A stretch of 64,000 nt of DNA from Hoyosella subflava DQS3-9A1 (lineage in GTDB: Bacteria; Actinomycetota; Actinomycetes; Mycobacteriales; Mycobacteriaceae): the NCBI RefSeq assembly GCF_000214175.1, contig NC_015564.1, positions 744,001 through 808,000 of the forward strand, written 5' to 3'. Of the stretch, positions 1 to 64,000 are shown one piece after another. The stretch's first letter is position 1, and each line of letters starts with the position of its first letter. Position numbers and translations under genes: made by a program. A model generated the notes under the pieces. The model saw nothing but the letters and a program-made list of their open reading frames with translations. It made no database searches and was not told the DNA's origin.

Positions 1-848
1 CCACGCGGTATGTGTGTGGCGAACCGAGGGTCGGCAGCAAGTTCGGGCATGTTCATCGCGCGAGTTAGCCGCGTGAACATCGGATCGGCATTCGCCGCGA
101 TCACGATGTGGCGTCCCTCCTTCGTCGGATAGACGTTGCTCGGCGCGAGGCTCTTCAGGCTCGTGCCCGTCGGCTCACGGACAATGCCGAGCTTGTCGTA
201 GTCCGGAAGTGTGGATTCGAGCATCGCGAAGCAGCTTTCGAGGATTGACGCGTCCACGACCTGCCCTGTGCCACCGCGCGCGTCACGCCAGTACAGCGCC
301 ATCAGAAGTCCCTCGAAGGCGAACAGTGCCGCCAAGGTGTCCCCGAGTGAGATTCCGCAGCGCGGCGGGACTCCACCCGGGAAACCGTTGATGTAGCGCA
401 GGCCGCCCATCGCTTCGCCGACGCTCGCGAAGCCTGGCCGCGATGCGTAGGGTCCGGTCTGGCCGAAGCCGGAGATACGCACGATGATCAGCCCAGGGTT
501 GATCTTGTGTAGTTCCTCAGGTCCGATGCCCCAGCGTTCGAGGGTCCCTGGCCGGAAGTTCTCCACGATCGCGTCAGCATCCTTGACGAGTTCACGAAGC
601 ACGTCGCGGCCTTCGCTGGTGCTCAGGTCGACGGTAACCGACTTCTTGTTGCGGGCTATCACGGCCCACCACAAGCTGGTGCCGTCTACTTTCTTGCCCC
701 AGTCGCGCATGGGGTCCCCACGGCCGGGCGGTTCGATCTTGATCACTTCGGCGCCGAAGTCGGCGAGACGGCTACCAGTGAACGGGCCTGCGATGAGCTG
801 GCCCATTTCGAGGATGCGGACGCCCTGTAGCGGGGTTGTTTCGCTCAC
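1..848 (-). CDS. CaiB/BaiF-type CoA-transferase (partial, runs off the window)
   Basis: Class III CoA-transferase that moves CoA between carboxylic acids; cytosolic. The GTG start is at 848 and 282 codons are visible before the window edge, so the C-terminal part is missing. The N-terminus has the family pattern LEMGQLIAGPF, then LADFGAEVIKIEPPGRGD and the VDLSTSEGR stretch. The predicted catalytic aspartate, which forms the acyl anhydride, is Asp170 in SLGDTLAAL, matching position 169 of the formyl-CoA transferase family. The tGqvvDaSi block follows at about 193-202. Divergent from the cyd operon with 308 bp between them. The acyl substrate cannot be told from sequence. Confidence 0.9.
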   Translation of the reverse strand, partial: MSETTPLQGVRILEMGQLIAGPFTGSRLADFGAEVIKIEPPGRGDPMRDWGKKVDGTSLWWAVIARNKKSVTVDLSTSEGRDVLRELVKDADAIVENFRPGTLERWGIGPEELHKINPGLIIVRISGFGQTGPYASRPGFASVGEAMGGLRYINGFPGGVPPRCGISLGDTLAALFAFEGLLMALYWRDARGGTGQVVDASILESCFAMLESTLPDYDKLGIVREPTGTSLKSLAPSNVYPTKEGRHIVIAANADPMFTRLTRAMNMPELAADPRFATHIPR

Positions 849-1030
849 TGCCCCATTGTCCCCGACACAGGGGAGGGGGCCAATGGAAAATTGTCCGAGC
901 CAGCGCCCAGGATGAGGACTTCAGTCCCTTGCATTACGTGCCGAACGGCTCTGCCTGGCGGCGCCGAGCCGAGGGAAGAATTGGCGTCGTCCCGTTCCGG
1001 GAAGGCGCGGCGTGGGTGTGACCAACGTCT

Positions 1031-1067
1031 ACTACAGCGTGTAGTGACTACTACCTCTAGTAGTAGT
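1031..1067. promoter_or_regulatory. Two tandem palindromes upstream of cydA (operator candidates)
   Basis: The 308-bp gap 849-1156 holds no gene, but it contains two palindromes. The first is ACTACA / TGTAGT at 1031-1036 and 1040-1045 with a 3-bp spacer. The second is ACTACTAC / GTAGTAGT at 1047-1054 and 1060-1067 with a 5-bp spacer. Their centres lie about 19 bp apart, close to two helical turns. They sit about 100 bp upstream of the cydA start. The TACA-TGTA core resembles BlaI/CopY-family operators; that assignment is an inference. Confidence 0.6.
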
Positions 1068-1156
1068 ACCGTCTTTTGCATGGCCGAGTAGTGCCGGTAG
1101 TTCTCGGTCGCACCTTCCAACCGCCAGGGCTGGTCCGCCCTAGTTTGGAGTACGCC

Positions 1157-2656
1157 GTGAACAGCCTGGAAGCGCTGGATGTCGCTCGGTGGCAATTCGG
1201 GATCACAACCGTCTACCACTTCATCTTCGTCCCGCTGACGATTGGCCTGGCGCCACTCGTCGCCGTGATGCAGACGATGTGGATGGTCACCGGCAAAGAC
1301 CACTGGTACCGGCTAACGAAGTTCTTCGGCAAGCTTTTCCTGATCAACTTCGCACTCGGTATCGTGACCGGCATCGTCCAGGAGTTCCAGTTCGGCATGA
1401 ACTGGAGCGAGTACTCACGGTTCATCGGTGATGTATTCGGTGCGCCGCTCGCGCTCGAAGGACTCGCTGCCTTCTTCATCGAATCGACGTTTCTCGGGTT
1501 GTGGATCTTCGGCTGGGGGAGATTGCCACGACTCGTGCACCTCGCGACGATCTGGATGGTAGCGATCGGGGTCAACGCGTCGGCGTACTTCATCATCGTT
1601 GCCAACTCGTTCATGCAGCACCCCGTCGGTGCCGTGTTCAACGAGGAAACGGGACGCGCAGAACTCACCAGCATCTGGGAGCTTCTGACGAATCCCACGG
1701 CACTCGCGGCCTTCCCGCACACCATCGCCGGCAGCTTCCTCACCGCCGCGACGTTTGTCGCCGGTGTCGGTGGCTGGTGGATGGTACGCAGGATGCGCCA
1801 GGCGAAGACTGCGGCACCCGAGGAAGCGGCGGAGTACGAAGAAGAAGCCCGCACGATGTGGCGGCCGGTTACTCGTCTCGCTCTTGGGGTGATGATCGCC
1901 TCGGGCTTCGCGCTCGCTGTCACGGGGGACATCCAGGCCAAGCTCATGTTCGAGCAGCAGCCGATGAAGATGGCCTCAGCTGAGGCACTGTGCCACACCG
2001 AACGTGGCGCGGAGTTCTCGCTCCTCACTATCGGCGACCACAACAATGACTGCGAAAACGTGCGGCATATCCTCGCCGTGCCTGGGTTGACCTCCTTCTT
2101 GGCGACAAATGACTTCAACGCAGAACTCATGGGTGTGGTCGAGCTGCAGGAGATGTACTCGGAGCGTTACGGGGAGGCCAATTATCAGCCCAACCTGTTC
2201 ATCACCTACTGGTCATTCCGGCTGATGATCGGTCTCGCGTTTGGTTCGGCGGCACTCGCTCTCGCAGGCCTGTGGGTGACGCGCCGTGGACGCGTCCCGG
2301 ACCAGGAGTGGTTCGGCAAGCTGGCGATCTTCGCGATCCCGACACCGTTCCTCGCGAACAGCTTCGGCTGGATCTTCACGGAAATGGGACGACAGCCCTG
2401 GGTTGTGGTGCCCAACCTGACAGGTGTCGACCAGGTCCGTCTCATGACGGCTGACGCGGTGTCGAACCACTCCGCCGGGTTGGTGCTTGCCTCGCTCATC
2501 ACCTTCACGCTGGTGTACGGCGCGCTCGCGGTCGTCTGGTTCTATCTGCTCCGGCGTTACGTCCTGGAAGGGCCGCTCGAACACGATAAGCATCCGCACA
2601 AACACGACGACGATGAATCTGGCGATGACGTGAAACCGTTGTCGTTCGCCTACTAA
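1157..2656 (+). CDS. cydA: Cytochrome bd quinol oxidase subunit I
   Basis: Catalytic membrane subunit carrying haems b558, b595 and d; oxidises quinol and reduces oxygen at high affinity. The 499-residue product starts VNSLEALDVARWQFGITTVY and has the conserved haem-ligand region TTVYHFIFVPLTIG, the GMNWSEYSRFVG-like block (GMNWSEYSRFIGDVFG), SFMQHPVGA with a second haem histidine, and MGRQPW near the C-terminus. It ends in PLSFAY as in mycobacterial CydA. The Q-loop is of the short type. A GTG start at 1157 is chosen because GGAG lies 7 bp upstream; an upstream TTG at 1076 adds 27 unconserved residues. First gene of cydABDC. Confidence 0.97.
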   Translation: MNSLEALDVARWQFGITTVYHFIFVPLTIGLAPLVAVMQTMWMVTGKDHWYRLTKFFGKLFLINFALGIVTGIVQEFQFGMNWSEYSRFIGDVFGAPLALEGLAAFFIESTFLGLWIFGWGRLPRLVHLATIWMVAIGVNASAYFIIVANSFMQHPVGAVFNEETGRAELTSIWELLTNPTALAAFPHTIAGSFLTAATFVAGVGGWWMVRRMRQAKTAAPEEAAEYEEEARTMWRPVTRLALGVMIASGFALAVTGDIQAKLMFEQQPMKMASAEALCHTERGAEFSLLTIGDHNNDCENVRHILAVPGLTSFLATNDFNAELMGVVELQEMYSERYGEANYQPNLFITYWSFRLMIGLAFGSAALALAGLWVTRRGRVPDQEWFGKLAIFAIPTPFLANSFGWIFTEMGRQPWVVVPNLTGVDQVRLMTADAVSNHSAGLVLASLITFTLVYGALAVVWFYLLRRYVLEGPLEHDKHPHKHDDDESGDDVKPLSFAY

Positions 2657-2671
2657 GCGGGGAAACCGACC

Positions 2672-3706
2672 ATGGAACTCACCACACTCTGGTTCATTCT
2701 CATCGCCTTCCTCTTCCTCGGCTACTTCGTGCTCGAAGGGTTCGACTTCGGCGTCGGCATGCTCATGCCGTTTCTGGGCCGCAAGTCCCGGATGAACGCG
2801 GACAAGCGACGGCGGGCCACGCTCAACACAATCGGACCTGTGTGGGACGGCAACGAGGTCTGGCTGATCACCGCTGGCGGCGCGCTGTTCGCGGCCTTCC
2901 CTGACTGGTACGCGACCTTGTTCTCCGGCTTTTATATCCCGCTGCTCCTCATTCTGCTTGCCCTCATCTTCCGCGCGGTGGCTATCGAATTCCGCGGCAA
3001 GATCGACGACGACCAGTGGCGCGCGCGATGTGATGCGGGCATCATCATCGGGTCATGGTTGCCCGCGATCTTGTGGGGCATGGTCTTCGCGGCCGTTGTC
3101 AGCGGCACCCCTATCGACGAGAACAAGCAAATCACGAACATGTGGGAAGCGTTCTTGAGCCCCTACGCAATCCTCGGTGGCATCACGACCACAATGCTCT
3201 TCCTCCTCCACGGGGCGGTATTCGTCGCTCTCAAGACGGGCGGGGAAGTACGGGCGGACGCGATCAAAGCCGCGGGACTCCTCGCTCCAGCAACGTTGCT
3301 CGTCGCCGGAGGGTTCGCGGTATGGACGCAACTTGCCTACGGATCGACGCTGACCTGGGTATTCACCTGGGTGGCAGCGATCGGCCTGATCGTCACCGTT
3401 GTGATGACGGCGAGGCAGCGCGAGGGGTGGACCTTTGTCGCCACCTTCATCACCGTTGCCGCAGCGACAGCGCTGCTTTTCGGTTCGCTGTTCCCTGACG
3501 TCATGCCATCCTCACTGAACCCCGAGTGGAGTCTCACGGTTGCGGAAGCCGCGTCCTCGCCGTACACGCTCAGGGTCTTGACATGGGCCGCAGCGTTCCT
3601 CGCGCCGGTCGTCATGATTTACCAAGGCTGGACGTACTGGGTGTTCCGCAAACGGATCACCACTGAGCAGATCCCGCCGTCCATCGGGCTGAAGATGCGG
3701 CGATGA
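2672..3706 (+). CDS. cydB: Cytochrome bd quinol oxidase subunit II
   Basis: Second integral-membrane subunit of the bd oxidase (344 residues), needed for assembly and for shielding the haem groups of CydA. The N-terminus MELTTLWFILIAFLFLGYF and the block YFVLEGFDFGVGML are diagnostic for CydB, followed by GPVWDGNEVWLITAGGA. About eight or nine hydrophobic segments are spread along the chain. It starts 15 bp after cydA with a GGGGA ribosome site and its stop overlaps the cydD start by 4 bp (ATGA), so the four genes form one transcription unit. Confidence 0.97.
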   Translation: MELTTLWFILIAFLFLGYFVLEGFDFGVGMLMPFLGRKSRMNADKRRRATLNTIGPVWDGNEVWLITAGGALFAAFPDWYATLFSGFYIPLLLILLALIFRAVAIEFRGKIDDDQWRARCDAGIIIGSWLPAILWGMVFAAVVSGTPIDENKQITNMWEAFLSPYAILGGITTTMLFLLHGAVFVALKTGGEVRADAIKAAGLLAPATLLVAGGFAVWTQLAYGSTLTWVFTWVAAIGLIVTVVMTARQREGWTFVATFITVAAATALLFGSLFPDVMPSSLNPEWSLTVAEAASSPYTLRVLTWAAAFLAPVVMIYQGWTYWVFRKRITTEQIPPSIGLKMRR

Positions 3707-5358
3707 AACCGTTCGATCCCCGGCTCTGGCGACTCTCAGCACCGGTACGCCCGTACCTGGTACTGACCGTCGTCATGGGAGTCGTCACCGCGGCGACAGT
3801 GATTGTCATGGCTCTGATGATCGCGACCATTCTCGCGGGCGTTGTCACGGATCCGGCGCGCAGGGTGCCTTCGGTGTGGATCTGGGAACTCTCGGTACTC
3901 GCGGGAGCCGTGCTTGTGCGAGCGGCCGCGATGTGGTTGCACACCAGGTTCGCGCATCGCAGTTCTGCCGCTGTTATCCGCGATCTGAAAATGGACGTGC
4001 TGCGTGCCGTGGCGGCGATGCCCCCACGGGACCGAGCGGCCGTTCGTGACGAGACCGCGACGGTAGTGACTCACCGGAATGGTGGACTCGACGGGCTAGG
4101 TCCCTACCTCACGGGTTACCTGCCCGCACTGGCTCTGGCCGCGATCGTGCCACCTGCGGTGCTCGTGGTTATCGCGGTGCATGACATCACGTCCGCGCTC
4201 ATCATCTTCTTCACCCTGCCGATCATTCCGACATTCATGATCCTCATCGGACTGCTGACGCGCGGAAAGTCACGGGCAAAGCTCCGCTCGATGTCGCAGT
4301 TATCGGCGCAACTGCTGGACTTGATCGCGGGTCTGCCGACGTTGCGCTCGCTGGCACGGGAGCGCGGGCAAACCCAGCGCGTCCGAGAGCTAGGGGAGCA
4401 GCATCGCCACACCACGATGGCGTCGCTGCGGATCGCGTTCCTGTCGTCCATGGTGCTGGAGATGTTCGCCACTCTCTGCGTTGCCCTCGTCGCTGTCAGT
4501 GTGGGGCTGCGGCTCGTGTACGGAAACATGGAACTGCAGCCCGGGCTGGTCGCGCTGATTCTCGCTGCCGAGGTGTACCTGCCGCTGCGGATGGTAGGGG
4601 CGCAATTCCACGCGGCTGAAGACGGCGTGAGTGCCGCGGACAGGGCGTTCAGCCTGCTCGCTCCGCGCGCGACAACCAGGCCAGGCAGTCGCCAGCTGCC
4701 GAGCGGCCCGTACACCGTTGTCGTAGCCGGACTCCGAATGCGGGCCCGCGAAGGTTTCGCGCCGGACGGTTTCAGCGCAGAGTTCCGGCCGGGGGAGATA
4801 TCTGTCATCACCGGACCTAACGGCGCGGGGAAGACCACGGCCCTGCACGCGGTCCTCGGTCTCGTCACCCCTGATGGTGGCGCCGTGACAGTCAGTGGGT
4901 TTCCCGTTGCCGACCTGGATATCCAGCAATGGTGGGACCAAGTCGCGTGGGTGCCGCAAAAGCCTGTGCTCATCCCAGGGACCGTCCGGGAGAACCTTGA
5001 ACTCAACGGGCCGATCGACGACATCGCACGCGCTGCTGAGCAAACCGGTTTCGGGGAGGTTCTCGCGGAATTGCCCGATGGCCTCGAAACGCGCATCGGC
5101 ATCGGTGGCACTGGCCTGTCGCTGGGGCAGCGACAACGGCTCGCGCTGACGCGTGCCTTCGCTTCGGACGCGCGCGTGCTGATCGTCGACGAACCGACTG
5201 CACACCTAGATGACCTCTCCACCGACCGCATACTGGACGCAATGCGAGCCCGGGCAGCCACCGGAGCCACCGTGATCGCCGTTGCTCACCACGCACGTGT
5301 GCTGGCGGCAGCCGATCAGGTGACCACGCTGGGGGCTTCGGCAGGGAGGCTCGTATGA
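3703..5358 (+). CDS. cydD: Thiol reductant ABC exporter subunit CydD
   Basis: Half-transporter of the CydDC heterodimer, which exports cysteine/glutathione-type thiols and is required for bd oxidase assembly. Residues 1 to about 310 form the six-helix membrane domain; the ATPase domain follows with Walker A GPNGAGKTT at 371-379, signature LSLGQRQRLALTRAF and Walker B VLIVDEP. The signature is LSLGQ in place of LSGGQ, a mild departure. The 551-residue length is normal. It overlaps cydB and cydC by 4 bp each, implying translational coupling. In mycobacteria the order cydABDC is the same. Confidence 0.95.
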   Translation: MKPFDPRLWRLSAPVRPYLVLTVVMGVVTAATVIVMALMIATILAGVVTDPARRVPSVWIWELSVLAGAVLVRAAAMWLHTRFAHRSSAAVIRDLKMDVLRAVAAMPPRDRAAVRDETATVVTHRNGGLDGLGPYLTGYLPALALAAIVPPAVLVVIAVHDITSALIIFFTLPIIPTFMILIGLLTRGKSRAKLRSMSQLSAQLLDLIAGLPTLRSLARERGQTQRVRELGEQHRHTTMASLRIAFLSSMVLEMFATLCVALVAVSVGLRLVYGNMELQPGLVALILAAEVYLPLRMVGAQFHAAEDGVSAADRAFSLLAPRATTRPGSRQLPSGPYTVVVAGLRMRAREGFAPDGFSAEFRPGEISVITGPNGAGKTTALHAVLGLVTPDGGAVTVSGFPVADLDIQQWWDQVAWVPQKPVLIPGTVRENLELNGPIDDIARAAEQTGFGEVLAELPDGLETRIGIGGTGLSLGQRQRLALTRAFASDARVLIVDEPTAHLDDLSTDRILDAMRARAATGATVIAVAHHARVLAAADQVTTLGASAGRLV

Positions 5359-7037
5359 GGACGTTGTGGCGCGCATTGAGGCTGCTCGAGATCCCCGCCG
5401 GGCGGACGTGCCTCGCGATCGCTGCGGCGACGGTCACACTCGGCTCCGCGCTGACCCTTGCTGGCGTGTCAGCATGGCTCATCATGCGGGCATTCGAGAT
5501 GCCTCCCGTGCTCGACCTCACCGTCGCGGTGGTGGCTGTCCGTGCACTGGGAATCAGCCGCGGCGTCTTCCGATACCTCGATCGACTCGCAACTCACGAC
5601 CTCGCGCTGCGCGGTACCGTCGCCGCGCGCACCACGGTCTACGAACGGCTTGCAACTGGGCATCCCAGGGCTGCTCTCGGCGCGAGCCGTGGTGGCATGC
5701 TGGCGCGCACGGGAGAAGACATCGACACCCTCGGTGAGACGGTGGTGCGTGCGGTCGTCCCCGCTGCGGTCGCGGTCCTGCTCAGTCTCGCTGCGGTGGT
5801 GGCCCTTGCCGTGATCGCGCCGGCTGCAGCGCTGATACTCGCGCTCGCGCTCATCGCCGCGGGGGTGCTCGCGCCACTGCTCGCCGCGGGGGCAGCCCGA
5901 CTGCGGGAAGCCGAGGCCGATCGCTATCGCGGGGAGCACCGTGACGCTGCCATGAACGTCCTCGACCATGCTGCTGAACTGAAAGTCTCCGGACAGTTCG
6001 GGGCGGCGGTGCTACGGGCTGAGACTTCGTTGCACAACTCCGATCGCTCAGCAGACCGAGCTGCGGTTTCGTCTGCTGGCGCTGCCTCCGTGACCCCCCT
6101 CGCGGTCGGCGTTAGTGTCATCGGCGCGTTGCTCATCGGGATGAACCTCTATGCAACAGACAGCCTGTCGATCACCTCGCTCGGAATTCTGGTGCTGCTG
6201 CCGCTCGCTGCCTTTGAAGCAACATCAGCGCTGCCCGACGCCGCAGTGCACCTTTTGCGTGCTCGACAGGCGGCAGGACGTGTGATGATGCTGCTCGATG
6301 AGGCAACAAGCGTTACCGCAGAGGGTCAGGGTGGGCGCGCGCATGGGCACTCGATCGCCGCCCAGCAACTCCACTGCGGATGGGGTGGCACCGTTGCGTC
6401 AGGACCACTCACTCTGAACTGGCCAGAAGGCAGCCGAGTTCTCATCACCGGACCGAGCGGTGCCGGCAAGTCCACCCTTCTAATGACGCTTGCCGGGCTC
6501 ATACCGCCGGTTGGGGGGTCAGCTGCAGCGGGGGGTCAGCCGCTAGACGATTGGGACCCCGATACGCTTCGCCGGACAGTCACATTCTTTGCCGAGGACG
6601 CGCACATATTCGCGACGACGCTGCGCGACAACCTGCTCGTTGCCCGGCCGGACGCGACCCGTGAAAACATGGTGGATGCGATGCAGCGCGTCGGTCTGGG
6701 CGACTGGCTCAACGAATTGCCTGACGGCCTCGACACGGTGCTCGTCGGTGGGGATGAGGCGCTATCCGGCGGGCAGCGGCGAAGGCTGCTTCTTGCCAGG
6801 GCGTTGCTCTCCCCGGCCTCGGTGTTGCTTTTAGACGAGCCGACAGAGCATTTGGATGCAGATGACGCGGCTCGCCTCCTGGACGCGCTGCTCGATCGGG
6901 ACAGCGGCCTCGTCCACCACGACAGGACGGTCGTGGTGGTGTCACACCAGCGGCCGTCGAGGACTATCCGGGCGTCGCGGGACCTGGAATGCCACGACGT
7001 TACGGGCGCTCCTGATATCGCGCGAACGTCGCGGTGA
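5355..7037 (+). CDS. cydC: Thiol reductant ABC exporter subunit CydC
   Basis: Partner of CydD in the heterodimeric thiol exporter. The 560-residue chain has a membrane domain to about residue 310 with the helical block VTLGSALTLAGVSAWLI, then Walker A GPSGAGKST at 366-374, the signature LSGGQRRRLLLARALL and Walker B VLLLDEP. The start is ATGAGG at 5355, overlapping the cydD stop. The last 38 bp overlap the convergent EF-G-like gene, so both 3' ends are read in opposite directions without an obvious terminator between them. Confidence 0.95.
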   Translation: MRTLWRALRLLEIPAGRTCLAIAAATVTLGSALTLAGVSAWLIMRAFEMPPVLDLTVAVVAVRALGISRGVFRYLDRLATHDLALRGTVAARTTVYERLATGHPRAALGASRGGMLARTGEDIDTLGETVVRAVVPAAVAVLLSLAAVVALAVIAPAAALILALALIAAGVLAPLLAAGAARLREAEADRYRGEHRDAAMNVLDHAAELKVSGQFGAAVLRAETSLHNSDRSADRAAVSSAGAASVTPLAVGVSVIGALLIGMNLYATDSLSITSLGILVLLPLAAFEATSALPDAAVHLLRARQAAGRVMMLLDEATSVTAEGQGGRAHGHSIAAQQLHCGWGGTVASGPLTLNWPEGSRVLITGPSGAGKSTLLMTLAGLIPPVGGSAAAGGQPLDDWDPDTLRRTVTFFAEDAHIFATTLRDNLLVARPDATRENMVDAMQRVGLGDWLNELPDGLDTVLVGGDEALSGGQRRRLLLARALLSPASVLLLDEPTEHLDADDAARLLDALLDRDSGLVHHDRTVVVVSHQRPSRTIRASRDLECHDVTGAPDIARTSR

Positions 7038-9006
7038 ACTGCCCGCGGCCATGTGTCATCGAGCGCATTGCCACTGCGTAGTCGAGTAGCTCTCCCTGGG
7101 GCACCGAAGCGATTACGGCTGTAGTGCCGTTGTCGCCGGGTTCGGTTCCTTCGATCTGGCCGCGCCGCCTGGCAAGGTCAGCGAGAACATCGCCCTGCAG
7201 AGCGTCGGGCACAGTGACTTCGACGTGGAATATGGGTTCCAGCACCTTCGTGCCACCCCGTTCGATTGCCTCCTTCAGCGCGAGAGCCCCCGCCATCTTG
7301 AAGCTGAACTCGTCGGAGTCCACCGAGTGATGTTTGCCGTCGACGACGGTGGCGCGGATATCGACGAGGGGATAGCCTTCGCGGCCGCCACGCGCCATGG
7401 ATTCCGCGATGCCTTTCCCCACTGCCGGGATCAGAGACTTGGGGATCACCCCGCCACGAGTCTCATCGACGAACTCAAACCCGGAGTCACGGGGGAGCGG
7501 CTCGAAACGCACAGTCGCGACACCGAACTGGCCGTGTCCGCCGCTCTGCTTTTTGTGCCTGCCCTCGGCCTGCACAGCCTCTGCGAGCGTTTCCCGGTAC
7601 GCGACCTTCACTGGTTCAGTGTTCACGCTGATGCCGAACCGCCGGTGCAGGCGAGTGAGGGCGACCTGGACGTGCATATCACCCGAGCCCCTGATGACGA
7701 GTTGATGAGTTTCCTGGTCGCGATCTGCGTGCAGGGTGGGGTCGTCCCGGACCATTTCAGCGAGTGCCGTCGCGAGCTTTTCTTCGTCCCCGGTGCGCTG
7801 CGGCGTGACGGCGATTCCGTACACGGGCTGCGTATTCACCAATTGGTGCACCTGGAACGTCGAGCCCGCAGGTGCCAAGGTGTCGCCAGTAGCTACGTCG
7901 GACAACTTGATCGCCGCCACCATGTCACCCGCGCTGGCAACGCCGACGCTTGTGGTTTTACTTCCGAGAACTGTCAGCAGGTTGTGCACGCGTTCTTTAT
8001 TTCCGGTGCGCTGGTTTATCAGGACATCGTCCGCGTGCAGCGTGCCCGAAAGCAACTTCATCAGCGCGACCTGGCCGACGTACTCGTCGGTTTGAGTTTT
8101 GAAGACGTACGCGATTGTCGGGCCGTCCGCGGTGCACGGCAGTTGCACTGTCCGACCCGCTTTTTCCAGGGTGCGGGGCGGCACGTCATCGGGACTCGGT
8201 CCGAGGCGGCAAATAAAGTCAAGGAGCCGGTCCACCGCAATCATCTCTGTCGCGGAGCCACACAGCACTGGCCATAGGCTTGCGTTCGCGAAGCCCGACC
8301 GCAGCGCGCGGTCGAGTTCAGCGACAGTGATGTTTTCGCCGTCGAGGTAGCGGGCGACCAGTTCGTCTTCGATCTGGATGACGTCCTCGACCAGGTGTTC
8401 GTGTTCTGCGCGTTCGTGTTCCGCGATCTGCGGGGGGACTTCATCGCGCTCGACAGTCGTCCCCGTGTCATAAAAGAACGTGTGTTCAGTGAGAAGGTCA
8501 CAGACGCCGGTGAAGGCTCGCGCTTCTCCGACGGGCAGCTCGATCGGCTCCACGCCCTGGCCGAAATGCGCGCGGACATCCTCGACCGTCGCGTCGAACG
8601 AGGCACGATCCTTGTCCATCTTGTTGACGAAAATCAGTCGGGGAATGGACCGCTCGGCTGCGATGGCCCACATCATTTCGTCGCTTACCTGCAGGCCGCT
8701 CACGCCGTCAACGACGAAGACCGCCATGTCGGCCACCTGGAGCGCGATATCCGCATCACCGGCGAAGTCGATATAGCCCGGTGTGTCGAGCAAATTTATG
8801 CGGTAATCATCTGAATCGAATGACGCCAGGCCAAGCGTGAGGGATTGCGCCCGTTCGCGTTCCTCGGGCTGCGTATCGAGAGTAGTGTTGCCGTTTTCGA
8901 TGCGGCCCGGACGGCTGACGACGCCAGCTGCGAAGAGCAGCGCTTCGGCCAGGGAGGTCTTTCCGTTGCCCTGGTGGCCCACCAGCGCGACGTTGCGTAT
9001 GCGCAA
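7000..9006 (-). CDS. EF-G-like translational GTPase (EF-G paralogue)
   Basis: 668-residue member of the elongation-factor G family, likely a specialised paralogue rather than the housekeeping translocase, which normally sits with rpsL/rpsG/tuf. G1 is GHQGNGKT at 10-17, G3 DTPGYIDF at 74-81 and G4 NKMD at 128-131. The G3 histidine that activates water in canonical EF-G (DTPGH) is Tyr78. Domains II-V follow, with KKQSGGHGQFG and the C-terminal HGRGQFTATFARY. It resembles the mycobacterial FusA2 class. The start is a TTG at 9006; no ATG or GTG is available in frame and the GGGGAGG ribosome site lies about 16 bp away. Confidence 0.88.
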   Translation of the reverse strand: MRIRNVALVGHQGNGKTSLAEALLFAAGVVSRPGRIENGNTTLDTQPEERERAQSLTLGLASFDSDDYRINLLDTPGYIDFAGDADIALQVADMAVFVVDGVSGLQVSDEMMWAIAAERSIPRLIFVNKMDKDRASFDATVEDVRAHFGQGVEPIELPVGEARAFTGVCDLLTEHTFFYDTGTTVERDEVPPQIAEHERAEHEHLVEDVIQIEDELVARYLDGENITVAELDRALRSGFANASLWPVLCGSATEMIAVDRLLDFICRLGPSPDDVPPRTLEKAGRTVQLPCTADGPTIAYVFKTQTDEYVGQVALMKLLSGTLHADDVLINQRTGNKERVHNLLTVLGSKTTSVGVASAGDMVAAIKLSDVATGDTLAPAGSTFQVHQLVNTQPVYGIAVTPQRTGDEEKLATALAEMVRDDPTLHADRDQETHQLVIRGSGDMHVQVALTRLHRRFGISVNTEPVKVAYRETLAEAVQAEGRHKKQSGGHGQFGVATVRFEPLPRDSGFEFVDETRGGVIPKSLIPAVGKGIAESMARGGREGYPLVDIRATVVDGKHHSVDSDEFSFKMAGALALKEAIERGGTKVLEPIFHVEVTVPDALQGDVLADLARRRGQIEGTEPGDNGTTAVIASVPQGELLDYAVAMRSMTHGRGQFTATFARYQERP

Positions 9007-9148
9007 ATCGCCGATGATGTTCGCCTCCCCTCGGGAAGGAGTCCGTGAGTACTTCGACAGTACCGCTCACGGACGATCGGGATCAGGGGTCTTGAAAAAT
9101 TCCGTTGCCGGTCAGTCCAGGTCCAGGTACCTTCGCAAGTACACGAGG

Positions 9149-9205
9149 AAGGAGGTGGTCCAGAAGATGATTGGCTTTAGGACACGTGAGGTGGCTGTCC
9201 GCTAG
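9149..9205 (+). CDS. 12-codon leader-type ORF with a very strong ribosome site
   Basis: ATG at 9167 to TAG at 9203-9205 encodes MIGFRTREVAVR. The ribosome site AAGGAGGTGGTC at 9149-9160 matches the 16S anti-Shine-Dalgarno almost perfectly, unlike most genes in this window, and is 6 bp from the ATG. The stop codon is the first three bases of a stem (9203-9210 pairing with 9258-9265). There is no longer reading frame of the same phase that looks coding. I do not recognise a named family; the strength of the start and the fused RNA structure support translation. Confidence 0.5.
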   Translation, partial: KEVVQKMIGFRTREVAVR

Positions 9206-9327
9206 CTGCCAGCTGCGCCAGGATTCACCCCCTGCCATTGGCAGCGAGCGAATACCAGGCAGCTACCCGGCCCCCGAACCACCGGCTAAGTCCAGTCGGT
9301 ACACACGGTTCGGGGGCTGTCCGTTTT
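9190..9327 (+). ncRNA. Structured RNA with alternative stems ending in an intrinsic terminator
   Basis: TAGCTGCC at 9203-9210 pairs perfectly with GGCAGCTA at 9258-9265, enclosing a small hairpin ctgcc-att-ggcag near 9232-9244. GGTGGCT at 9190-9196, inside the leader ORF, can pair instead with AGCTACC at 9261-9267, so the two stems exclude each other. Downstream, GCCCCCGAACC at 9270-9280 pairs with GGTTCGGGGGC at 9308-9318, with an inner ACCG/CGGT, followed by a T run at 9323-9327: an intrinsic terminator. A translating ribosome would decide which early stem forms. Role unknown. Confidence 0.55.
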
Positions 9328-9339
9328 TGCGGCCTCTCC

Positions 9340-9400
9340 ACCACACACCGGGAGTACGGACCACACACCGTCAGCAGAGGGTGTGTGGTCGGGAGTCACG
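9340..9400. repeat. Cluster of CCACACACCG repeats, direct and inverted
   Basis: CCACACACCG occurs at 9341-9350 and again at 9361-9370. GACCACACACC at 9359-9369 forms a perfect 11-bp inverted repeat with GGTGTGTGGTC at 9380-9390, loop 9370-9379. A further related inverted half (CACGGTGTGT) lies at about 9398-9406. No T run follows, so this looks more like a protein-binding cluster than a terminator. It lies between the structured RNA and the MpaB-type gene. Confidence 0.5.
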
Positions 9401-9450
9401 GTGTGTCGTGCCGTATGGGCGTCACTCGACCTGACTTTCAGCCGCTACGG

Positions 9451-9471
9451 TATGCTTTGATCAAATATCAA
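9451..9471 (+). promoter_or_regulatory. Promoter/operator region of the MpaB-type gene
   Basis: TATGCT at 9451-9456 is a plausible -10 element. It runs directly into the perfect palindrome TTTGATCAAA at 9456-9465, and TTGAT/ATCAA at 9457-9461 and 9467-9471 gives a second overlapping inverted repeat. Placement about 30-45 bp ahead of the ATG suggests a repressor site over the transcription start. No good -35 is visible. Confidence 0.4.
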
Positions 9472-9499
9472 GAGATGCGGTGTCCTGAGGGGGCGCACA

Positions 9500-10363
9500 A
9501 TGACGAGCGCTGCGAACAACAACGTGCCAGGCGGCACTTCGCCCGAGCCGCGCTTCGACTACGACATGTGGAACCACGTCGACGGCATCGCTGCCTTCCT
9601 CGCGGGGACGGCCAACGTCATCATGCAACTCAGCCTTCCTCCGGTCGGTTACGGAGTCGTTGAAAGCCCGGTCGACAGTGGGAAAGTGACGCTGCATCCC
9701 GTCAAGAGGTTGCGAACCACGTTGTCTTACCTCGCGGTTGCACTGCACGGCACCGAGGAAGAACGTCTGCGATACCGCGAGGCCGTCAACCAGTCACACC
9801 GGCAGATCCGGTCCCGTCCTGGCAGTCCCGTCAAATACAACGCGTTCAGCCCTCGGCTGCAACTCTGGGTGGCTGCCTGCCTGTACTACGGCATCGTGGA
9901 CATGACCGAGCGCCTCCACGGGCCGATCCCCGAGACTGACGCCGACGCGCTGTATGACTACTGCGCCCGCCTGGGTACGACGCTGCAGATGCCGCAGGAA
10001 CTTTGGCCCCCCGACAGGGCTGCGTTCGACGAATACTGGCGCCACACTCTGGCCGCGACGTCGATCGATGACACTGTTCGCGACTACCTCGCTGAATTGG
10101 TGGACCTGAAGGCGCTGCCGCTGCCGGTTCGGGCCCTGGCCGCGCGGCCACAGCGCTTCATTGCTACCGGCCTGCTCCCGCCCCATCTGCGCGACGAAAT
10201 GCGGCTTCCGTGGTCCGAGCGAGATGAACGCATTCTCGCAAAGGGACTTACCGCCATCGGAATGGTTTATCGGAGATTACCTCATATCGTCCGACGGTTC
10301 CCGATGAACTTCTACCTCTGGGACACACGCAGGCGGATGCGGAAAAACCTGCCTTTGGTGTAA
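9500..10363 (+). CDS. Oxygenase MpaB family protein (DUF2236)
   Basis: 287-residue protein of the DUF2236/MpaB family, relatives of which include the rubber-cleaving latex clearing protein and fungal MpaB. Visible family features are the DMWNHVDGIAAFLAGTANVIMQL start, a LHGTEEERLRYREAVNQSHRQIR segment read as two blocks, and FSPRLQLWVAACLYYGIVD. The histidines of NQSHRQI and the region around YYGIVD are in the place where the family binds haem. The ATG at 9500 has GAGGGGG 7 bp upstream. A perfect stem at 10366-10398 ends the transcript. The substrate is unknown. Confidence 0.85.
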   Translation: MTSAANNNVPGGTSPEPRFDYDMWNHVDGIAAFLAGTANVIMQLSLPPVGYGVVESPVDSGKVTLHPVKRLRTTLSYLAVALHGTEEERLRYREAVNQSHRQIRSRPGSPVKYNAFSPRLQLWVAACLYYGIVDMTERLHGPIPETDADALYDYCARLGTTLQMPQELWPPDRAAFDEYWRHTLAATSIDDTVRDYLAELVDLKALPLPVRALAARPQRFIATGLLPPHLRDEMRLPWSERDERILAKGLTAIGMVYRRLPHIVRRFPMNFYLWDTRRRMRKNLPLV

Positions 10364-10365
10364 AC

Positions 10366-10400
10366 GGCGAGAGCCCATTCCTGCGCCGGGCTCTCGCCTT
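10366..10400. terminator. Terminator hairpin between convergent genes
   Basis: GGCGAGAGCCC at 10366-10376 pairs perfectly with GGGCTCTCGCC at 10388-10398 around an 11-base loop. It starts three bases after the MpaB-type stop codon and ends 12 bases before the stop of the convergent aldehyde dehydrogenase gene, so it could serve both strands, although the T run on the plus strand is only two bases. Confidence 0.75.
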
Positions 10401-10411
10401 CGAACGCCGGC

Positions 10412-11932
10412 TTACTTGTACCGGCCGTGCAGCAGTTTCATCGTTTGCTTGACCAGGCTCGTTGTCATCTTGGTGCGCTTGAAACTCAGCAGCGCCATGC
10501 CTGGAATGGCAAACCGCTGGTTCGCGATGGCGTGCGGACGTGTGAACTCCTTGAGGCCCCACTCGCCGTGAATGCGGCCGATTCCCGATTCGCCCACTCC
10601 TCCGAAAGGGAGCGCTGGGATCGCTGCGAAGCCAAGCACTGAGTTGACTGACGTCGCACCGGCACGCAGGCGGCGCGCGATCTCCATGCCGTGATTCTTG
10701 GAGAAGACGGTTGACGCGAGCCCGAACCGGGACGCGTTGGCAAGTTCGATGGCTTCGTCGGCGCTGTCGACCGTACGGATCGTGAGCGTCGGGCCGAAGG
10801 TCTCTTCCACTACAGCAGAACAGGTTTCGTCGGCGTCAACGATGACGACGGGCTCGATATAACGTTCTTTGACGGAGTCGGCCCCGCCGACTACGGCTCG
10901 GCCGCCGTGTTCGAGTGCGTCCTCGATGTGGCTGCGAACAATGTCGATCTGGCTCGGCATTGTCATCGGGCCGTACGATGCGCCCTCCGCATCACCGGGT
11001 TTCAGATCCCTGATGATCTTCTTGATCTCGGTGATGAACTCATCGCTGACACGCTTGTCAACGTAGACACGTTCGACGCCGACGCAGGTCTGGCCACTGT
11101 TGGCCATAGCGCCAAATGCGATCGCGTCAGCGGCTGCCTTGACATCTGCATCGGCCGCCACGATTGCGGCATCTTTGCCCCCGCACTCGAGCAGCACGGG
11201 CGTGAGGGATTCCGCTGCCGCGGCCATGATCCGCTTACCAGTGGGTGTCGACCCGGTGAAGGCGATCTTGTTCACGCCCGACGTCACCAGGGCGGCACCA
11301 GTTTCCCCGTAGCCGTTAACGGTGGTCAGGATGTGTTCGCGCAGTTCCGGGTTCGCGAGGCGGAACGAATCAGCGAGATAGTTGCCGACGGCAGTGGTGT
11401 ACTCGCTTGGCTTGAACACAACAGAGTTACCCGCGGCGAGCGCATATGCAATTGACCCCATGGGTGTGTAGACGGGGTAGTTCCAGGGCCCGATTACGCC
11501 GATGACCCCAAGTGGGTGCTGTTCGATAACCGCGGAGAAGTTCGCCATCAGCAGGCCAGGTGCGACCTTTTTCGGTGAAAGCACCTTTTTGGCATGCTTC
11601 GCCGCCCACGCAATGTGTTCGACCGCGAGCACAAGTTCAAGGTACGCATCATCAACGGGCTTCCCGTTCTCCGCGTGGATCAACTCGCTGAGCTCGTCAG
11701 CATGATCGAGCAGATAACTGACCCACCTGAGTAGATGCTGCTTGCGGCCATCGAAGCCGAGGGCATTCCAGCTTCTGGCAGCTGAGCGCGCTCTCTCAAC
11801 GGCCGCCCGGACTTCCTCGGGCGACTGAATTGCGTGCACTGAGATGACGTCACCCGTGGCCGGATTCTTCGATGCGAGGGCTGAGGCGGACTGTGCCGGT
11901 GCCGTACCTGAGTTTGTCTCTGTCGTCGACAT
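10412..11932 (-). CDS. Aldehyde dehydrogenase family protein
   Basis: 506-residue NAD(P)-dependent aldehyde dehydrogenase oxidising aldehydes to acids. Catalytic Cys283 lies in NSGQTCVGVERV, general base Glu249 in LLECGGKDAAIV and the nucleotide-binding glycine loop in FTGSTPTGKRI. PWNYPVYTP and GVGESGIGRIHGEWG are also family blocks. ATG at 11932 with AAGGAG 5 bp away. Immediately upstream, at 11998-12013, is a 16-bp element repeated exactly at 19093, suggesting co-regulation with the acyl-CoA dehydrogenase/hydratase pair. It could handle aldehydes released by the adjacent BVMO/hydrolase pathway; this is an inference. Confidence 0.93.
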   Translation of the reverse strand: MSTTETNSGTAPAQSASALASKNPATGDVISVHAIQSPEEVRAAVERARSAARSWNALGFDGRKQHLLRWVSYLLDHADELSELIHAENGKPVDDAYLELVLAVEHIAWAAKHAKKVLSPKKVAPGLLMANFSAVIEQHPLGVIGVIGPWNYPVYTPMGSIAYALAAGNSVVFKPSEYTTAVGNYLADSFRLANPELREHILTTVNGYGETGAALVTSGVNKIAFTGSTPTGKRIMAAAAESLTPVLLECGGKDAAIVAADADVKAAADAIAFGAMANSGQTCVGVERVYVDKRVSDEFITEIKKIIRDLKPGDAEGASYGPMTMPSQIDIVRSHIEDALEHGGRAVVGGADSVKERYIEPVVIVDADETCSAVVEETFGPTLTIRTVDSADEAIELANASRFGLASTVFSKNHGMEIARRLRAGATSVNSVLGFAAIPALPFGGVGESGIGRIHGEWGLKEFTRPHAIANQRFAIPGMALLSFKRTKMTTSLVKQTMKLLHGRYK

Positions 11933-11992
11933 TGAGCTCCTTCGATGTGCGGCGCGAAAATCACAATGCGCCCTGTGAGTCCATCATGACGG

Positions 11993-12013
11993 TTGTCGGC
12001 AGAATGTCAATAA
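11993..12013. promoter_or_regulatory. Operator copy 1 of the TTGgCA/TGtCAA family
   Basis: GGCAGAATGTCAATAA at 11998-12013 is identical to 19093-19108, and the dyad reads TTG...CAA around it. It lies 66 bp upstream of the aldehyde dehydrogenase ATG and overlaps the stop codon of the AraC-type gene at 12007-12009. A third, better palindrome of the same family is at 21290-21318. Confidence 0.6.
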
Positions 12014-13128
12014 GGCGAATCTTCTCGTTGGGGAACGCGGAGCCGTTGGCGCTCGCGCGCGAATCGTCCTGGAGTGACGCCTTTCCACGATTTGAACGCG
12101 TGGGTGAAACTCGAAGCATCCGCGTACCCCAGCCGCTCGGCGATCTGCTCCACCGGCAGTCCTGAGCTGAGAAGATCCTCCGCCAGCAGCCCCGTTGTCT
12201 CCGCAGCCAGCTCCCGGTACGAAGTACCTTCTTCTGCCAGCCTCCGTCGCAGGGTCCGCACAGTGAGATTCATCGCGCGAGCTACCTCGTCCTGATTCGT
12301 CGTGTGGCCCCGTCGCAACAGGTGCTGCCGTACCTGGCCGCTCACGCCCACTCGCGCCTGGCGACGGTGCATCAGCGCCGCGCATTGCTGGACGCACATC
12401 TCTGCGATATGGCGATTTGCCTGCGGAAGAGCGAGCGGAAGCAGAGTGGCGTCGATGCGCATGACAGTTTCAGGCATGCTGAAGTTCGGTTTCGTTCCAA
12501 TCGCTGCAAGGATGTCCCGGTACCGGTCGACATAGCTTGGTTCGGGGAGGGCAATGTCGAGGCTGGCGAGCATGATCGGCACCGTGGGAAGCAGTGGCCG
12601 CATCATCGTGATGATGGCCGATAGATCCCGTTCCGTATTGAAGCAACGAACGTCGTCGGGAACACCCGTATCGTCGAGTACTAGCGTGACCCGGTCACTC
12701 TCATCGTGGCGGTGCAACGTGGAAAAAGAGAACGACAGATCAAACCAGCGCGTCACGACTTCGAGTGCCTCTCCCACCGTCGGGCTGCTGATCATAGCGA
12801 AACCGAGTGGCCCGAATGAGGGTGCGTGGTAACGCGTCCCGGCTTCCAGCCCCAAGCCTGGAACGTCGGGCAGATCAGCAAGTAGGTTGCGAACAAGTAC
12901 AAGTTCTTGGGCAGCGGTCACCTCCGCGGTCGGGTCGCGCAGAGTTTCTGAGGTGATGCCGGTGCCGCGGAGCGTCTGAGTTGGCTGGACACCTCGTTCG
13001 GTGGCGAGTTCAGTAAGCATTGCGGCACTCACACTGGACCTTGGCATCGACCAGCGATCGATCATCTGTCTCACACTGCCCGCAGTGGCCGAATTTCTCA
13101 AGTTTCTGTCCTCTGGACTCATAGGCAT
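12007..13128 (-). CDS. AraC-family transcriptional regulator with arabinose-binding-type N-domain
   Basis: 373 residues. The N-terminal two thirds match the arabinose-binding (PF12625-type) domain, with GLGLEAGTRYHAPSFGPLGF; the C-terminal 90 residues hold the AraC double helix-turn-helix, including MNLTVRTLRRRLAEEG and IAERLGYADASSFTHAFKSW. This architecture is shared with the mycobacterial regulator VirS, which is divergent to a BVMO operon; here too the gene is divergent (51 bp) to an operon that contains a BVMO. ATG at 13128; no clear ribosome site. Confidence 0.9.
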   Translation of the reverse strand: MPMSPEDRNLRNSATAGSVRQMIDRWSMPRSSVSAAMLTELATERGVQPTQTLRGTGITSETLRDPTAEVTAAQELVLVRNLLADLPDVPGLGLEAGTRYHAPSFGPLGFAMISSPTVGEALEVVTRWFDLSFSFSTLHRHDESDRVTLVLDDTGVPDDVRCFNTERDLSAIITMMRPLLPTVPIMLASLDIALPEPSYVDRYRDILAAIGTKPNFSMPETVMRIDATLLPLALPQANRHIAEMCVQQCAALMHRRQARVGVSGQVRQHLLRRGHTTNQDEVARAMNLTVRTLRRRLAEEGTSYRELAAETTGLLAEDLLSSGLPVEQIAERLGYADASSFTHAFKSWKGVTPGRFARERQRLRVPQREDSPY

Positions 13129-13179
13129 GGCGGATGAGCAGCCGTAGGTTTGTCCTTATCCGCAGTGAAGGGAAGACCA

Positions 13180-13875
13180 ATGGAGCTCGCCGATCTTGTT
13201 CGTGTGCACGGGGTGCCAGAATCAGCGCTGGACGCTGAAGTGGCAGAACGGCTTGGAGCGAACCAGGCGCCCGCGCCGTGGCAGTGCCTTGCCAGGTCGG
13301 TGCTGTGGTTCGGCCGGGGCGGAGCCGCAGCGGGCCGCGCAGTGGCACCCAGTGTCGGACGCGGGGGTAAAGCCCTCGGTGTGGTTGGTGGAATGGTTCA
13401 GTACCTCGATACGCCTGTCGGCAGTTACGGCGAAGTGTTCGGTGCTGCTGGAATCCGTCACGGCCGCAGAGTCGTCGGCAGTGTCCCGTTCATGGCTGTC
13501 GATTCGGAAACGAGCCTGGTGGGCGGGCGCACAAACTGGTCACTGCCCAAGACGCTGGCGACCTTTGAGGGTGCGCCAGAGACCGGTAAGACCATGACCG
13601 CGCAGGGGCGTGAATGGCACGTTCAGGTAACCGCACGCGCCCTCGGTCCAGCAGTGCCCATGCCAACGCTGTCCACGGCGCTGGCACAGCAGTGGCCGGA
13701 CGGTTCCGTAGGGCTGAGTTCGATGCGCGCATGGGGACGAGTGCGGCCAGCCCTTGTCACTGTCGAAATAGACGCGCCCCCGACGCTATCTGGCTGGCTG
13801 CGTTCGGGCCGACACGTTGGCGCCGTATTCGAATCGATGGAATTCACTCTCGGCCAGCCGCAGAAGGAGGCATGA
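13180..13875 (+). CDS. Acetoacetate decarboxylase-like protein
   Basis: 231 residues. The block GGRTNWSLPKTLATFEG corresponds to the acetoacetate decarboxylase motif in which the lysine after proline forms the Schiff base. Homologues in this family include decarboxylases, aldol-type enzymes and many uncharacterised proteins. ATG at 13180 with GAAGGGAAG 5-13 bp upstream; a TTG at 13150 in frame is less likely. The stop is overlapped by ATG codons of the BVMO gene, and AAGGAGG within its last codons serves that gene. Likely function: transformation of a beta-keto acid in the operon's pathway. Confidence 0.75.
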   Translation: MELADLVRVHGVPESALDAEVAERLGANQAPAPWQCLARSVLWFGRGGAAAGRAVAPSVGRGGKALGVVGGMVQYLDTPVGSYGEVFGAAGIRHGRRVVGSVPFMAVDSETSLVGGRTNWSLPKTLATFEGAPETGKTMTAQGREWHVQVTARALGPAVPMPTLSTALAQQWPDGSVGLSSMRAWGRVRPALVTVEIDAPPTLSGWLRSGRHVGAVFESMEFTLGQPQKEA

Positions 13876-13877
13876 AC

Positions 13878-15371
13878 ATGGCCCGCGGAGAAACACAGAA
13901 CACCGCCAGCCCGTCAGTCATCATCGTTGGCGCAGGCTTTGGTGGACTCGGGATGGCAATGGAACTGCAGCGCGCTGGTTTCAACGATTTCACCATCCTC
14001 GAACGTGCGGACGACGTGGGTGGAGTGTGGCGCGAAAACACCTACCCCGGCGCGGGGTGTGACATCCCTTCACCGCTGTACTCCTACTCGTTCGAGCCCA
14101 AATCTGACTGGCCGAAGCGTTTTTCACTCCAGCCTGACATTCTCGAATACATGCGCGGCGTCGCGCGAAAACGGGGCCTATTCAATCATATTCGGTTCGG
14201 GACAGAGGTAAGTGAAGCCGAGTTCAGTGAAGACACCGGACAATGGACTGTTCGCGTCTCGGGTGGCACTGAATTAACAGCTGACGTGGTGATCATGGCG
14301 GCCGGCCAGTTGTCCCGGCCGTCGATGCCACGCATCCCGGGCATCGAAAAGTTCGAAGGACAGTCCTTCCATTCCGCCGAGTGGGACCACAGCGTGTCAC
14401 TCGAAGGCAAGCGTGTTGCGGTTGTCGGCACGGGCGCGAGTGCCGTCCAGTTCGTTCCGGCCATCGCTCCCGATGTTGCGCATCTGACCCTTTTTCAGCG
14501 TTCCGCCGCGTGGGTGCTGCCGAAACCCGACGTCGAGTACAAACCGTGGCACCATACTGTGTTGAAGAGGATCCCTCCGGTACGTCTCGCTGAACGCCTT
14601 GGGTTCTGGGCCCTCTGCGAGTTTCTCTCGCTTGGTCTCGTTGATATCCCCGCGATCCAGCCCATGGTCGTCCGCATCGCCGAAAACCACCTTCGCAATC
14701 AGGTTCCCGACCCGGAACTGCGCGCCAAGCTCACGCCGGACTATCCGGCCGGGTGTAAGCGCGGCCTGTTCTCGAATGACTACTTTCCCGCGCTTACCCG
14801 CCCAAACGTCACGGTGGAAACCACCGGAATCAGGGAAGTCACCGAAACTGGCGTGGTGACCGAAGACGGCGTGCACCATGAGGCCGACGTGATCATTTAC
14901 GGCACGGGCTTCAAGGGCACGGAGTTTCTGTGGCCGATGAAGATCTTCGGGGCTGGACGCCAGGCGCTTCAGGATGTGTGGGGGCCCAAGGGAGCCCGCG
15001 CCTACCTCGGCATGGCGATACCCGAGTTCCCCAACCTCTTCGTCATGTACGGGCCGAACACCAACCTTGGGGTCGGTTCGATTGTCTACATGATCGAGTC
15101 GCAGGCGCGCTATATCCGCCAGGCAGTCGAGGTCCTCGCCCGTCGTCCGGGGCAGTACCTCTCGGTCCGCCCCGACGTCGAGGAAGCATTCGACGAGAAA
15201 CTGCAGAAACGCTTGGACCGGAGCCCGTGGAACTTCTGCTCGAGCTGGTACCGCAACGCCGCTGGCCGGATCACCAACAACTGGCCTGGCACAGTGTCCT
15301 CGTACCGGCGCAAAACTCGCCGCCTCAAACTCGATGACTACCACCTTGTCTCTGCACGGAAGGGCTCCTGA
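13878..15371 (+). CDS. Baeyer-Villiger monooxygenase (type I flavoprotein), copy 1
   Basis: 497-residue FAD/NADPH enzyme inserting oxygen next to a ketone to give an ester or lactone. FAD-binding GAGFGG at residues 18-23 and NADPH-binding GTGASA near 180 flank the type I BVMO fingerprint, F159-x-G161-x3-H165-x3-W169-D170. A further YGTGFK motif lies near 340. Start: AAGGAGG at 13864-13870 fits the ATG at 13878 (7 bp) better than the ATG at 13872, which overlaps the upstream stop. Gene order AraC/BVMO/hydrolase recalls the mycobacterial virS-mymA locus. A second, diverged BVMO is at 26900. Confidence 0.93.
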   Translation: MARGETQNTASPSVIIVGAGFGGLGMAMELQRAGFNDFTILERADDVGGVWRENTYPGAGCDIPSPLYSYSFEPKSDWPKRFSLQPDILEYMRGVARKRGLFNHIRFGTEVSEAEFSEDTGQWTVRVSGGTELTADVVIMAAGQLSRPSMPRIPGIEKFEGQSFHSAEWDHSVSLEGKRVAVVGTGASAVQFVPAIAPDVAHLTLFQRSAAWVLPKPDVEYKPWHHTVLKRIPPVRLAERLGFWALCEFLSLGLVDIPAIQPMVVRIAENHLRNQVPDPELRAKLTPDYPAGCKRGLFSNDYFPALTRPNVTVETTGIREVTETGVVTEDGVHHEADVIIYGTGFKGTEFLWPMKIFGAGRQALQDVWGPKGARAYLGMAIPEFPNLFVMYGPNTNLGVGSIVYMIESQARYIRQAVEVLARRPGQYLSVRPDVEEAFDEKLQKRLDRSPWNFCSSWYRNAAGRITNNWPGTVSSYRRKTRRLKLDDYHLVSARKGS

Positions 15372-15373
15372 CA

Positions 15374-17101
15374 ATGCGGTCAACCCCTCAGACTCACTAC
15401 GACGTACTCGTGATTGGCTCTGGCTTCGGTGGCAGCGTCACCGCGCTCCGTCTCACAGAGAAGGGATACAAGGTCGGCGTGCTCGAAACTGGGCGCCGTT
15501 TCGCTGACCACGAGTTCGCGAAGAACTCTTGGCATCTGCGCGAATATCTGTGGGCCCCCAAGCTGGGCTGCTTCGGCATCCAGCGCTTAACCTTGCTCAA
15601 CGACACTTTTGTGATGAGTGGGTCGGGCGTGGGCGGTGGTTCGCTGGTGTACGCGAACACGCTGTACGAGCCGCCCGAGCCGTTCTACGAAGATAAGCAG
15701 TGGGCGCACATCACCGATTGGTCCTCGGAACTCGCACCCCACTATGACCAGGCAAATCGGATGCTGGGTGTGAACCTGAACCCCGCCACGACCGCGGCAG
15801 ATCGCGTACTCCTCGAAGTAGCGAAAGACATGGGTATCGAGGACACGTACCACCCCACTCCTGTCGGGGTGCTGTTCGCTGATAAAGATGCGAAACCCGG
15901 CGGAGAAGTACCGGATCCGTACTTTGGTGGCGAAGGACCGAGCCGCAGAACGTGCACGCATTGCGGTGAATGCATGACGGGATGCCGCCACGGCGCAAAG
16001 AACACCCTGGTCAAGAACTATCTATTCCTCGCGGAGCGAGCCGGTGCGACGGTGCACCCCCTCACCACCGCGACAACAGTGCGGCCTGTGATGGGCGGCG
16101 GCTACACGGTCGACACGGTCCGCACCGGCCGCTGGGTGCGTAAGAACAAGCAGACCTTCACCGCCGATCACGTGGTTTTCGCGGCTGCTGCGCTGGGAAC
16201 CCAGACGATGCTGCACCGCATGCGTGACGAGGGTCATCTGCCGAAGATTTCGCCGCGACTCGGTGAACTTACCCGCACCAACTCCGAAGCCGTGCTGGCG
16301 GCGAAGTCCCTGAGCAACGACACCGACTTCACCAAAGGTGTGGCGATCACATCATCGATTCACCCCGACTCGGTCACGCACATTGAGCCCGTCCGTTATG
16401 GCAAGGGCAGCAACGCGATGGCGCTGCTCACCACCGTCCTGGTGGACGCAAAAGAAGGTAAACGCCGATGGATGCTGGGCTTGCGTGAGTTGTGGCGCTG
16501 GCGGCGCCGCCTATGGCGCATCCACAGTCCCCGCCGCTGGTCTGAACGCATGATCGGCCTGCTGGTGATGCAGACCGTCGACAACTCGATCACCACATAC
16601 ACCAAACGCGGGCTGTTCGGCCGCAAACTGTCCACCAAGCACGGACAGGGAGACGCACCGCCGGTGTGGATTCCTGTGGGGAACGAAATCACCCGCAGGG
16701 TCGCCGAGAAGATAAAGGGCATCCCGCAAGGTTCGTGGACAGAAATGGCGAACATTCCGATCACCGGACATTTCATCGGTGGCTGCCCGATCGGTGATTC
16801 GCCGCAGACGGGGGTCGTGGACCCTTACCACCGCGTCTACGGATATGAAGGTCTGCACATTGCCGACGGCTCGACGATCTCGGCCAATCTCGGTGTGAAC
16901 CCGTCTCTGACGATCACCGCGCAGGCGGAACGCGCTATGTCGTTGTGGCCCAATAAGGGCGAAGCTGATCAGCGGCCTCCGCTGGGGTCCAAATACGAGC
17001 GGCTGAGCCCGATCGCCCCGCGTAAGCCGACGGTGCCGACCAGTGCGCCCGGCGCACTGCGCCTCGACATCACTCCAGTGCAGCGAGCCGCAGGGGAGTA
17101 G
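15374..17101 (+). CDS. choD: GMC oxidoreductase, ChoD/cholesterol-oxidase type
   Basis: 575-residue FAD enzyme closely resembling mycobacterial ChoD (578 residues): N-terminal GSGFGGS at 15-21, GVGGGSLVYANTLY, a cysteine cluster CTHCGECMTGCRHGAKN, TSSIHPDSVTHIEPVRYG and the C-terminal HIADGSTISANLGVNPS. The Cys cluster is characteristic for this ChoD branch and is not part of classic GMC oxidases. Proposed role: oxidation of a 3-hydroxysterol or related alcohol. It follows the BVMO by 2 bp and precedes the alpha/beta hydrolase by 3 bp. ChoD's true substrate is disputed in mycobacteria, so the sterol assignment is cautious. Confidence 0.88.
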   Translation: MRSTPQTHYDVLVIGSGFGGSVTALRLTEKGYKVGVLETGRRFADHEFAKNSWHLREYLWAPKLGCFGIQRLTLLNDTFVMSGSGVGGGSLVYANTLYEPPEPFYEDKQWAHITDWSSELAPHYDQANRMLGVNLNPATTAADRVLLEVAKDMGIEDTYHPTPVGVLFADKDAKPGGEVPDPYFGGEGPSRRTCTHCGECMTGCRHGAKNTLVKNYLFLAERAGATVHPLTTATTVRPVMGGGYTVDTVRTGRWVRKNKQTFTADHVVFAAAALGTQTMLHRMRDEGHLPKISPRLGELTRTNSEAVLAAKSLSNDTDFTKGVAITSSIHPDSVTHIEPVRYGKGSNAMALLTTVLVDAKEGKRRWMLGLRELWRWRRRLWRIHSPRRWSERMIGLLVMQTVDNSITTYTKRGLFGRKLSTKHGQGDAPPVWIPVGNEITRRVAEKIKGIPQGSWTEMANIPITGHFIGGCPIGDSPQTGVVDPYHRVYGYEGLHIADGSTISANLGVNPSLTITAQAERAMSLWPNKGEADQRPPLGSKYERLSPIAPRKPTVPTSAPGALRLDITPVQRAAGE

Positions 17102-17104
17102 GCA

Positions 17105-17896
17105 GTGGAATACGTGGTTCGTGGTGAAGGTGAGCCGCTCGTCCTCATCCACGGCATCGGCAGCCGCTGGCAGGTGTGGGAGCCCATACTCGACATGCTT
17201 GCCCATGATCATCAGGTTTGGGCTGTTGACTTGCCGGGCTTCGGGAGTAGTGACGCCATCGAAACAGAGGCTGGCGTAGAGCATCTCATCGACTACATGC
17301 GGGCGTTCTTCTCTGAGAAGGGGATCGAGCGCCCGCACGTGGCGGGAAATTCGATGGGTGGTGGTATTAGCCTCGAACTGGGAAGACTAGGCGTGGCTCG
17401 CTCCGTTACTGCCTTCTCGCCCATCGGGTTCTGGAACACCGGCGAACGCCTGTGGACGCAGATCGCACTACGGGGCTCGCGCGCACTCGCACGTCACGCC
17501 GCCGGAGTAGTGCCGATGCTCGCGAGTAATCGCGTGTCGAGGGCAGCGCTATTCAGTCTGTTCTATGCCGACACCGCGTCGCTGACTATTGAGGAGATCC
17601 TCGGCGACGTGGAGGGACTCGGAGGTGCAGAAGGCTTCGACGCCGCACTTGCATCGTTCTCCCAGTACGGTGCCTCGCCGGTGACAACAGAACTACCAGT
17701 GACGGTGGCGTGGGGGAGTCGTGACCTGCTTCTTCCCTACTGGACGCAGCACCGTCGCGCGAGTTCACTCCTCCCCGCTGCGAACCACGTGACGCTTCCT
17801 GCCTGCGGACACGTCCCGATGCGGGATAATCCAACGTTGTGCACCGAAACAATTCGGCGCACAACTCAGGACGCTGTTACAGCGAGCGAGCGATGA
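17105..17896 (+). CDS. Alpha/beta-fold hydrolase
   Basis: 263 residues. Oxyanion block LIHGIGS at 14-20, nucleophile Ser83 in GNSMGG, acid Asp207 in WGSRD and His236 in ACGHVPM complete the catalytic triad. GTG start at 17105, 3 bp after choD. In this operon it is well placed to hydrolyse the ester made by the BVMO. The last 20 bp overlap the convergent acyl-CoA dehydrogenase gene. Confidence 0.88.
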   Translation: MEYVVRGEGEPLVLIHGIGSRWQVWEPILDMLAHDHQVWAVDLPGFGSSDAIETEAGVEHLIDYMRAFFSEKGIERPHVAGNSMGGGISLELGRLGVARSVTAFSPIGFWNTGERLWTQIALRGSRALARHAAGVVPMLASNRVSRAALFSLFYADTASLTIEEILGDVEGLGGAEGFDAALASFSQYGASPVTTELPVTVAWGSRDLLLPYWTQHRRASSLLPAANHVTLPACGHVPMRDNPTLCTETIRRTTQDAVTASER

Positions 17897-19049
17897 GTTC
17901 CTTCATCACTTCGTTCGCTCCGGCATAAATCTTCTGGATCCTCGAATCGGTGAAGATCTTCGCGATGGGATATTCCATCGTGTAGCCGTACCCGCCGAAC
18001 AGCTGAAGACACCGGGTCGCGACGTCACATTGCTGTTCGGTTAGCCAGTATTTGGCCATCGCCGCGGTCGCGATGTCGAGCTCACCTCGCAGATGTTTCT
18101 CGATGCAGTCATCGAGAAACACGCGGCCGATCTGGGCGACGCTCGCGCAGTGTGCGAGCTCAAAACGGGTGTTCTGCAGCGCGAAGAGCGGCTTCCCGAA
18201 CGCCATGCGGGACTTTGTGTAGTCGGTCGTCAATTCGACAGCAAGTTCCATGCTCGCGACGGCAGCGCCAGCAGCGATAAGCCGTTCCTGGGGGAGTTGC
18301 TCCATCAGCTGATAGAAGCCCAGACCTTCGGCTTCACCGAGAAGATGCTCAGCGGGCACTTTGAGGTTGTCGAAGAACAGTTCGGTGGTGTCCTGGCCCT
18401 TTTGGCCGATCTTATCGAGGATGCGACCGCGCTCGAAACCAGGTGTGTCGTCGCCCACCTCAGCGACGAGTAGCGAAACGCCGGCAGCGCCTTTCGACGT
18501 GTCAGTTTTCGCGGCAATGATGACGAGGTCGCAGTTGCGGCCGTTCGAGATGAAAGTCTTCGCGCCGCTGATGAGGTAGTGGTCCCCTTCTCTCACCGCG
18601 CGGGTGGTGATGCCCTGCAGATCAGATCCGGCGCCCGGCTCGGTCATGGCGATTGCGCCGATCCATTCGCCGGATGTGAGCTTCGGCAGCCACCGGCGCT
18701 TCTGTTCCTCGCCGCCGTAGGCGAGCAGGTAGTGGAGTACGACGCCGGTGTGCACGCCGAGCTGCATTGAGCTTTCGCATGCACGAACCTGTTCGGTGAA
18801 CAGCACGATCTCGTGTGCGAAAGTCCCGCCGCCACCACCGTATTCTTCGGGGATCGACATTCCGAGCAGGCCTAGTTCACCGGCTTTCCGGTAGACGTCC
18901 CGGTCAGGGAAGCCTTGCGCAATGAAGCGGTCAGTGTGCGGGGTGACCTCTTTGGCGAAGAACTTCCGGGCCAGATCGGCTACCGCTGTGAGCTCCTCAT
19001 CCATCCAGCGAGGCGTGGACTTCGCTGGCGAGGGGGCAGTTGCTGTCAT
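17877..19049 (-). CDS. Acyl-CoA dehydrogenase
   Basis: 390-residue FAD flavoprotein catalysing alpha,beta-dehydrogenation of an acyl-CoA. Typical blocks: GMSIPEEYGGGGG, AIAMTEPGAGSDLQGI, YLISGAKTFISNG, RMAFGKPLFALQNTRF and the C-terminal LFGGYGYTMEYP with the catalytic glutamate in YAGANEVMKELIARS. ATG at 19049 with GGAGG 5 bp away. It is divergent from an enoyl-CoA hydratase gene across a 77-bp promoter that holds an operator copy, so dehydrogenation and hydration steps are probably induced together. Confidence 0.93.
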   Translation of the reverse strand: MTATAPSPAKSTPRWMDEELTAVADLARKFFAKEVTPHTDRFIAQGFPDRDVYRKAGELGLLGMSIPEEYGGGGGTFAHEIVLFTEQVRACESSMQLGVHTGVVLHYLLAYGGEEQKRRWLPKLTSGEWIGAIAMTEPGAGSDLQGITTRAVREGDHYLISGAKTFISNGRNCDLVIIAAKTDTSKGAAGVSLLVAEVGDDTPGFERGRILDKIGQKGQDTTELFFDNLKVPAEHLLGEAEGLGFYQLMEQLPQERLIAAGAAVASMELAVELTTDYTKSRMAFGKPLFALQNTRFELAHCASVAQIGRVFLDDCIEKHLRGELDIATAAMAKYWLTEQQCDVATRCLQLFGGYGYTMEYPIAKIFTDSRIQKIYAGANEVMKELIARSL

Positions 19050-19084
19050 GTGGTCCTCCAGATGTGGTTACTCCACATCGTCAG

Positions 19085-19110
19085 CCACTATTGGCAGAAT
19101 GTCAATAAAC
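19085..19110. promoter_or_regulatory. Operator copy 2 and divergent promoter
   Basis: ACTATTGGCA / TGTCAATAAA forms a dyad at about 19087-19109, sharing a 16-bp exact match with 11998-12013. TTGGCA at 19091-19096 is also a good -35 for the plus strand, with TATCGT at 19114-19119 as -10 (17-bp spacer). Transcription would then begin at or just before the ATG at 19127, giving a leaderless mRNA for the hydratase. A repressor here would block both directions. Confidence 0.6.
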
Positions 19111-19126
19111 CTATATCGTGGTAGTT

Positions 19127-19978
19127 ATGTCGCAAAGCGTGAGCAATTACGAAGCCATCGACTACCGGGTGTCTGATCACGTCGCAACGGTCATGCTCAA
19201 CCGTCCCCAAGCCGGAAACGGCTACACGATCACGATGGCGAACGAACTCGAGAGCGCGCTGAGTCGTGCGGACGCGGATCCTGACGTTCGGGTGGTCGTG
19301 CTGGCAGGCGCAGGCAAGAATTTCTGTGTCGGCGCGGACCTATCCGGTGGCGGTTTCGACGTCACAGGCTCCGACGAAACGTTCGACGACACATGGTGCG
19401 AACCTGCAGGCCGTTGCTCTATGCAAATCTTCCGCATGAACAAGCCCGTCATCGCTGCCATCAATGGCGCCGCAGTGGGCGCTGGGTCGACCATCATCCT
19501 GAGTGCTGACTATCGCCTCGCGGCGGAGGATGCGCGCTTCGGCTTCGTATTCAGCAAGCGCGGAATCTACCCCGAAGGTGCGTCAGCGTGGTTCCTGCCG
19601 CGACTTGTCGGCCTCGGCCGCGCGATGGACTGGATGATCAGTGGGCGTGTTTTTGGTGCAACGGAAGCGCTTGAAAGCGGTCTGGTGACGAGTCTCCATT
19701 CTCCGGGGGAGTTGCTCGACGCCGCGTACGAACTGGCCCACACTCTCATCGCGACCACCGCGCCAGTGTCAGTAGCCGTGATCCGCCAGATGCTTTACCA
19801 CTGCGCCTCGATGCCGACTCCCGAGGACGTCCAGCGCCTGGACTCCCGCTTGATTGCCAGCCTTCCTGCCAGCGCTGATGCGAAGGAAGGCGTTGAGTCC
19901 TTCCTTGAACGACGCGCACCAGAGTTCCCCGGAGCGGTCCCGGCGGATATTCCGCCGTGGCTGCCCTGGGTAGATTAG
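19127..19978 (+). CDS. Enoyl-CoA hydratase/isomerase family protein
   Basis: 283-residue crotonase-fold protein. Oxyanion-hole blocks GAGKNFCVGADLSGG and AINGAAVGAGSTIILSADYR are clear, followed by FGFVFSKRGIYPEGAS with an acidic residue in the active-site loop. ATG at 19127 is preferred; there is no ribosome site and the promoter spacing suggests a leaderless transcript. A GTG at 19118 is in frame. The TetR gene follows 4 bp later, so the hydratase and regulator are cotranscribed. Could be a hydratase or an isomerase. Confidence 0.9.
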   Translation: MSQSVSNYEAIDYRVSDHVATVMLNRPQAGNGYTITMANELESALSRADADPDVRVVVLAGAGKNFCVGADLSGGGFDVTGSDETFDDTWCEPAGRCSMQIFRMNKPVIAAINGAAVGAGSTIILSADYRLAAEDARFGFVFSKRGIYPEGASAWFLPRLVGLGRAMDWMISGRVFGATEALESGLVTSLHSPGELLDAAYELAHTLIATTAPVSVAVIRQMLYHCASMPTPEDVQRLDSRLIASLPASADAKEGVESFLERRAPEFPGAVPADIPPWLPWVD

Positions 19979-19982
19979 ACGT

Positions 19983-20651
19983 GTGGGTGAACCGGTGAGC
20001 CAGGATGCGAGCGCGGGCGTCGTGCCGCTGCGCGAGGATGCGGTGGCATCTCGGTCACGGCGTCAGCGCTTTGAGCCGGACGAGCGCCGGAAGCAGATTC
20101 TGCGCGCGGCGATCCGGGTTTTCGAGGAGAAGTCATACGCAAGCGTGTCGACAACTGAGCTAGCGCAGGCTGCAGGCGTGACCCGCGGGCTCATGCACCA
20201 CTACTTCGGTACCAAGCGGGAGCTGTACATCGAGGTGATCCGGGTGCTGGTGACGGTCCCCGAGATGGACGAGGTCGGCAGCGCTGCCGGGAGTGTCGAG
20301 GAACGGGTTGATTCGTGGATCGCGGGTTTCCTCGACTTCATTGAGCGTCACGGCAGGCTGTGGGTCTCGGCTGTATCAGCAGAAGGATTTGGTGGGGACC
20401 CGGATGTGATGCGGGTGCTTGATGAGGCTGACGATATTGCTGCCTCACGCCTGATCGAGGTCGTAGGGTTAGGCCGGTTCGAGTCGTCGGAAGAAGACTT
20501 GCGGGCCATGATCCGTGCGTACGGCGGCGTCGTGAAAGCTGCTGCCCGCGAATGGGTCCTGCGCGGGTCGCTCACCCGCGAGCGCGTGCACGCGATGTTG
20601 CGTGGTGCGCTACTGGGGATTGTGCGCGAAGCTCTCGTGTGGGACGCCTAG
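19983..20651 (+). CDS. TetR-family regulator
   Basis: 222 residues. The N-terminal helix-turn-helix is VSTTELAQAAGVTRGLMHHYFGTK read in two overlapping blocks (about residues 56-79), preceded by RRKQILRAAIRVFEEK; the remainder is the all-helical ligand domain. GTG at 19983 or in frame at 19995. Cotranscribed with the hydratase whose promoter carries an operator copy, so it is the best candidate for the regulator of the three TTGgCA/TGtCAA sites at 11998, 19087 and 21290. Confidence 0.85.
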   Translation: MGEPVSQDASAGVVPLREDAVASRSRRQRFEPDERRKQILRAAIRVFEEKSYASVSTTELAQAAGVTRGLMHHYFGTKRELYIEVIRVLVTVPEMDEVGSAAGSVEERVDSWIAGFLDFIERHGRLWVSAVSAEGFGGDPDVMRVLDEADDIAASRLIEVVGLGRFESSEEDLRAMIRAYGGVVKAAAREWVLRGSLTRERVHAMLRGALLGIVREALVWDA

Positions 20652-20674
20652 CCAGGTTTTCGTGCACTCCTCTG

Positions 20675-21175
20675 CTAATTCGGGGGTACGTCCTGAGCGC
20701 CATACGCGACTAGTTGCATCAGGCCTCCGGAATCGATGAAAACCGCAACATCGCTGAGGGACTCCGGAACCTCGCCGTCGAGGACGCGAATGCGGTAACG
20801 GAACTCGCCATTTGTCAGCGATGGCTCAGTCAGTTCCACCACGGCAACTGATTGCTCGCCTCCACTGGTGAAGACCAGGCCAGCATTCGGCGGATCATCG
20901 GTGAAGCTATCGGCGGATTGAGACCAGGACTCAATAAACACATCATGCGGTACATCGCCAGACTGCCGGTCTGGACGAGTTGTGAACCACGTGGTCGTGG
21001 GCGCGATCCCCGTCAGGTTCAGTTCGCCAGCCCGGTGTGTTCCCTCTGCCGCGGACTGTACGAACAGGTAGGCATGGCCGGATGCATCGGTGTTTTCACT
21101 GTCTTCGCCGGACCCGCATCCGGCGGCGACGACGCATGCAGATACGAATCCGCTCAGAAGTACCCTTCGCAACAC
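20675..21175 (-). CDS. Putative lipoprotein of unknown function
   Basis: 166 residues. Signal peptide and lipobox: VLRRVLLSGFVSACVVAAGC, lipidated Cys20. The mature part has TTTWFTTRPDRQSG, ESWSQSADSFTDDPPNAGLVF and a C-terminal FRYRIRVLDGEVPES, a pattern found in a widespread uncharacterised secreted family (WFtxRPdR and DPPNA signatures). The GTG at 21175 is preferred, with GAGAGGGG 8 bp away and an immediate signal peptide; a GTG at 21217 adds 14 residues. No enzymatic function can be assigned. Confidence 0.7.
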   Translation of the reverse strand: MLRRVLLSGFVSACVVAAGCGSGEDSENTDASGHAYLFVQSAAEGTHRAGELNLTGIAPTTTWFTTRPDRQSGDVPHDVFIESWSQSADSFTDDPPNAGLVFTSGGEQSVAVVELTEPSLTNGEFRYRIRVLDGEVPESLSDVAVFIDSGGLMQLVAYGAQDVPPN

Positions 21176-21289
21176 GGGATGACCCCTCTCGGCTGCCCCG
21201 GTACCGGACAAATTCACTTTACCGGACCAGGCTAATCCGGCCGGTCATTCATGGTTCCGGAACCTGAATCATTTCTGACCGCTCCCTGA

Positions 21290-21318
21290 CTCACTATTGG
21301 CATCCTGACAATAGTGAG
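21290..21318. promoter_or_regulatory. Operator copy 3 (best palindrome) upstream of the acyl-CoA synthetase
   Basis: CTCACTATTG at 21290-21299 is the perfect reverse complement of CAATAGTGAG at 21309-21318, with a 9-bp centre GCATCCTGA. The core ATTGGCA-n3-TGACAAT has the same layout as copies 1 and 2. It lies 133 bp ahead of the acyl-CoA synthetase start in the 275-bp gap 21176-21450, which contains no other gene. Confidence 0.7.
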
Positions 21319-21450
21319 TTACTGTGTGTTCTGTCCCACTGCGTAGCCCCGGTGCCTGCGCCCAGGGTTGCTACTTCGCAGCAACGAGTCTCCTGACAGT
21401 GCTCACCGTGGCGCTGATTCGAAAATCACCTCCCACCGCAAGGAGCGGCG

Positions 21451-23238
21451 ATGACGAAAACACGATCCTCCCAGGCCAGAACGCTATGTGAAGCATTTCA
21501 GAACACTGTTCGCGACTACTCATCCCGGATTGCGGTCCGTACGCCCGGAGGTGCGACAACCTTGACGTGGGGCCAATACGGTGAGCGAGTGCGGGCCATT
21601 GCCGCGCAGCTGCACTCCATCGGGGTTCGGCACGGCGACACTGTCGCGCTCATGATGACGAACCGGCCAGAGTTCCACCTTGTTGACACGGCCGCGCAGC
21701 ACCTCGGGGCGATTCCGTTCTCGATCTACAACACGTCGTCTCCCGACCAAATTCGGTACCTCTTCGGCGACGCGGAGAACGCCGTTGTTGTCTGTGAAGC
21801 GGCCTTCGCGCCGGTACTGGTCGACGGTGCGCGCGGAACCGGTGTGAAGCACATCGTGTGCATCGATGGTGCTCCCGCCGGAACTGTCGCACTGGAGGAC
21901 ATTCCTCTGAGCGAGTTCGACTTCGAACGTGCCTGGCGCAGCGTGACGCCGGACGACGTGCTGACGCTCATCTACACCTCAGGCACCACCGGCTCACCGA
22001 AAGGTGTCGAACTGACCCACAAGGGCATGCTCGCGCAGGTGGACGGCTCCGAGCTACTGATGGGTGTGACAGCAGACGATCGGGTCATCTCGTTCCTCCC
22101 GAGCGCGCACGTCGCCGATCGGTGGTCAGCGCACTACATTCAGACCGTCTGCGGTAACCAGGTCACGTGCGTCGCGAACCCGAAAGAGGTGGTAGGCGCG
22201 CTGGCGGATGTGCGCCCCACGTTCTTCGGCGCGGTACCGACGGTATGGCAGAAGATCCGCGTTGCGCTACTTGCGGCCGTCGAGGGCGAACAAAGTCCAG
22301 TGAAGAAGAGGCTTGGTACGTGGGCGCTCTCCGTCGGCCAGGAGATGGCCGGGGTCAAAGGAGCTGGTGGGCGTCCAGGGCGGCTGCTCGCCGCGCAGTA
22401 CGCTCTCGCCGACAAGCTGGTTCTGAGCAAAATCCGCCACAAGATTGGACTCGATCAGACGCGCGTCGCGCTATCCGGCGCCGCGCCGATCGCGCCAGAA
22501 GTGATCAAGTTCTTCATCGGGCTGGGCATTCCACTTTCGGATGCCTGGGGCATGTCTGAACTTTCGGGTCTGAGCACCATGAGCCACTCCGGTCAGGTTC
22601 GGCTGGGCACAGTTGGTAAGCCAGCGCCGGGCGTGTACGCGAAACTCGCTGACGATGGTGAATTGCTCATCTCTGGTCCGATTCTTATGCGCGGTTACCG
22701 CAACCGGCCCGAGCAGACAGCCGAGGCGATCGACAGTGACGGCTGGCTGCATACAGGTGACATCGCGTCGATCGACTCGGACGGCTACATCAGCATCGTC
22801 GATCGTAAGAAGGAAATCATCATCAACGCTGGCGGCAAGAACATGTCGCCCGCGAACATTGAAAACGCAGTTAAGGCGGCATGCCCGCTGATCTCTCAGG
22901 TCGTCGTCATCGGCAACGATCGCAAGTACAACGTTGCGCTGGTCGTTCTCGACGAGGAGGCTGCTGCAGCGTTCGCGAAGCAGCGCGGCATCACCAGTGA
23001 GCTTTCGGAACTAGTCGCGAGTCCTGAACTTCGGGAAACGATTGACGCAGCGGTTGCAACCGCGAACAGCGGCCTATCCCGTGTGGAGCAAATCAAGCGC
23101 TACAGCGTCCTCAGCGAGTATTGGGAGCCAGGGTCAGAGATGCTGACGCCCACGATGAAACTGCGCCGCAAGCCGATCGATGCGCTATATGCGGCGGAGA
23201 TTGAGGCGCTCTACAACGAAGCGACCGCGCGGGTGTAA
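21451..23238 (+). CDS. Long-chain fatty-acyl-CoA synthetase (FadD15-like)
   Basis: 595-residue AMP-forming ligase activating a carboxylic acid to its CoA thioester. P-loop LIYTSGTTGSPKGVELTH, GAAPIAPEVIKFF, the acyl-binding block DAWGMSELSG, GYISIVDRKKEIIINAGGKN and the C-terminal MLTPTMKLRR with the catalytic lysine. The insertion around 270-330 is typical for the long-chain class. ATG at 21451 with AAGGAG 6 bp away. It precedes an HSL-type esterase by 7 bp and lies in the same inferred regulon as the acyl-CoA dehydrogenase. Confidence 0.93.
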   Translation: MTKTRSSQARTLCEAFQNTVRDYSSRIAVRTPGGATTLTWGQYGERVRAIAAQLHSIGVRHGDTVALMMTNRPEFHLVDTAAQHLGAIPFSIYNTSSPDQIRYLFGDAENAVVVCEAAFAPVLVDGARGTGVKHIVCIDGAPAGTVALEDIPLSEFDFERAWRSVTPDDVLTLIYTSGTTGSPKGVELTHKGMLAQVDGSELLMGVTADDRVISFLPSAHVADRWSAHYIQTVCGNQVTCVANPKEVVGALADVRPTFFGAVPTVWQKIRVALLAAVEGEQSPVKKRLGTWALSVGQEMAGVKGAGGRPGRLLAAQYALADKLVLSKIRHKIGLDQTRVALSGAAPIAPEVIKFFIGLGIPLSDAWGMSELSGLSTMSHSGQVRLGTVGKPAPGVYAKLADDGELLISGPILMRGYRNRPEQTAEAIDSDGWLHTGDIASIDSDGYISIVDRKKEIIINAGGKNMSPANIENAVKAACPLISQVVVIGNDRKYNVALVVLDEEAAAAFAKQRGITSELSELVASPELRETIDAAVATANSGLSRVEQIKRYSVLSEYWEPGSEMLTPTMKLRRKPIDALYAAEIEALYNEATARV

Positions 23239-23245
23239 TGGTGTT

Positions 23246-24250
23246 ATGCGCAAAGCTGGATTGCCGCTACCGTATGCGGTCGTCGACCACGCAGGAAATG
23301 GGCTCTTCGGTCCGAGTCTGCGGTCGCGTGCGGTAGTTGCTCTCGCTCGAACCTTGATCAGGCCGCTGCTCGGTGTTTTACCGCTGAACGCCACAGTAAT
23401 GCGCTGTGCATCTTTGCTGGATCGAGGTGCAGCGTTGATGCCCCTGTCCAAAGAAAGCTCCTTTGAGCGGGTGACGCTCGCTTACTGTGAAGCCGAGATT
23501 GTCCGGGCCGACGACGAGGCGACGATCGCCGACGGAGCACTGCTCTACCTCCATGGCGGCGGGTTCATCGCCGGTGGGCTCAATACTCATCGGCGAATGA
23601 TCACCGTGCTTGCCCAGCTCACTGGTCTTCCCGTTATGCACGTGGCGTACCGCAAGTTGCCCGGGGCTACGATCAGAGAATCGGTTGCCGACTGTGTCAA
23701 GGCGTATGAGTGGCTGCTGCAGCATGGGGCACACCCGAAGCATGTGGTGGTCGCCGGTGAGTCGGTCGGGGGATTCCTCGCCTTTGCGGCTGTGATTGCG
23801 GCCCGTGATCAGGGGATGCCGGCGCCAGGTGGCCTCGCCGCAATCTCCCCGTGGCTTGACCTCGACTGCGCCGCGAAGAGCGCCGAGGCACGTGCGCAGA
23901 CCGAAGCCCTCCTGCCGATTGCAATGTTCGAAACGGTTTCCCGGCTGGGTGCTGAAGTGGACGGTGTGCTTGATTCCACCCTCTCACCTGCTCTCGCTGA
24001 CGTTCGCGGGCTGCCGCCAACTCTTCTTGTGGCACTCCGATCTGAGGTGCTACGGCCGGACGCGGAAGCGATGGCGGCTCGGCTTGGCGGGGCGGGCGTC
24101 CCCTGCGTTTTGCACCTCTGGCGAGGCCAGATCCACGCCTTCAGTGCACTCTTTCCGGGCTCGACGGAGGGGTGGGAGGTCTTGTCGGATCTCAGCGAGT
24201 TCGTGCGGGCGCGCGTTGCGGCTCAACCGGCTCAACCACATGCCGGGTGA
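23246..24250 (+). CDS. HSL-type alpha/beta hydrolase (esterase/lipase)
   Basis: 334 residues. HGGG oxyanion motif at 103-106 (LHGGGFIAGG), nucleophile Ser173 in GESVGG, acid in RSEVLRPDA and histidine in GQIHAF: the hormone-sensitive lipase family. Start ATG at 23246 is 7 bp after the CoA-ligase stop; ribosome site poor, suggesting coupling. The last 59 bp overlap the convergent TetR gene. It probably frees fatty or short acids for the CoA ligase upstream; this is inferred. Confidence 0.88.
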   Translation: MRKAGLPLPYAVVDHAGNGLFGPSLRSRAVVALARTLIRPLLGVLPLNATVMRCASLLDRGAALMPLSKESSFERVTLAYCEAEIVRADDEATIADGALLYLHGGGFIAGGLNTHRRMITVLAQLTGLPVMHVAYRKLPGATIRESVADCVKAYEWLLQHGAHPKHVVVAGESVGGFLAFAAVIAARDQGMPAPGGLAAISPWLDLDCAAKSAEARAQTEALLPIAMFETVSRLGAEVDGVLDSTLSPALADVRGLPPTLLVALRSEVLRPDAEAMAARLGGAGVPCVLHLWRGQIHAFSALFPGSTEGWEVLSDLSEFVRARVAAQPAQPHAG

Positions 24251-24869
24251 GGATGCCAACGACCAGTTCGGTGCAGTAGCTGACGAGCCGTCCGCGGGGG
24301 AGGGTCAGGCGTCCTTCAGTCCAATCGAGGAAAAGGGTGACCACGGACCCTGAGAGTGCAGATGTGTCGAGCTGAAGGCGCATCTCATCGACGCTGTTCT
24401 GGTCACCGAATTCGCTGAGCACCTGCGCTGCGGCCGCCAAGATGAAGTGGGGCAGTCCGTGTAGGGCGTGCTCACGCAGAGTGTTATCTCCGAGGGCTTC
24501 CCGGAGAAGAAGGCGGGCCGCACGAGGGTCGCTTTCGAACTCCCGGGCCGCAGCATCGAACGCTGCATAGCACTTCGCTTCCATACCCTCTTCGTCAGCC
24601 ATCGCACCGGCGACTCTCTGCTGCAGCTGTTCAACGGTTCGGTCGAATACCGCGAAGAGGAGGGCGTCACGGTCGGGGAAGCTCTCGTAGAAGTATCGAG
24701 GCGAGAGATTGGCCGCCCGCGTGACCGCGCGCATGGTGAGCGCGGCCACACCCTCGTTGGCCACGAGCTCGTATGCGGCGTCGAGCAGTTGCTGACGTCG
24801 CTCGTCAGCGCGGACGTGGAGGGTTCGCCCGCGCCACTTCTTAGCTGGTGCTGAGCTTTCCGTGGCCAC
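24192..24869 (-). CDS. TetR-family regulator of the second BVMO operon
   Basis: 225 residues. DNA-binding part: RRQQLLDAAYELVANEG followed by LTMRAVTRAANLSPRYFYESF, then a helical sensor domain. GTG at 24869. Divergent (90 bp) from the 24960-29227 operon; the gap contains a nested palindrome at 24904-24938 that is a probable binding site controlling both. The 3' end overlaps the esterase gene on the other strand. Confidence 0.88.
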   Translation of the reverse strand: MATESSAPAKKWRGRTLHVRADERRQQLLDAAYELVANEGVAALTMRAVTRAANLSPRYFYESFPDRDALLFAVFDRTVEQLQQRVAGAMADEEGMEAKCYAAFDAAAREFESDPRAARLLLREALGDNTLREHALHGLPHFILAAAAQVLSEFGDQNSVDEMRLQLDTSALSGSVVTLFLDWTEGRLTLPRGRLVSYCTELVVGILTRHVVEPVEPQRAPARTR

Positions 24870-24903
24870 CTACCCATGGTACTTGACATGCTTGCCGTTC
24901 ATT

Positions 24904-24938
24904 GGAATCATCTGATTCAAGTTGAATCGGCTGATTCC
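24904..24938. promoter_or_regulatory. Nested palindrome (TetR operator candidate)
   Basis: Inner dyad: GATTCAA at 24914-24920 and TTGAATC at 24922-24928 around a single base. Outer dyad: GGAATCA at 24904-24910 and TGATTCC at 24932-24938. All half-sites share the word GATTC/GAATC, so two dimers could bind side by side. It sits between a TetR gene and the operon it faces. Confidence 0.7.
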
Positions 24939-24959
24939 AGTTAGGCAAAGGAGCCTTGC

Positions 24960-25838
24960 ATGGGTGCGACTTCGAGCCGCTATGCGGACCAGGCGTACGC
25001 GATCACAGCGCGTAACGTGAAATTCGATTGGGAAGGCGTGCCGCTGCACTACCTTCCGGGTGAGCCGGTGGCTACCCAGTTCTTCAACTTCATGCACCTC
25101 GTCCTCCCTGAAGGGGAACGTGCGATGGCAGCGGCACTCGCTGAGGCGCTGCCCCACATCCATGACGACCGGCTGCGCGAAGAGGTTCAGGGTTTTGTTG
25201 GGCAGGAGTCGATGCACGCTAGTTCGCACGAAGGTGTGCGTGAGCACCTAGAACGCAACGGTGTCCCTGTACAGCCCGTGATCGACCGCATGCACTATCT
25301 CGTCGACCACGTGATGGCGGACCGGGGCCTCACCGGGCGTGCCAGAAAGGAGTGGCTCAAAGAGCGCTTAGCGCTATATGCGGCGATGGAGCACTTCACC
25401 GCCGTCATCGGTCAATGGTTTCTCGACAACGACAAGATCGATGACATGCATCCAATGATGCTCGATCTCATCCGTTGGCACGGCGCGGAGGAAGTCGAAC
25501 ACCGCAACGTCGTTTTTGATGCGTTCCAATACCTCGACGGCAGCTACGGGAGGAGGGTGCGCACGGGGCTTCTCGGTGCCGCAACGCTCGCGGTGCTCTT
25601 CGCGATTACGATGCGGCACCTCGTGCGCACCGACCCAGAACCGGGGAAATCCAAACACCCTGTCCTCGATTTCATTGCCGCCACCCGGCGCGGCAAGATC
25701 CCCAGCTTCACGATCTTCCTTTCGGAGATGCCGCAGTATCTGCGCCCGAACTTCCACCCGTCTCAGATGGGCAGCCTCGACAAGGCCATCCGGTATCTGG
25801 CGCTGTCGCCCGCAGCGCGTGCCGCGGAGGCATCATGA
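24960..25838 (+). CDS. PF10118-type 'metal-dependent hydrolase', diiron-like
   Basis: 292 residues, mostly helical. Putative metal ligands are regularly placed on helices: Glu53 (EGER), Glu83-x2-His86 (GQESMH), Glu144-His145 (AMEHF) and Glu178-x2-His181 (AEEVEH), i.e. two E-xx-H pairs plus two acids as in ferritin-like diiron enzymes. A hydrophobic segment lies near 203-218. ATG at 24960 with AAAGGAG 6 bp away; stop overlaps the reductase ATG. The database name 'hydrolase' is historical; coupling to a reductase favours an oxygen-activating role, which is an inference. Confidence 0.8.
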   Translation: MGATSSRYADQAYAITARNVKFDWEGVPLHYLPGEPVATQFFNFMHLVLPEGERAMAAALAEALPHIHDDRLREEVQGFVGQESMHASSHEGVREHLERNGVPVQPVIDRMHYLVDHVMADRGLTGRARKEWLKERLALYAAMEHFTAVIGQWFLDNDKIDDMHPMMLDLIRWHGAEEVEHRNVVFDAFQYLDGSYGRRVRTGLLGAATLAVLFAITMRHLVRTDPEPGKSKHPVLDFIAATRRGKIPSFTIFLSEMPQYLRPNFHPSQMGSLDKAIRYLALSPAARAAEAS

Positions 25839-26887
25839 ACGAGGTGCGGGTCGAGCCAACTCTGAAGGCAATCGCCGGTGTGGCCCGCGCCTATCGCAAC
25901 GTGGTGGTCTGCAGCCCTCCCGTCCCAGTACTGGCTGCGCCGAAGCCGGTCCGGCATAGCGGCTACGACTTTGAGCTCGTCGTTCAGGAGGCTGTCGCTG
26001 TCGCTGACGATGTCATCAGTCTCAGACTTGCAGCGCCGGACAACCTCGCTTTGCCCACGTGGACACCGGGAGCACACCTCGACGTCTTCTTACCCTCTGG
26101 CAGGCAACGCCAGTATTCGCTCTGCGGCGACCCCACCGACCGGAGCTACTACCGTATCGCGGTCCGCCGGGTACCCAATGGGACGGCGTCGGCTGAAGTG
26201 CACGAGCACGTAAAAGCGGGGGATTCACTCCGCGTTCGCGGCCCGCGCAACGCGTTCAGTTTCATCGAAGCCCCCGCCTATGTGCTGCTAGCCGGTGGCA
26301 TCGGTATCACGCCGATTTTGCCGATGTTTCGCGCCGCCGCGCATGCCGGAGTGCCCACTAGGCTGGTCTACACAGGCCGTACCCGTGCGTCGATGCCTTT
26401 CGTCGCGGACATCGAGTCGATCAGCGCGCCGTCGCGAATCTTGCCTGACGACGAGTACGGCGCGCCAAATCTGACGGAGCACCTGGTCGACATTCCGCCC
26501 GGCGCGGCCGTCTACGTATGCGGCCCGCCACCAATGCTCGAGTCCGCGCGCACACTTCTGCCGCAAGTCAACAGCACAGCCTCGCTTCACATGGAACGTT
26601 TCTCAGCCGCGCCAGTGCGTGGGGGTGCGCCATTTCAGATCAAGCTCGCGCGAACGGGCAGCACAGTTGACGTTGCGGCCGACGAAACTGCGCTCGCCGC
26701 GATCCGGCGCGCATTTCCCGGGGTCGCCTACTCCTGTCAGCAAGGCTTCTGCGGCTCCTGCAAAACGCGAGTGTTGCATGGCGACGTTGATCACCGCGAC
26801 CGCTTGCTCACCGAACCCGAACGCCAGCACTCGATGCTCACCTGTGTTTCGAGGTCGGTGGACGGCCCCCTGATCCTGGACCTATAA
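25835..26887 (+). CDS. PDR/VanB-type oxidoreductase (FMN, NAD, [2Fe-2S])
   Basis: 350 residues. Flavin domain with RQYSLCGDP, nucleotide domain with LLAGGIGITPILPM and YVCGPPPML, and a C-terminal plant-type ferredoxin with Cys301, Cys306, Cys309 and Cys337 (C-x4-C-x2-C ... C). Such proteins pass electrons from NAD(P)H through FMN to an iron-sulfur cluster and on to an oxygenase. ATGA overlap with the diiron-like gene makes that protein the likely partner. The first 45 residues are an extension not needed for the flavin fold. Confidence 0.92.
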   Translation: MNEVRVEPTLKAIAGVARAYRNVVVCSPPVPVLAAPKPVRHSGYDFELVVQEAVAVADDVISLRLAAPDNLALPTWTPGAHLDVFLPSGRQRQYSLCGDPTDRSYYRIAVRRVPNGTASAEVHEHVKAGDSLRVRGPRNAFSFIEAPAYVLLAGGIGITPILPMFRAAAHAGVPTRLVYTGRTRASMPFVADIESISAPSRILPDDEYGAPNLTEHLVDIPPGAAVYVCGPPPMLESARTLLPQVNSTASLHMERFSAAPVRGGAPFQIKLARTGSTVDVAADETALAAIRRAFPGVAYSCQQGFCGSCKTRVLHGDVDHRDRLLTEPERQHSMLTCVSRSVDGPLILDL

Positions 26888-26899
26888 GGAGTGAACTCA

Positions 26900-28372
26900 A
26901 TGACGAGATCCTCACACGGCGAGCATGCTGGCGTCGCCATCATCGGAGCCGGTTTCGCGGGTATAGGCCTATCCGTCAAACTTCGAGAAGCTGGATTCAC
27001 CGATTTCGTTGTCCTCGAACGCGCTTCGGAAATCGGCGGAGTGTGGCGGGACAACACGTACCCCGGTTGCGCATGCGATGTGCCATCCCACCTCTACAGC
27101 TACTCGTTTGCGCCTAACCCAAACTGGACCCGAACTTACGGCAGGCAACACGAAATCCTCGCTTACCTGCGCAAGGTCGCGGGCGACAACGACGTGGTGC
27201 AGCACATACGTTTCGATTCTGAACTTCTCGATGCGCGGTGGGAGGACCGCGAGAACCAGTGGAGGATCAAAACGAGCAGCGGATCACTCACGGCGCGCAT
27301 ACTCGTTACGGCAACAGGGCTTTTCACCGACGCGTCGATTCCCAGGCTGCCGGGACTCGAACGGTTCGAAGGGGCGAAGTTCCACTCGCTGCACTGGGAT
27401 CATGACCACGACCTGACTGGGGAACGTGTCGCAGTCATCGGTACAGGTGCCTCGGCTGTGCAGTTCATCCCGGAGATTCAGCCGATCATCAAGCATCTCA
27501 CTGTCTTTCAGCGCAGTGCTCCGTGGATCGTCACCCGCATGGACCGGCCAACTCTGGCACTCGAGCGTGCGCTGTTGCGCCACGTTCCGGGCATGCAGCG
27601 CGGATTGCGCGCCGCGTATTACGGCATGATCGAGAGCTTCGGTCTGCCGGGTTTCGTCGACCGCCGGTTCCGGCATCCCTTCGAAGCGCTCGGGAGAATG
27701 CAACTGCTCCGGCAGGTTCGTGACCCGGAACTCCGGCGCAAACTGACGCCCGACTACATGATTGGCTGCAAGCGTGCGATCTTCTCGGACTCGTACTTTC
27801 CCGCACTGACCCAGTCGAATGTCACAGTCGCAACGAGTGGGATCCGGGAGATCGGACGGCACAGCATCACCACCCACGACGGCCGTGAGTATCCGGTTGA
27901 CACCATCATCTTCGGTACTGGCTTCACCATGCCGGCAGGCGCTGGATCGCGGATTTTCGGCCGAGACGGCACGTCGATGGGGGAACGGTACGAGCAGCGC
28001 CCCCAAAGCTATCTCGGTGTCGCGACCACTGGCTTTCCTAACGCTTTTTCGATTCTGGGCCCGTTCGGCGCCGTAGGAAACCAGTCCGCGATCTTCATGA
28101 TCGAACTGCAGATCAGTTACATCATCGACGCACTCAACAAACTCGACACCATTGGGGCTCAGCGTGTCGAGGTCCGGCCCGACGTGCAAGACGCATTCCT
28201 CGCCGAAGTCGAGCAACGCAGCGAACACACGGTGTGGCTCCAAGGCGGGTGTAACAGCTACTACACGACGGCCGACGGCCGGAACGCGGGACTGTACCCG
28301 AACTGGAGCTTCGAATATCGAAGCCGCGTCAAGCAATTCAACACCGACGATTATCAGATCAAGGCGGGCTGA
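26900..28372 (+). CDS. Baeyer-Villiger monooxygenase (type I), copy 2
   Basis: 490 residues. FAD site GAGFAG at 16-21, the BVMO fingerprint F156-x-G-x3-H162-x3-W166-D167 and NADPH site GTGASA just after 180. The ATG at 26900 is chosen because GGAG lies 8 bp ahead; the GTG at 26891 is closer to that ribosome site than expected. Clearly homologous over its whole length to the 13878 enzyme but diverged, so the two loci probably act on different ketones. Third gene of the operon. Confidence 0.93.
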   Translation: MTRSSHGEHAGVAIIGAGFAGIGLSVKLREAGFTDFVVLERASEIGGVWRDNTYPGCACDVPSHLYSYSFAPNPNWTRTYGRQHEILAYLRKVAGDNDVVQHIRFDSELLDARWEDRENQWRIKTSSGSLTARILVTATGLFTDASIPRLPGLERFEGAKFHSLHWDHDHDLTGERVAVIGTGASAVQFIPEIQPIIKHLTVFQRSAPWIVTRMDRPTLALERALLRHVPGMQRGLRAAYYGMIESFGLPGFVDRRFRHPFEALGRMQLLRQVRDPELRRKLTPDYMIGCKRAIFSDSYFPALTQSNVTVATSGIREIGRHSITTHDGREYPVDTIIFGTGFTMPAGAGSRIFGRDGTSMGERYEQRPQSYLGVATTGFPNAFSILGPFGAVGNQSAIFMIELQISYIIDALNKLDTIGAQRVEVRPDVQDAFLAEVEQRSEHTVWLQGGCNSYYTTADGRNAGLYPNWSFEYRSRVKQFNTDDYQIKAG

Positions 28373-28375
28373 GAA

Positions 28376-29227
28376 GTGACAAGTACTGCACTGGATGTGC
28401 GTGGCAAAGTCGCGCTGGTTACCGGCGGCGGGGGCGGGATCGGCTTCGAGGTTGCACGGCACCTAGCTGACCGCGGTGCCCGCGTTGCGATTTTCGATGT
28501 CGACGAAGCCGCCGCCATCGGTGCAGCGGAGGCAATTGGCCAGGGTGCGCGTGGCCTGGGCGTGAACGTGGCGGATCGGGAAGCGATGACGCTGGCGGTC
28601 AAGAAAATCCAGGCTGACCTTGGCCCCGTCGCGGTCGTCGTCGCCAACGCTGGCGTCACTCCACAACCAGCCACGCTGCGGCTCATGGACGACGCGGAGT
28701 TCGATCGAGTCGTGGGCATCAACCTCACGGGCGTGTACAACACTGTCCGCCCCGTACTCGATGACATCGTCGCGACGCGGGGTCATGTTGTTATCGTCGC
28801 CTCAGTCGCCGCGTTCGCGCCAGGCATGGGCGGTTCGCCGTACATGATCACCAAGGCGGCTGTCGAACAGCTAGGGCGTGCACTGCGGATCGAGTTAGCG
28901 GTGCACGGTGCATCGGCTCAGGTGGCGTACTTCGGGATCGTCGAGACCGCGATGACGCGCGCGATGCTCGACGAGGATGAGCTCGGCCGCGAACTCGGCG
29001 GACGGTTCCCGTGGCCGTTCAATCGGCGCATCTCTGCCACGGATGCGGCAAAGGCCCTGTGCGAGGGGATAGCGAACCGATCTGCCCGGACCATCGTGCC
29101 GCGCGTGTGGACGCCATACGCGATCCTGCGGGGTGTGATCAACATTGGCTTCGACGCTGCACTGGTGCGTGACACGCGTACGCACCGAATGGTGACGCGG
29201 CTCGAAAGTCAGCTTCGCGGCGCGTAG
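28376..29227 (+). CDS. Short-chain dehydrogenase/reductase
   Basis: 283 residues, Rossmann fold. Cofactor loop TGGGGGIGFE, NAG triad VANAGV, catalytic serine in VASVAAFAPG and Tyr-x3-Lys in SPYMITKAA. GTG at 28376, 3 bp after the BVMO stop. As the last gene of the operon it could make the ketone for the BVMO from an alcohol. Length is slightly above the classical 250 because of a C-terminal extension. Confidence 0.9.
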   Translation: MTSTALDVRGKVALVTGGGGGIGFEVARHLADRGARVAIFDVDEAAAIGAAEAIGQGARGLGVNVADREAMTLAVKKIQADLGPVAVVVANAGVTPQPATLRLMDDAEFDRVVGINLTGVYNTVRPVLDDIVATRGHVVIVASVAAFAPGMGGSPYMITKAAVEQLGRALRIELAVHGASAQVAYFGIVETAMTRAMLDEDELGRELGGRFPWPFNRRISATDAAKALCEGIANRSARTIVPRVWTPYAILRGVINIGFDAALVRDTRTHRMVTRLESQLRGA

Positions 29228-29248
29228 TTTTACGGCTGAAGCAGGTGC

Positions 29249-29668
29249 TCAGGGCAGGATCTGACCGTCGACGTACAGCCAGCGGCCCTGCTCGCGCACG
29301 AATCGGCTCACTTCGTGCAGGGAGCCGCGTTCGCCGGAATGTCGGTAGTGGGCTCGAAACTCCACGATTCCGTCCTTGTCGAATGGACCGCCATTTTTGG
29401 TGCGGATGATGTCGAGCCGCCGCCAGGCCTGCTCCGGATCGAGGTCAAGCACATCCGGCCGTGTCGACGGGTGCCATGACGTCAGCAAGTACTCAGAGTC
29501 GTGAATTACGAATGCAGCGTAGCGAGACCGCATGAGCCGCACTGCTGTCGGCGCCACGGCGACACCGCTGATGAGCGGTCCGCAGCAGTTCGCGTACGGC
29601 TCGCCATGCTGACAGGGGCACAGCTTGTCCGCCGGGTAGGTTCGCACTTCGTCTGCCACGGTTCGCAT
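29249..29668 (-). CDS. YchJ-family protein with SEC-C motif
   Basis: 139 residues. N-terminal zinc-binding SEC-C motif CPCQHGEPYANCCGPL, then the YchJ core with AVRLMRSRYAAFV, YLLTSWHPSTRP and EFRAHYR. Function of the family is unknown. ATG at 29668; longer upstream extension in the same phase lacks conservation. Isolated gene; convergent with the SDR at 28376. Confidence 0.88.
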   Translation of the reverse strand: MRTVADEVRTYPADKLCPCQHGEPYANCCGPLISGVAVAPTAVRLMRSRYAAFVIHDSEYLLTSWHPSTRPDVLDLDPEQAWRRLDIIRTKNGGPFDKDGIVEFRAHYRHSGERGSLHEVSRFVREQGRWLYVDGQILP

Positions 29669-29735
29669 TATCCCGTGCCAGACATCCCGCCACTTCGCGG
29701 GCGCATGTGTCGCACGCGAGCCGAAAAGTGAAACA

Positions 29736-30533
29736 TCAGCCCGCGAAGCCGTCGCGCGGCAGCCACGCGAAGGGGTCAGCCGACGATGACACATACTCCA
29801 GCGACACGTAGCCGTCGTAACCGGTCTCGCAGATTTGCGACAAGTAGTCCGTCAGCGGCAGCTCCCCGGTTCCTGGCGCCCCGCGCCCCGGCGCATCCGC
29901 AATCTGAACGTGCCGAATGTGCGCATTGAAGCGGGCAATCGCAGAGGGAATGTCCTCCCCGTTCGCAGCCAGGTGGTACAGGTCTGCCAGCAGACCGATG
30001 TTCGGCGCTCCCACACGGTCGATCACCCTGGCGGCGTCCCGCGCCAGCTTCAGTGGATAGGCGGGAAACCCACTGACCGGCTCCAGCAACACGCACGCGC
30101 CGATACGCGCCGCAGCTTCTGCGGCGAGCACGAGATTCTCGGTGGCCAGCTCGTCCTGTATTGCCGGCGCCACCCCATCAATGCGGTTGCCGTAGAGCGC
30201 ATTGAACCCAGATGCTCCGAGCTGCTCGCCGATCCCGACAACCACATCGACGTTGTCGCGGAACTCGGAAGCGCGCCGCGGATCTGAGAGCAGGCCCCGA
30301 TCACCGGCGGCAAGGTTCCCCGCCACGAAATTCAGGTGTGACAGCGTCACGCCCGCATCGGACACAGCGCGGACAAACTCGTCCACCTCGCGGTCACCAG
30401 GCACCGCAGAGTCGAACGGCCACCAGAACTCGACAGCGTTGAAACCAGCATCGCGGACAGCATGCGGTCGCTCGAGAAGCGGCAGGTGGGTCAACAGGAT
30501 CGAACAGTTGACGGTGTAGGAATAAGGAGACAT
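29736..30533 (-). CDS. Hydroxypyruvate isomerase-family TIM barrel
   Basis: 265 residues with the Hyi/AP-endonuclease-type TIM-barrel fold: NCSILLTHLPLLERPHA, AGFNAVEFWWPF, LLEPVSGFPAYPL with a metal-binding glutamate, LADLYHLAANGED, HVQIADAPGRGAPGTGEL and the C-terminal GYDGYVSLEY. Family members interconvert hydroxypyruvate and tartronate semialdehyde or related sugars. ATG at 30533 (MSPYSYTV), 24 bp from a divergent SDR gene. Confidence 0.85.
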   Translation of the reverse strand: MSPYSYTVNCSILLTHLPLLERPHAVRDAGFNAVEFWWPFDSAVPGDREVDEFVRAVSDAGVTLSHLNFVAGNLAAGDRGLLSDPRRASEFRDNVDVVVGIGEQLGASGFNALYGNRIDGVAPAIQDELATENLVLAAEAAARIGACVLLEPVSGFPAYPLKLARDAARVIDRVGAPNIGLLADLYHLAANGEDIPSAIARFNAHIRHVQIADAPGRGAPGTGELPLTDYLSQICETGYDGYVSLEYVSSSADPFAWLPRDGFAG

Positions 30534-30557
30534 CACCGACGATCGTAGGGGAGCGGT

Positions 30558-31310
30558 ATGAGCCAGACGGGTACTGCGCCTGTTGCAGTCGTCACGGGTG
30601 CCGGGTCTGGCCTGGGCCGGGCCATAACTCGCGCGATGCTTCAAGCAGGCTTCCGAGTCGCGCTCGCCGGACGTCACACGGAAAGTCTGACGGAAACGGC
30701 TGGCGGCAGTGGGCAGGCGCTCACCGTCGCCACGGATGTCACCGACGAGAAGTCGGTGCACGCGCTTTTCGGCACCGTCCGCGATGCGTGGGGGCGTATC
30801 GACGTGCTGGTCAACAACGCCGGGACGTTCGGTCCGGTCGGCGGAATCGACGAGATCACCGTCGAGGAGTGGCGGGCGACTGTCGACGTCAATCTGACTG
30901 GCTACTTCCTGTGTGCGGCAGAAGCGATGCGGCACATGAAAACCCAGGATCCCGCCGGTGGGCGGATCATCAACAACGGCTCGATATCAGCACACGTCCC
31001 GAGACCCGGCACCGCAGCCTACGCGGCGACCAAGCATGCGATCACCGGTCTCACTAAGTCCATCTCGCTTGATGGCCGTCCCTACAACATCGCGTGTGGC
31101 CAGATCGATATTGGCAATGCTGCCACCGATATGACGCACGGTTTCGCGGCAGGGGCGAGGCAGGCAGATGGCAGCGTGAAACAAGAGCCCACGTTCGATG
31201 CTCGTCATGCGGCCGAGCAGGTGCTGCACATGGCGCAGCTGCCACTGACTGCCAATGTCCAGTTCGTGACACTGATGGCGACGACGATGCCGTACATCGG
31301 ACGGGGATAG
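30558..31310 (+). CDS. Short-chain dehydrogenase/reductase
   Basis: 250 residues of classical SDR type: [37 protein letters not shown] and Tyr-x3-Lys in [15 protein letters not shown] at 30558 with GGGGAG 6 bp away. Divergent from the hydroxypyruvate isomerase-like gene with a very short shared promoter, so both may act on one small hydroxy/keto acid. Substrate unknown. Confidence 0.9.
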
Positions 31311-31422
31311 CCGCAGCGGTCTGCACGCATGACTCGCCGCGCTCGCGGGGATCGGACATGCCGCTCATGCACGCGTATTGTCGTGGTTGGCGGTGGGTCT
31401 CCAAAATGCAGGGGGAGCGTCT

Positions 31423-32817
31423 ATGTCATCTGACGGCGCAGGAACGCGCGCGCTGACAGTGCTGGCTCTGGCAGGAATGCTTGTTTTCGCGTCCTGCGCG
31501 GGCCCTGAAGACGGTCAGCCAACAGATCAAGCGGACCACCCCACTGATGCCACTGTTGAGGCGCCTGAGCGGCTCCTCGAATCCGAATGGACGGTCGACG
31601 CGTCGAGCATCGCGGAAGGTGGGGTGTTCGTGCGCCCCGCCCGGTTGGGGCCGTCGCCCGTCAGTGATGCGCCGACTGGGGCGCATGAGGTGGGTGACGT
31701 GCTCGTCACCACTGTCCGTAGCGACGTGAATTCATCCGAGTACACCAGCGCGCAGGTTCCTGAGCAGGTGCTGGTCGCCCTCGATAGGGCGGATGGTGAG
31801 GTGTTGTGGACGCAGCAGGTCACCGGCGCACTGACATGCGCTGAGGACGAGATCGAGGGACTGCTGCCCTGCCTGGTCGGCGGGGACCCGCATGAACCAG
31901 GCACGGAAACGAGTCCGGCGCCCTCCGAACCCGCGGAGCTGCGGTTCTATCGGCTGAGCGACGGTGAGGTTGCCTCGAGCTTCCCCGCTGAGGACGCGCG
32001 CGAGGTCGCCGTTTCCGACGGGTCTGTGTTCCTGGCCTGGCAGGATCCCTACGATCAGCCCGAGCGGGCAGCGACGATCACGCGGGGAAGCGTTGACGAT
32101 CCCGAGGGTGACTGGCGGCGCGAGTATCCGCTCAACCCGGACTGCGACACGGGCGTTCAGGGATTTTGGCTCGAGGCCGCCGACGGTGCTGTATTTTTCC
32201 GCGGCGAACAGGCCTTCGTCGTCAACGCTGACGATGGCACGCGGACACCTGATGAGTCCCTGTATTCGGTGGCTCGCGTTCCCGACCATGGGTACATCGT
32301 CGACCTCTGCGAATCCGGAAACGGCGCAGCGATATTCACGATCGAGGGCGAGGTGGTCGCACGATATGACGACCCGGGGAACGTCGTCTCGGTGGTGAGC
32401 CGTTCGGGTTCCACAGATGCGCCCGTGTACCTCGTCAACGGTGCTGCGTTGCATGACTTCGAGACTGGCGAACTGCTGTGGGATCGGGACCCGAGGTACT
32501 TCTGGGTGCTCGGGATCGTCGGCGACGTAGCGTTAGCGTCCGGCAGCGCACCCGGCGGGCCCACACTCGGATTGGACGCCCGAACAGGCGAGCAATTGTG
32601 GAGTTCGCCGTTCGGAGAATTTGGCTGGGTCCTGGGTGCGGTCGGCGACGATATGGTGACGCGCGGGCACAACCCGAGTGAAGTCGCAGGTGTTGCGCTT
32701 GGTACCGGCGAGCGTATGTGGTCCTTTGAGGTTCCCGACGTAGCACGGGTCGACATGGTCGACGACGGGATCGTCGTGAGCACGGCAACACAATTGGACG
32801 TTTACACCGTGAACTAG
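31423..32817 (+). CDS. PQQ-like beta-propeller lipoprotein
   Basis: 464 residues. Signal peptide with lipobox LVFASC, Cys25. The mature part repeats blades such as VALDRADGEVLWTQQVTG, HDFETGELLWDRDP, LDARTGEQLWSSPF and GTGERMWSFEVPD, i.e. tryptophan-docking beta-propeller repeats, with an acidic linker first. ATG at 31423 with GGGGGAG 7 bp away. Surface-exposed, role unknown. The stop overlaps the convergent membrane gene by 4 bp. Confidence 0.82.
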   Translation: MSSDGAGTRALTVLALAGMLVFASCAGPEDGQPTDQADHPTDATVEAPERLLESEWTVDASSIAEGGVFVRPARLGPSPVSDAPTGAHEVGDVLVTTVRSDVNSSEYTSAQVPEQVLVALDRADGEVLWTQQVTGALTCAEDEIEGLLPCLVGGDPHEPGTETSPAPSEPAELRFYRLSDGEVASSFPAEDAREVAVSDGSVFLAWQDPYDQPERAATITRGSVDDPEGDWRREYPLNPDCDTGVQGFWLEAADGAVFFRGEQAFVVNADDGTRTPDESLYSVARVPDHGYIVDLCESGNGAAIFTIEGEVVARYDDPGNVVSVVSRSGSTDAPVYLVNGAALHDFETGELLWDRDPRYFWVLGIVGDVALASGSAPGGPTLGLDARTGEQLWSSPFGEFGWVLGAVGDDMVTRGHNPSEVAGVALGTGERMWSFEVPDVARVDMVDDGIVVSTATQLDVYTVN

Positions 32818-33482
32818 GGAACGTCGTTCCCGTGTCTGACGAGGTCGATCGCGTAGCCCGCAAACCCGGCAGTCAGGACGACCCACGCTGTGTAGAAAAC
32901 GAGTGCTGACGCCGCGAACCACGACGCCGGAATGCCTAGTGGGGCGATGATCAGCGCAACACCTGCCCATTTCGGTGCCCCTTTGCCCCGCAGGATTGCG
33001 ATGCCGAGCAGTATCAGGCCGACAAGACCGGCCAGCCACACAACTCCCAGGATCCCCGACGGGAGCTGATCAGCAGAGGCGAAGAGCGCAACGATGGTTT
33101 CGGGTTCGAGGTTATTTTCGAGCGCGATGTAACTCAAGTCTTCGTAGTTCAGCGATACTGGAATGGCGAGGCCGAATGCGATAACCATCCCGACAAGCCC
33201 GAGGGTGCGTGAGTAGTACCGCGCGACACGGCCCAGAGTGAGGATCGCGACAACCCAGAAAAATGTGGAGACGGCGAAAAGCCAGGCGATCAGCAGGTAG
33301 GAGTCGCGCTGAGCATCAAACTGCGCGATCGCGTCGACACCTTCCACCCCGAGTTCGACGGGGTGCAGGAAGATCGCAGCAACCACGGTGGCCGGTGCGA
33401 GCACTGTGCAAGCTGCCATGAGGTAGCGAGCGGTCACTGGAAGGCCCATGTGGCTGGGCGCGGATTGAGTTGTTGGGTCCAT
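32814..33482 (-). CDS. Six-helix membrane protein of unknown function
   Basis: 222 residues with about six hydrophobic segments (roughly 20-42, 65-88, 97-117, 145-168, 175-194, 198-220) and few charged residues between them. I recognise no family motif. ATG at 33482 (MDPTTQS); a TTG seven codons upstream is less likely. Neighbours give no pathway. Confidence 0.75.
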   Translation of the reverse strand: MDPTTQSAPSHMGLPVTARYLMAACTVLAPATVVAAIFLHPVELGVEGVDAIAQFDAQRDSYLLIAWLFAVSTFFWVVAILTLGRVARYYSRTLGLVGMVIAFGLAIPVSLNYEDLSYIALENNLEPETIVALFASADQLPSGILGVVWLAGLVGLILLGIAILRGKGAPKWAGVALIIAPLGIPASWFAASALVFYTAWVVLTAGFAGYAIDLVRHGNDVP

Positions 33483-33565
33483 GGCGGCGACCTTGCATCG
33501 CAACTGCGATCAGTACAGTAATGCTCCGCCTGACCGGTTCGACGCGTCAAGCACGCAGTGCTGGC

Positions 33566-34225
33566 CTACCCTGCGAAGCGGTGAAGCCGCGCCGAAAGCC
33601 TAGGTACTAACTGACCATCGGCGTTGATGCGTTCTTCCACATAGGCAAGATCACCATCGGCGACGATGCCGTAGAGCCGCTTGGCGCCGCCCACCACCTC
33701 AGCAGACTGACTGCGAATGACCACATCGGTTGCAAGTTCCCAGGAAGACTGGGTGCGGGCCTCGCCGTAATACAACTCCACAACACCCGACGTGTGGGTG
33801 AGCAAGAACTCGAGGACTTCTTCGCCATCCGAGTCAGCAACTCGCCAGAAGCCACTTTCGCGCAGGTCCGGCTTGACGTAATTGCCGTCGTTGTCGATGA
33901 CCCAGCTTCGGGCGTCCCACGTCAGGTAGTCGCCACCGTCGTGGCTGACCACGATCTGCTGCCCGAACAGATAGTCGCCGCTCTTCGGATCGTTCCCTTC
34001 ACCCTCACCGCGCCACACACCGACAAGGGGGAGGAGCGCAAGCAGCGCGTCACTCAAATTGGGGCCTTCGCGAAGGTTGGCCGTGTCGTCGGGCAATGGC
34101 AGGCCGGGGAGGCTCGGGACATTGCGCGCTGCAGTCGCTTTCGCCCGCGCAGCGGCAGCCGCAACCGCCGCGTTAGCGCTACCTGGTTCCGGCTTGGGAG
34201 CTGGCGTGTCGTCCCGCTCAGTCAC
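33566..34225 (-). CDS. Nitrobindin-like haem-binding beta-barrel (peroxynitrite isomerase family)
   Basis: 219 residues. A low-complexity Ala-rich N-terminus to about residue 50 precedes the FABP-like barrel with GVWRGEGEG at 69-77, [13 protein letters not shown] and a C-terminal LHRFAG whose His215 is in the place of the haem ligand. Mycobacterial homologues bind ferric haem and isomerise peroxynitrite. GTG at 34225, whose first bases overlap the stop of the 34-codon membrane peptide gene, so the two are translationally coupled. Confidence 0.87.
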
Positions 34226-34326
34226 TGCTTCTGCTCGTCGGTGACGAGGCGATACACCACGTACACAGCGAACCAGGTGATAAGCAGGCTCGACAGCACT
34301 AAGAGGATCTCGAAGATAATCACCAC
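34222..34326 (-). CDS. 34-residue single-helix membrane peptide
   Basis: The reading frame from GTG at 34326 (or GTG 34323) encodes a hydrophobic helix, [20 protein letters not shown], followed by a charged tail [10 protein letters not shown]. Its TGA overlaps the GTG of the nitrobindin-like gene (GTGA). The frame opens at a TAA three codons before the start and no ribosome site is present; GATAAACT just upstream could be a -10, suggesting a leaderless message. The coupling and clean membrane topology argue that it is real. Function unknown. Confidence 0.6.
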
Positions 34327-34561
34327 GAAATCAGTTTATCGGGTGCGGCCGGTCACAACGACACTGCCCCGGCCCTTGCCGATTCGCTTACGTTCACACT
34401 GCAGATGGGTCGCTCACACGGGCTATAGCCGTTGTGAACCGCACGCGAGGGGTGTGAAGGTGCGGCTGGACTCTGTGAACGCAGCAGACCCGGACCGCAT
34501 GTGTGCGACCCGGGCCTGCTTGAGCGGCCGGCCGCGAGGACGCGGCAACCGGCCAGGTGGA
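34327..34561. other. Intergenic region without a gene
   Basis: Between the membrane-peptide gene and the stop of the DUF1416 gene. A GC-rich imperfect inverted repeat (GCGGCCGGCCGC and GCGGCAACCGGCC, about 34527-34554) lies just beyond the DUF1416 stop and may end that transcript. I see no coding frame here. Confidence 0.4.
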
Positions 34562-34867
34562 TTACTTGCTGACGGTGATGCTCACTTCGTGGACGCCAGC
34601 TGACTCCGGGCTGACAGACGCCTCACCATTGCCGGAAGCGGACAGTGCGCGCACTGTCCACGTTCCCGGTGCAGCGAAGAAACGGAAGTCACCGCTGCCG
34701 GAGGCGACAACCTCGGCAGTGAACTCGCCGGTGCTGTCGAGCAGACGCACGAACGCGCCACCGATCGGCTCGCCGGCCGCGCCGACAACTTTTCCGGTGA
34801 TGACGGTTTCCTTCTCCGCATCAACACCGGCAGGAAGGTTCTGTCCCTGGACTGGTGCACCGCACAT
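34562..34867 (-). CDS. sseC: DUF1416 protein (SseC-like)
   Basis: 101 residues beginning MCGAPVQGQ with the conserved cysteine at position 2, then a small beta-sandwich of carboxypeptidase-regulatory type (TVITGKVVGAAGEPIGGAF, FRFFAAPGTWTVRAL). Mycobacterial homologues are called SseC and are always next to the rhodanese CysA/SseA. ATG at 34867 is 2 bp after the rhodanese TAA. Probable sulfur-carrier partner of the rhodanese; the biochemistry is not established. Confidence 0.85.
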   Translation of the reverse strand: MCGAPVQGQNLPAGVDAEKETVITGKVVGAAGEPIGGAFVRLLDSTGEFTAEVVASGSGDFRFFAAPGTWTVRALSASGNGEASVSPESAGVHEVSITVSK

Positions 34868-34869
34868 AA

Positions 34870-35706
34870 TTACTTCTCCCCCAAAGCGATCGGGACGCCG
34901 ACGAGTGAACCATATTCGGTCCAGCTGCCGTCGTAGTTCTTGACATTCTCGTATCCCAGGAGCTCCTGGAGCGCGAACCACGTGTGGCTGGAGCGCTCAC
35001 CGATGCGGCAGTAGGCGATGATGTCCATGCCGTCGTCGAGGCCTTCTTCTTTGTAAAGCTGGCGGAGTTCGTCATCGGACTTGAAGGTGCCATCTTCGTT
35101 GGCAGCCTTGCTCCACGGAACGCTGATCGCGGTGGGGATGTGGCCAGCGCGCTGTGACTGCTCTTGCGGAAGGTGCGCCGGAGCCAGGATCTTGCCGCTG
35201 AACTCGTCAGGTGAGCGAACGTCGACGAGGTTCTTGTTGCCGATAGCATCGATTACTTCGTCACGGAAAGCGCGGATGGTGACATCCTGCGGCTTCGCGC
35301 TGTAATTGGTGGCCTCGCGCTGGGGAACTTCCTGGACGAGGGGCCGACCGTCGAGCTCCCACTTCTTGCGCCCGCCGTCAAGAAGTTTGACGTTCTCGTG
35401 GCCGTAAAGCTTGAAGTACCAGTAGGCGTACGCAGCAAACCAGTTGTTGTTGCCGCCGTAGAGAACCACGGTGTCGTCGTTCGCGATGCCCTTTTCGGAC
35501 AGCAGGGCGGAGAACTGCTCCTGGTTGACGAAGTCGCGGCGGACCTGATCCTGCAGATCGGTCTTCCAGTCGATCTTCACAGCGCCCTCGATGTGGCCAC
35601 CGTCGTAGGCAGTGGTGTCCTCATCGACCTCAACAAAGACGGTCTTCGGGGCATTGAGGTTCTGCTCGGCCCAGTCTGTGGAGACTAGGACGTCGGAGCG
35701 AGCCAT
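34870..35706 (-). CDS. cysA: Thiosulfate sulfurtransferase (rhodanese), CysA2 type
   Basis: 278 residues with two rhodanese domains; the active-site loop is CRIGERSSHTW with persulfide-forming Cys233, the inactive N-terminal domain covers 1-140. Transfers sulfur from thiosulfate to thiophilic acceptors. Mycobacterial CysA2/CysA3 share the same loop. ATG at 35706, 44 bp downstream of the DUF4395 gene and followed by the DUF1416 gene after 2 bp. The upstream leader with a Cys-Cys ORF suggests control by cysteine supply. Confidence 0.95.
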   Translation of the reverse strand: MARSDVLVSTDWAEQNLNAPKTVFVEVDEDTTAYDGGHIEGAVKIDWKTDLQDQVRRDFVNQEQFSALLSEKGIANDDTVVLYGGNNNWFAAYAYWYFKLYGHENVKLLDGGRKKWELDGRPLVQEVPQREATNYSAKPQDVTIRAFRDEVIDAIGNKNLVDVRSPDEFSGKILAPAHLPQEQSQRAGHIPTAISVPWSKAANEDGTFKSDDELRQLYKEEGLDDGMDIIAYCRIGERSSHTWFALQELLGYENVKNYDGSWTEYGSLVGVPIALGEK

Positions 35707-35750
35707 GGGTTTCCTTTCGTGTTTGGTTCAGTGAGAGGTAACGAGAAACG

Positions 35751-36200
35751 TCATGCAGCGGAGCTGCGACTGCCTGAGCGTAGCTGTGCCACAAGCGGAT
35801 ACATCTGGCAACCGAGGCAGATGCCGAACGCGGCGTTGAGGAACGCGGCGATGAAGGCCAGTCCGGTGAAGATCTGGCCAGCGAGCACCGCGCCGCTGAT
35901 GTAACCGACGAGGGCGGCCACTGCGAAGAGGAGACCGACCAGCTGCGCGAAGCGTACTGGTGCGGCAGGTTCGCGCTCACGAACTGGGCCAATACGCGGT
36001 GCCACCAAATTGGCGAAGAGCATGCCGTAAGGGCTGCGCCGTGGGCCTAGCGCGGCTCCGAGCGCGAAAACCACTGCCTGGATCGCGAGGAGCGCCCACC
36101 AGCCAGTGACCAATGTGAGTGCGAGAACAGCTGACGTGATCCACGCCGCGAAACGCGGCCCGCGGACATCAACGTTCTGAGGTGTGAGGGGGGTAGACAT
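35751..36200 (-). CDS. DUF4395 membrane protein with CxxC motif
   Basis: 149 residues, four predicted membrane helices. Family hallmark near the C-terminus: FGICLGCQMY, a C-x2-C at the membrane face, with NAAFG before it. Sits between a thioredoxin gene and the rhodanese, so it may carry reducing equivalents or sulfur across the membrane. ATG at 36200 with GGAG 7 bp away. The function of the family is unknown. Confidence 0.8.
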   Translation of the reverse strand: MSTPLTPQNVDVRGPRFAAWITSAVLALTLVTGWWALLAIQAVVFALGAALGPRRSPYGMLFANLVAPRIGPVREREPAAPVRFAQLVGLLFAVAALVGYISGAVLAGQIFTGLAFIAAFLNAAFGICLGCQMYPLVAQLRSGSRSSAA

Positions 36201-36372
36201 TCTTTCTGCTCCTGTTATCGAACCCGACCCGCGAGGCGGGTCCGTAGAAGGGGATCGGCAGGGAACAGCGGCGTGCAGTTAACCGGGGCTGTTCCTGATC
36301 AGCAACAGGGACAGCAACAACCGCCGAGGCGGCACAGATCAACTGCGCGGCGACGGGTGAGCAGCAGCTCAT
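36169..36372 (-). CDS. Cysteine-containing leader ORF (candidate)
   Basis: Starts ATG AGC TGC TGC (MSCCSPVAAQ) at 36372 and runs 67 codons, ending 32 bp inside the DUF4395 gene. Tandem cysteine codons at positions 3-4 and another at 13 suit a cysteine-sensing leader. A promoter cTGACA / TACCCT (36420-36415 and 36398-36393, 16-bp spacer) would start transcription just ahead of the ATG. Cysteine-rich leader ORFs before sulfur genes have been described in mycobacteria; the present frame is longer than those. The amino-acid composition after residue 25 is not protein-like, so only the early codons may matter. Confidence 0.4.
   Translation of the reverse strand: MSCCSPVAAQLICAASAVVAVPVADQEQPRLTARRCSLPIPFYGPASRVGFDNRSRKNVYPPHTSER
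36226..36310 (-). promoter_or_regulatory. Alternative RNA stems in the leader of the sulfur operon
   Basis: On the minus strand GGAACAGC (36269-36262 complement side) can pair either with the downstream GCTGTTCC partner (8 bp, plus coordinates 36262-36269 with 36288-36295) or, in part, with an upstream CTGTT at about 36303-36307. A second hairpin, GACCCGC / GCGGGTC with a 3-base loop (36226-36242), sits 15-30 bases before the DUF4395 ribosome site and could hide it. This three-way layout is that of an attenuator; no T run is seen, so control would be of translation. Confidence 0.45.
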
Positions 36373-36416
36373 GGTTGGCTAACACGCTAGCTAGGGTACT
36401 CCGTCATCTCGATTTG

Positions 36417-36863
36417 TCAGCTTCCGTGTCCAGAGACTGGGATGAGTGCCTCCCGAAGAGCAGAGGCCGTAGGCACGCCGGGGATCCGGTACCGTTGCTG
36501 CATTTCCGCGTCGTAGACGAGCGTGGTGGGCAGCGAGCGTACCCCAAGAGTCCTGGTCAGCTGCGGATAGTCGTCGATGTCAAGTTCGATGTGAGTGACG
36601 TGCGGAAACTCTGGAAGGGTCGTTGAAATGACTCTGCGGACCGCCGCACATGGTCCGCACCAATCGGCGGTGAAATGCACGACGGTGGGACCATCCACCG
36701 AGAGGCCCGCTTCGAGGAGTTCGCTGGTTGCTGATCCGGCGGCCGTATCGGCGGGTTCAGCCGAGGCGGGCGCCGCGAGTACGGCGCCATTGCGCCGCTG
36801 CCACCAAATGCCCACGGCGGTTGCGATCGCGGTCGCGCTGCTCAAGATGAGGAGGCCACTCAC
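36417..36863 (-). CDS. Membrane-anchored thioredoxin-like protein
   Basis: 148 residues. N-terminal hydrophobic anchor (about 1-21), a low-complexity linker, then a thioredoxin fold with WCGPC (Cys69, Cys72), PTVVHFTADW and the cis-proline in VRSLPTTLV. Homologue of mycobacterial ThiX, which has the same neighbours. GTG at 36863 overlaps the lmeA stop (GTGA). It probably keeps partners in the rhodanese/DUF4395 set reduced; inferred from context. Confidence 0.88.
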   Translation of the reverse strand: MSGLLILSSATAIATAVGIWWQRRNGAVLAAPASAEPADTAAGSATSELLEAGLSVDGPTVVHFTADWCGPCAAVRRVISTTLPEFPHVTHIELDIDDYPQLTRTLGVRSLPTTLVYDAEMQQRYRIPGVPTASALREALIPVSGHGS

Positions 36864-37657
36864 TGGCCGCCGCCCTCACCAAACGCGTTTCGCTTCACTA
36901 GCTCGAGTGACACGTTCTCACCTGATCCTTCAACTACGAGCCTGCCGCCCTGCGGAAATGCCACAGCGGGTGCAAGCCCGAAAGGGACTTCCTGAACATC
37001 AATCGTTATCGAAAAAGAACGCAGGACTTCGTCGTGTAATTCCTCAGGGACTGGATTTTCCCAGGAGCCGTCGCGTCCCGTGTAGTAGCGGAGTGGGTCG
37101 ACGTGCAGCTGAGTTCCAGCGAGCCGGAGCCGCGCCTCGACGTTTACTTCGTCGGATATCCCGAGGTCTGGGAACGATGCGGTCAGCAAGACCGGGCGGA
37201 AGCGCGCGATGGTTGTCGGGGTCGCGGTTCCGAATGCGTCGATGACGCCCGTGGGCAGCGGGGTGATGCGCAGGTCCGGGATATCGAAGAACTCGCCGAG
37301 TTCGATTTGGTGCATGACGATCCTGCCCTCGAGTTCCCGGGCATGAAGAGCGTCGGTGCGGCGCACGTACCAGGCCTCTGGCTCCAGTGTGACGTCCTCG
37401 AGATTCGCTTCGATTGTCACTCTGCCTGCGATGTCAGTGTCGACACGGTCGGCGCGGATCTCGATCCCGTGGAACTCGCCGCGCGCCGCCTGTAACAGGA
37501 ACGGGAAGCCGTGGATGACCACGTCCGGGTCAGCACTCAGTTCTGCGCTTGCGCGCAGCGCCCGGGAGATTCGGTGTTCGGTATACGCGGCGGTTCCGAG
37601 TTCGGCAAGAACCAGCACCACGACGACTCCCAGGGCCCCTACGATCAGCTTCCGCAC
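36860..37657 (-). CDS. lmeA: LmeA-family (DUF2993) phospholipid-binding protein
   Basis: 265 residues with an N-terminal signal anchor (VRKLIVGALGVVVVLVLAEL) and the DUF2993 domain: IHGFPFLLQAARGEF, TDIAGRVTIEANLEDVTL as two blocks, and PFGLAPAVAFPQGGRLVVEG. In mycobacteria LmeA is periplasmic, binds phosphatidylinositol lipids and supports mannan elongation of lipomannan. The GTG at 37657 puts the signal peptide at the N-terminus; a TTG at 37684 adds nine residues. Same neighbours as in mycobacteria. Confidence 0.82.
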   Translation of the reverse strand: MRKLIVGALGVVVVLVLAELGTAAYTEHRISRALRASAELSADPDVVIHGFPFLLQAARGEFHGIEIRADRVDTDIAGRVTIEANLEDVTLEPEAWYVRRTDALHARELEGRIVMHQIELGEFFDIPDLRITPLPTGVIDAFGTATPTTIARFRPVLLTASFPDLGISDEVNVEARLRLAGTQLHVDPLRYYTGRDGSWENPVPEELHDEVLRSFSITIDVQEVPFGLAPAVAFPQGGRLVVEGSGENVSLELVKRNAFGEGGGQ

Positions 37658-37813
37658 ACCCTTATTGTTACTGACACCCGGCAATGGAATGTCCGGACGG
37701 TAAGAGTGACGCGATAGTCTGTGTGAGTTCGCGCGAGCTTAAGCGTGCATTGGCGGGCGCTCGAGTTCTTCAGGCAGCAGTGTCCGACTGCGGAAAAACG
37801 GAAAGGGGGCGGT

Positions 37814-38560
37814 GTGGAGCTCCTCTTGCTAACGGCCGACCCGAACCCTGAATCTGTTCTGCCCTCACTGGCCCTCTTGCCGCACAACGTGCGGCCAGCT
37901 CCGGCTGATGTGTCCTCATTGCTGGACGCGGCAGGAGCCGACGTTGCCGTGGTGGATGCACGGACCGACCTCGCCTCAGCGCGTGGCTTGTGCCGGATAC
38001 TCGCCAATACAGGCGCCGCGGTACCGGTGGTCGCGGTGCTCACAGAAGGCGGCCTCGTCGCAGTGAGTCCCGACTGGGGAATAGATGACATTCTTTTGCC
38101 TGGAACTGGGCCAGCGGAACTTGACGCGCGCCTGCGCTTGCTTGTCGGGCGCACGACGGTGCAAACCGAGGACGATGACGCGGGCACTGTCACTCTGGGT
38201 GAGCTTCTCATCGACGAGGGAACGTACACCGCCCGCCTTCGCGGTAAGCCGCTTGACCTCACGTACAAAGAGTTCGAGCTGCTGAAATACCTTGTTCAGC
38301 ATGCCGGCCGAGTCTTCACGCGTGCACAATTGCTGCAGGAAGTGTGGGGCTACGACTTCTTCGGTGGTACCAGGACAGTGGACGTTCACGTTCGGCGTTT
38401 GCGCGCGAAGCTTGGTGCCGAGCATGAAGCGCTGATTGGCACGGTGCGCAACGTCGGGTACAAAGCAGTCCGGCCAAGCCGGTCCGGCAAGCCGAGAGAC
38501 GACGAAAACAACGATCTCGGTGATGACGACGTCGATGACACGGTGACAGGTGCTTCGTGA
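37814..38560 (+). CDS. glnR: GlnR-like OmpR-family regulator
   Basis: 248 residues. A degenerate receiver domain (aspartate in VVDARTD) precedes an OmpR-type winged helix: [34 protein letters not shown] and [14 protein letters not shown]. GlnR controls nitrogen assimilation in actinobacteria and is unusual in lacking a cognate kinase. GTG at 37814 with AAAGGGGG 7 bp away; the ORF upstream of it is not conserved. The acidic C-terminal tail is variable. Four-base overlap with mshD, as in mycobacteria. Confidence 0.9.
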
Positions 38561-39474
38561 CAGGTGATGCCGCAGCTGACATCGGGGTGACGCGCTTTGA
38601 GGGCGCGCTGCCAGATGACGTCAATGATTCCGTGTCCCTGCTCATCGCGGCGGCGCGGGCCGCTGACGGGGCGGATCCCATATCGGAGCAGGGGCTGCGC
38701 AGCCTGGAGGGCAAGGTTCCCGGAGAGCACGTCGTGGCGACAAGCGGGGGAGTGCCTGCCGGGGTCGCAACCATCCGTAGTGAAAACGGCACCCCGAACG
38801 TCGAACTTGTTGTTGACCCCGCGCGGCGGCGGCAGGGGATTGGCCGCGCTCTGATCAATGAAGCGGCGGCGAGGGGCGCACAGGTCTGGGCGCATGGCGA
38901 TCTCGCGGCTGCCGCTGCGCTTGCCGCTTCGGCGGGGATGACGCGCACGAGGGAGTTGCTGCAGATGCGGCGCGGGCTCGGCCCCGACGCCACTCTGCCA
39001 GAGGTTGACCAACGTAACGGCGTAGTGGTTCGAACTTATTCCGGGCCGAACGATGACGCTGAGATCGTGCGCGTTAACAACGCGGCCTTCCATTGGCACC
39101 CGGAGCAGGGCGGCTGGACGCAGGCTGACATCGACAGCCGCAAAGAACTAGCATGGTTCGACCCGGAGGGACTGTTCCTCGCGTTCAGTGCCGAGGCGCC
39201 GAGCACGCTGCTTGGCTTCCACTGGACGAAGACGCACCCGGCTGACCCGCCTGAGCCTGCCCTCGGTGAGGTGTACATCGTTGGTGTGGACCCTGCGGCA
39301 CACGGCAGGGGTCTGGGGAAGTTGCTGACGTTGCAGGGTTTGCACTATCTGCGCGACCGCAGCCTGGACGCGGTTCTGTTGTACGTCGAGGCCGACAACA
39401 CCGCCGCCCTGCGCACCTACGAAAAGCTCGGATTCTCCCGTTATTTCACCGATGTGGTGTACATCATGGCGTAA
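38557..39474 (+). CDS. mshD: Mycothiol synthase
   Basis: 305 residues, two tandem GNAT acetyltransferase domains; catalyses the last step of mycothiol synthesis, acetylating Cys-GlcN-Ins. The acetyl-CoA loop of the first domain is [10 protein letters not shown] and of the second [21 protein letters not shown] and [18 protein letters not shown] are characteristic. GTG at 38557 overlaps the glnR stop. Mycothiol is restricted to actinobacteria, which fixes the phylum of the window. Confidence 0.95.
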
Positions 39475-39517
39475 CTGACCTGCGTTTTTGGCTCAGGCCG
39501 GTAATTGCGTCATATTT

Positions 39518-39539
39518 GTTCACTTTCCGTTCACCTTTG
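39518..39539 (+). promoter_or_regulatory. PHO box upstream of pstS
   Basis: Two direct 11-bp repeats, GTTCACTTTCC at 39518-39528 and GTTCACCTTTG at 39529-39539, match the PhoP/RegX3 box of actinobacteria (GTTCACC units). They lie 76-97 bp ahead of the pstS start, at the right place for activation under phosphate starvation. Confidence 0.85.
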
Positions 39540-39614
39540 CGGTGGACCCTACTTGCGGACACTGCATAGCGTTGATCGCTGTGTAATCAATCGTTCGCAT
39601 GGTGGAGGAAATAG

Positions 39615-40709
39615 GTGAAGTTCAAGCGTGGCGCAACTTTTGTGGGGCTTGCAGCAGCAAGTTCCCTTGCGCTGACGGCCTGTATCACCGAAGAGGTGGG
39701 CCCGGGCAGTGCCGACACCCTGGCCAGTTGCGAGGGGAAGCCAAACCTGTCCGCGACCGGTTCCTCCGCGCAAGCGAACGCAATGCTCGCCTTTAACGTT
39801 CGATATGGCGAATCATGCCCCGGCAAGAACATCGCATATACCTCAAGCGGTTCGGGCGACGGGCGTGTGCAATTTACTTCGGGTTATACGGACTTCGGCG
39901 GCACGGACTCACCCATTGTCGGGGAGCAGCTGCTTCAAGCGCAGCAGCGCTGCCAGGGTAATGACGTCTGGAACTTGCCACTCGTTTTCGGGCCGGTTGG
40001 GCTTGCATACAACCTCGCCGGTGTTGACGACCTCGTCCTGGACGGCCCGACAACAGCGAAGATCTTCAACGGGGAAATCAGGAACTGGAACGATCCGGAA
40101 ATCGCCGCTCTCAATGAAGGTGCTCAGCTTCCTGACCGCGGCATCACCGTGATTCACCGCTCTGATTCATCGGGAACCACAGACAATTTCCAGCTGTATC
40201 TCGAAACGGCCAGCGCGGGCGTCTGGACGTCAGGCGCAGGCTCTGACTTCGCCGGTGGCGTGGGTAACGGCTTCCGGGGTAATGAGGGCGTCGCGCAAGC
40301 GGTCGCCTCAACGAACGGCGCGATCAGCTACGTCGAGAAGGCCTATATCGAGCAGAATGGGCTTCCCGCTGCACAGATCGACAACGGCTCAGGCCCGGTT
40401 CCGCTGAGCATCGAAACCGCCGCCCGCGCCATCGAACAAGCCGAGTTCGCCAGTACCGGCGATGGGGATATGACGCTCGACCTCAACTCGGTGTACGGCG
40501 CTACGGAACCCGGCGCCTATCCACTGGTTCTCGCCACGTACGAGATCGTGTGTTCGGACGGTTATGACGCTGAGACGTCCGCCGCGCTGAAGTCATTCTT
40601 GACCGTTGCCGCGAATGAGGGCCAAGTCGGTATCGACGGCATGGGGTACGTCCCCCTGCCAGAGGCATTCAGGACCAGCCTCATGGAATCGATTGACGCG
40701 ATCGGATGA
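39615..40709 (+). CDS. pstS: Phosphate-binding lipoprotein PstS
   Basis: 364 residues. Signal peptide with lipobox LTAC (Cys23); phosphate ligands in TGSSAQ, SGSGDGRVQF, GGTDSP and HRSDSSGTTDNF. Captures phosphate at the outer face of the membrane for PstCAB. GTG at 39615 with GGAGGAA 4 bp away. Overlaps pstC by 4 bp. A PHO box lies upstream. Confidence 0.96.
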   Translation: MKFKRGATFVGLAAASSLALTACITEEVGPGSADTLASCEGKPNLSATGSSAQANAMLAFNVRYGESCPGKNIAYTSSGSGDGRVQFTSGYTDFGGTDSPIVGEQLLQAQQRCQGNDVWNLPLVFGPVGLAYNLAGVDDLVLDGPTTAKIFNGEIRNWNDPEIAALNEGAQLPDRGITVIHRSDSSGTTDNFQLYLETASAGVWTSGAGSDFAGGVGNGFRGNEGVAQAVASTNGAISYVEKAYIEQNGLPAAQIDNGSGPVPLSIETAARAIEQAEFASTGDGDMTLDLNSVYGATEPGAYPLVLATYEIVCSDGYDAETSAALKSFLTVAANEGQVGIDGMGYVPLPEAFRTSLMESIDAIG

Positions 40710-41692
40710 ATGTGAACGCTAAATTGCCGGAAGATCCGGTAACGACACGGCTGCACCGTGGGCGCGCGGGCCGTCCCGGCGATGCCATTTTTGCCGGGCT
40801 TGCGCGCGGCGCGGCACTCTTCGTCACCGCGGTCATCGCAGCGATCGGTGTCTTCCTGCTGTGGCGGGCAATGCCGGCGTTGACGCGTAATGAGGTCAAC
40901 TTCCTGACCAGTCGGGAGTGGCGGACATTTACTCCCGACTCACTGGCCTTCGGTGTTCTCGACCTTTTCCTGGTGACAGTCTTCGTCTCGGCGTTCGCTT
41001 TGTTCCTGGCCATGCCCGTCGCGCTCGGCATCGCCATTTTCATCACTCAATACGCGCCGAAGCAGACTAAGAAAGGCCTCGGCTATCTGGTTGATCTTCT
41101 CGCCGCGGTGCCGTCGGTGGTGTACGGACTTTGGGGTTTGCTCGTCCTTGCTCCTGCATTGCAGCCGGTAGCGGCTTTCTTGCACGAGAACTTCGGGTGG
41201 TTCTTCCTCTTCAGTGCGGAGAACGAGGGTCTCGTCGAGGCCGGATTCACGATCTTTACCGCTGGCATTGTGCTCGCCGTAATGATTTTGCCGATCATCA
41301 CCGCTATCACTCGTGAGGTTTTCACTCAGACTCCCACTGCTCAGGTCGAGGCGGCGCTGGCGCTCGGCGCGACAAAGTGGGAAGTGGTTCGGACGACCGT
41401 CATCCCGTTCGGCAAATCTGGTTACGTCAGTGGCTCGATGCTGGGGCTGGGGCGCGCACTCGGTGAGACCATGGCGATTTACATCGTCCTGGCGACCGCG
41501 TCGTCGGACTTCAGGTGGTCCCTCTTCGAGGGAGGACAGACCATCGCGTCGAAGATCGCGTCTGGCTACGCAGAAATCAACAATGAACTTCAGGCGGGTG
41601 CTTACATTGCTGCAGGCCTGGTGCTTTTCGTCCTGACATTCGCGGTTAACGCTGCAGCTCGCGCGATCGTCGCGGGCAAGGGGGTGCATTGA
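40706..41692 (+). CDS. pstC: Phosphate ABC transporter permease PstC
   Basis: 328 residues, six membrane helices; the EAA-like loop for contact with PstB is AALALGATKWEVVRTTVIP, followed by GLGRALGETMAIYIV. A charged N-terminal tail of about 35 residues precedes the first helix. ATGA overlap with pstS. Forms the channel with PstA. Confidence 0.96.
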   Translation: MNVNAKLPEDPVTTRLHRGRAGRPGDAIFAGLARGAALFVTAVIAAIGVFLLWRAMPALTRNEVNFLTSREWRTFTPDSLAFGVLDLFLVTVFVSAFALFLAMPVALGIAIFITQYAPKQTKKGLGYLVDLLAAVPSVVYGLWGLLVLAPALQPVAAFLHENFGWFFLFSAENEGLVEAGFTIFTAGIVLAVMILPIITAITREVFTQTPTAQVEAALALGATKWEVVRTTVIPFGKSGYVSGSMLGLGRALGETMAIYIVLATASSDFRWSLFEGGQTIASKIASGYAEINNELQAGAYIAAGLVLFVLTFAVNAAARAIVAGKGVH

Positions 41693-41694
41693 TC

Positions 41695-42603
41695 ATGACG
41701 ACAGCACTGGACCGCCCGGTCAAACCGCCACAAGTTTTCCCGAGCCTCAGTACGCGGCGCAAAACGGTGAACAATCTCGCCACGGTGCTGGTATTCGGCT
41801 CGTTCATCGTCGCGATGGTCCCGCTCATCTGGGTGCTGTACACGGTCTTCTCACGCGGCCTGACAGCGCTGACGTCGGACGACTGGTTCACGCGCTCGAT
41901 GCGTGGTGTGCTGCCGTTCTTTGAGGGCGGCGGGGCGTATCACGCGATGGTTGGCACCCTCATGCAGGGTGCTGTCGCCGCTTTGTTCGCCATTCCCATC
42001 GGATTGATGGTATCGATTTACCTGGTCGAGTACGCGGACGGCTCACGGCTTGGCAGGGTCACGACTTTCATGGTGGACATCCTCAGTGGTGTGCCATCGA
42101 TCGTCGCCGCGCTCTTCATCTACGCCCTCTGGATCACGACTTTCGGATTCAGTAAGTCCGGTTTCGCGGTGGCGCTCGCACTGTTACTGCTGATGCTCCC
42201 GATTGTGGTGCGGTCGGGTGAAGAGATGTTGCGGATTGTGCCGATGGACCTCCGCGAAGCGGCATACGCGCTGGGTGTCCCGAAATGGAAGACGATCGCC
42301 CGCATCGTCATCCCCACTGCACTGCCAGGCATCATCACGGGCTTGATGCTCGCCGTGGCCCGCGTCATCGGTGAGGCCGCGCCGCTGCTGATCCTGGTGG
42401 GTTACGCGACCTACATCAACTACAACATGCTTGAGGGCGAGATGGGCTCGCTGCCCGGCATGATGATCGCCGAACTGAATAACCCCTCCGGCCCGGGCCG
42501 GGATCGCCTCTGGGGTGCAGCCCTCACCCTCGTCCTCATCATCGCGCTGCTCAACATTGTCGCGAACCTGATCAGCCGCTACACCGGCGCGAAGAAGAAG
42601 TAA
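41695..42603 (+). CDS. pstA: Phosphate ABC transporter permease PstA
   Basis: 302 residues, six helices; EAA loop [21 protein letters not shown] and [17 protein letters not shown]. The ATG at 41695 lies 11 bp after AAGGGGGTG; the TTG at 41689 overlaps the pstC stop and would add two residues. Partner of PstC. Confidence 0.95.
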
Positions 42604-42614
42604 CGGAGCTCATC

Positions 42615-43391
42615 ATGGCAAAGCGTGTAGACCTCAAAGATCTGAACATCTATTACGGCAAGTTCCATGCCGTCTCCGATGTGACGCTGTCGGTTGCGCC
42701 GAAGAGCGTGACCGCCTTCATCGGTCCGTCCGGCTGTGGCAAGTCCACGGTATTGCGGTCCCTGAACCGGATGCACGAAGTGACACCTGGTGCCCGGGTT
42801 GATGGCGCTGTACTCCTCGACGGCCAGGACATCTACGACAGCAGCATTGACCCAGTCGGTGTGCGTCGCACGATCGGCATGGTCTTCCAGCGGCCCAACC
42901 CGTTCCCGACGATGTCCATCCGCGACAACGTCATCGCGGGCCTGAAGCTGCAGGGTGAGCGAAACCGCAAGAAGCTCGACGAGATCGCCGAGAAGGCGCT
43001 GCGCGGCGCTAACCTGTGGGACGAGGTGAAGAACCGGCTCGATAAGCCGGGTGGCAGCCTCTCAGGTGGGCAGCAGCAGCGTCTGTGCATCGCACGCGCT
43101 ACGGCGGTGGAGCCGGAAGTTCTGTTGATGGATGAGCCGTGCTCCGCGCTCGACCCAATCTCGACGCTCGCAATTGAAGACCTCATCACTGAGCTGAAGA
43201 AGGACTTCACGATCATTATCGTGACGCACAACATGCAGCAAGCAGCGCGCGTTAGTGACCGCACCGCATTCTTCAACCTTGAAACGCAGGGGCGTCCAGG
43301 TCAGCTCATCGAGATTGATGACACGACCAAGATCTTCTCGAATCCGACGAAGAAAGCGACCGAAGACTACATCTCCGGCCGCTTCGGCTAG
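42615..43391 (+). CDS. pstB: Phosphate ABC transporter ATPase PstB
   Basis: 258 residues: Walker [11 protein letters not shown]-loop [11 protein letters not shown], signature [14 protein letters not shown], Walker [14 protein letters not shown] and switch histidine [11 protein letters not shown]. Energises phosphate uptake. ATG at 42615 with GGAGC 7 bp away. Convergent with phoU, separated by 28 bp without a clear hairpin. Confidence 0.97.
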
Positions 43392-43419
43392 TCACGCACC
43401 TTAGGTCCGGCCCAGGCGA

Positions 43420-44076
43420 TTATGCGACGACGTCTTCGGGGAACCGCCCAGTGACGAGATAGATCACTTTGCGCGCGACCTCGACGGCATGGTCGGCGAA
43501 CCGTTCGTAATAGCGGCCGAGCAGTGTCACGTCCACTGCTGCCGCAACCCCGTGCTTCCATTCCCTGTCCATCAGCACGTTGAACAGGTGCTTGTGGAGA
43601 TCGTCCATCGCGTCGTCCTCGTCGAGCAGATCCTGCGCCATCGCGGCATCATGTGTCTCGAGGACTTCCGCAGCTCCCTTGCCGAGGTGCACCGCCACAC
43701 GGCCCATCTCGGCGAAGTACGCCTTCACTTCCTCCGGCAGCGCCTGTTTCGGGTGGCGCCGACGAGTGATCTTCGCGACGTGCAGCGCGAGGCGTCCCAT
43801 CCGGTCAAGGTCATTGACGGCCTGGATTCCCGCAACCACAGACCGCAGGTCACCCGCCACCGGTGCCTGCAGCGCGAGAAGCGCGAATGCCTTTTCCTCG
43901 CACGACGCACGGAGCGTGTCGAGTTCGTCGTGATCAGAGATGACTTTCTCGGCGATTGGCAGATCAGCCTGCAGCAGCGCCTGGGTAGCCTGCCCCATCG
44001 CTTCTTCGGCCATCCGGCACATGGTGGCCAGGGATGTCGCGAGATCCGCGATCTTTTCTGTATAAGCAGCCCGCAT
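43420..44076 (-). CDS. phoU: Phosphate signalling protein PhoU
   Basis: 218 residues, two repeated three-helix bundles: [34 protein letters not shown] (E/DxxxD metal motif) and [17 protein letters not shown]. Links PstB activity to the SenX3/RegX3-type sensor and represses the pho response. ATG at 44076; the site is covered by a perfect 15-bp palindrome. In mycobacteria phoY2 has the same position near the pst genes and Rv0822c. Confidence 0.93.
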
Positions 44077-44090
44077 AACCTTTAAGGTTA
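44076..44090. promoter_or_regulatory. 15-bp perfect palindrome at the phoU start
   Basis: TAACCTT-T-AAGGTTA, perfect on both arms, touches the last base of the phoU ATG (reading on the minus strand). It includes the AAGG that would serve as ribosome site, so it could act as a DNA operator or as an RNA hairpin hiding the start. Confidence 0.55.
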
Positions 44091-44149
44091 CGGCGTAAAA
44101 CGTCCAGGGGCACGATCTGACGCTGAACGACACGTGAATACCGTGAATA

Positions 44150-45784
44150 CTAAGCGCACGACGTGTCTCCGGCGTTCGTCACTGAGAGGTCCTCAGGCAA
44201 ATCTCGTTGCGGCTGAACGCTGCCAGAACTCGAGATCGGCAGCGGCGTTCCCGGCGTCGCTGGTGCGGTGACATTTGCGTCATAGTCGGTGCCCAGAACG
44301 AGTTCGACAATGTTGCCGAGACCGGTGACGCGCTGTAACACCGCACCGGGGAAAGCTGATGCCAGGGTGGCAGCTTCGGGCTCATTGCCGCGCGAGTACC
44401 GGATCACGGTCTGATCGACGACTCGGGAGTGGTCGCCCACGCTGTAGATCTGAAAGCCGTAGCCAGCGAGGACACTCGCGGTGTTGCTGGCAAGACCGAA
44501 GGTCGTTGCGCCGTTGGCGACGCGGATGGTCACGAGGGCGGGGGAGACCGCCTCGGACTCGCTGGCTACTCGGTCGCCGCCGTCTCCGTTCTGGGCGGGG
44601 CGGATCGCTTGGTCTCCCGCGTCGTCCGCCTCGTCATCGGGTTCGGGGGCGGATTCACCTGGCAGCGGCCAGTCGTAGATGATCGCATCGAAGATCGCGT
44701 CGATATCGTCCTCGCGGGGAATCTCGTTCATGAATTCGTTCGGGCCCGCGGTGGGGATCGTCACGAACGTCACCTGGCCGGCATCCACGCCCTGCATGGA
44801 GCGCGCCAGGGTCAGCAGGGACTGGGTATCGACATTCTCGACGAAAGTGTGCTGGGTAAACGCATCGATGAAACCGCCCAGTGTGCTGGGATCGAAGAGC
44901 ACCTTGTTTGACAGGGCTTCCCGGAGTACGGACGACAGGAGCAGCTGCTGGCGCTTGATCCGGCCGTAGTCATTGGTGCCCTCAGTGGGTACACGCCGGG
45001 CCCGCACATAGTCCAGTGCGGTGCTGCCATTGACGGTCTGCGGGCCGGCTTCAGGAAGGATCCAGCCGAGTTCGTCATCCCACATGGGCTCGGTGGCGCA
45101 TACTTCCACACCGCCGAGTGTGTCCACCATGGACTCGAACCCAGCGAAGTCGATGCCGACGAAGCGAGTGATGTTCATGCCCGTGATCTTCTGGATCGTC
45201 CGGATCAGGCACTTCGGGCCGCCCTCGTAGTAGGCGCTGTTCAGTTTGACGTTCTCTTCCGATTCGACGCGTTCGTCGGTATAGGTGGCGGTGTCGTTGT
45301 CCCACCTGTCGCAGGCCGGTCGGGTGATGTTGAGGTCACGCGGGAATGACGCGATGACTACGCGGTGCCGGTCCTCCGGGACGTTGACCAGCATGATGGT
45401 GTCGGAGCGTGAGCCTTCGTGCTGCCACCCTGTCCCGCCGATCTGAGCGTTCACACCAGCCCGGTTGTCTACCCCTACGACGAGGAAGGTTTCGTCGCCG
45501 AACTGGTCGTCGGGGCTGCGGACATCGCCGGAGTTGCGGTCCAGCGCGTCAACGATGTTGAGGGACGCATCAGTGCTGCGGACGTAGCCCCAAACGGTGC
45601 CGGTGATGACGAGGGCCGCCAGAGATACGAGCGTGATGACGATGCGCGCAAATATGAGCGTTTTCGGATGCTGGTGGCGGACGGGTGCCGGGCTTTCCGC
45701 TACCCCCACGAACTGGGGGACGGCGCGTGATCGCGGCTCCGGGCCGGGGGTACCGCCGGGACCGTGGTCGTCGCGTTCGCTCAC
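44150..45784 (-). CDS. LytR-CpsA-Psr (LCP) family ligase with LytR_C domain
   Basis: 544 residues. Cytosolic tail, one membrane helix ([20 protein letters not shown]), then the LCP domain with [47 protein letters not shown] and [10 protein letters not shown], and a C-terminal LytR_C domain after an acidic linker. LCP proteins attach polymers to peptidoglycan; in mycobacteria arabinogalactan. GTG at 45784 with GAGGA about 8 bp away; a GTG at 45820 is in frame. Homologue of Rv0822c. Confidence 0.92.
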
Positions 45785-45970
45785 TCGTCCATCCTCGGGT
45801 TGTTTCTGTCGCAGTGGCACGCCGCGACGGGTGCCGCACGGCCGACATGGTTCTGTTAACCAGACTAAACATGAAGTTCAGCAGACACCCGAATGCGAGG
45901 CTAGGACACTGGCCTCCTAGGGCGTCCGGTTTGTTGTTAATGAGGCGAAATTGTTGTTATGTGACTCGGT

Positions 45971-47149
45971 TTAGCCGCCCGAGTGCATCGCATCTGCGCC
46001 CTCGGGCACACTGCAATCAAGTGGGTCGTCGAGCCAGCCGTGCGGCAAGACCACGCGAGCTGGAGACCCCTGCCTGCCACGCGGCCCTTCGGCGGCGGCG
46101 GGGAAAGGCGCGGTCGCATCGAGCTGGCTGAGCAGCGATTTCAGCTCTTCGAGCGTGGTCACAAGAGCAAGTGCCGAGCGCAACTCTGAACCCGCGGGAA
46201 AGCCCCTCAGGTACCAAGCGATGTGTTTACGGATCTCGCGGAGCCCCTTGCCTTCGCCGTGGTGATCAACGAGGAGTTGCGCATGCCGATGCATGATTTT
46301 CGCCACTTCACCCAAATTGGGCGGACCGGGCAACGGCTGGTCGTTGAGCGCGGCGCTCAGTTCGGCGAATAGCCAGGGGCGCCCCAGACACCCGCGCCCG
46401 ACCACCACGCCGTCGCACCGCGTCTCCGCCATCATGCGAACGGCGTCAGCCGCGCTGAAAATATCGCCGTTGCCGAGAACGGGAACGTCGGTGACATGAT
46501 CTTTCAGCCGCGCGATCTCGCCCCAGTCCGCAGTCCCTGAATACCGCTGGGCAGCCGTCCGTGCGTGCAGGGCCACAGCGGCGGCGCCTTCGCTCGCCGC
46601 GATGTGCCCAGCGTCGAGATGGGTGTGGTGATTCTCGTCAATTCCTATCCGGAACTTGACGGTCACCGGAATCTCGGTCCCAGAAGTAGCGCGGACAGCT
46701 GCGGCGACAATCTGGCCGAACAGGTTGCGCTTGTACGGGAGTGCTGCGCCGCCGCCTTTGCGGGTCACTTTCGGTACTGGGCATCCGAAGTTCATGTCGA
46801 TGTGATCGGCGAGATTTTCCTCGGCGATCATCCGTGCGGCTTCGTAGGTGTACTTCGGGTCGACGGTGTACAGCTGCAGCGAACGCGGGGTTTCGGTCGG
46901 GCCGAAGGTGGTCATGTGCATGGTGGCCGCATTTCGCTCGACGAGCGCGCGGGCCGTCACCATCTCGCACACATAAAGCCCAGCGGTGCTGCCCATCTTG
47001 GCGGTCTCGATCTCGCGGCACAGAGTGCGGAACGCGACGTTGGTGATACCGGCCATGGGTGCGAGCACCACCGGACTGCCAAGTTCGAGCGGCCCGATCC
47101 GCAGCTGTTGAGCCAGGACGGATGGAGCATCGGAAAGCTGAGTGGTCAT
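45971..47149 (-). CDS. dusB: tRNA-dihydrouridine synthase B
   Basis: About 392 residues. FMN enzyme reducing uridines in the tRNA D-loop. VVLAPMAGITNVAFR, catalytic cysteine in MNFGCPVPKVTRKGGG, VTVKFRIGID, LHARTAAQRYSG and GNGDIFSA all fit Dus. ATG at 47149 (MTTQLSD) is preferred from family length; an in-frame ATG at 47176 adds nine residues, and neither has a clear ribosome site. Placed directly beside tRNA genes, as in mycobacteria (Rv0823c). Confidence 0.93.
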   Translation of the reverse strand: MTTQLSDAPSVLAQQLRIGPLELGSPVVLAPMAGITNVAFRTLCREIETAKMGSTAGLYVCEMVTARALVERNAATMHMTTFGPTETPRSLQLYTVDPKYTYEAARMIAEENLADHIDMNFGCPVPKVTRKGGGAALPYKRNLFGQIVAAAVRATSGTEIPVTVKFRIGIDENHHTHLDAGHIAASEGAAAVALHARTAAQRYSGTADWGEIARLKDHVTDVPVLGNGDIFSAADAVRMMAETRCDGVVVGRGCLGRPWLFAELSAALNDQPLPGPPNLGEVAKIMHRHAQLLVDHHGEGKGLREIRKHIAWYLRGFPAGSELRSALALVTTLEELKSLLSQLDATAPFPAAAEGPRGRQGSPARVVLPHGWLDDPLDCSVPEGADAMHSGG

Positions 47150-47256
47150 GAAATCGGTGTGTCCCCGAACGTGCATTTAAGCGGAGCCATGGGCACATCC
47201 TTTCGTCGAGACAACCCGGACCCTCACGACGATAGTCGCGCAGAAATGGCTGAAGT

Positions 47257-47291
47257 ACAAAAATCCCCGCCCAGCGTTCCGGGCGGGGATT
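47257..47291 (-). terminator. Intrinsic terminator of tRNA-Lys
   Basis: AATCCCCGCCC at 47262-47272 pairs perfectly with GGGCGGGGATT at 47281-47291 around an 8-base loop. Read on the minus strand it follows the tRNA-Lys 3' end and is continued by TTTTTG, a proper T run. Confidence 0.9.
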
Positions 47292-47295
47292 GTGG

Positions 47296-47368
47296 TGCCC
47301 CCTCTCGGGCTCGAACCGAGGACCTGCGGATTAAAAGTCCGTAGCTCTACCAACTGAGCTAAAGGGGC
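47296..47368 (-). tRNA. tRNA-Lys (anticodon TTT)
   Basis: Cloverleaf on the minus strand: acceptor GCCCCTT / AGGGGGC, D-arm AGCTCAGTTGGTAGAGCT, anticodon loop CTTTTAA with anticodon TTT, T-loop GGTTCGAGC. Discriminator A at 47296 and an encoded CCA at 47293-47295. A strong terminator follows. Confidence 0.95.
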
Positions 47369-47497
47369 GTGGTTACTTACTGCGGAGACCATGCTAGCGA
47401 ATGCTCCGGGGTTACAGCACCCCGGATGTCGGTTGCCGCGAAATCAGTGGGTTTTGCCCACGTCAGCGGCGGACCGATGCAGCGTCGGCCACCGATT

Positions 47498-47526
47498 TTG
47501 TACTTTGCCGAATCCTGTCCTATGCT
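47498..47526 (+). promoter_or_regulatory. Promoter of the tRNA-Glu-Asp-Phe cluster
   Basis: TTGTAC at 47498-47503 and TATGCT at 47521-47526 with a 17-bp spacer, about 57 bp ahead of the first tRNA. Good match to a sigma-A type promoter. Confidence 0.6.
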
Positions 47527-47582
47527 TGGTCCGCTCCCAACGGAAACACTCGTTGGGGAAGCCAGCTGGAGAGATTCAGCGG

Positions 47583-47655
47583 GCCCCCTTCGTCTAGAGG
47601 CCTAGGACGCCGCCCTTTCAAGGCGGTAACGCGGGTTCGAATCCCGTAGGGGGTA
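47583..47655 (+). tRNA. tRNA-Glu (anticodon TTC)
   Basis: Acceptor GCCCCCT / AGGGGGT with a G-U first pair, anticodon loop CTTTCAA, T-loop GGTTCGAAT. No CCA encoded. First of three plus-strand tRNAs. Confidence 0.95.
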
Positions 47656-47687
47656 CACTCTCGCGGGAGTGAAACAGGAAAATGCAA

Positions 47688-47761
47688 GGCCCTGTGGCGC
47701 AGTTGGTTAGCGCGCCGCCCTGTCACGGCGGAGGTCGCGGGTTCGAGTCCCGTCAGGGTCG
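47688..47761 (+). tRNA. tRNA-Asp (anticodon GTC)
   Basis: Acceptor GGCCCTG / CAGGGTC, D-arm GGCGCAGTTGGTTAGCGC, anticodon loop CTGTCAC, T-loop GGTTCGAGT, discriminator G at 47761. Confidence 0.95.
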
Positions 47762-47807
47762 CTTTGTTGTACGATCGAAGCTCGTTAGCTCCTTCGGGCG
47801 CTGATTC

Positions 47808-47881
47808 GGCCAGGTAGCTCAGTTGGTACGAGCGTCCGCCTGAAAAGCGGAAGGTCGCCGGTTCGATCCCGGCCCTGGCCA
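47808..47881 (+). tRNA. tRNA-Phe (anticodon GAA)
   Basis: Acceptor GGCCAGG / CCTGGCC, D-arm GCTCAGTTGGTACGAGC, anticodon loop CTGAAAA, T-loop GGTTCGATC, discriminator A. Its 3' half is the integration target of the island that follows; the matching copy is at 53172-53194. Confidence 0.95.
47849..47871 (+). repeat. Attachment site, tRNA-Phe side (attL candidate)
   Basis: 23 bp from the anticodon stem through the T-arm of tRNA-Phe, identical to 53172-53194. The similarity continues with small differences 5' of this core (CTGAAA shared). Integrases of the tyrosine type commonly use this half of a tRNA gene. Confidence 0.65.
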
Positions 47882-47934
47882 CAGCAGGTTTTCGCTCCGG
47901 ATCGACTGGCTGGAATACAGCCACTATACGAACC

Positions 47935-48545
47935 GCCCGCCCACCTGAGTGATCGATCGGCGGACGCGGATTCGGCGAGCCTTGAGGTCGACTTCTTCGA
48001 CCTGCACCCCCGGTGAGTTCACCGAATCGAAGCCCCGTGTATGCGAGGATCCGCACCACGTCGCCCTGCTTAGTGCCACACTTCGTCGCGAGTGCCGGCT
48101 ACCTCCGCTGCCGTCAGGAACACGTGTGTTGTGTGGCGCAACGGCGGGAACTTCGTGCCCTTCGCGGGATTCTTGCCGACGAGCTGCCCTTTACCGATCG
48201 CATGATCGAGTGTCATTCTTAGCACGGAATGCGTACAGCGGACGGTGCGCGGCCCGAGGCCGGCTGCGGTCATCCTGTTGACCCAGTCCTGGACATCATC
48301 GGAGGTGATCCGCGCAATCGGCCACGACCCGAAAGCAGGCTTGACTCGTAGGCGCCAGTTGTCTTCGTATCCGCGCCGCACTTTCGCGCTGAGGTCTGGC
48401 CGCGAAGACAGCCAGGACGCGTAGACGTTCTCCAGCTTGGCTCTGTCGGCCTTCGTGTCGACGACCTCGCCCACGGAGCGGCCGACGATCAGTTTCGCCT
48501 CGAATGCCTTGGCCTCGCGTTCAGTACGAAACGGCGGCAGCGATC
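47935..48545 (-). pseudogene. Tyrosine recombinase (integrase) remnant
   Basis: Three frames must be joined. First, from about 48541 to 48070: FRTEREAKAFEAKLIVG, then the core-binding domain WRLRVKPAFGSWPIARIT, VRCTHSVLRMTLDHAI and LVGKNPAKGTKFPPL. Second, VRILAYTGLRFGELTG, the catalytic-arginine box, in another frame near 48050-48000. Third, VQVEEVDLKARRIRVRRSIT just after. The C-terminal part with H-x-x-R and the tyrosine is absent and a TGA precedes the visible N-terminus. Position beside tRNA-Phe fits an integrase of the island; it is no longer functional. Confidence 0.8.
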
Positions 48546-49059
48546 ACGAGCTCGAGCGCTCCGACACCGAGCTCGGATGCGAAGCGCTGCAGGACAACCG
48601 ATGTCCCATGCGACGCCGGCGACCACAGCCACGCGGGGTCGACCACTTGGTAGTGCGCCACGATCTCGGCGGCGCTCAGCGCTGCGATCGCTGCCTTGAA
48701 CGGCACCAGCCGATCAGGCAGTAGCGACGTCCGCCACCGCCGACCGCTCTCGGTACGCGCAATGCTCCGTACCGCTCGCATCGAGCCATCGCCCGTTCTG
48801 TCGAATCGTCACCGCAGTTCCTCCTCGCGAGATCGAGGAACGGGTGGACCGGAGCCACGTTGGTAGGTGCCGCACGGTCATCCATCCCTTCACTTGGTCG
48901 TGAAGTGATGGTTTCGCGGTTCTATGTCCTACTAAAGGTCAAACATGCGGACTCCAACAGGACATTGCGTCACGTTTCAGGGTGGGTGGTTTCAACTGGG
49001 TCAAGCGAGCGAAAGCTCACATGTGCGCGCGAGCCTGCGACGCGCTGAGGCACTGCTAC
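48546..49059. other. Island stretch without a recognisable intact gene
   Basis: Short open frames on both strands but none with a ribosome site and protein-like composition. Between the integrase remnant and the transposase remnant; probably further decayed sequence. Confidence 0.5.
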
Positions 49060-49345
49060 GTAGCAACCCCATCTTGGATATCGGTGTGCAGTGGGCGCTT
49101 TGTGGCTCTGATCGAGCGAGGATGAGCCGAATCTCGCATACCAACGCTTCGACCTCGGCTGCGACCTTGGCCGGGCTATTGCGGGGTCGGCTCGACACCT
49201 CCCGCAGCGCCTGCACACCGCCGGAGGCATGTTTGGCCTCCCAGGTGTAGACCGCCTGCCGTGACACCGCACCGGATGGTCACGTCACTGACCGGCGAAC
49301 CGTCCAACTCACCGTTGCAGGGCGCGTGAGAACCACGACGCACTG
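49060..49345 (-). pseudogene. IS481-type transposase remnant
   Basis: GELDGSPVSDVTIRCGV and, one frame off, VSRQAVYTWEAKHASGG, then SSRPRNSPAKVAAEVEALVCEIR: the N-terminal helix-turn-helix of IS481-family transposases, with a frameshift in the middle and no DDE catalytic domain. No terminal inverted repeats were identified. Confidence 0.65.
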
Positions 49346-49520
49346 ACGGTGGACCTGTCGGTCTGGTCACGCCCAGCGAATCGTGGCGGCTGTGTACCGG
49401 TGCCCGGCACGTTAGACCTATGTCCCGGAAATCTCGCGCTCCTACCGTTGAGCTACCGGTGGCGGGCCGGGCATCCCACCTGCAAGCCGCTCACCAAATC
49501 GTCCAACCTGGAGGTACGCC

Positions 49521-49631
49521 GTGGATACCGACACCCCGCTCGCCCGCCGCAGCTGCCCCGCCGACCAAGCGACCGTGTACGTCGGTCGCTGGCCCGAGAT
49601 CCCCGCAGGCGACTGGCCTGAAATGCCTTGA
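49521..49631 (+). CDS. Possible 36-residue protein
   Basis: GTG at 49521 is preceded by GGAGG 6 bp upstream and encodes MDTDTPLARRSCPADQATVYVG followed by RWPEIPAGDWPEMP (read as two blocks). The good ribosome site is the only support; I do not recognise it. The 283 bp from its stop to 49914 carry no convincing gene. Confidence 0.3.
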   Translation: MDTDTPLARRSCPADQATVYVGRWPEIPAGDWPEMP

Positions 49632-49749
49632 GTGCATAGCGACAAGTTGAAGCAGCAGTGCCAGGACCGATCGCGATCACCAATGCCGAGATCGGTACGG
49701 ACACATGGCGTGAGCTCGGTTCACCGCGGATGACTGTTCTCCGGGGTGA

Positions 49750-50907
<1,158 letters not shown>

Positions 50908-51231
50908 CCATGTCGCCGTGGAAAGAAGTTCGGGTGCATACGAAGGTGCTTGCCGCGTCGGAAGAAGGGTGAGCGCGCGGGCCGATGGCCTCGCACGGTC
51001 GACCTGCAACGGTGCGTGCGGGAGGTGACCGTGGTTGCTTTGGAGGTTCGCCATAGGCGGGAGACGGTCCGCCGTCGCCGGTGCCAGCGGCGGGATCGGT
51101 GCTCGAGTTCTGGCGCCGCAAGAGCAACTACTGCGACCGGCCCAGCGCGCCGTCGCCACCAGCACCCGCTGGCACGACAACGTCGAGCTGTGACACCACG
51201 ATTTTGCCCAACGATGAGATGAGGAACTGAC
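50908..51231. other. 324-bp gap inside the island
   Basis: No intact gene seen. Only short GC-rich open frames; the ribosome site GAGG of the next gene is at its end. Could be remains of an inserted or deleted gene. Confidence 0.4.
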
Positions 51232-52464
51232 ATGGAGTTTGAGTTTTCGGACCGCTGCAACAAGTACCGAGCGGAGCTGCTCACCTTCATGGACGAGCAC
51301 ATCTACCCGGCCGAAGGGGTCTACGCCGCACAGATGGCGGGGTCCGGCAACCCCAACTTCCATCCCCCGATCCTCGAGGAGCTAAAAACCGAGGCGCGCA
51401 AACGCGGTCTGTGGAACCTCTTCCACCCACACAAGGACGAGGCGTGGGGGTCCCCGGGTCTCAGCAACCTCGACTACGCGCCGCTTGCCGAGATCATGGG
51501 CCGCAGCCCAGTGCTTGCCCCGGAGGCGTGCAACTGCAATGCGCCGGACACCGGCAACATGGAAGTGCTGCAGCTCTTCGGCACTGAGGAGCACAAGGAG
51601 AAGTGGCTGAAGCCACTTCTGGCCGGGGAGATCGCCTCGGCCTTCTGCATGACCGAGCCGGCGGTGGCCAGCTCGGATGCCACAAACGTCCAGCTTGCGA
51701 TGGTGCGCGACGGAGACGAGTACGTCCTGAACGGCCGCAAGTGGTTCGCTTCGAATGCTCTCCATGCTAACTGCAAGGTCCTCATCGTCATGGGCAAGAC
51801 CAACGTCGACGCACCGACGCACCGGCAGCAGTCGATGATGGTCGTCCCGATCGACACTCCCGGGGTCACGATCGTCCGAGGCGTGCCGGTCTTCGGCTAC
51901 ATGGCTCGCGAGGGACACGCGGAGATCCTCTTCGAGAATGCCCGTGTCCCCACCACCGCTCTGCTGGCAGGTGAGGGCGATGGCTTCATGATCGGCCAGG
52001 CGCGCCTTGGTCCTGGACGGATCCACCACTGCATGCGCTCCATCGGCATGGCCGAGCGCGCCCTCGACCTGATGATCCAGCGAGCCCAGAGTCGCGTCAC
52101 CTTCGGTGAGCCAATCGCCAATCGCTCGAACATCCAGGACTGGATTGCGGAGGCGCGTATCGAAATCGAGATGGTCCGCCTCCTCACTCTCAAGACGGCC
52201 TGGCTCATGGACACTGTGGGCAATCAGAAGGCACGCATCGAGATCGCCGCAATCAAGGTCGCCGGTCCCCAGATGGCTCTGAAAATCATCGACCGCGCGA
52301 TCCAGGTTCACGGCGGCGGGGGAGTGACGGACGATTTCCCGCTGGCCAACTTCTACGCGCACCAGCGGACGCTCCGGCTCGCGGATGGCCCTGACGAGGT
52401 TCACAAGCGAACCATTGCCCGAGTCGAGCACAAGCGGATGCGAGAGGCCGTCGCCGTCAGCTGA
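51232..52464 (+). CDS. Acyl-CoA dehydrogenase (ACAD10/11-like)
   Basis: 410 residues. Blocks: AFCMTEPAVASSDATNVQ, YVLNGRKWFASNA, FGYMAREGHAEILFENARVP, LGPGRIHHCMRSIGMAERAL, RVTFGEPIANRSNIQDW and IQVHGGGGVTDDFPLA. The C-terminal catalytic position reads LRLADGPDEVHKR, as in the ACAD10/11 branch rather than short-chain enzymes. ATG at 51232 with GAGG 7 bp away. Only intact oxidative enzyme of the island besides the nitronate monooxygenase. Confidence 0.92.
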   Translation: MEFEFSDRCNKYRAELLTFMDEHIYPAEGVYAAQMAGSGNPNFHPPILEELKTEARKRGLWNLFHPHKDEAWGSPGLSNLDYAPLAEIMGRSPVLAPEACNCNAPDTGNMEVLQLFGTEEHKEKWLKPLLAGEIASAFCMTEPAVASSDATNVQLAMVRDGDEYVLNGRKWFASNALHANCKVLIVMGKTNVDAPTHRQQSMMVVPIDTPGVTIVRGVPVFGYMAREGHAEILFENARVPTTALLAGEGDGFMIGQARLGPGRIHHCMRSIGMAERALDLMIQRAQSRVTFGEPIANRSNIQDWIAEARIEIEMVRLLTLKTAWLMDTVGNQKARIEIAAIKVAGPQMALKIIDRAIQVHGGGGVTDDFPLANFYAHQRTLRLADGPDEVHKRTIARVEHKRMREAVAVS

Positions 52465-52704
52465 ACACCTTGTGCGGCAGCACCGCTCGTCAATGGACCC
52501 AGCGATCTGCGACGTACCTCATGGTCATTGTCGAGTAGGTCGACAGTTATGTGGTGAATCGGACGACGGCCACGGAGACGTTGACCATGAGCAGTAGCAC
52601 TAGGTCGTGCTCGAGCTGCCCGCGATATTGCCCGGCTGCATGTGGTCCACCTTGACGCCGTCGGCCTGAAGGTGGCATCGGTGATCGGAAGGCTAGGCCC
52701 CGGC

Positions 52705-52917
52705 ATGAACGTCTTGATCGAAATGACCGCCCTGTCAATCAGTCGTTCCGCCAGCTGCGCTGACTCCAATGAGCTTGCGGCGTGGTTCGAGGCGAAGGCG
52801 CGTCTTCACGAACACCTGGCTGTCGAAAGCGCTGCGGACAGGGCACGCGAGAGCGCGTTAGCCCTTGAGGCGCACGAACATTCATTGCGATTGCTCCGCG
52901 GCCGCGGGACTGCCTGA
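52705..52917 (+). CDS. Small protein of unknown function (70 residues)
   Basis: MNVLIEMTALSISRSASCAD then ELAAWFEAKARLHEHLA and ESALALEAHEHSLRLLRG: an amphipathic, alanine- and glutamate-rich helical composition that looks coding. GGAAGG lies about 12 bp ahead; a GTG at 52681 is in frame. No named family. Near the right end of the island. Confidence 0.45.
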   Translation: MNVLIEMTALSISRSASCADSNELAAWFEAKARLHEHLAVESAADRARESALALEAHEHSLRLLRGRGTA

Positions 52918-53759
52918 ATGCGAACGAAGCTGTTCAGCTGTCTGCATTTCGACCCGCCACCCAGGGTTCGGTCATTCGCTTACCTGCCGCGAGGTCCACG
53001 AGAGACTCCGCGCACGGTGGGTTGCACCTACCCGTCCGTGGGCAGTGCAGTATGGGGCCAGGATGGGGCCAACGGGCAGGCCCAGGTGCTCCGAGTCGTC
53101 CAATCCGAGTTGCCTGACCTGCTCCGACCAGCGCGAATGCTGTTCTGCCGCAATCATGTCCATCTGAAAGTGGAAGGTCGCCGGTTCGATCCCGTCGTTG
53201 ACAAGGTGTGGCGCAGATCGTGGACGCGCATCGTCGGTCGGCCGATCGCCGCGATCGCTTCCTTCCAGTGGAGTCCCGTTTCCAGTTGCCCACGCTCAGT
53301 AGCGATCCACCTGGTTCGACCTCCGATTCACTGCGCGGACGTACCTGGAACTAGGGCAGGACACCACGGCGACCCCATCGGCGCTAGGTCTGCACCGGAA
53401 CACCACCATGCGGCGGCTTGCGCGTGTCGAGCAGCTCACCGGCAGGTCGTTGTGTCACCGCCCGGCTGAGACGCTGGTGGCCACACTGTTGTGTGAGGCC
53501 GCGCTTGTATGAGGTGCGCTCGGGCTGAAACTGCCTCTGTGAACGGACGTTCATGGCCGCCGCAACGTCCGCTGCGATCACCGCGACGTCACAGGAAGGA
53601 CGGGCTCTCAACCGCAACGACGTGACGGTGACCGTGGCTACCTCCGGCGCCGGAGCAAAGCGCACGGCTGCCAGCCGACTAGAACCTGAGTTGCTCTCGA
53701 TCCGGTCCGACGCCGACAAACATCACCAGGTCCCGCCGTTACTTTCGGTGCTGACTCAT
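52918..53759. other. Right end of the island and flanking non-coding sequence
   Basis: Long but unconvincing open frames overlap on both strands here. The only clear element is the attachment-site copy at 53172-53194. I see no gene I can support. Confidence 0.5.
53172..53194 (+). repeat. Attachment site copy (attR candidate)
   Basis: Identical over 23 bp to 47849-47871 in tRNA-Phe, in direct orientation, and no tRNA can be formed around it. It bounds a 5.3-kb element containing integrase and transposase remnants. Confidence 0.65.
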
Positions 53760-54300
53760 TCGGTCCGATGACGGGTGTCCGTTTGGGATTCCCCCCAACG
53801 GACACAGCCAGGCTGGTGTCGCGTGTGGCAACGCAATTGGCTGTAAGTCTGGAACCTGCTCTCGTTCACCGTCGCTTGGGTGGTCCATCGACTGGCAAGA
53901 AGGTGGTCCCTTTGGCCTGGCAGGCGACACGCCTGATAGTGCGCGACCACAAGGCTGAGGATCGGCAGCGCGGCCACCGCATCCACCAACTCCAGACGGC
54001 GCTCGTCCGTACTGCCGTGCCAATGCAGCTTTGGTTCGCTGGACAACTTGTTCTCGACAGCGCCGGCCAACCGTTCCAATACTGCGGCCCGGGCTTCCGG
54101 TGTCCACGACCCGCCCACCCGTGCGGGTCGTCGAAGGCACGGCGAGCGGCCGCGAGAGCGGCGTTGACGTCAGCTGCCCCGGCGAGGGCCACAGTGGCGA
54201 TCTGTTATTCGGTCGCCGGATTCCGTTGCCCTTCCAGTGGATTGGTCTACTGTCCGCCGATGGAAAACTGCTGCTGTTCTCCCACGACCGCTGCGGTCAT
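53760..54300 (-). pseudogene. Aldehyde dehydrogenase remnant (N-terminal part only)
   Basis: From ATG at 54300 with AGGAAA ahead: MTAAVVGEQQQFSIGGQ then stop, NPLEGQRNPATE then stop, then TVALAGAADVNAALAAARRA and, shifted one frame, SWTPEARAAVLERLAGAVE. These are consecutive N-terminal blocks of aldehyde dehydrogenases. After about residue 80 the similarity ends and an unrelated stretch (KLHWHGSTDERRLELVDAV) continues, so the rest was deleted or replaced. It was once the gene downstream of the CoA ligase in the operon. Confidence 0.75.
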
Positions 54301-54308
54301 TGCGTTTC

Positions 54309-55895
54309 CTAATTCGGTTGTTGTTTGTCAGAAACGGGAACCGCGGATGCGGTACCGCCGAAACGGACCCGCAGGTCGCGCTTCAGGATCTTCCCGGACG
54401 GGTTCTTGGGTAACTCGTCGATGACGAAAACGGTCTTCGGCACTTTGTGCGGAGCAAGTCGCTGTTTCGCGAACGCGATGAGGTCCTCTGCTGCGACGTC
54501 GTGCTTGAGTACGACGGCAGCGGTGATCGCTTCGATCCACCGATCGTCGGGCACACCGATGACCGCAACCTCGGCGACGGCCGGATGGCTGTAGAGCGCG
54601 TCTTCTACTTCTCGGGAGGCGACCAACACTCCGCCGGTGTTCACGACGTCCTTGATGCGGTCGACGACGAAGAGGTATCCCTGCTCGTCCATGCGCGCCA
54701 GATCGCCTGAGTGAAACCATCCGCCGGCGAATGCCTCGGCTGTCTCGGCCGGCTTGCGCCAGTATTCGGTGCACAGTTGCGGTGACTGGTACACGACTTC
54801 GCCGAGTTCGCCCGGGGCGACGTCGTTCATGTCGGTGTCGACGACACGCAGATCCACGAACAACACCGGACGGCCCACCGAATCCGGCCGCGCGTCGTGC
54901 TCTTCGGGCCGCAACACCGTTGCCAGTGGACCGATCTCGGTTTGTCCGAAGCAGTTGAAGAAGCCGACGTCGGGCAGTCTGCTCCGCAATTTCTGCAGTA
55001 CCGGAACCGGCATGATCGACGCGCCGTAGTACGCCTTCTGCAACCCGCCGAGGTCGGCATCCGCGAGTCCGGGATGGTTGGCGAGGGAAACCCAGACGGT
55101 CGGCGGCAGAAACAGCGAAGTGACACCCTGACTTGGGACACGGCGCATGATCTCGTCGAGGTCCGGGGTCTCCAACAGGTGATTGGTCGCGCCGACGGCA
55201 AGCGCCGGCAGCAGGAAGACGTGCATTTGGGCTGTGTGATAGAGCGGCAGCGCGTGCACCATAACGTCGTCGGCGCACAAGTCCAGCGCATCGATGCAAG
55301 ACCTGTATTGATGCACCTGGCCTCGGTGGGTCAGCGCCGCACCTTTCGGACGTGATGTGGTGCCTGACGTGTAGAGGATCTGCACCAGATCGTCACCGCG
55401 TACACCGTTTTCGTCGTGGAGTGAGCCGTTCGGGGCGGTTGCCCAGGCGAGCACGTCGAGATTTTGGCCCCCGCGCAGCGATCCACGCAGTCCCTCGAAA
55501 GTGACTGCAGCGTCGACGAATCCATCGAGGTCGGCGTCAGTAAATACGATGCGAGGGTCCGATTGCTGGATCTGGTAGGCCAGGTCGTCGCCGCGCGCGT
55601 TGTAGTTGATGGGGACATGCACCAGCCCCGCGCGCGCACATCCGAGATACAACACGACGTAGGCGTCGGAGTTCTTGCCGAACACGGCAACACGGTCACC
55701 GCGGCTGAATCCGAATTCGAGCAGTCGAGCCGCGACCCGACCGGTCGCACGGTCGAGTTCGGCATAGGTCCATTCCCGGTCGGCGAAGGTCAGTGCGGTT
55801 TTGCCCGGTAACTGCCGAGCGGTGCGGCTGAGAATTTCTGCGACGGTGTCGGGAAATGCCCCGGTGCGGTCGATGCCATGGCGGGGATTGCTCAT
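54309..55895 (-). CDS. AMP-forming acyl-CoA synthetase
   Basis: 528 residues. P-loop QILYTSGTTSRPKGAALTH, FNCFGQTEIGPL, GWFHSGDLARMDEQGYLFVVD (two blocks), RIKDVVNTGGVLVASREVE and the C-terminal NPSGKILKRDLR with the catalytic lysine. ATG at 55895 overlaps the stop of the acyl-CoA dehydrogenase gene (ATGA). Last intact gene of the DUF35-thiolase-ACAD-ligase operon. Substrate probably a side-chain acid. Confidence 0.93.
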   Translation of the reverse strand: MSNPRHGIDRTGAFPDTVAEILSRTARQLPGKTALTFADREWTYAELDRATGRVAARLLEFGFSRGDRVAVFGKNSDAYVVLYLGCARAGLVHVPINYNARGDDLAYQIQQSDPRIVFTDADLDGFVDAAVTFEGLRGSLRGGQNLDVLAWATAPNGSLHDENGVRGDDLVQILYTSGTTSRPKGAALTHRGQVHQYRSCIDALDLCADDVMVHALPLYHTAQMHVFLLPALAVGATNHLLETPDLDEIMRRVPSQGVTSLFLPPTVWVSLANHPGLADADLGGLQKAYYGASIMPVPVLQKLRSRLPDVGFFNCFGQTEIGPLATVLRPEEHDARPDSVGRPVLFVDLRVVDTDMNDVAPGELGEVVYQSPQLCTEYWRKPAETAEAFAGGWFHSGDLARMDEQGYLFVVDRIKDVVNTGGVLVASREVEDALYSHPAVAEVAVIGVPDDRWIEAITAAVVLKHDVAAEDLIAFAKQRLAPHKVPKTVFVIDELPKNPSGKILKRDLRVRFGGTASAVPVSDKQQPN

Positions 55896-57064
55896 CGGTG
55901 CTCCTGTGGGGTGTGGGTGTGCGCGATGTCGCGACCGATGATTTCCTTCATGATCTCGTTCGTGCCACCGTAGATGGGCTGGATACGCGCGTCGACGAAT
56001 GCGCGGGCAATGGGGTATTCGAGGATGTAGCCGTAGCCGCCGTGCAGTTGCAGGCACCGGTCGACGACGCGCTGATGCAGGTCGGTGATCCAGTACTTGG
56101 CCTTGGCGGCGTCGACGGCGGTAAGTTCGTCGGCGTTGAGCAACATCGTCGCGCGGTCGAGAAGTGATGTCGCGGCGTCGAGTTCGGTGGCGATTTCGGC
56201 GAGGGTGAAGCGGGTTGCCTGGAAGTCGCCGATGCGCTGGCCGAAGGCTTTGCGGTCGAAGCAGTACTGCTGGGTCCATTCCAGCGCTGCCACAGATGCC
56301 GCCAGCGAGGTGGCGGCGATGGACATACGCTCGCGAGGTAGACGTTCCATGACGTGTGCCAGTCCGCGTCCCGCGGTTCCGAGCAGGTCGGCGACGGTCA
56401 ACTCGATGTCGACGAAGGACAGCTCTGCGGTGTCGTTGCCGCGCAGCCCGAGCTTGTTGAGCTTGCGGCCGCGGTGGAAGCCGACGCGATCGGTCGGAAC
56501 GGCGAACAGGGCATACCCGCCTTCGGGTGGTGCGGGTTCGATCCGGGTCAGTACGACTATCACGTCGGCCAGGATTCCGTTGGTAATGAACGTTTTCGAT
56601 CCGTTCAACAGCCATCGGTCACCGTCGCGGCGGGCGAGGGAACGGATTCCGCGTAGGTCGCTGCCGGCGCCGGGTTCGGTGAGGGCCAGGGACCCGATGG
56701 CGACACCGGAACACAGTCGGGGAAGCCAGGTGTGTTTCTGGTCTTCGGTACCAAGATCGGCCAGATAAGGAATGACGAGGTCGTCTTGCACGCTGGTGCC
56801 GGCGTTGAAGGAATTCGCCCCGGCCCGGCAGAGTTCCTCCATCATGATCATCCGGAACCGGAAGTCCGGTGTGCCGCCGCCGCCGTAGGCCTCAGGGACG
56901 GCGATTCCGAGAAAGCCGGCCTCGCCGGCCGCTGTCCAGGCCTCGCGGTCGACGAGCCCTTGCTCGTCCCATTTCTCTGAATGCGGTGTGACGACCTTGT
57001 CGACGAAAGATCTCACGCTGCTACGGAACTCGTGATGTATCGGTTCGTAAATGGATCGTTTCAT
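55892..57064 (-). CDS. Acyl-CoA dehydrogenase
   Basis: 390 residues: GIAVPEAYGGGGTPDF, LALTEPGAGSDLRGIRS, WLLNGSKTFITNGILAD, RKAFGQRIGDFQATRF, LHGGYGYILEYP and catalytic glutamate in GGTNEIMKEIIGRD. ATG at 57064 overlaps the thiolase-like stop. Similar overall to the 17877 enzyme but in a different operon and regulon. Confidence 0.94.
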   Translation of the reverse strand: MKRSIYEPIHHEFRSSVRSFVDKVVTPHSEKWDEQGLVDREAWTAAGEAGFLGIAVPEAYGGGGTPDFRFRMIMMEELCRAGANSFNAGTSVQDDLVIPYLADLGTEDQKHTWLPRLCSGVAIGSLALTEPGAGSDLRGIRSLARRDGDRWLLNGSKTFITNGILADVIVVLTRIEPAPPEGGYALFAVPTDRVGFHRGRKLNKLGLRGNDTAELSFVDIELTVADLLGTAGRGLAHVMERLPRERMSIAATSLAASVAALEWTQQYCFDRKAFGQRIGDFQATRFTLAEIATELDAATSLLDRATMLLNADELTAVDAAKAKYWITDLHQRVVDRCLQLHGGYGYILEYPIARAFVDARIQPIYGGTNEIMKEIIGRDIAHTHTPQEHR

Positions 57065-58224
57065 CGGTGGTCCTCCCGCGCGGTGCCCTGCAGGACGTGG
57101 GCGACGCAGACTGCGCCGAGGCCGACCATGTGCGCCAGTCCGGTTCGGGCACCGGCATGCTGACGAGCGCCGGCTTCGCCGCGGATCTGCATGGTGATTT
57201 CACCGATCTGACCGACACCGGTGGGGCCGATCGGGTGCCCGGATCCGAGCAATCCTCCCGAGGTGTTCACGGCGACCCGTCCGCCGCGCGAGAACGTTCC
57301 CTCGCTCAGCGCGTCAGCGGCGCCTCCGTCGCCGACTAAGCCCATGGCTTCGACGTACTGGAGTTCCTCGATGGTGAAGGCGTCGTGCAGTTCGACGAGG
57401 TCGAGATCGGCGGACTCGATACTGGCCTGCTCGTAGGCCATCGCTGTGGTGGTCCGGGTGAGTTCGGCATCGAAGCTCTTTCGCCCGTACAGTTCTTCGC
57501 TGCGCTGTACCGACGCCAGAACCTGCACACACCGAGATCGGTCCAGTCCGAGGTCGTCGATCGCGTCCTCGGAGACCACGAGCGCGGCGGCGGCGCCCTC
57601 GCCGATCGGGCAGCACTGCAGGCGGGTGAGTGGCCCGGAGATCGTCGGCCCGGCCAGTACCTGGTCCAGGTTGTATGGCTTCGGGCGCTGCGCATTCGGG
57701 TTGAGTGCGGCGTTGCCGAAATTCTTGACCGCGACCAGGGCGAGTTGCTCGGCGGTGACACCATACCGGTGCATGTACTCGTCGGCGAGTAACGCGAAGT
57801 GGGCAACCGGTGTGACGTAGGTGCCTGCGGGCTCCGGAATTCCGGTCTTGGTGAGCGCCGACGCGGTGAACGCAACTTTGTCCACGCCGAGAACCAGAGA
57901 GACGTCGCTGGTCCCGGCGGCGACGTCCAGACAGGCCAGGCGGAAGGCGGAGGAGCCGGATGCCGATGCGTTCTCGACCTGGGTCATCGGAATCCCGGTG
58001 GCGCCGAGGTGTTTGAGCATCGGCCGAGACGCAGCCATGCCGAGCATGGTGGTAGCCGTGTAGGCACTGTCGACGCTGGTCCATGCGAGTCCGGCATCGG
58101 TGAGCGCCTCGCGGACGGCCGTCAGGCCGAGTTGGACGTACGGGGTGGCGCTCGGTTTCTGGTATGGATGCCACCCGATACCGGCGACATAGATGGGCCG
58201 CTGGTTGGCGAGAGTGATTTTCAC
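57061..58224 (-). CDS. SCP-x-type thiolase-like protein lacking the nucleophilic cysteine
   Basis: 387 residues, thiolase fold. The nucleophile loop reads ENASASGSSAF with Ser87 where thiolases have cysteine; His280 (HDAFT) and His330 (GGLLGSGHPIG) remain. Without the cysteine, Claisen-type thiolysis is unlikely; related Ltp2-type proteins act as retro-aldolases with a DUF35 partner. GTG at 58224 overlaps the DUF35-like stop (GTGA), which supports a complex. Known from family: sterol or isoprenoid side-chain cleavage; assignment here is inferred. Confidence 0.85.
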   Translation of the reverse strand: MKITLANQRPIYVAGIGWHPYQKPSATPYVQLGLTAVREALTDAGLAWTSVDSAYTATTMLGMAASRPMLKHLGATGIPMTQVENASASGSSAFRLACLDVAAGTSDVSLVLGVDKVAFTASALTKTGIPEPAGTYVTPVAHFALLADEYMHRYGVTAEQLALVAVKNFGNAALNPNAQRPKPYNLDQVLAGPTISGPLTRLQCCPIGEGAAAALVVSEDAIDDLGLDRSRCVQVLASVQRSEELYGRKSFDAELTRTTTAMAYEQASIESADLDLVELHDAFTIEELQYVEAMGLVGDGGAADALSEGTFSRGGRVAVNTSGGLLGSGHPIGPTGVGQIGEITMQIRGEAGARQHAGARTGLAHMVGLGAVCVAHVLQGTAREDHR

Positions 58225-58631
58225 GCGTCCTCCTTGCTGTCGGCGAGGGCGAATCGCAGCTCGCGCACGGTGTTGCCGTCGCGGCGGATCTCGACGGTGG
58301 TGGCCGTGACCGTGTCACCTGGTCTCGCGGCGGACCCATCCGCGAGGACGGCCCGGATCAGTGGACCTTCTTCGAGCGCGATGGAGGCGACTCTCACCGG
58401 CGTCGGTGTCCCGTCGTTGGACCGGTGAAACACGGTGGTGGCAGCGGTGACGGTGCCGACGCCGCAGAGTGGAGTGCGGGTTAGGAACGCACCGTGATCA
58501 CCGTTGAACACCGAGCCGTAGGTCTGGTACGGGAACGAGATGTTGCCCGCGGTATCGCGAGCGCCGAACAGTGTCGGCACGCCCACGTCGTCGATCGAGT
58601 ACAGATCTGGCTCTGCTGATGTCGAAGTCAT
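58221..58631 (-). CDS. DUF35/OB-fold acyl-CoA-associated protein without zinc-ribbon cysteines
   Basis: 136 residues. The C-terminal OB-fold is seen in TAATTVFHRSND, PTPVRVASIALEEGPLI and GDTVTATTVE. The N-terminal rubredoxin-like part, normally with four zinc cysteines, reads LFGARDTAGNISFPYQT and has none. DUF35 proteins pair with thiolase-like enzymes. ATG at 58631. First gene of its operon, behind the palindrome at 58715-58746. Confidence 0.75.
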   Translation of the reverse strand: MTSTSAEPDLYSIDDVGVPTLFGARDTAGNISFPYQTYGSVFNGDHGAFLTRTPLCGVGTVTAATTVFHRSNDGTPTPVRVASIALEEGPLIRAVLADGSAARPGDTVTATTVEIRRDGNTVRELRFALADSKEDA

Positions 58632-58714
58632 CGAAGAGTGCGCCTTTCGTGTGACTGTGGTGACCGGCGTGGCCGTTGCCTGGGGACGGAGGAGAGCGGT
58701 TGCGACAGCTCGAT

Positions 58715-58746
58715 AATACTTGCTTGTTATTCAACTAGCAAGTATT
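58715..58746. promoter_or_regulatory. Operator copy A of the catabolic cluster
   Basis: AATACTTGC at 58715-58723 and GCAAGTATT at 58738-58746 are perfect arms. The inner 21 bp (58722-58742) recur with three changes at 59578-59598 and, inverted, with three changes at 63902-63922. It lies 84 bp upstream of the DUF35-like gene. Confidence 0.75.
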
Positions 58747-58823
58747 GCGCACGAAATCTGCCCTTTACTGGGCCGGGTGCGCGTCCGGCGGGTGCCCGGA
58801 CGTGGTGGATGTGCGACAGGCCG

Positions 58824-59561
58824 CTAGGCGGAGGTGGCCGATCCTCGCGACCGGACACGACTGGTGACGTCGGTGCCGGACAGTCGTCCGGGTGATGCCT
58901 GTAAGTGGTTCCGTACCACTGCCTTCGACAGCTTCGCGATCGCCCGTAGATCGACCGCGTCGGGGTCGGTCAGGCTCTGGATCAGGGTGCCGCGAAGCAG
59001 GCCTTCGATAAGGGTGGCGAGTCCGAGGGGATCGTCGCGTAGTTCGATGTCGCCGTCCTCGTGGGCTTGCGTGATCCAGTCGGCCAGCATCCGGCGAAAG
59101 ATTGCGTTCTGCTCTGCCACCGACTTCCGCAGTATGGAGGACTCGGTTATCGATTCCATGATGATCGCGAACATCGCGCGCATGGCATGCGAGGATCGGA
59201 ACTCTTCGGTGGTCAGATACGTGTCGATCATCAGGTCGACAGCTTCCAGGCCGCGTGCGTCGGCGCTTTTGCGGTCGAGTTCGGCCGTGACCATTGCGCG
59301 AATGGTGTCCACCACCGCGGCCATGCATTGCTCTTTGGAACCGAAGTGGAAGGTGACCAAGCCACGACTGAGGCCTGCCCGCTTTCCGATGTCCACCAGC
59401 GTGGTCCGGCTGTATCCCTTCGCGCCGAGCAGTTCGATTGCGGCCGCGATCAAGCGTTCTCGTGATTCTGCACTGCGCTCCTCCTGCGTGCGCCTCGGGG
59501 TCGCGGCGGCGGAAAGCGGTGGATCGGACTTGGTGGTGCGCGCCGTAGCCATATAGGTCAT
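58824..59561 (-). CDS. TetR-family regulator of the catabolic cluster
   Basis: 245 residues. DNA-binding part RERLIAAAIELLGAKG and TTLVDIGKRAGLSRGLVTFHF, then a helical sensor region with MFAIIMESITESSILRKSV. ATG at 59561 or 59552; neither has a good ribosome site. Operator copy B lies 17 bp upstream of its start, so autoregulation is likely, and copies A and C control the flanking operons. Confidence 0.88.
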   Translation of the reverse strand: MTYMATARTTKSDPPLSAAATPRRTQEERSAESRERLIAAAIELLGAKGYSRTTLVDIGKRAGLSRGLVTFHFGSKEQCMAAVVDTIRAMVTAELDRKSADARGLEAVDLMIDTYLTTEEFRSSHAMRAMFAIIMESITESSILRKSVAEQNAIFRRMLADWITQAHEDGDIELRDDPLGLATLIEGLLRGTLIQSLTDPDAVDLRAIAKLSKAVVRNHLQASPGRLSGTDVTSRVRSRGSATSA

Positions 59562-59577
59562 TCTACGCGACTTCAAA

Positions 59578-59598
59578 GCTTGTCATTCAATCAGCAAG
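59578..59598. promoter_or_regulatory. Operator copy B, at the TetR promoter
   Basis: GCTTGTCATT / AGCAAG dyad, 18 of 21 positions identical to copy A. Between the TetR start and the stop of the next SDR gene (59562-59748, no gene otherwise). Confidence 0.7.
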
Positions 59599-59748
59599 GT
59601 GTATTTGGTCGGCAGGGGGTTCGTCGTCGAGCATGCACGCCGGTTCTGTCGCGCGCGGAGCGCCGCCGTGGCCGGATCGCCTATCGCCGATCACGGAAGC
59701 CGCGGTCGATCATGGGCGCGTTTCCCGGCGGCCTGCCCGCGGTCGGGG

Positions 59749-60564
59749 TCACAGCGCGAGCGAGTAACCGCCGTTGACGGGGATGGTCTGACCGGTGACC
59801 CATCCGGCGGCGCCGGAGGCCAGGAAGAGGATCATGTTCGCGGCGTCTTCGGGATCGCCGAATCGGCGAATGATGTAGCCGGACAGAACTTTCTTTGCGA
59901 AGTTCTCGTCGGCGATGGCGTCGGCGATGGCGGGGGTGCGAGTGGCGCCGAGGGCAACACTGTTGGCGGTGATGCCGTGCCGGCCGCTGAGTCGTGCGAT
60001 GGATCGGGTGAACCCGGCGGCGCCCGCTTTGGCGGCGGAGTAGGACTCCATGCCGTTGATCTCGCCGACGCGGGCGGCGTCGGAGATCACGGTGATGACG
60101 CGGCCGTAGTTACCGGCGATCATGTACGGCAGGACATGGCGGGTGGCGTTCATGGCCCCGTCCAGGTTCACGTGGAAAAACGGCTTCCAGTCGCTGGGGT
60201 CTTGTTCCCAGAACGGTCGGGGAGCGTGGGCGGGGGCTTCGGCGCCTCGATTGCCGGCGTTGTTGACCAGAATATCGATCGGTCCGATCTCGGCGACTGC
60301 CGTGTCGATCGCGGTGCCGAACTGCTCGAAATCGCCGACGTCGGCAGCGGCGGGGGCCGCTGTGGTTCCCGATGCCCGCAGCTCGTCGACGACGGCGGCG
60401 GCGCGGTCGGCGTCGAAGTCGTTCACCACGATCGCCGCGCCGCGGGCGGCCGCGAGCTCGGCGACACGCTTACCGACGCCTTGTCCTGCGCCGGTGACAA
60501 GCACGGTGTGACCCGACAGGTCGAGAGGATTGTCCGTGCTTGCCACAGTGGCAGTTCCCTTCAT
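59749..60564 (-). CDS. Short-chain dehydrogenase/reductase
   Basis: 271 residues: TGAGQGVGKRVAELAA, LVNNAGNRGAEAP, catalytic serine in VISDAARVG, Tyr-x3-Lys in ESYSAAKAGAAG and C-terminal GQTIPVNGGYSLAL. ATG at 60564 overlaps the CoA-ligase stop. Probably oxidises a 3-hydroxyacyl-CoA formed by the hydratase of the same operon; substrate inferred. Confidence 0.9.
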   Translation of the reverse strand: MKGTATVASTDNPLDLSGHTVLVTGAGQGVGKRVAELAAARGAAIVVNDFDADRAAAVVDELRASGTTAAPAAADVGDFEQFGTAIDTAVAEIGPIDILVNNAGNRGAEAPAHAPRPFWEQDPSDWKPFFHVNLDGAMNATRHVLPYMIAGNYGRVITVISDAARVGEINGMESYSAAKAGAAGFTRSIARLSGRHGITANSVALGATRTPAIADAIADENFAKKVLSGYIIRRFGDPEDAANMILFLASGAAGWVTGQTIPVNGGYSLAL

Positions 60565-62105
60565 TTTGCGTTTTCTGAAATTTGTTCTCGGAGTATGCGT
60601 TTGAGGTTCTTGCCGATAGGGCTGGTGGGGATTTCGTCGATGAACTCGATACCTCGGGGCCATTTGTATTTCGCCAGCTTGCCCTGGCAGAACGTGAGCA
60701 CGGCGTCGGCGGACAGGGCTGCGCCGGGGATGGTTTGCACGAAGGCGTAGGGCTGTTCGCCGTGGTCGGGGTCGGGGAGACCGATGACGGCTACGTTGAC
60801 GATGTCGGGATGGGTGCCGATCACGGCTTCGATCTCGGCAGGGTAGATGTTGACGCCGCCCGCGATGATCATGTCGGTGATGCGGTCGTAGATGAAAAGG
60901 TAGCCGTCGGCGTCGAGATGTCCGACGTCGCCGGTGTAGTAGTAGCCGTCGGCGTCGATCTTGTCGGGGCCGAGTGGGCCGCGGCCGATGTATCCGCCGA
61001 TGACAACCGGTGTCCGGACTGTGATTTCACCCGTGACTCCCGCCGGAACGGGTCTATGGTCGGCGTCGACAATTCGGATATCAACGTGGCGGAAAGGCCG
61101 ACCGGATGTGTGGGGGTGGCGGCGCAGGTCCTCCGGTGTCGCGCCGGCAATCATGCCGGATTCGGTGGCGCCGTAGATTTCGTAGAGGACGTGGCCGAAA
61201 TAGTCGATGGCTTCCTGCTTGAGCTCGGCAGCGAACGGCGCCGCCCCGCCCATGACGAACCGCAGTGAGGAGATGTCGTAGCCGGCACGGATATCCGCCG
61301 GAATCTTGAGCAGACGCTGGAGCATGGTGGGCACAGCGATCCAGTGAGTGAGCCGGTGGGTGTGGATGAGTCGTAGGACCTCGGTCGGATCGAATCGGCG
61401 CTGGAAGTGCACCGTTCCGCCGGTGGCCAGGGCGACGCGAGTGAAGGTGGGTCCGGCGCCGTGGTGCATCGGGATGTTGATCAGCATCCGGTTTCCCGGG
61501 CCGCCGCAGGCGAGGTCGAACGACACCGACCGTTGGTATTCGCCCAGGACTGCGGGGTCGGGTGGATTCTGCCAGTTATTGAGGGGTGCGCCTTTGGGTG
61601 CGCCGGTGGTGCCCGAGGAGTAGACGATCAGGTGGGCGAGATCGTGGGCGGGCTGGTGCGTGGGATCGCCGTCCTCGAGCAACGCCGCGTAGGAGTGGGT
61701 GCCCTCGGTGGGGACGTCGAGGGACACGATCGCCGCCAGGCCCAGTGGTGTCCAGGCGTCCACGAGCGCGGCGGGATCGGTGTCGTCGACGATCGCCGCG
61801 CGGACCTTGCAGTCGCGCAGGATGTAGACCGATTCGGGGGGCGCGAGCCGGTAGTTGACGGCGACGAGGACAGCGTCGAGTTTGGCGATCGCCAGCGAGA
61901 TGGTGAGCCATTCGATGCGGGTATGCACACGGACCGCGACGCGGTCGCCGCTGCCCACGCCGAGGCTGCGCAGCGAGGAGGCGAGTCGGTTGGCCTGATC
62001 GTTCCACGCGCGCCAGGTGAGTGTGCGGTCGCCTTCGGTGGCGCAGATTGCGTCGAGGTCGGCTGGCGCGAACGGCGCCGTACCGGGAGTGTCGGGGTTG
62101 GTCAT
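60561..62105 (-). CDS. AMP-forming acyl-CoA ligase
   Basis: 514 residues: IVYSSGTTGAPKGAPLN, VLYEIYGATESGMIAG, YYYTGDVGHLDADGYLFIYD in two blocks, RITDMIIAGGVNIYPAEIE and catalytic Lys499 in TSPIGKNLKR. ATG at 62105 with AGGAGA 5 bp away. Second CoA ligase of the cluster, more like fatty/aryl acid ligases of type II degradation clusters. Confidence 0.93.
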   Translation of the reverse strand: MTNPDTPGTAPFAPADLDAICATEGDRTLTWRAWNDQANRLASSLRSLGVGSGDRVAVRVHTRIEWLTISLAIAKLDAVLVAVNYRLAPPESVYILRDCKVRAAIVDDTDPAALVDAWTPLGLAAIVSLDVPTEGTHSYAALLEDGDPTHQPAHDLAHLIVYSSGTTGAPKGAPLNNWQNPPDPAVLGEYQRSVSFDLACGGPGNRMLINIPMHHGAGPTFTRVALATGGTVHFQRRFDPTEVLRLIHTHRLTHWIAVPTMLQRLLKIPADIRAGYDISSLRFVMGGAAPFAAELKQEAIDYFGHVLYEIYGATESGMIAGATPEDLRRHPHTSGRPFRHVDIRIVDADHRPVPAGVTGEITVRTPVVIGGYIGRGPLGPDKIDADGYYYTGDVGHLDADGYLFIYDRITDMIIAGGVNIYPAEIEAVIGTHPDIVNVAVIGLPDPDHGEQPYAFVQTIPGAALSADAVLTFCQGKLAKYKWPRGIEFIDEIPTSPIGKNLKRILREQISENAK

Positions 62106-62115
62106 GAGTATCTCC

Positions 62116-62161
62116 TGTGAACGAATGACGAGGTTAGGTGTGAACGAATGGCGAGGTTAGG
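62116..62161. repeat. Tandem 23-bp duplication at the 3' end of an SDR gene
   Basis: 62116-62138 and 62139-62161 are the same 23-bp unit with one mismatch (position 62128 against 62151). The second copy includes the TAA of the SDR gene at 62157-62159, so the gene's end has been duplicated, filling the gap to the ligase gene. Confidence 0.85.
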
Positions 62162-63050
62162 CGAGGCCGCCGCGAGCGCCGCCGCTGACCGCGACGACCT
62201 GGCCGGTGACGAAGTTCGACAACGGCGATGCGAGCCAGAAGATCGTGTCGGCGGCCTCCTGGATGGTTCCGGTGCGGCCCAACGCCGATCCGGCGATCTT
62301 TTGGGGGGCGTAGAGGTCGCGCTGTTCGGTAGGGTCGAAGCCCATCATCTGCAAGGTCTTGTCCGGGACGCCGAGGGGGATCGTTCGGCCGCCGACATCG
62401 ATGGTGTTCTGCTCGGATTGTGGTGCGCCGAAACGGGTTTGGATGACCCCAAAGGCGACTGCGTTGACGTTGACGTTGGCCGATCCCCATTCGAGCGCCA
62501 GTGTTTTCGTCAGGCCGATCAAGCCGGCTTTCGCAGCGGCGTAGTTTGCGGCGCCGGGGTTGCCGAAACTGGCGGCCAGCGAGGTGATATTCACGATCTT
62601 GCGATGGCGGACGGTGCCCTCGGCTGCCTCGCGTTTTCCTTGGTCGCGAAAGTAGGGAGCCGCGGCGCGGCAGATCCGGAAGGGGGCCAGCAGATGAATG
62701 TCGAGCATGGCCTGAAATTGTTCGTCGGTCATCTTGTGTACCGGTGCATCCCAGAAGTACCCGGCACCGTTGACGATGATGTCGATGCCGTTTCCGGATT
62801 CGGCAACGTGGGCGATGAGCTTGTCCGCGGCGGCCGGATCGGTCAGATCGACACCGTAGGCACTCGCACCGGCTCCGATCTCTCGGGCGACCTGCTCGGC
62901 GAGGTCAGCGTCGAGATCGGCCACGACCACTGTGGCGCCGTTGGCTGCGAGGATTTCCGCGGTGGCCCTGCCGATGCCGTTGCCGCCGCCGGTGACGATG
63001 GCTGTCTGTCCGGTCAGCAGGCTGCTGTGCAGAGTGGGTGTCGTGAGCAT
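62157..63050 (-). CDS. Short-chain dehydrogenase/reductase
   Basis: 297 residues: TGGGNGIGRATAEIL, VNGAGYFWDAP, NITSLAASFGNPG, Tyr-x3-Lys in ANYAAAKAGLIGL and a longer substrate loop after PLGVPDKTL. C-terminal GQVVAVSGGARGGLA. ATG at 63050 shares one base with the hydratase TAA (TAATG). The extended loop resembles 17-beta-HSD-4/MFE-type dehydrogenases acting on bulky acyl-CoAs. Confidence 0.9.
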   Translation of the reverse strand: MLTTPTLHSSLLTGQTAIVTGGGNGIGRATAEILAANGATVVVADLDADLAEQVAREIGAGASAYGVDLTDPAAADKLIAHVAESGNGIDIIVNGAGYFWDAPVHKMTDEQFQAMLDIHLLAPFRICRAAAPYFRDQGKREAAEGTVRHRKIVNITSLAASFGNPGAANYAAAKAGLIGLTKTLALEWGSANVNVNAVAFGVIQTRFGAPQSEQNTIDVGGRTIPLGVPDKTLQMMGFDPTEQRDLYAPQKIAGSALGRTGTIQEAADTIFWLASPLSNFVTGQVVAVSGGARGGLA

Positions 63051-63832
63051 TATCGGCCCTTCCATACCGGGGCCCGTTTTTCGGCGAATGCCCGCAATCC
63101 TTCTTGTGTGTCGTCCGATGTCAGGACCGGTCGTGCGTAGGTCATCTGTTCGGTCCAGGCCTGCTCGTCGCTCCATTCGAAGCTGTGCTGGGCGATCTGT
63201 TTGCTGGCTCTGACTGCCAGCGGTCCGGCTGCGGCGATGTCTCCGGCCAGCGTCAGCGCCTCGGCGAGTGCGCCGCCGGGCTCGGTGATCCGGTTGACCA
63301 GCCCCATGCGGTGGAAGTCCGTGGCCGGCAGCGGTTTTCCGGTGAGTGCGAGTTCCATCGCCACGTTGAACGGGATGCGCTGGGGGAGCCGGAAAAGGCC
63401 GCCGCCGATAGCGACGAGCGCCCGCGCCGCCTCCGGCAGGCCCATCCGAGTGGTCGTGGTCGCGACGATCAGATCACAGGCTAGACACAGCTCCAGGCCA
63501 CCGGCCAGTGCATCGCCTTCGACCGCGGCGATCAGCGGTTTGCTCGGGCGCAGCGCCATGACGCCGAAGCCGCCCCGGCGCTCGGTGGTCGCGAAATCAC
63601 CGAGGGCGGCCGCCTTGAGATCCTGACCCGCCGAGAACGTCGGGCCTGCACCGGTGACGATCGCGACCGCCAGCGAGTCGTCGGACTCGAACTCGTCGAT
63701 CGCCGCTTCCATGGCTCGTGCGGTGGCTGAATCGAATGCGTTGCTGCGTTCGACACGATCGATGGTGATCACGAATATCTTGTCTTCGTCACCGACACGT
63801 TCAGTGCGGATGACATCGGGCGGTGACGTCAT
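63050..63832 (-). CDS. Enoyl-CoA hydratase/isomerase family protein
   Basis: 260 residues, crotonase fold: GAGPTFSAGQDLKAA, VEGDALAGGLELCLACDL and GLPEAARALVAIGGG. ATG at 63832 with AAGGAC 7 bp away. First gene of the operon 63832-59749, led by operator copy C. Confidence 0.92.
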   Translation of the reverse strand: MTSPPDVIRTERVGDEDKIFVITIDRVERSNAFDSATARAMEAAIDEFESDDSLAVAIVTGAGPTFSAGQDLKAAALGDFATTERRGGFGVMALRPSKPLIAAVEGDALAGGLELCLACDLIVATTTTRMGLPEAARALVAIGGGLFRLPQRIPFNVAMELALTGKPLPATDFHRMGLVNRITEPGGALAEALTLAGDIAAAGPLAVRASKQIAQHSFEWSDEQAWTEQMTYARPVLTSDDTQEGLRAFAEKRAPVWKGR

Positions 63833-63901
63833 GAAATGTCCTTCGTTCGAACCAAGCCCCGAACCCGGTTGAAGGTGAGGGTGGGGTTGGTTACGAACAT
63901 A

Positions 63902-63922
63902 CTTGTTAGTTGCTTAACAAGC
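63902..63922. promoter_or_regulatory. Operator copy C upstream of the hydratase operon
   Basis: CTTGTTAGTT / AACAAGC dyad; its reverse complement matches copy A at 18 of 21 positions. 70 bp ahead of the hydratase ATG in the terminal non-coding stretch 63833-64000. Confidence 0.7.
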
Positions 63923-64000
63923 AATACTTCGACGCAAACTACCGCGAGCATGCCACTTTTACTTGTCGACTAGCCGCCAAGCATCAGTCACAGCGGTAGC

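Follow-up and report, generated by a model that had tools for sequence, protein, structure and literature searches.

The RNA and its surroundings

The DNA analysed here (the window) is a stretch of 64,000 nucleotides from the genome of Hoyosella subflava DQS3-9A1. At positions 9141-9328 it carries a small plus-strand RNA, flanked on one side by a minus-strand gene (7000-9006) for an elongation-factor-G-like protein with GTPase and EF-G domains, and on the other side by a plus-strand gene (9500-10363) for an MPAB/Lcp-type oxygenase. The EF-G-like neighbour, which is divergent to the RNA, groups only with the neighbours of L036 and L042, two loci of the same genus. Between the RNA and the oxygenase gene lie dense inverted and direct repeats of ACCACACACCG (9334-9410), whose 34-nt arms are 82% complementary and 4 nt apart; they may serve as an operator or form a second hairpin. 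Elsewhere the window holds a tRNA cluster at 47293-47882 (Lys on the minus strand; Glu, Asp and Phe on the plus strand).

The covariance model of Rfam family RF02471 (Ms_IGR-5, described as "Actinobacteria sRNA") matches the window at 9141-9325 with 145.3 bits (E 4e-33), exceeding its gathering score of 45 bits and covering model positions 1-184 of 184; it matches the genome nowhere else. The RNA is thus a member of an already catalogued family, and ordinary in that sense, whereas the author of the original prediction knew of no named family for it. The features to which we refer below are as follows.

9105-9133, plus strand: inferred SigA-type promoter, with TTGCCG (9105-9110), a 17-nt spacer and TACCTT (9128-9133)
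9141-9328, plus strand: whole RNA, comprising the RF02471 match (9141-9325) and the T run; z of the fold, -4.9
9142-9145, plus strand: 5' strand of helix P1a, at the probable RNA 5' end, pairing with 9185-9188
9146-9161, plus strand: extended Shine-Dalgarno sequence AGGAAGGAGGTGGTCC, 16 nt complementary to the 16S tail, with two G-U pairs
9158-9161, plus strand: GUCC of P1b, which can pair with GGAC 9180-9183
9167-9205, plus strand: 12-codon ORF MIGFRTREVAVR with stop codon TAG at 9203-9205, its frame kept in 142 of 145 loci
9180-9183, plus strand: GGAC, pairing with the Shine-Dalgarno sequence (P1b) or with loop 9290-9293 (pseudoknot)
9185-9188, plus strand: 3' strand of helix P1a, within the ORF
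9188-9193, plus strand: invariant, Shine-Dalgarno-like GAGGUG, 9 nt before the stop codon
9190-9199, plus strand: 5' strand of helix P3 (last codons), pairing with 9258-9267
9200-9210, plus strand: 5' strand of helix P2, containing the stop codon and pairing with 9240-9250
9240-9250, plus strand: 3' strand of helix P2, from the tallies of relatives and the minimum-energy fold
9258-9267, plus strand: 3' strand of helix P3, adjoining the terminator
9269-9318, plus strand: P4, the terminator hairpin, with inner stem 9282-9286:9295-9299; not called by a generic scan
9290-9293, plus strand: GUCC of the P4 loop, which forms the pseudoknot with GGAC 9180-9183
9324-9328, plus strand: T run of five T, read from the sequence

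For the comparative analysis we used 145 homologous loci, which were fetched automatically and hand-picked for spread over families rather than drawn at random; all were found with Rfam's own model, which favours its consensus. Upstream of the RNA, 128 of 142 homologues have a TANNNT hexamer 14-34 nt ahead of GGAGG, against 14.4 after shuffling, mostly at a distance of 23 or 22 nt (84 and 36 occurrences). A TTG-type hexamer precedes such a TANNNT by 15-20 nt in 103 of the 142 (2.4 after shuffling). The hexamer positions therefore place the probable RNA start at about 9140-9141, beside the first base of P1a. At the other end, the predicted terminator with a T run is seen as the hairpin 9269-9318 followed by five T at 9324-9328, but a generic scan of 9000-9500 reported no terminator and no consensus promoter. 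The RNA looks like a transcription unit of its own.

Surveys with Rfam's own model at E ≤ 0.001 matched 70 of 396 genomes of the phylum (35 above the cut-off), 249 of 394 of the class (247 above) and 114 of 151 of the family (104 above). Each matched genome had a single match in the phylum and family surveys; in the class survey G602 and G833 had two. None of Rfam's 14 control genomes contained a match. Some genera of the same family, some of them with small genomes, gave no match to RF02471 (for example G397, G398 and G399). Compact forms of ~130 nt occur in L075, L076, L077 and L078; as judged by eye, P2 is apparently absent from them and the stop codon apparently lies in the P3 loop.

Members of the family have been encountered before. 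PMC10454040 records an expressed M. smegmatis sRNA, IGR-5, which overlaps ncMSMEG15794c, and traces it by reference to Li 2013 to an Hfq-based screen in that species. Two further papers note its detection by RNA-seq in S. lividans (PMC8079986) and list the S. avermitilis homologue as an sRNA transcription unit (PMC8780764). In the papers reached by the search the RNA has no assigned function, and neither its ORF nor P1a, P3 or the pseudoknot is described; Li 2013, where the RNA was first reported, may contain more.

A near-maximal Shine-Dalgarno sequence precedes a short, apparently translated frame

The near-perfect anti-Shine-Dalgarno match claimed originally was confirmed: the 16 nt at 9146-9161 pair uninterruptedly with the 16S tail GGAUCACCUCCUUUCU, taken from the genome's own 16S genes. 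With -29.4 kcal/mol this duplex is the best on both strands of the 64-kb window, the next one reaching -23.6 (a four-base prefilter was used). The 13-nt core AAGGAGGTGRTCC has four occurrences in 4.86 Mb, namely this one and its complement at three 16S 3' ends.

The 12-codon ORF and its TAG at 9203-9205 are present as first described, and 142 of the 145 loci parse as Shine-Dalgarno sequence, ORF, GAG GTG, three codons and stop. None of these 142 loci has an internal stop in the ORF frame, whereas 132 and 112 have one in the two alternative frames; an in-frame ATG, GTG or TTG lies 6-16 nt past GGAGG in 130 loci, as opposed to 7 and 51. The start codons are TTG (74), ATG (44) and GTG (12); the remaining 12, located 8-9 nt from GGAGG and taken from a wider codon set admitted afterwards, are CTG (5), ATT (3), ATC (3, one of them followed by ATT) and ACG (1). 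Stop codons are TAG in 123, TGA in 13 and TAA in 6 loci. An open frame, a start at Shine-Dalgarno distance and closed alternative frames, the pattern of a translated RNA, are thus found together, and by this pattern the ORF looks translated. For the M. abscessus and M. smegmatis homologues, PMC4974804 reports significant ribosome reads, but it also cautions that footprints are common on non-coding RNAs.

None of the 145 loci lacks the hexamer GAGGUG; its distance from the stop codon is 9 nt in 142 and 8 nt in L070, L071 and L073. Its GAG and GTG codons are identical to the third base in 142 of 142 loci, the other codons varying in amino acid; the parse itself requires GGTG in this second motif, so the 142 parsed loci could not have lost it, and the three unparsed loci carry GAGGTG anyway. 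What had been proposed as a REVAVR peptide motif accordingly reduces to two codons fixed to the third base. In L070, L071 and L073 the open frame, assigned by eye, reads GGA-GGT and ends with a stop 8 nt downstream; it starts with TTG in L071 and L073 and with ATT in L070. Because these three loci shift frame over GAGGUG, it is the RNA that is conserved rather than the peptide, and they are the strongest sign that the ribosome matters and the peptide does not. GAGGUG forms a duplex of -11.4 kcal/mol with the anti-Shine-Dalgarno sequence and lies six bases upstream of the last sense codon, a distance that would correspond to the reach of the anti-Shine-Dalgarno sequence of a ribosome halted at the stop. 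Its invariance is partly explained by its partial overlap with P3.

Covariation supports a revised fold

The RNA folds with an MFE z of -4.9, and none of 200 shuffles folds as well. The minimum-energy fold contains P3, P2, the P4 hairpin and three P1b pairs; P1a is missing from it, and the method cannot show a pseudoknot. The 142 loci were aligned with MAFFT and all column pairs were ranked by a corrected G-test. The pair 9143-9187 (P1a) ranked first and 9196-9261 (P3) second, followed by pairs of the terminator, P1a and P3; neighbouring columns and certain cross pairs score as well.

P1a (9142-9145:9185-9188) is paired in 540 of 563 cells, or in 578 of 704 if a fifth pair is included; this fifth pair, 9146-9184, is unsupported (38 of 141 paired). 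Double-change cells number 27 at 9143-9187, 16 at 9144-9186 and 33 at 9145-9185. P1b (GUCC:GGAC) is paired in 96.7% of cells and shows no double change. For P3 (9190-9199:9258-9267) the proportion is 93.9%, with double changes in six of ten pairs; for P2, counted as 9200-9208:9242-9250, it is 76.6%, with double changes in eight of nine; and for the outer stem of P4 it is 91.6%, with double changes in all 11. The pseudoknot 9180-9184:9289-9293 is paired in 90.8% of cells and has double changes in two of five pairs: the flanking pair 9184-9289, with 58 double-change cells among 142 and 63% pairing compared with 39% after shuffling, and the pair 9180-9293, with two such cells; the three pairs between them have none.

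These helices were evaluated jointly in alignment A1, consisting of 62 of 96 loci that differ by at least 20% (34 were omitted, some for odd ends and the rest without a rule). P1a, P1b, P3 and P2 together are paired in 90.1% of cells compared with 80.6% after shuffling, and contain 134 double-change cells compared with 40.4, a value reached by none of 500 shuffles. When the partner strands were slid out of place, pairing fell to 29-42%. The 5' stem drawn by Rfam (9154-9159:9194-9199) is paired in 91.9% of cells, shows double changes in none of six pairs and equals 500 of 500 shuffles.

The original prediction had drawn two stems competing for the same bases, one starting with the stop codon (9203-9210:9258-9265) and one formed by the Glu-Val-Ala codons (9190-9196 with 9261-9267). 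The latter is present, extends to P3 as defined above and is supported. The 8 bp of the former exist in the window, but relatives keep them poorly, with 59.6% of cells paired among 62 sequences. Double-change pairs in this stem are no more frequent than in shuffles (352 of 500 reach the count); two of five measures, the percentage paired (59.6 against 57.0 shuffled) and the covariation score, exceed 498 of 500 shuffles. Hence both pairings can form here, but their competition as drawn is not a conserved feature, because the stop region has 9240-9250 as its partner, both by the tallies of relatives and in the predicted fold. Conservation attaches instead to a fold that has to open when a ribosome occupies the ORF.

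Taken together, covariation supports a fold other than Rfam's or the one first proposed, with a 5' helix around the Shine-Dalgarno sequence, P3 joining the last codons to the bases before the terminator, and a pseudoknot. Comparison among relatives establishes the RNA family, promoter, frame, Shine-Dalgarno sequence, P1a, P3, P2 and terminator hairpin and, less strongly, the pseudoknot. The stand-alone layout of a short ORF in an RNA under ribosome control, one of the two alternatives offered originally, agrees with the conserved ORF (142 of 145 loci) and with the compensatory changes seen in P1a, P3 and P2.

Relatives beyond Actinobacteria

A scan of named genomes with a loose sequence pattern returned at least 120 loci, and the matches listed include, apart from actinobacterial genomes, seven bins of Acidobacteria, three of 'Deltaproteobacteria', one of Leptospirales and a further bacterium. 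The loose pattern alone proves nothing; it matched 21 of 199 Acidobacteriota genomes compared with 10 for a reversed control, and one of 198 in the phylum of G883 (G883 itself) compared with five. The covariance model R1 was built from Actinobacteria alone, without terminator or pseudoknot. At E ≤ 0.001, R1 matched 25 of 199 genomes of Acidobacteriota (the phylum of a Candidatus Sulfotelmatobacter), among them eight of the 21 pattern-matching genomes, and five of 120 Spirochaetota genomes (the phylum of the Leptospirales bin), G884 included. In the phylum of the 'Deltaproteobacteria' bin G888, two of 317 genomes matched, one of them G888; the element is therefore rare there, and bins may be contaminated. 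With R1 matches in two other phyla, the family is not confined to Actinobacteria as its Rfam description has it.

R1 thus yielded 34 non-actinobacterial loci (25 in Acidobacteriota, five in Spirochaetota, and L391, L392, L393 and L395). An automatic parse of 33 of these gave an open frame and GAGGTG, with the stop exactly 9 nt past GAGGTG; open frame, GAGGTG and stop are present too in the 34th, L392, which is the place of L226. GAGGTG is kept, even in the AT-rich Spirochaetota, though most of the 34 loci are not among the pattern matches. The loop pairings of both Acidobacteriota and Spirochaetota were assigned by eye; in Spirochaetota the P4 loop follows the ORF, with GACC facing GGUC in L386 and L387, GACU facing AGUC in L385 and L388, and GACU facing GGUC in L384. 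In one Acidobacteriota group (L368-L371, L373, L375 and L381-L383) an extra base in the Shine-Dalgarno sequence (GGAGGATG) abolishes the unbroken match to the 16S tail; the rest is kept.

When 24 non-actinobacterial sequences were placed on the fixed actinobacterial alignment, paired cells amounted to 169 of 206 for P3, 69 of 96 for P1a, 59 of 96 for P1b and 53 of 96 for the pseudoknot; this lower pairing is perhaps partly due to differing lengths. The count excludes L338, the near-copies L351 and L353, and L193, whose spacing is too long to parse. Only two of 17 distinct non-actinobacterial loci given to RF02471 (L159 and L339) exceed its own cut-off, so that Rfam's model misses most non-actinobacterial relatives.

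R1 was also run on 26 given loci that are non-actinobacterial or of no stated phylum: 20 reached E ≤ 0.001, five fell at 0.001-0.03, and L338 had no match. L338 lacks the stop codon and was rejected as a chance pattern match. L394 (R1 E 8e-4; R1 E-values are rough) was likewise discarded as a chance match within coding sequence. Seven near-identical pattern matches, L350-L356, were unconfirmed by R1 (17.8 bits, E 0.027). A phage origin was considered and dismissed: 67 viral contigs fit the loose pattern, and the 25 inspected by eye resemble chance and lack the layout; the top R1 score on 28 viral contigs was 15.0 bits (E 0.13), and blastn against phages found no relative. A search of plasmids gave one match, in a Nocardia farcinica record of 2.66 Mb.

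A probable ribosome-gated small RNA

We conclude that the RNA is probably a translated small RNA that is gated by the ribosome. More specifically, we lean towards a stand-alone RNA that is switched between two states by a single ribosome and has its output in trans. The ~185-nt transcript would open with P1a, which would hold up the exceptionally strong Shine-Dalgarno sequence and the start codon in the loop above. One 30S subunit would bind and translate the minimal ORF, and its anti-Shine-Dalgarno sequence may then pair again with the internal GAGGUG, holding the ribosome at the stop and prolonging occupation. A ribosome at the stop codon would cover P1a, P3 and P2; without it, these helices and the GGAC:GUCC pseudoknot would form a compact body. 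Since GGAC pairs either with the Shine-Dalgarno sequence (P1b) or with GUCC of the P4 loop, formation of the pseudoknot would free the Shine-Dalgarno sequence, and since the RNA can be either folded or occupied, it would constitute a two-state, one-ribosome gate. Pausing at the stop, switching and an output in trans, through a target RNA or protein that tells the states apart, are what we infer from this arrangement; given that the RNA stands alone, it is likely to act in trans.

Gating is supported by the nearly fixed start spacing and by the often weak start codon (TTG in 74 of 142 loci; CTG, ATT, ATC or ACG in 12) behind a near-maximal Shine-Dalgarno sequence. In addition, the frame is kept open, GAGGUG is invariant in 145 loci as the other codons change and three loci shift frame, the helices containing codons covary, homologues are expressed and carry ribosome footprints, and the neighbours are not conserved. 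Against it speak P1b, without a double change, P1a, outside the minimum-energy fold of the window RNA, the overlap of GAGGUG with P3, the published caution on footprints, and the lower pairing in the 24 non-actinobacterial sequences. A bolder version, for which we would argue only tentatively, sees an ancient RNA (Actinobacteria, Acidobacteriota, Spirochaetota and a few 'Deltaproteobacteria') serving occupation by exactly one ribosome, in which the maximal Shine-Dalgarno sequence and weak start would read the supply of ribosomes or initiation factors, the internal Shine-Dalgarno sequence would hold the ribosome at the stop, and the pseudoknotted body would signal 'no ribosome' in trans.

Alternatively, the target might be the translation machinery itself: the 16 nt that match the 16S tail would capture or park free 30S subunits or sense the supply of initiation factors or ribosomes, and the ORF would only fix one ribosome in place. 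IF3 rejects weak start codons, and the weak starts found here are of that kind; the Shine-Dalgarno sequence spans the whole 16-nt tail and is the strongest in the window, and an invariant partner, the 16S rRNA, would explain an invariant GAGGUG. However, if each copy occupies one ribosome, the RNA must be abundant to matter, and such a function would not by itself account for the conservation of P3 and the pseudoknot; we regard it as unlikely.

The name given by Rfam, and the Hfq-based screen in which IGR-5 was found according to the reference to Li 2013 in PMC10454040, would suit a non-coding sRNA that pairs with target mRNAs in trans through its purine-rich stretches, the ORF being a by-product. 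This is improbable in view of the frame counts, both the 0 internal stops in 142 loci against 132 and 112 in the other frames and the 130 starts at Shine-Dalgarno distance against 7 and 51. A small mRNA whose product is a micropeptide would fit the E-V near the peptide end, which is kept from Actinobacteria to Spirochaetota. Yet GAG and GTG do not vary even at the third base in the AT-rich Spirochaetota, the other codons vary in amino acid, and the same RNA is read in another frame in L071, L073 and, if an ATT start is admitted, L070, which makes this explanation highly improbable. Finally, a cis-acting attenuator of a downstream gene, the other alternative offered originally for a leader-like ORF beside a terminator-like hairpin, is largely refuted and barely tenable because the neighbours are not conserved, the nearest downstream ORF (simple ORF caller) lying on the same strand in 70 of 142 loci, on the other strand in 60, with none found in 12, and with gene families that differ between genomes; moreover, P3 ends at 9267 and the terminator stem starts at 9269, so that the two share no strand.

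The preferred reading of a ribosome-gated RNA, the revised fold and the wider distribution were not met in the literature searched. If this reading is true, an RNA listed as an sRNA for Actinobacteria becomes a widespread bacterial small RNA that functions as a ribosome-gated switch, with an ORF maintained for the sake of its ribosome instead of its peptide. Its role also becomes testable, the codons, pairings and two states being named base by base. If, in addition, occupation by exactly one ribosome is what the RNA serves, it would form a new class of regulatory RNA, one that senses translation capacity in a general way.

Comparison with known systems

The RNA is the same as RF02471 Ms_IGR-5 from end to end (145 bits). 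It differs in that Rfam's structure line lacks P1a, P3 and the pseudoknot and contains a 5' stem with double changes in none of six pairs, and in having relatives outside Actinobacteria.

In infC-type systems, start codons are subject to control by IF3. The 12 of 142 members with CTG, ATT, ATC or ACG behind a strong Shine-Dalgarno sequence resemble them; in contrast, the other 130 use TTG, ATG or GTG.

In leader-peptide attenuators, such as those of the trp type or the mycobacterial polycysteine uORFs, translation of a short ORF excludes other RNA pairings. Our RNA shares with them the short ORF and a translation that would exclude other pairings, but has no conserved same-strand downstream gene and no run of a sensed amino acid.

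The dual-function sRNAs SgrS, SR1 and RNAIII encode a conserved peptide apart from their base-pairing part. Like these, the RNA described here stands alone and also seems to be translated. In contrast to them, its peptide mostly drifts and, by the codon tallies and the three loci in another frame, is not conserved beyond the needs of the RNA, and its ORF is woven into the fold.
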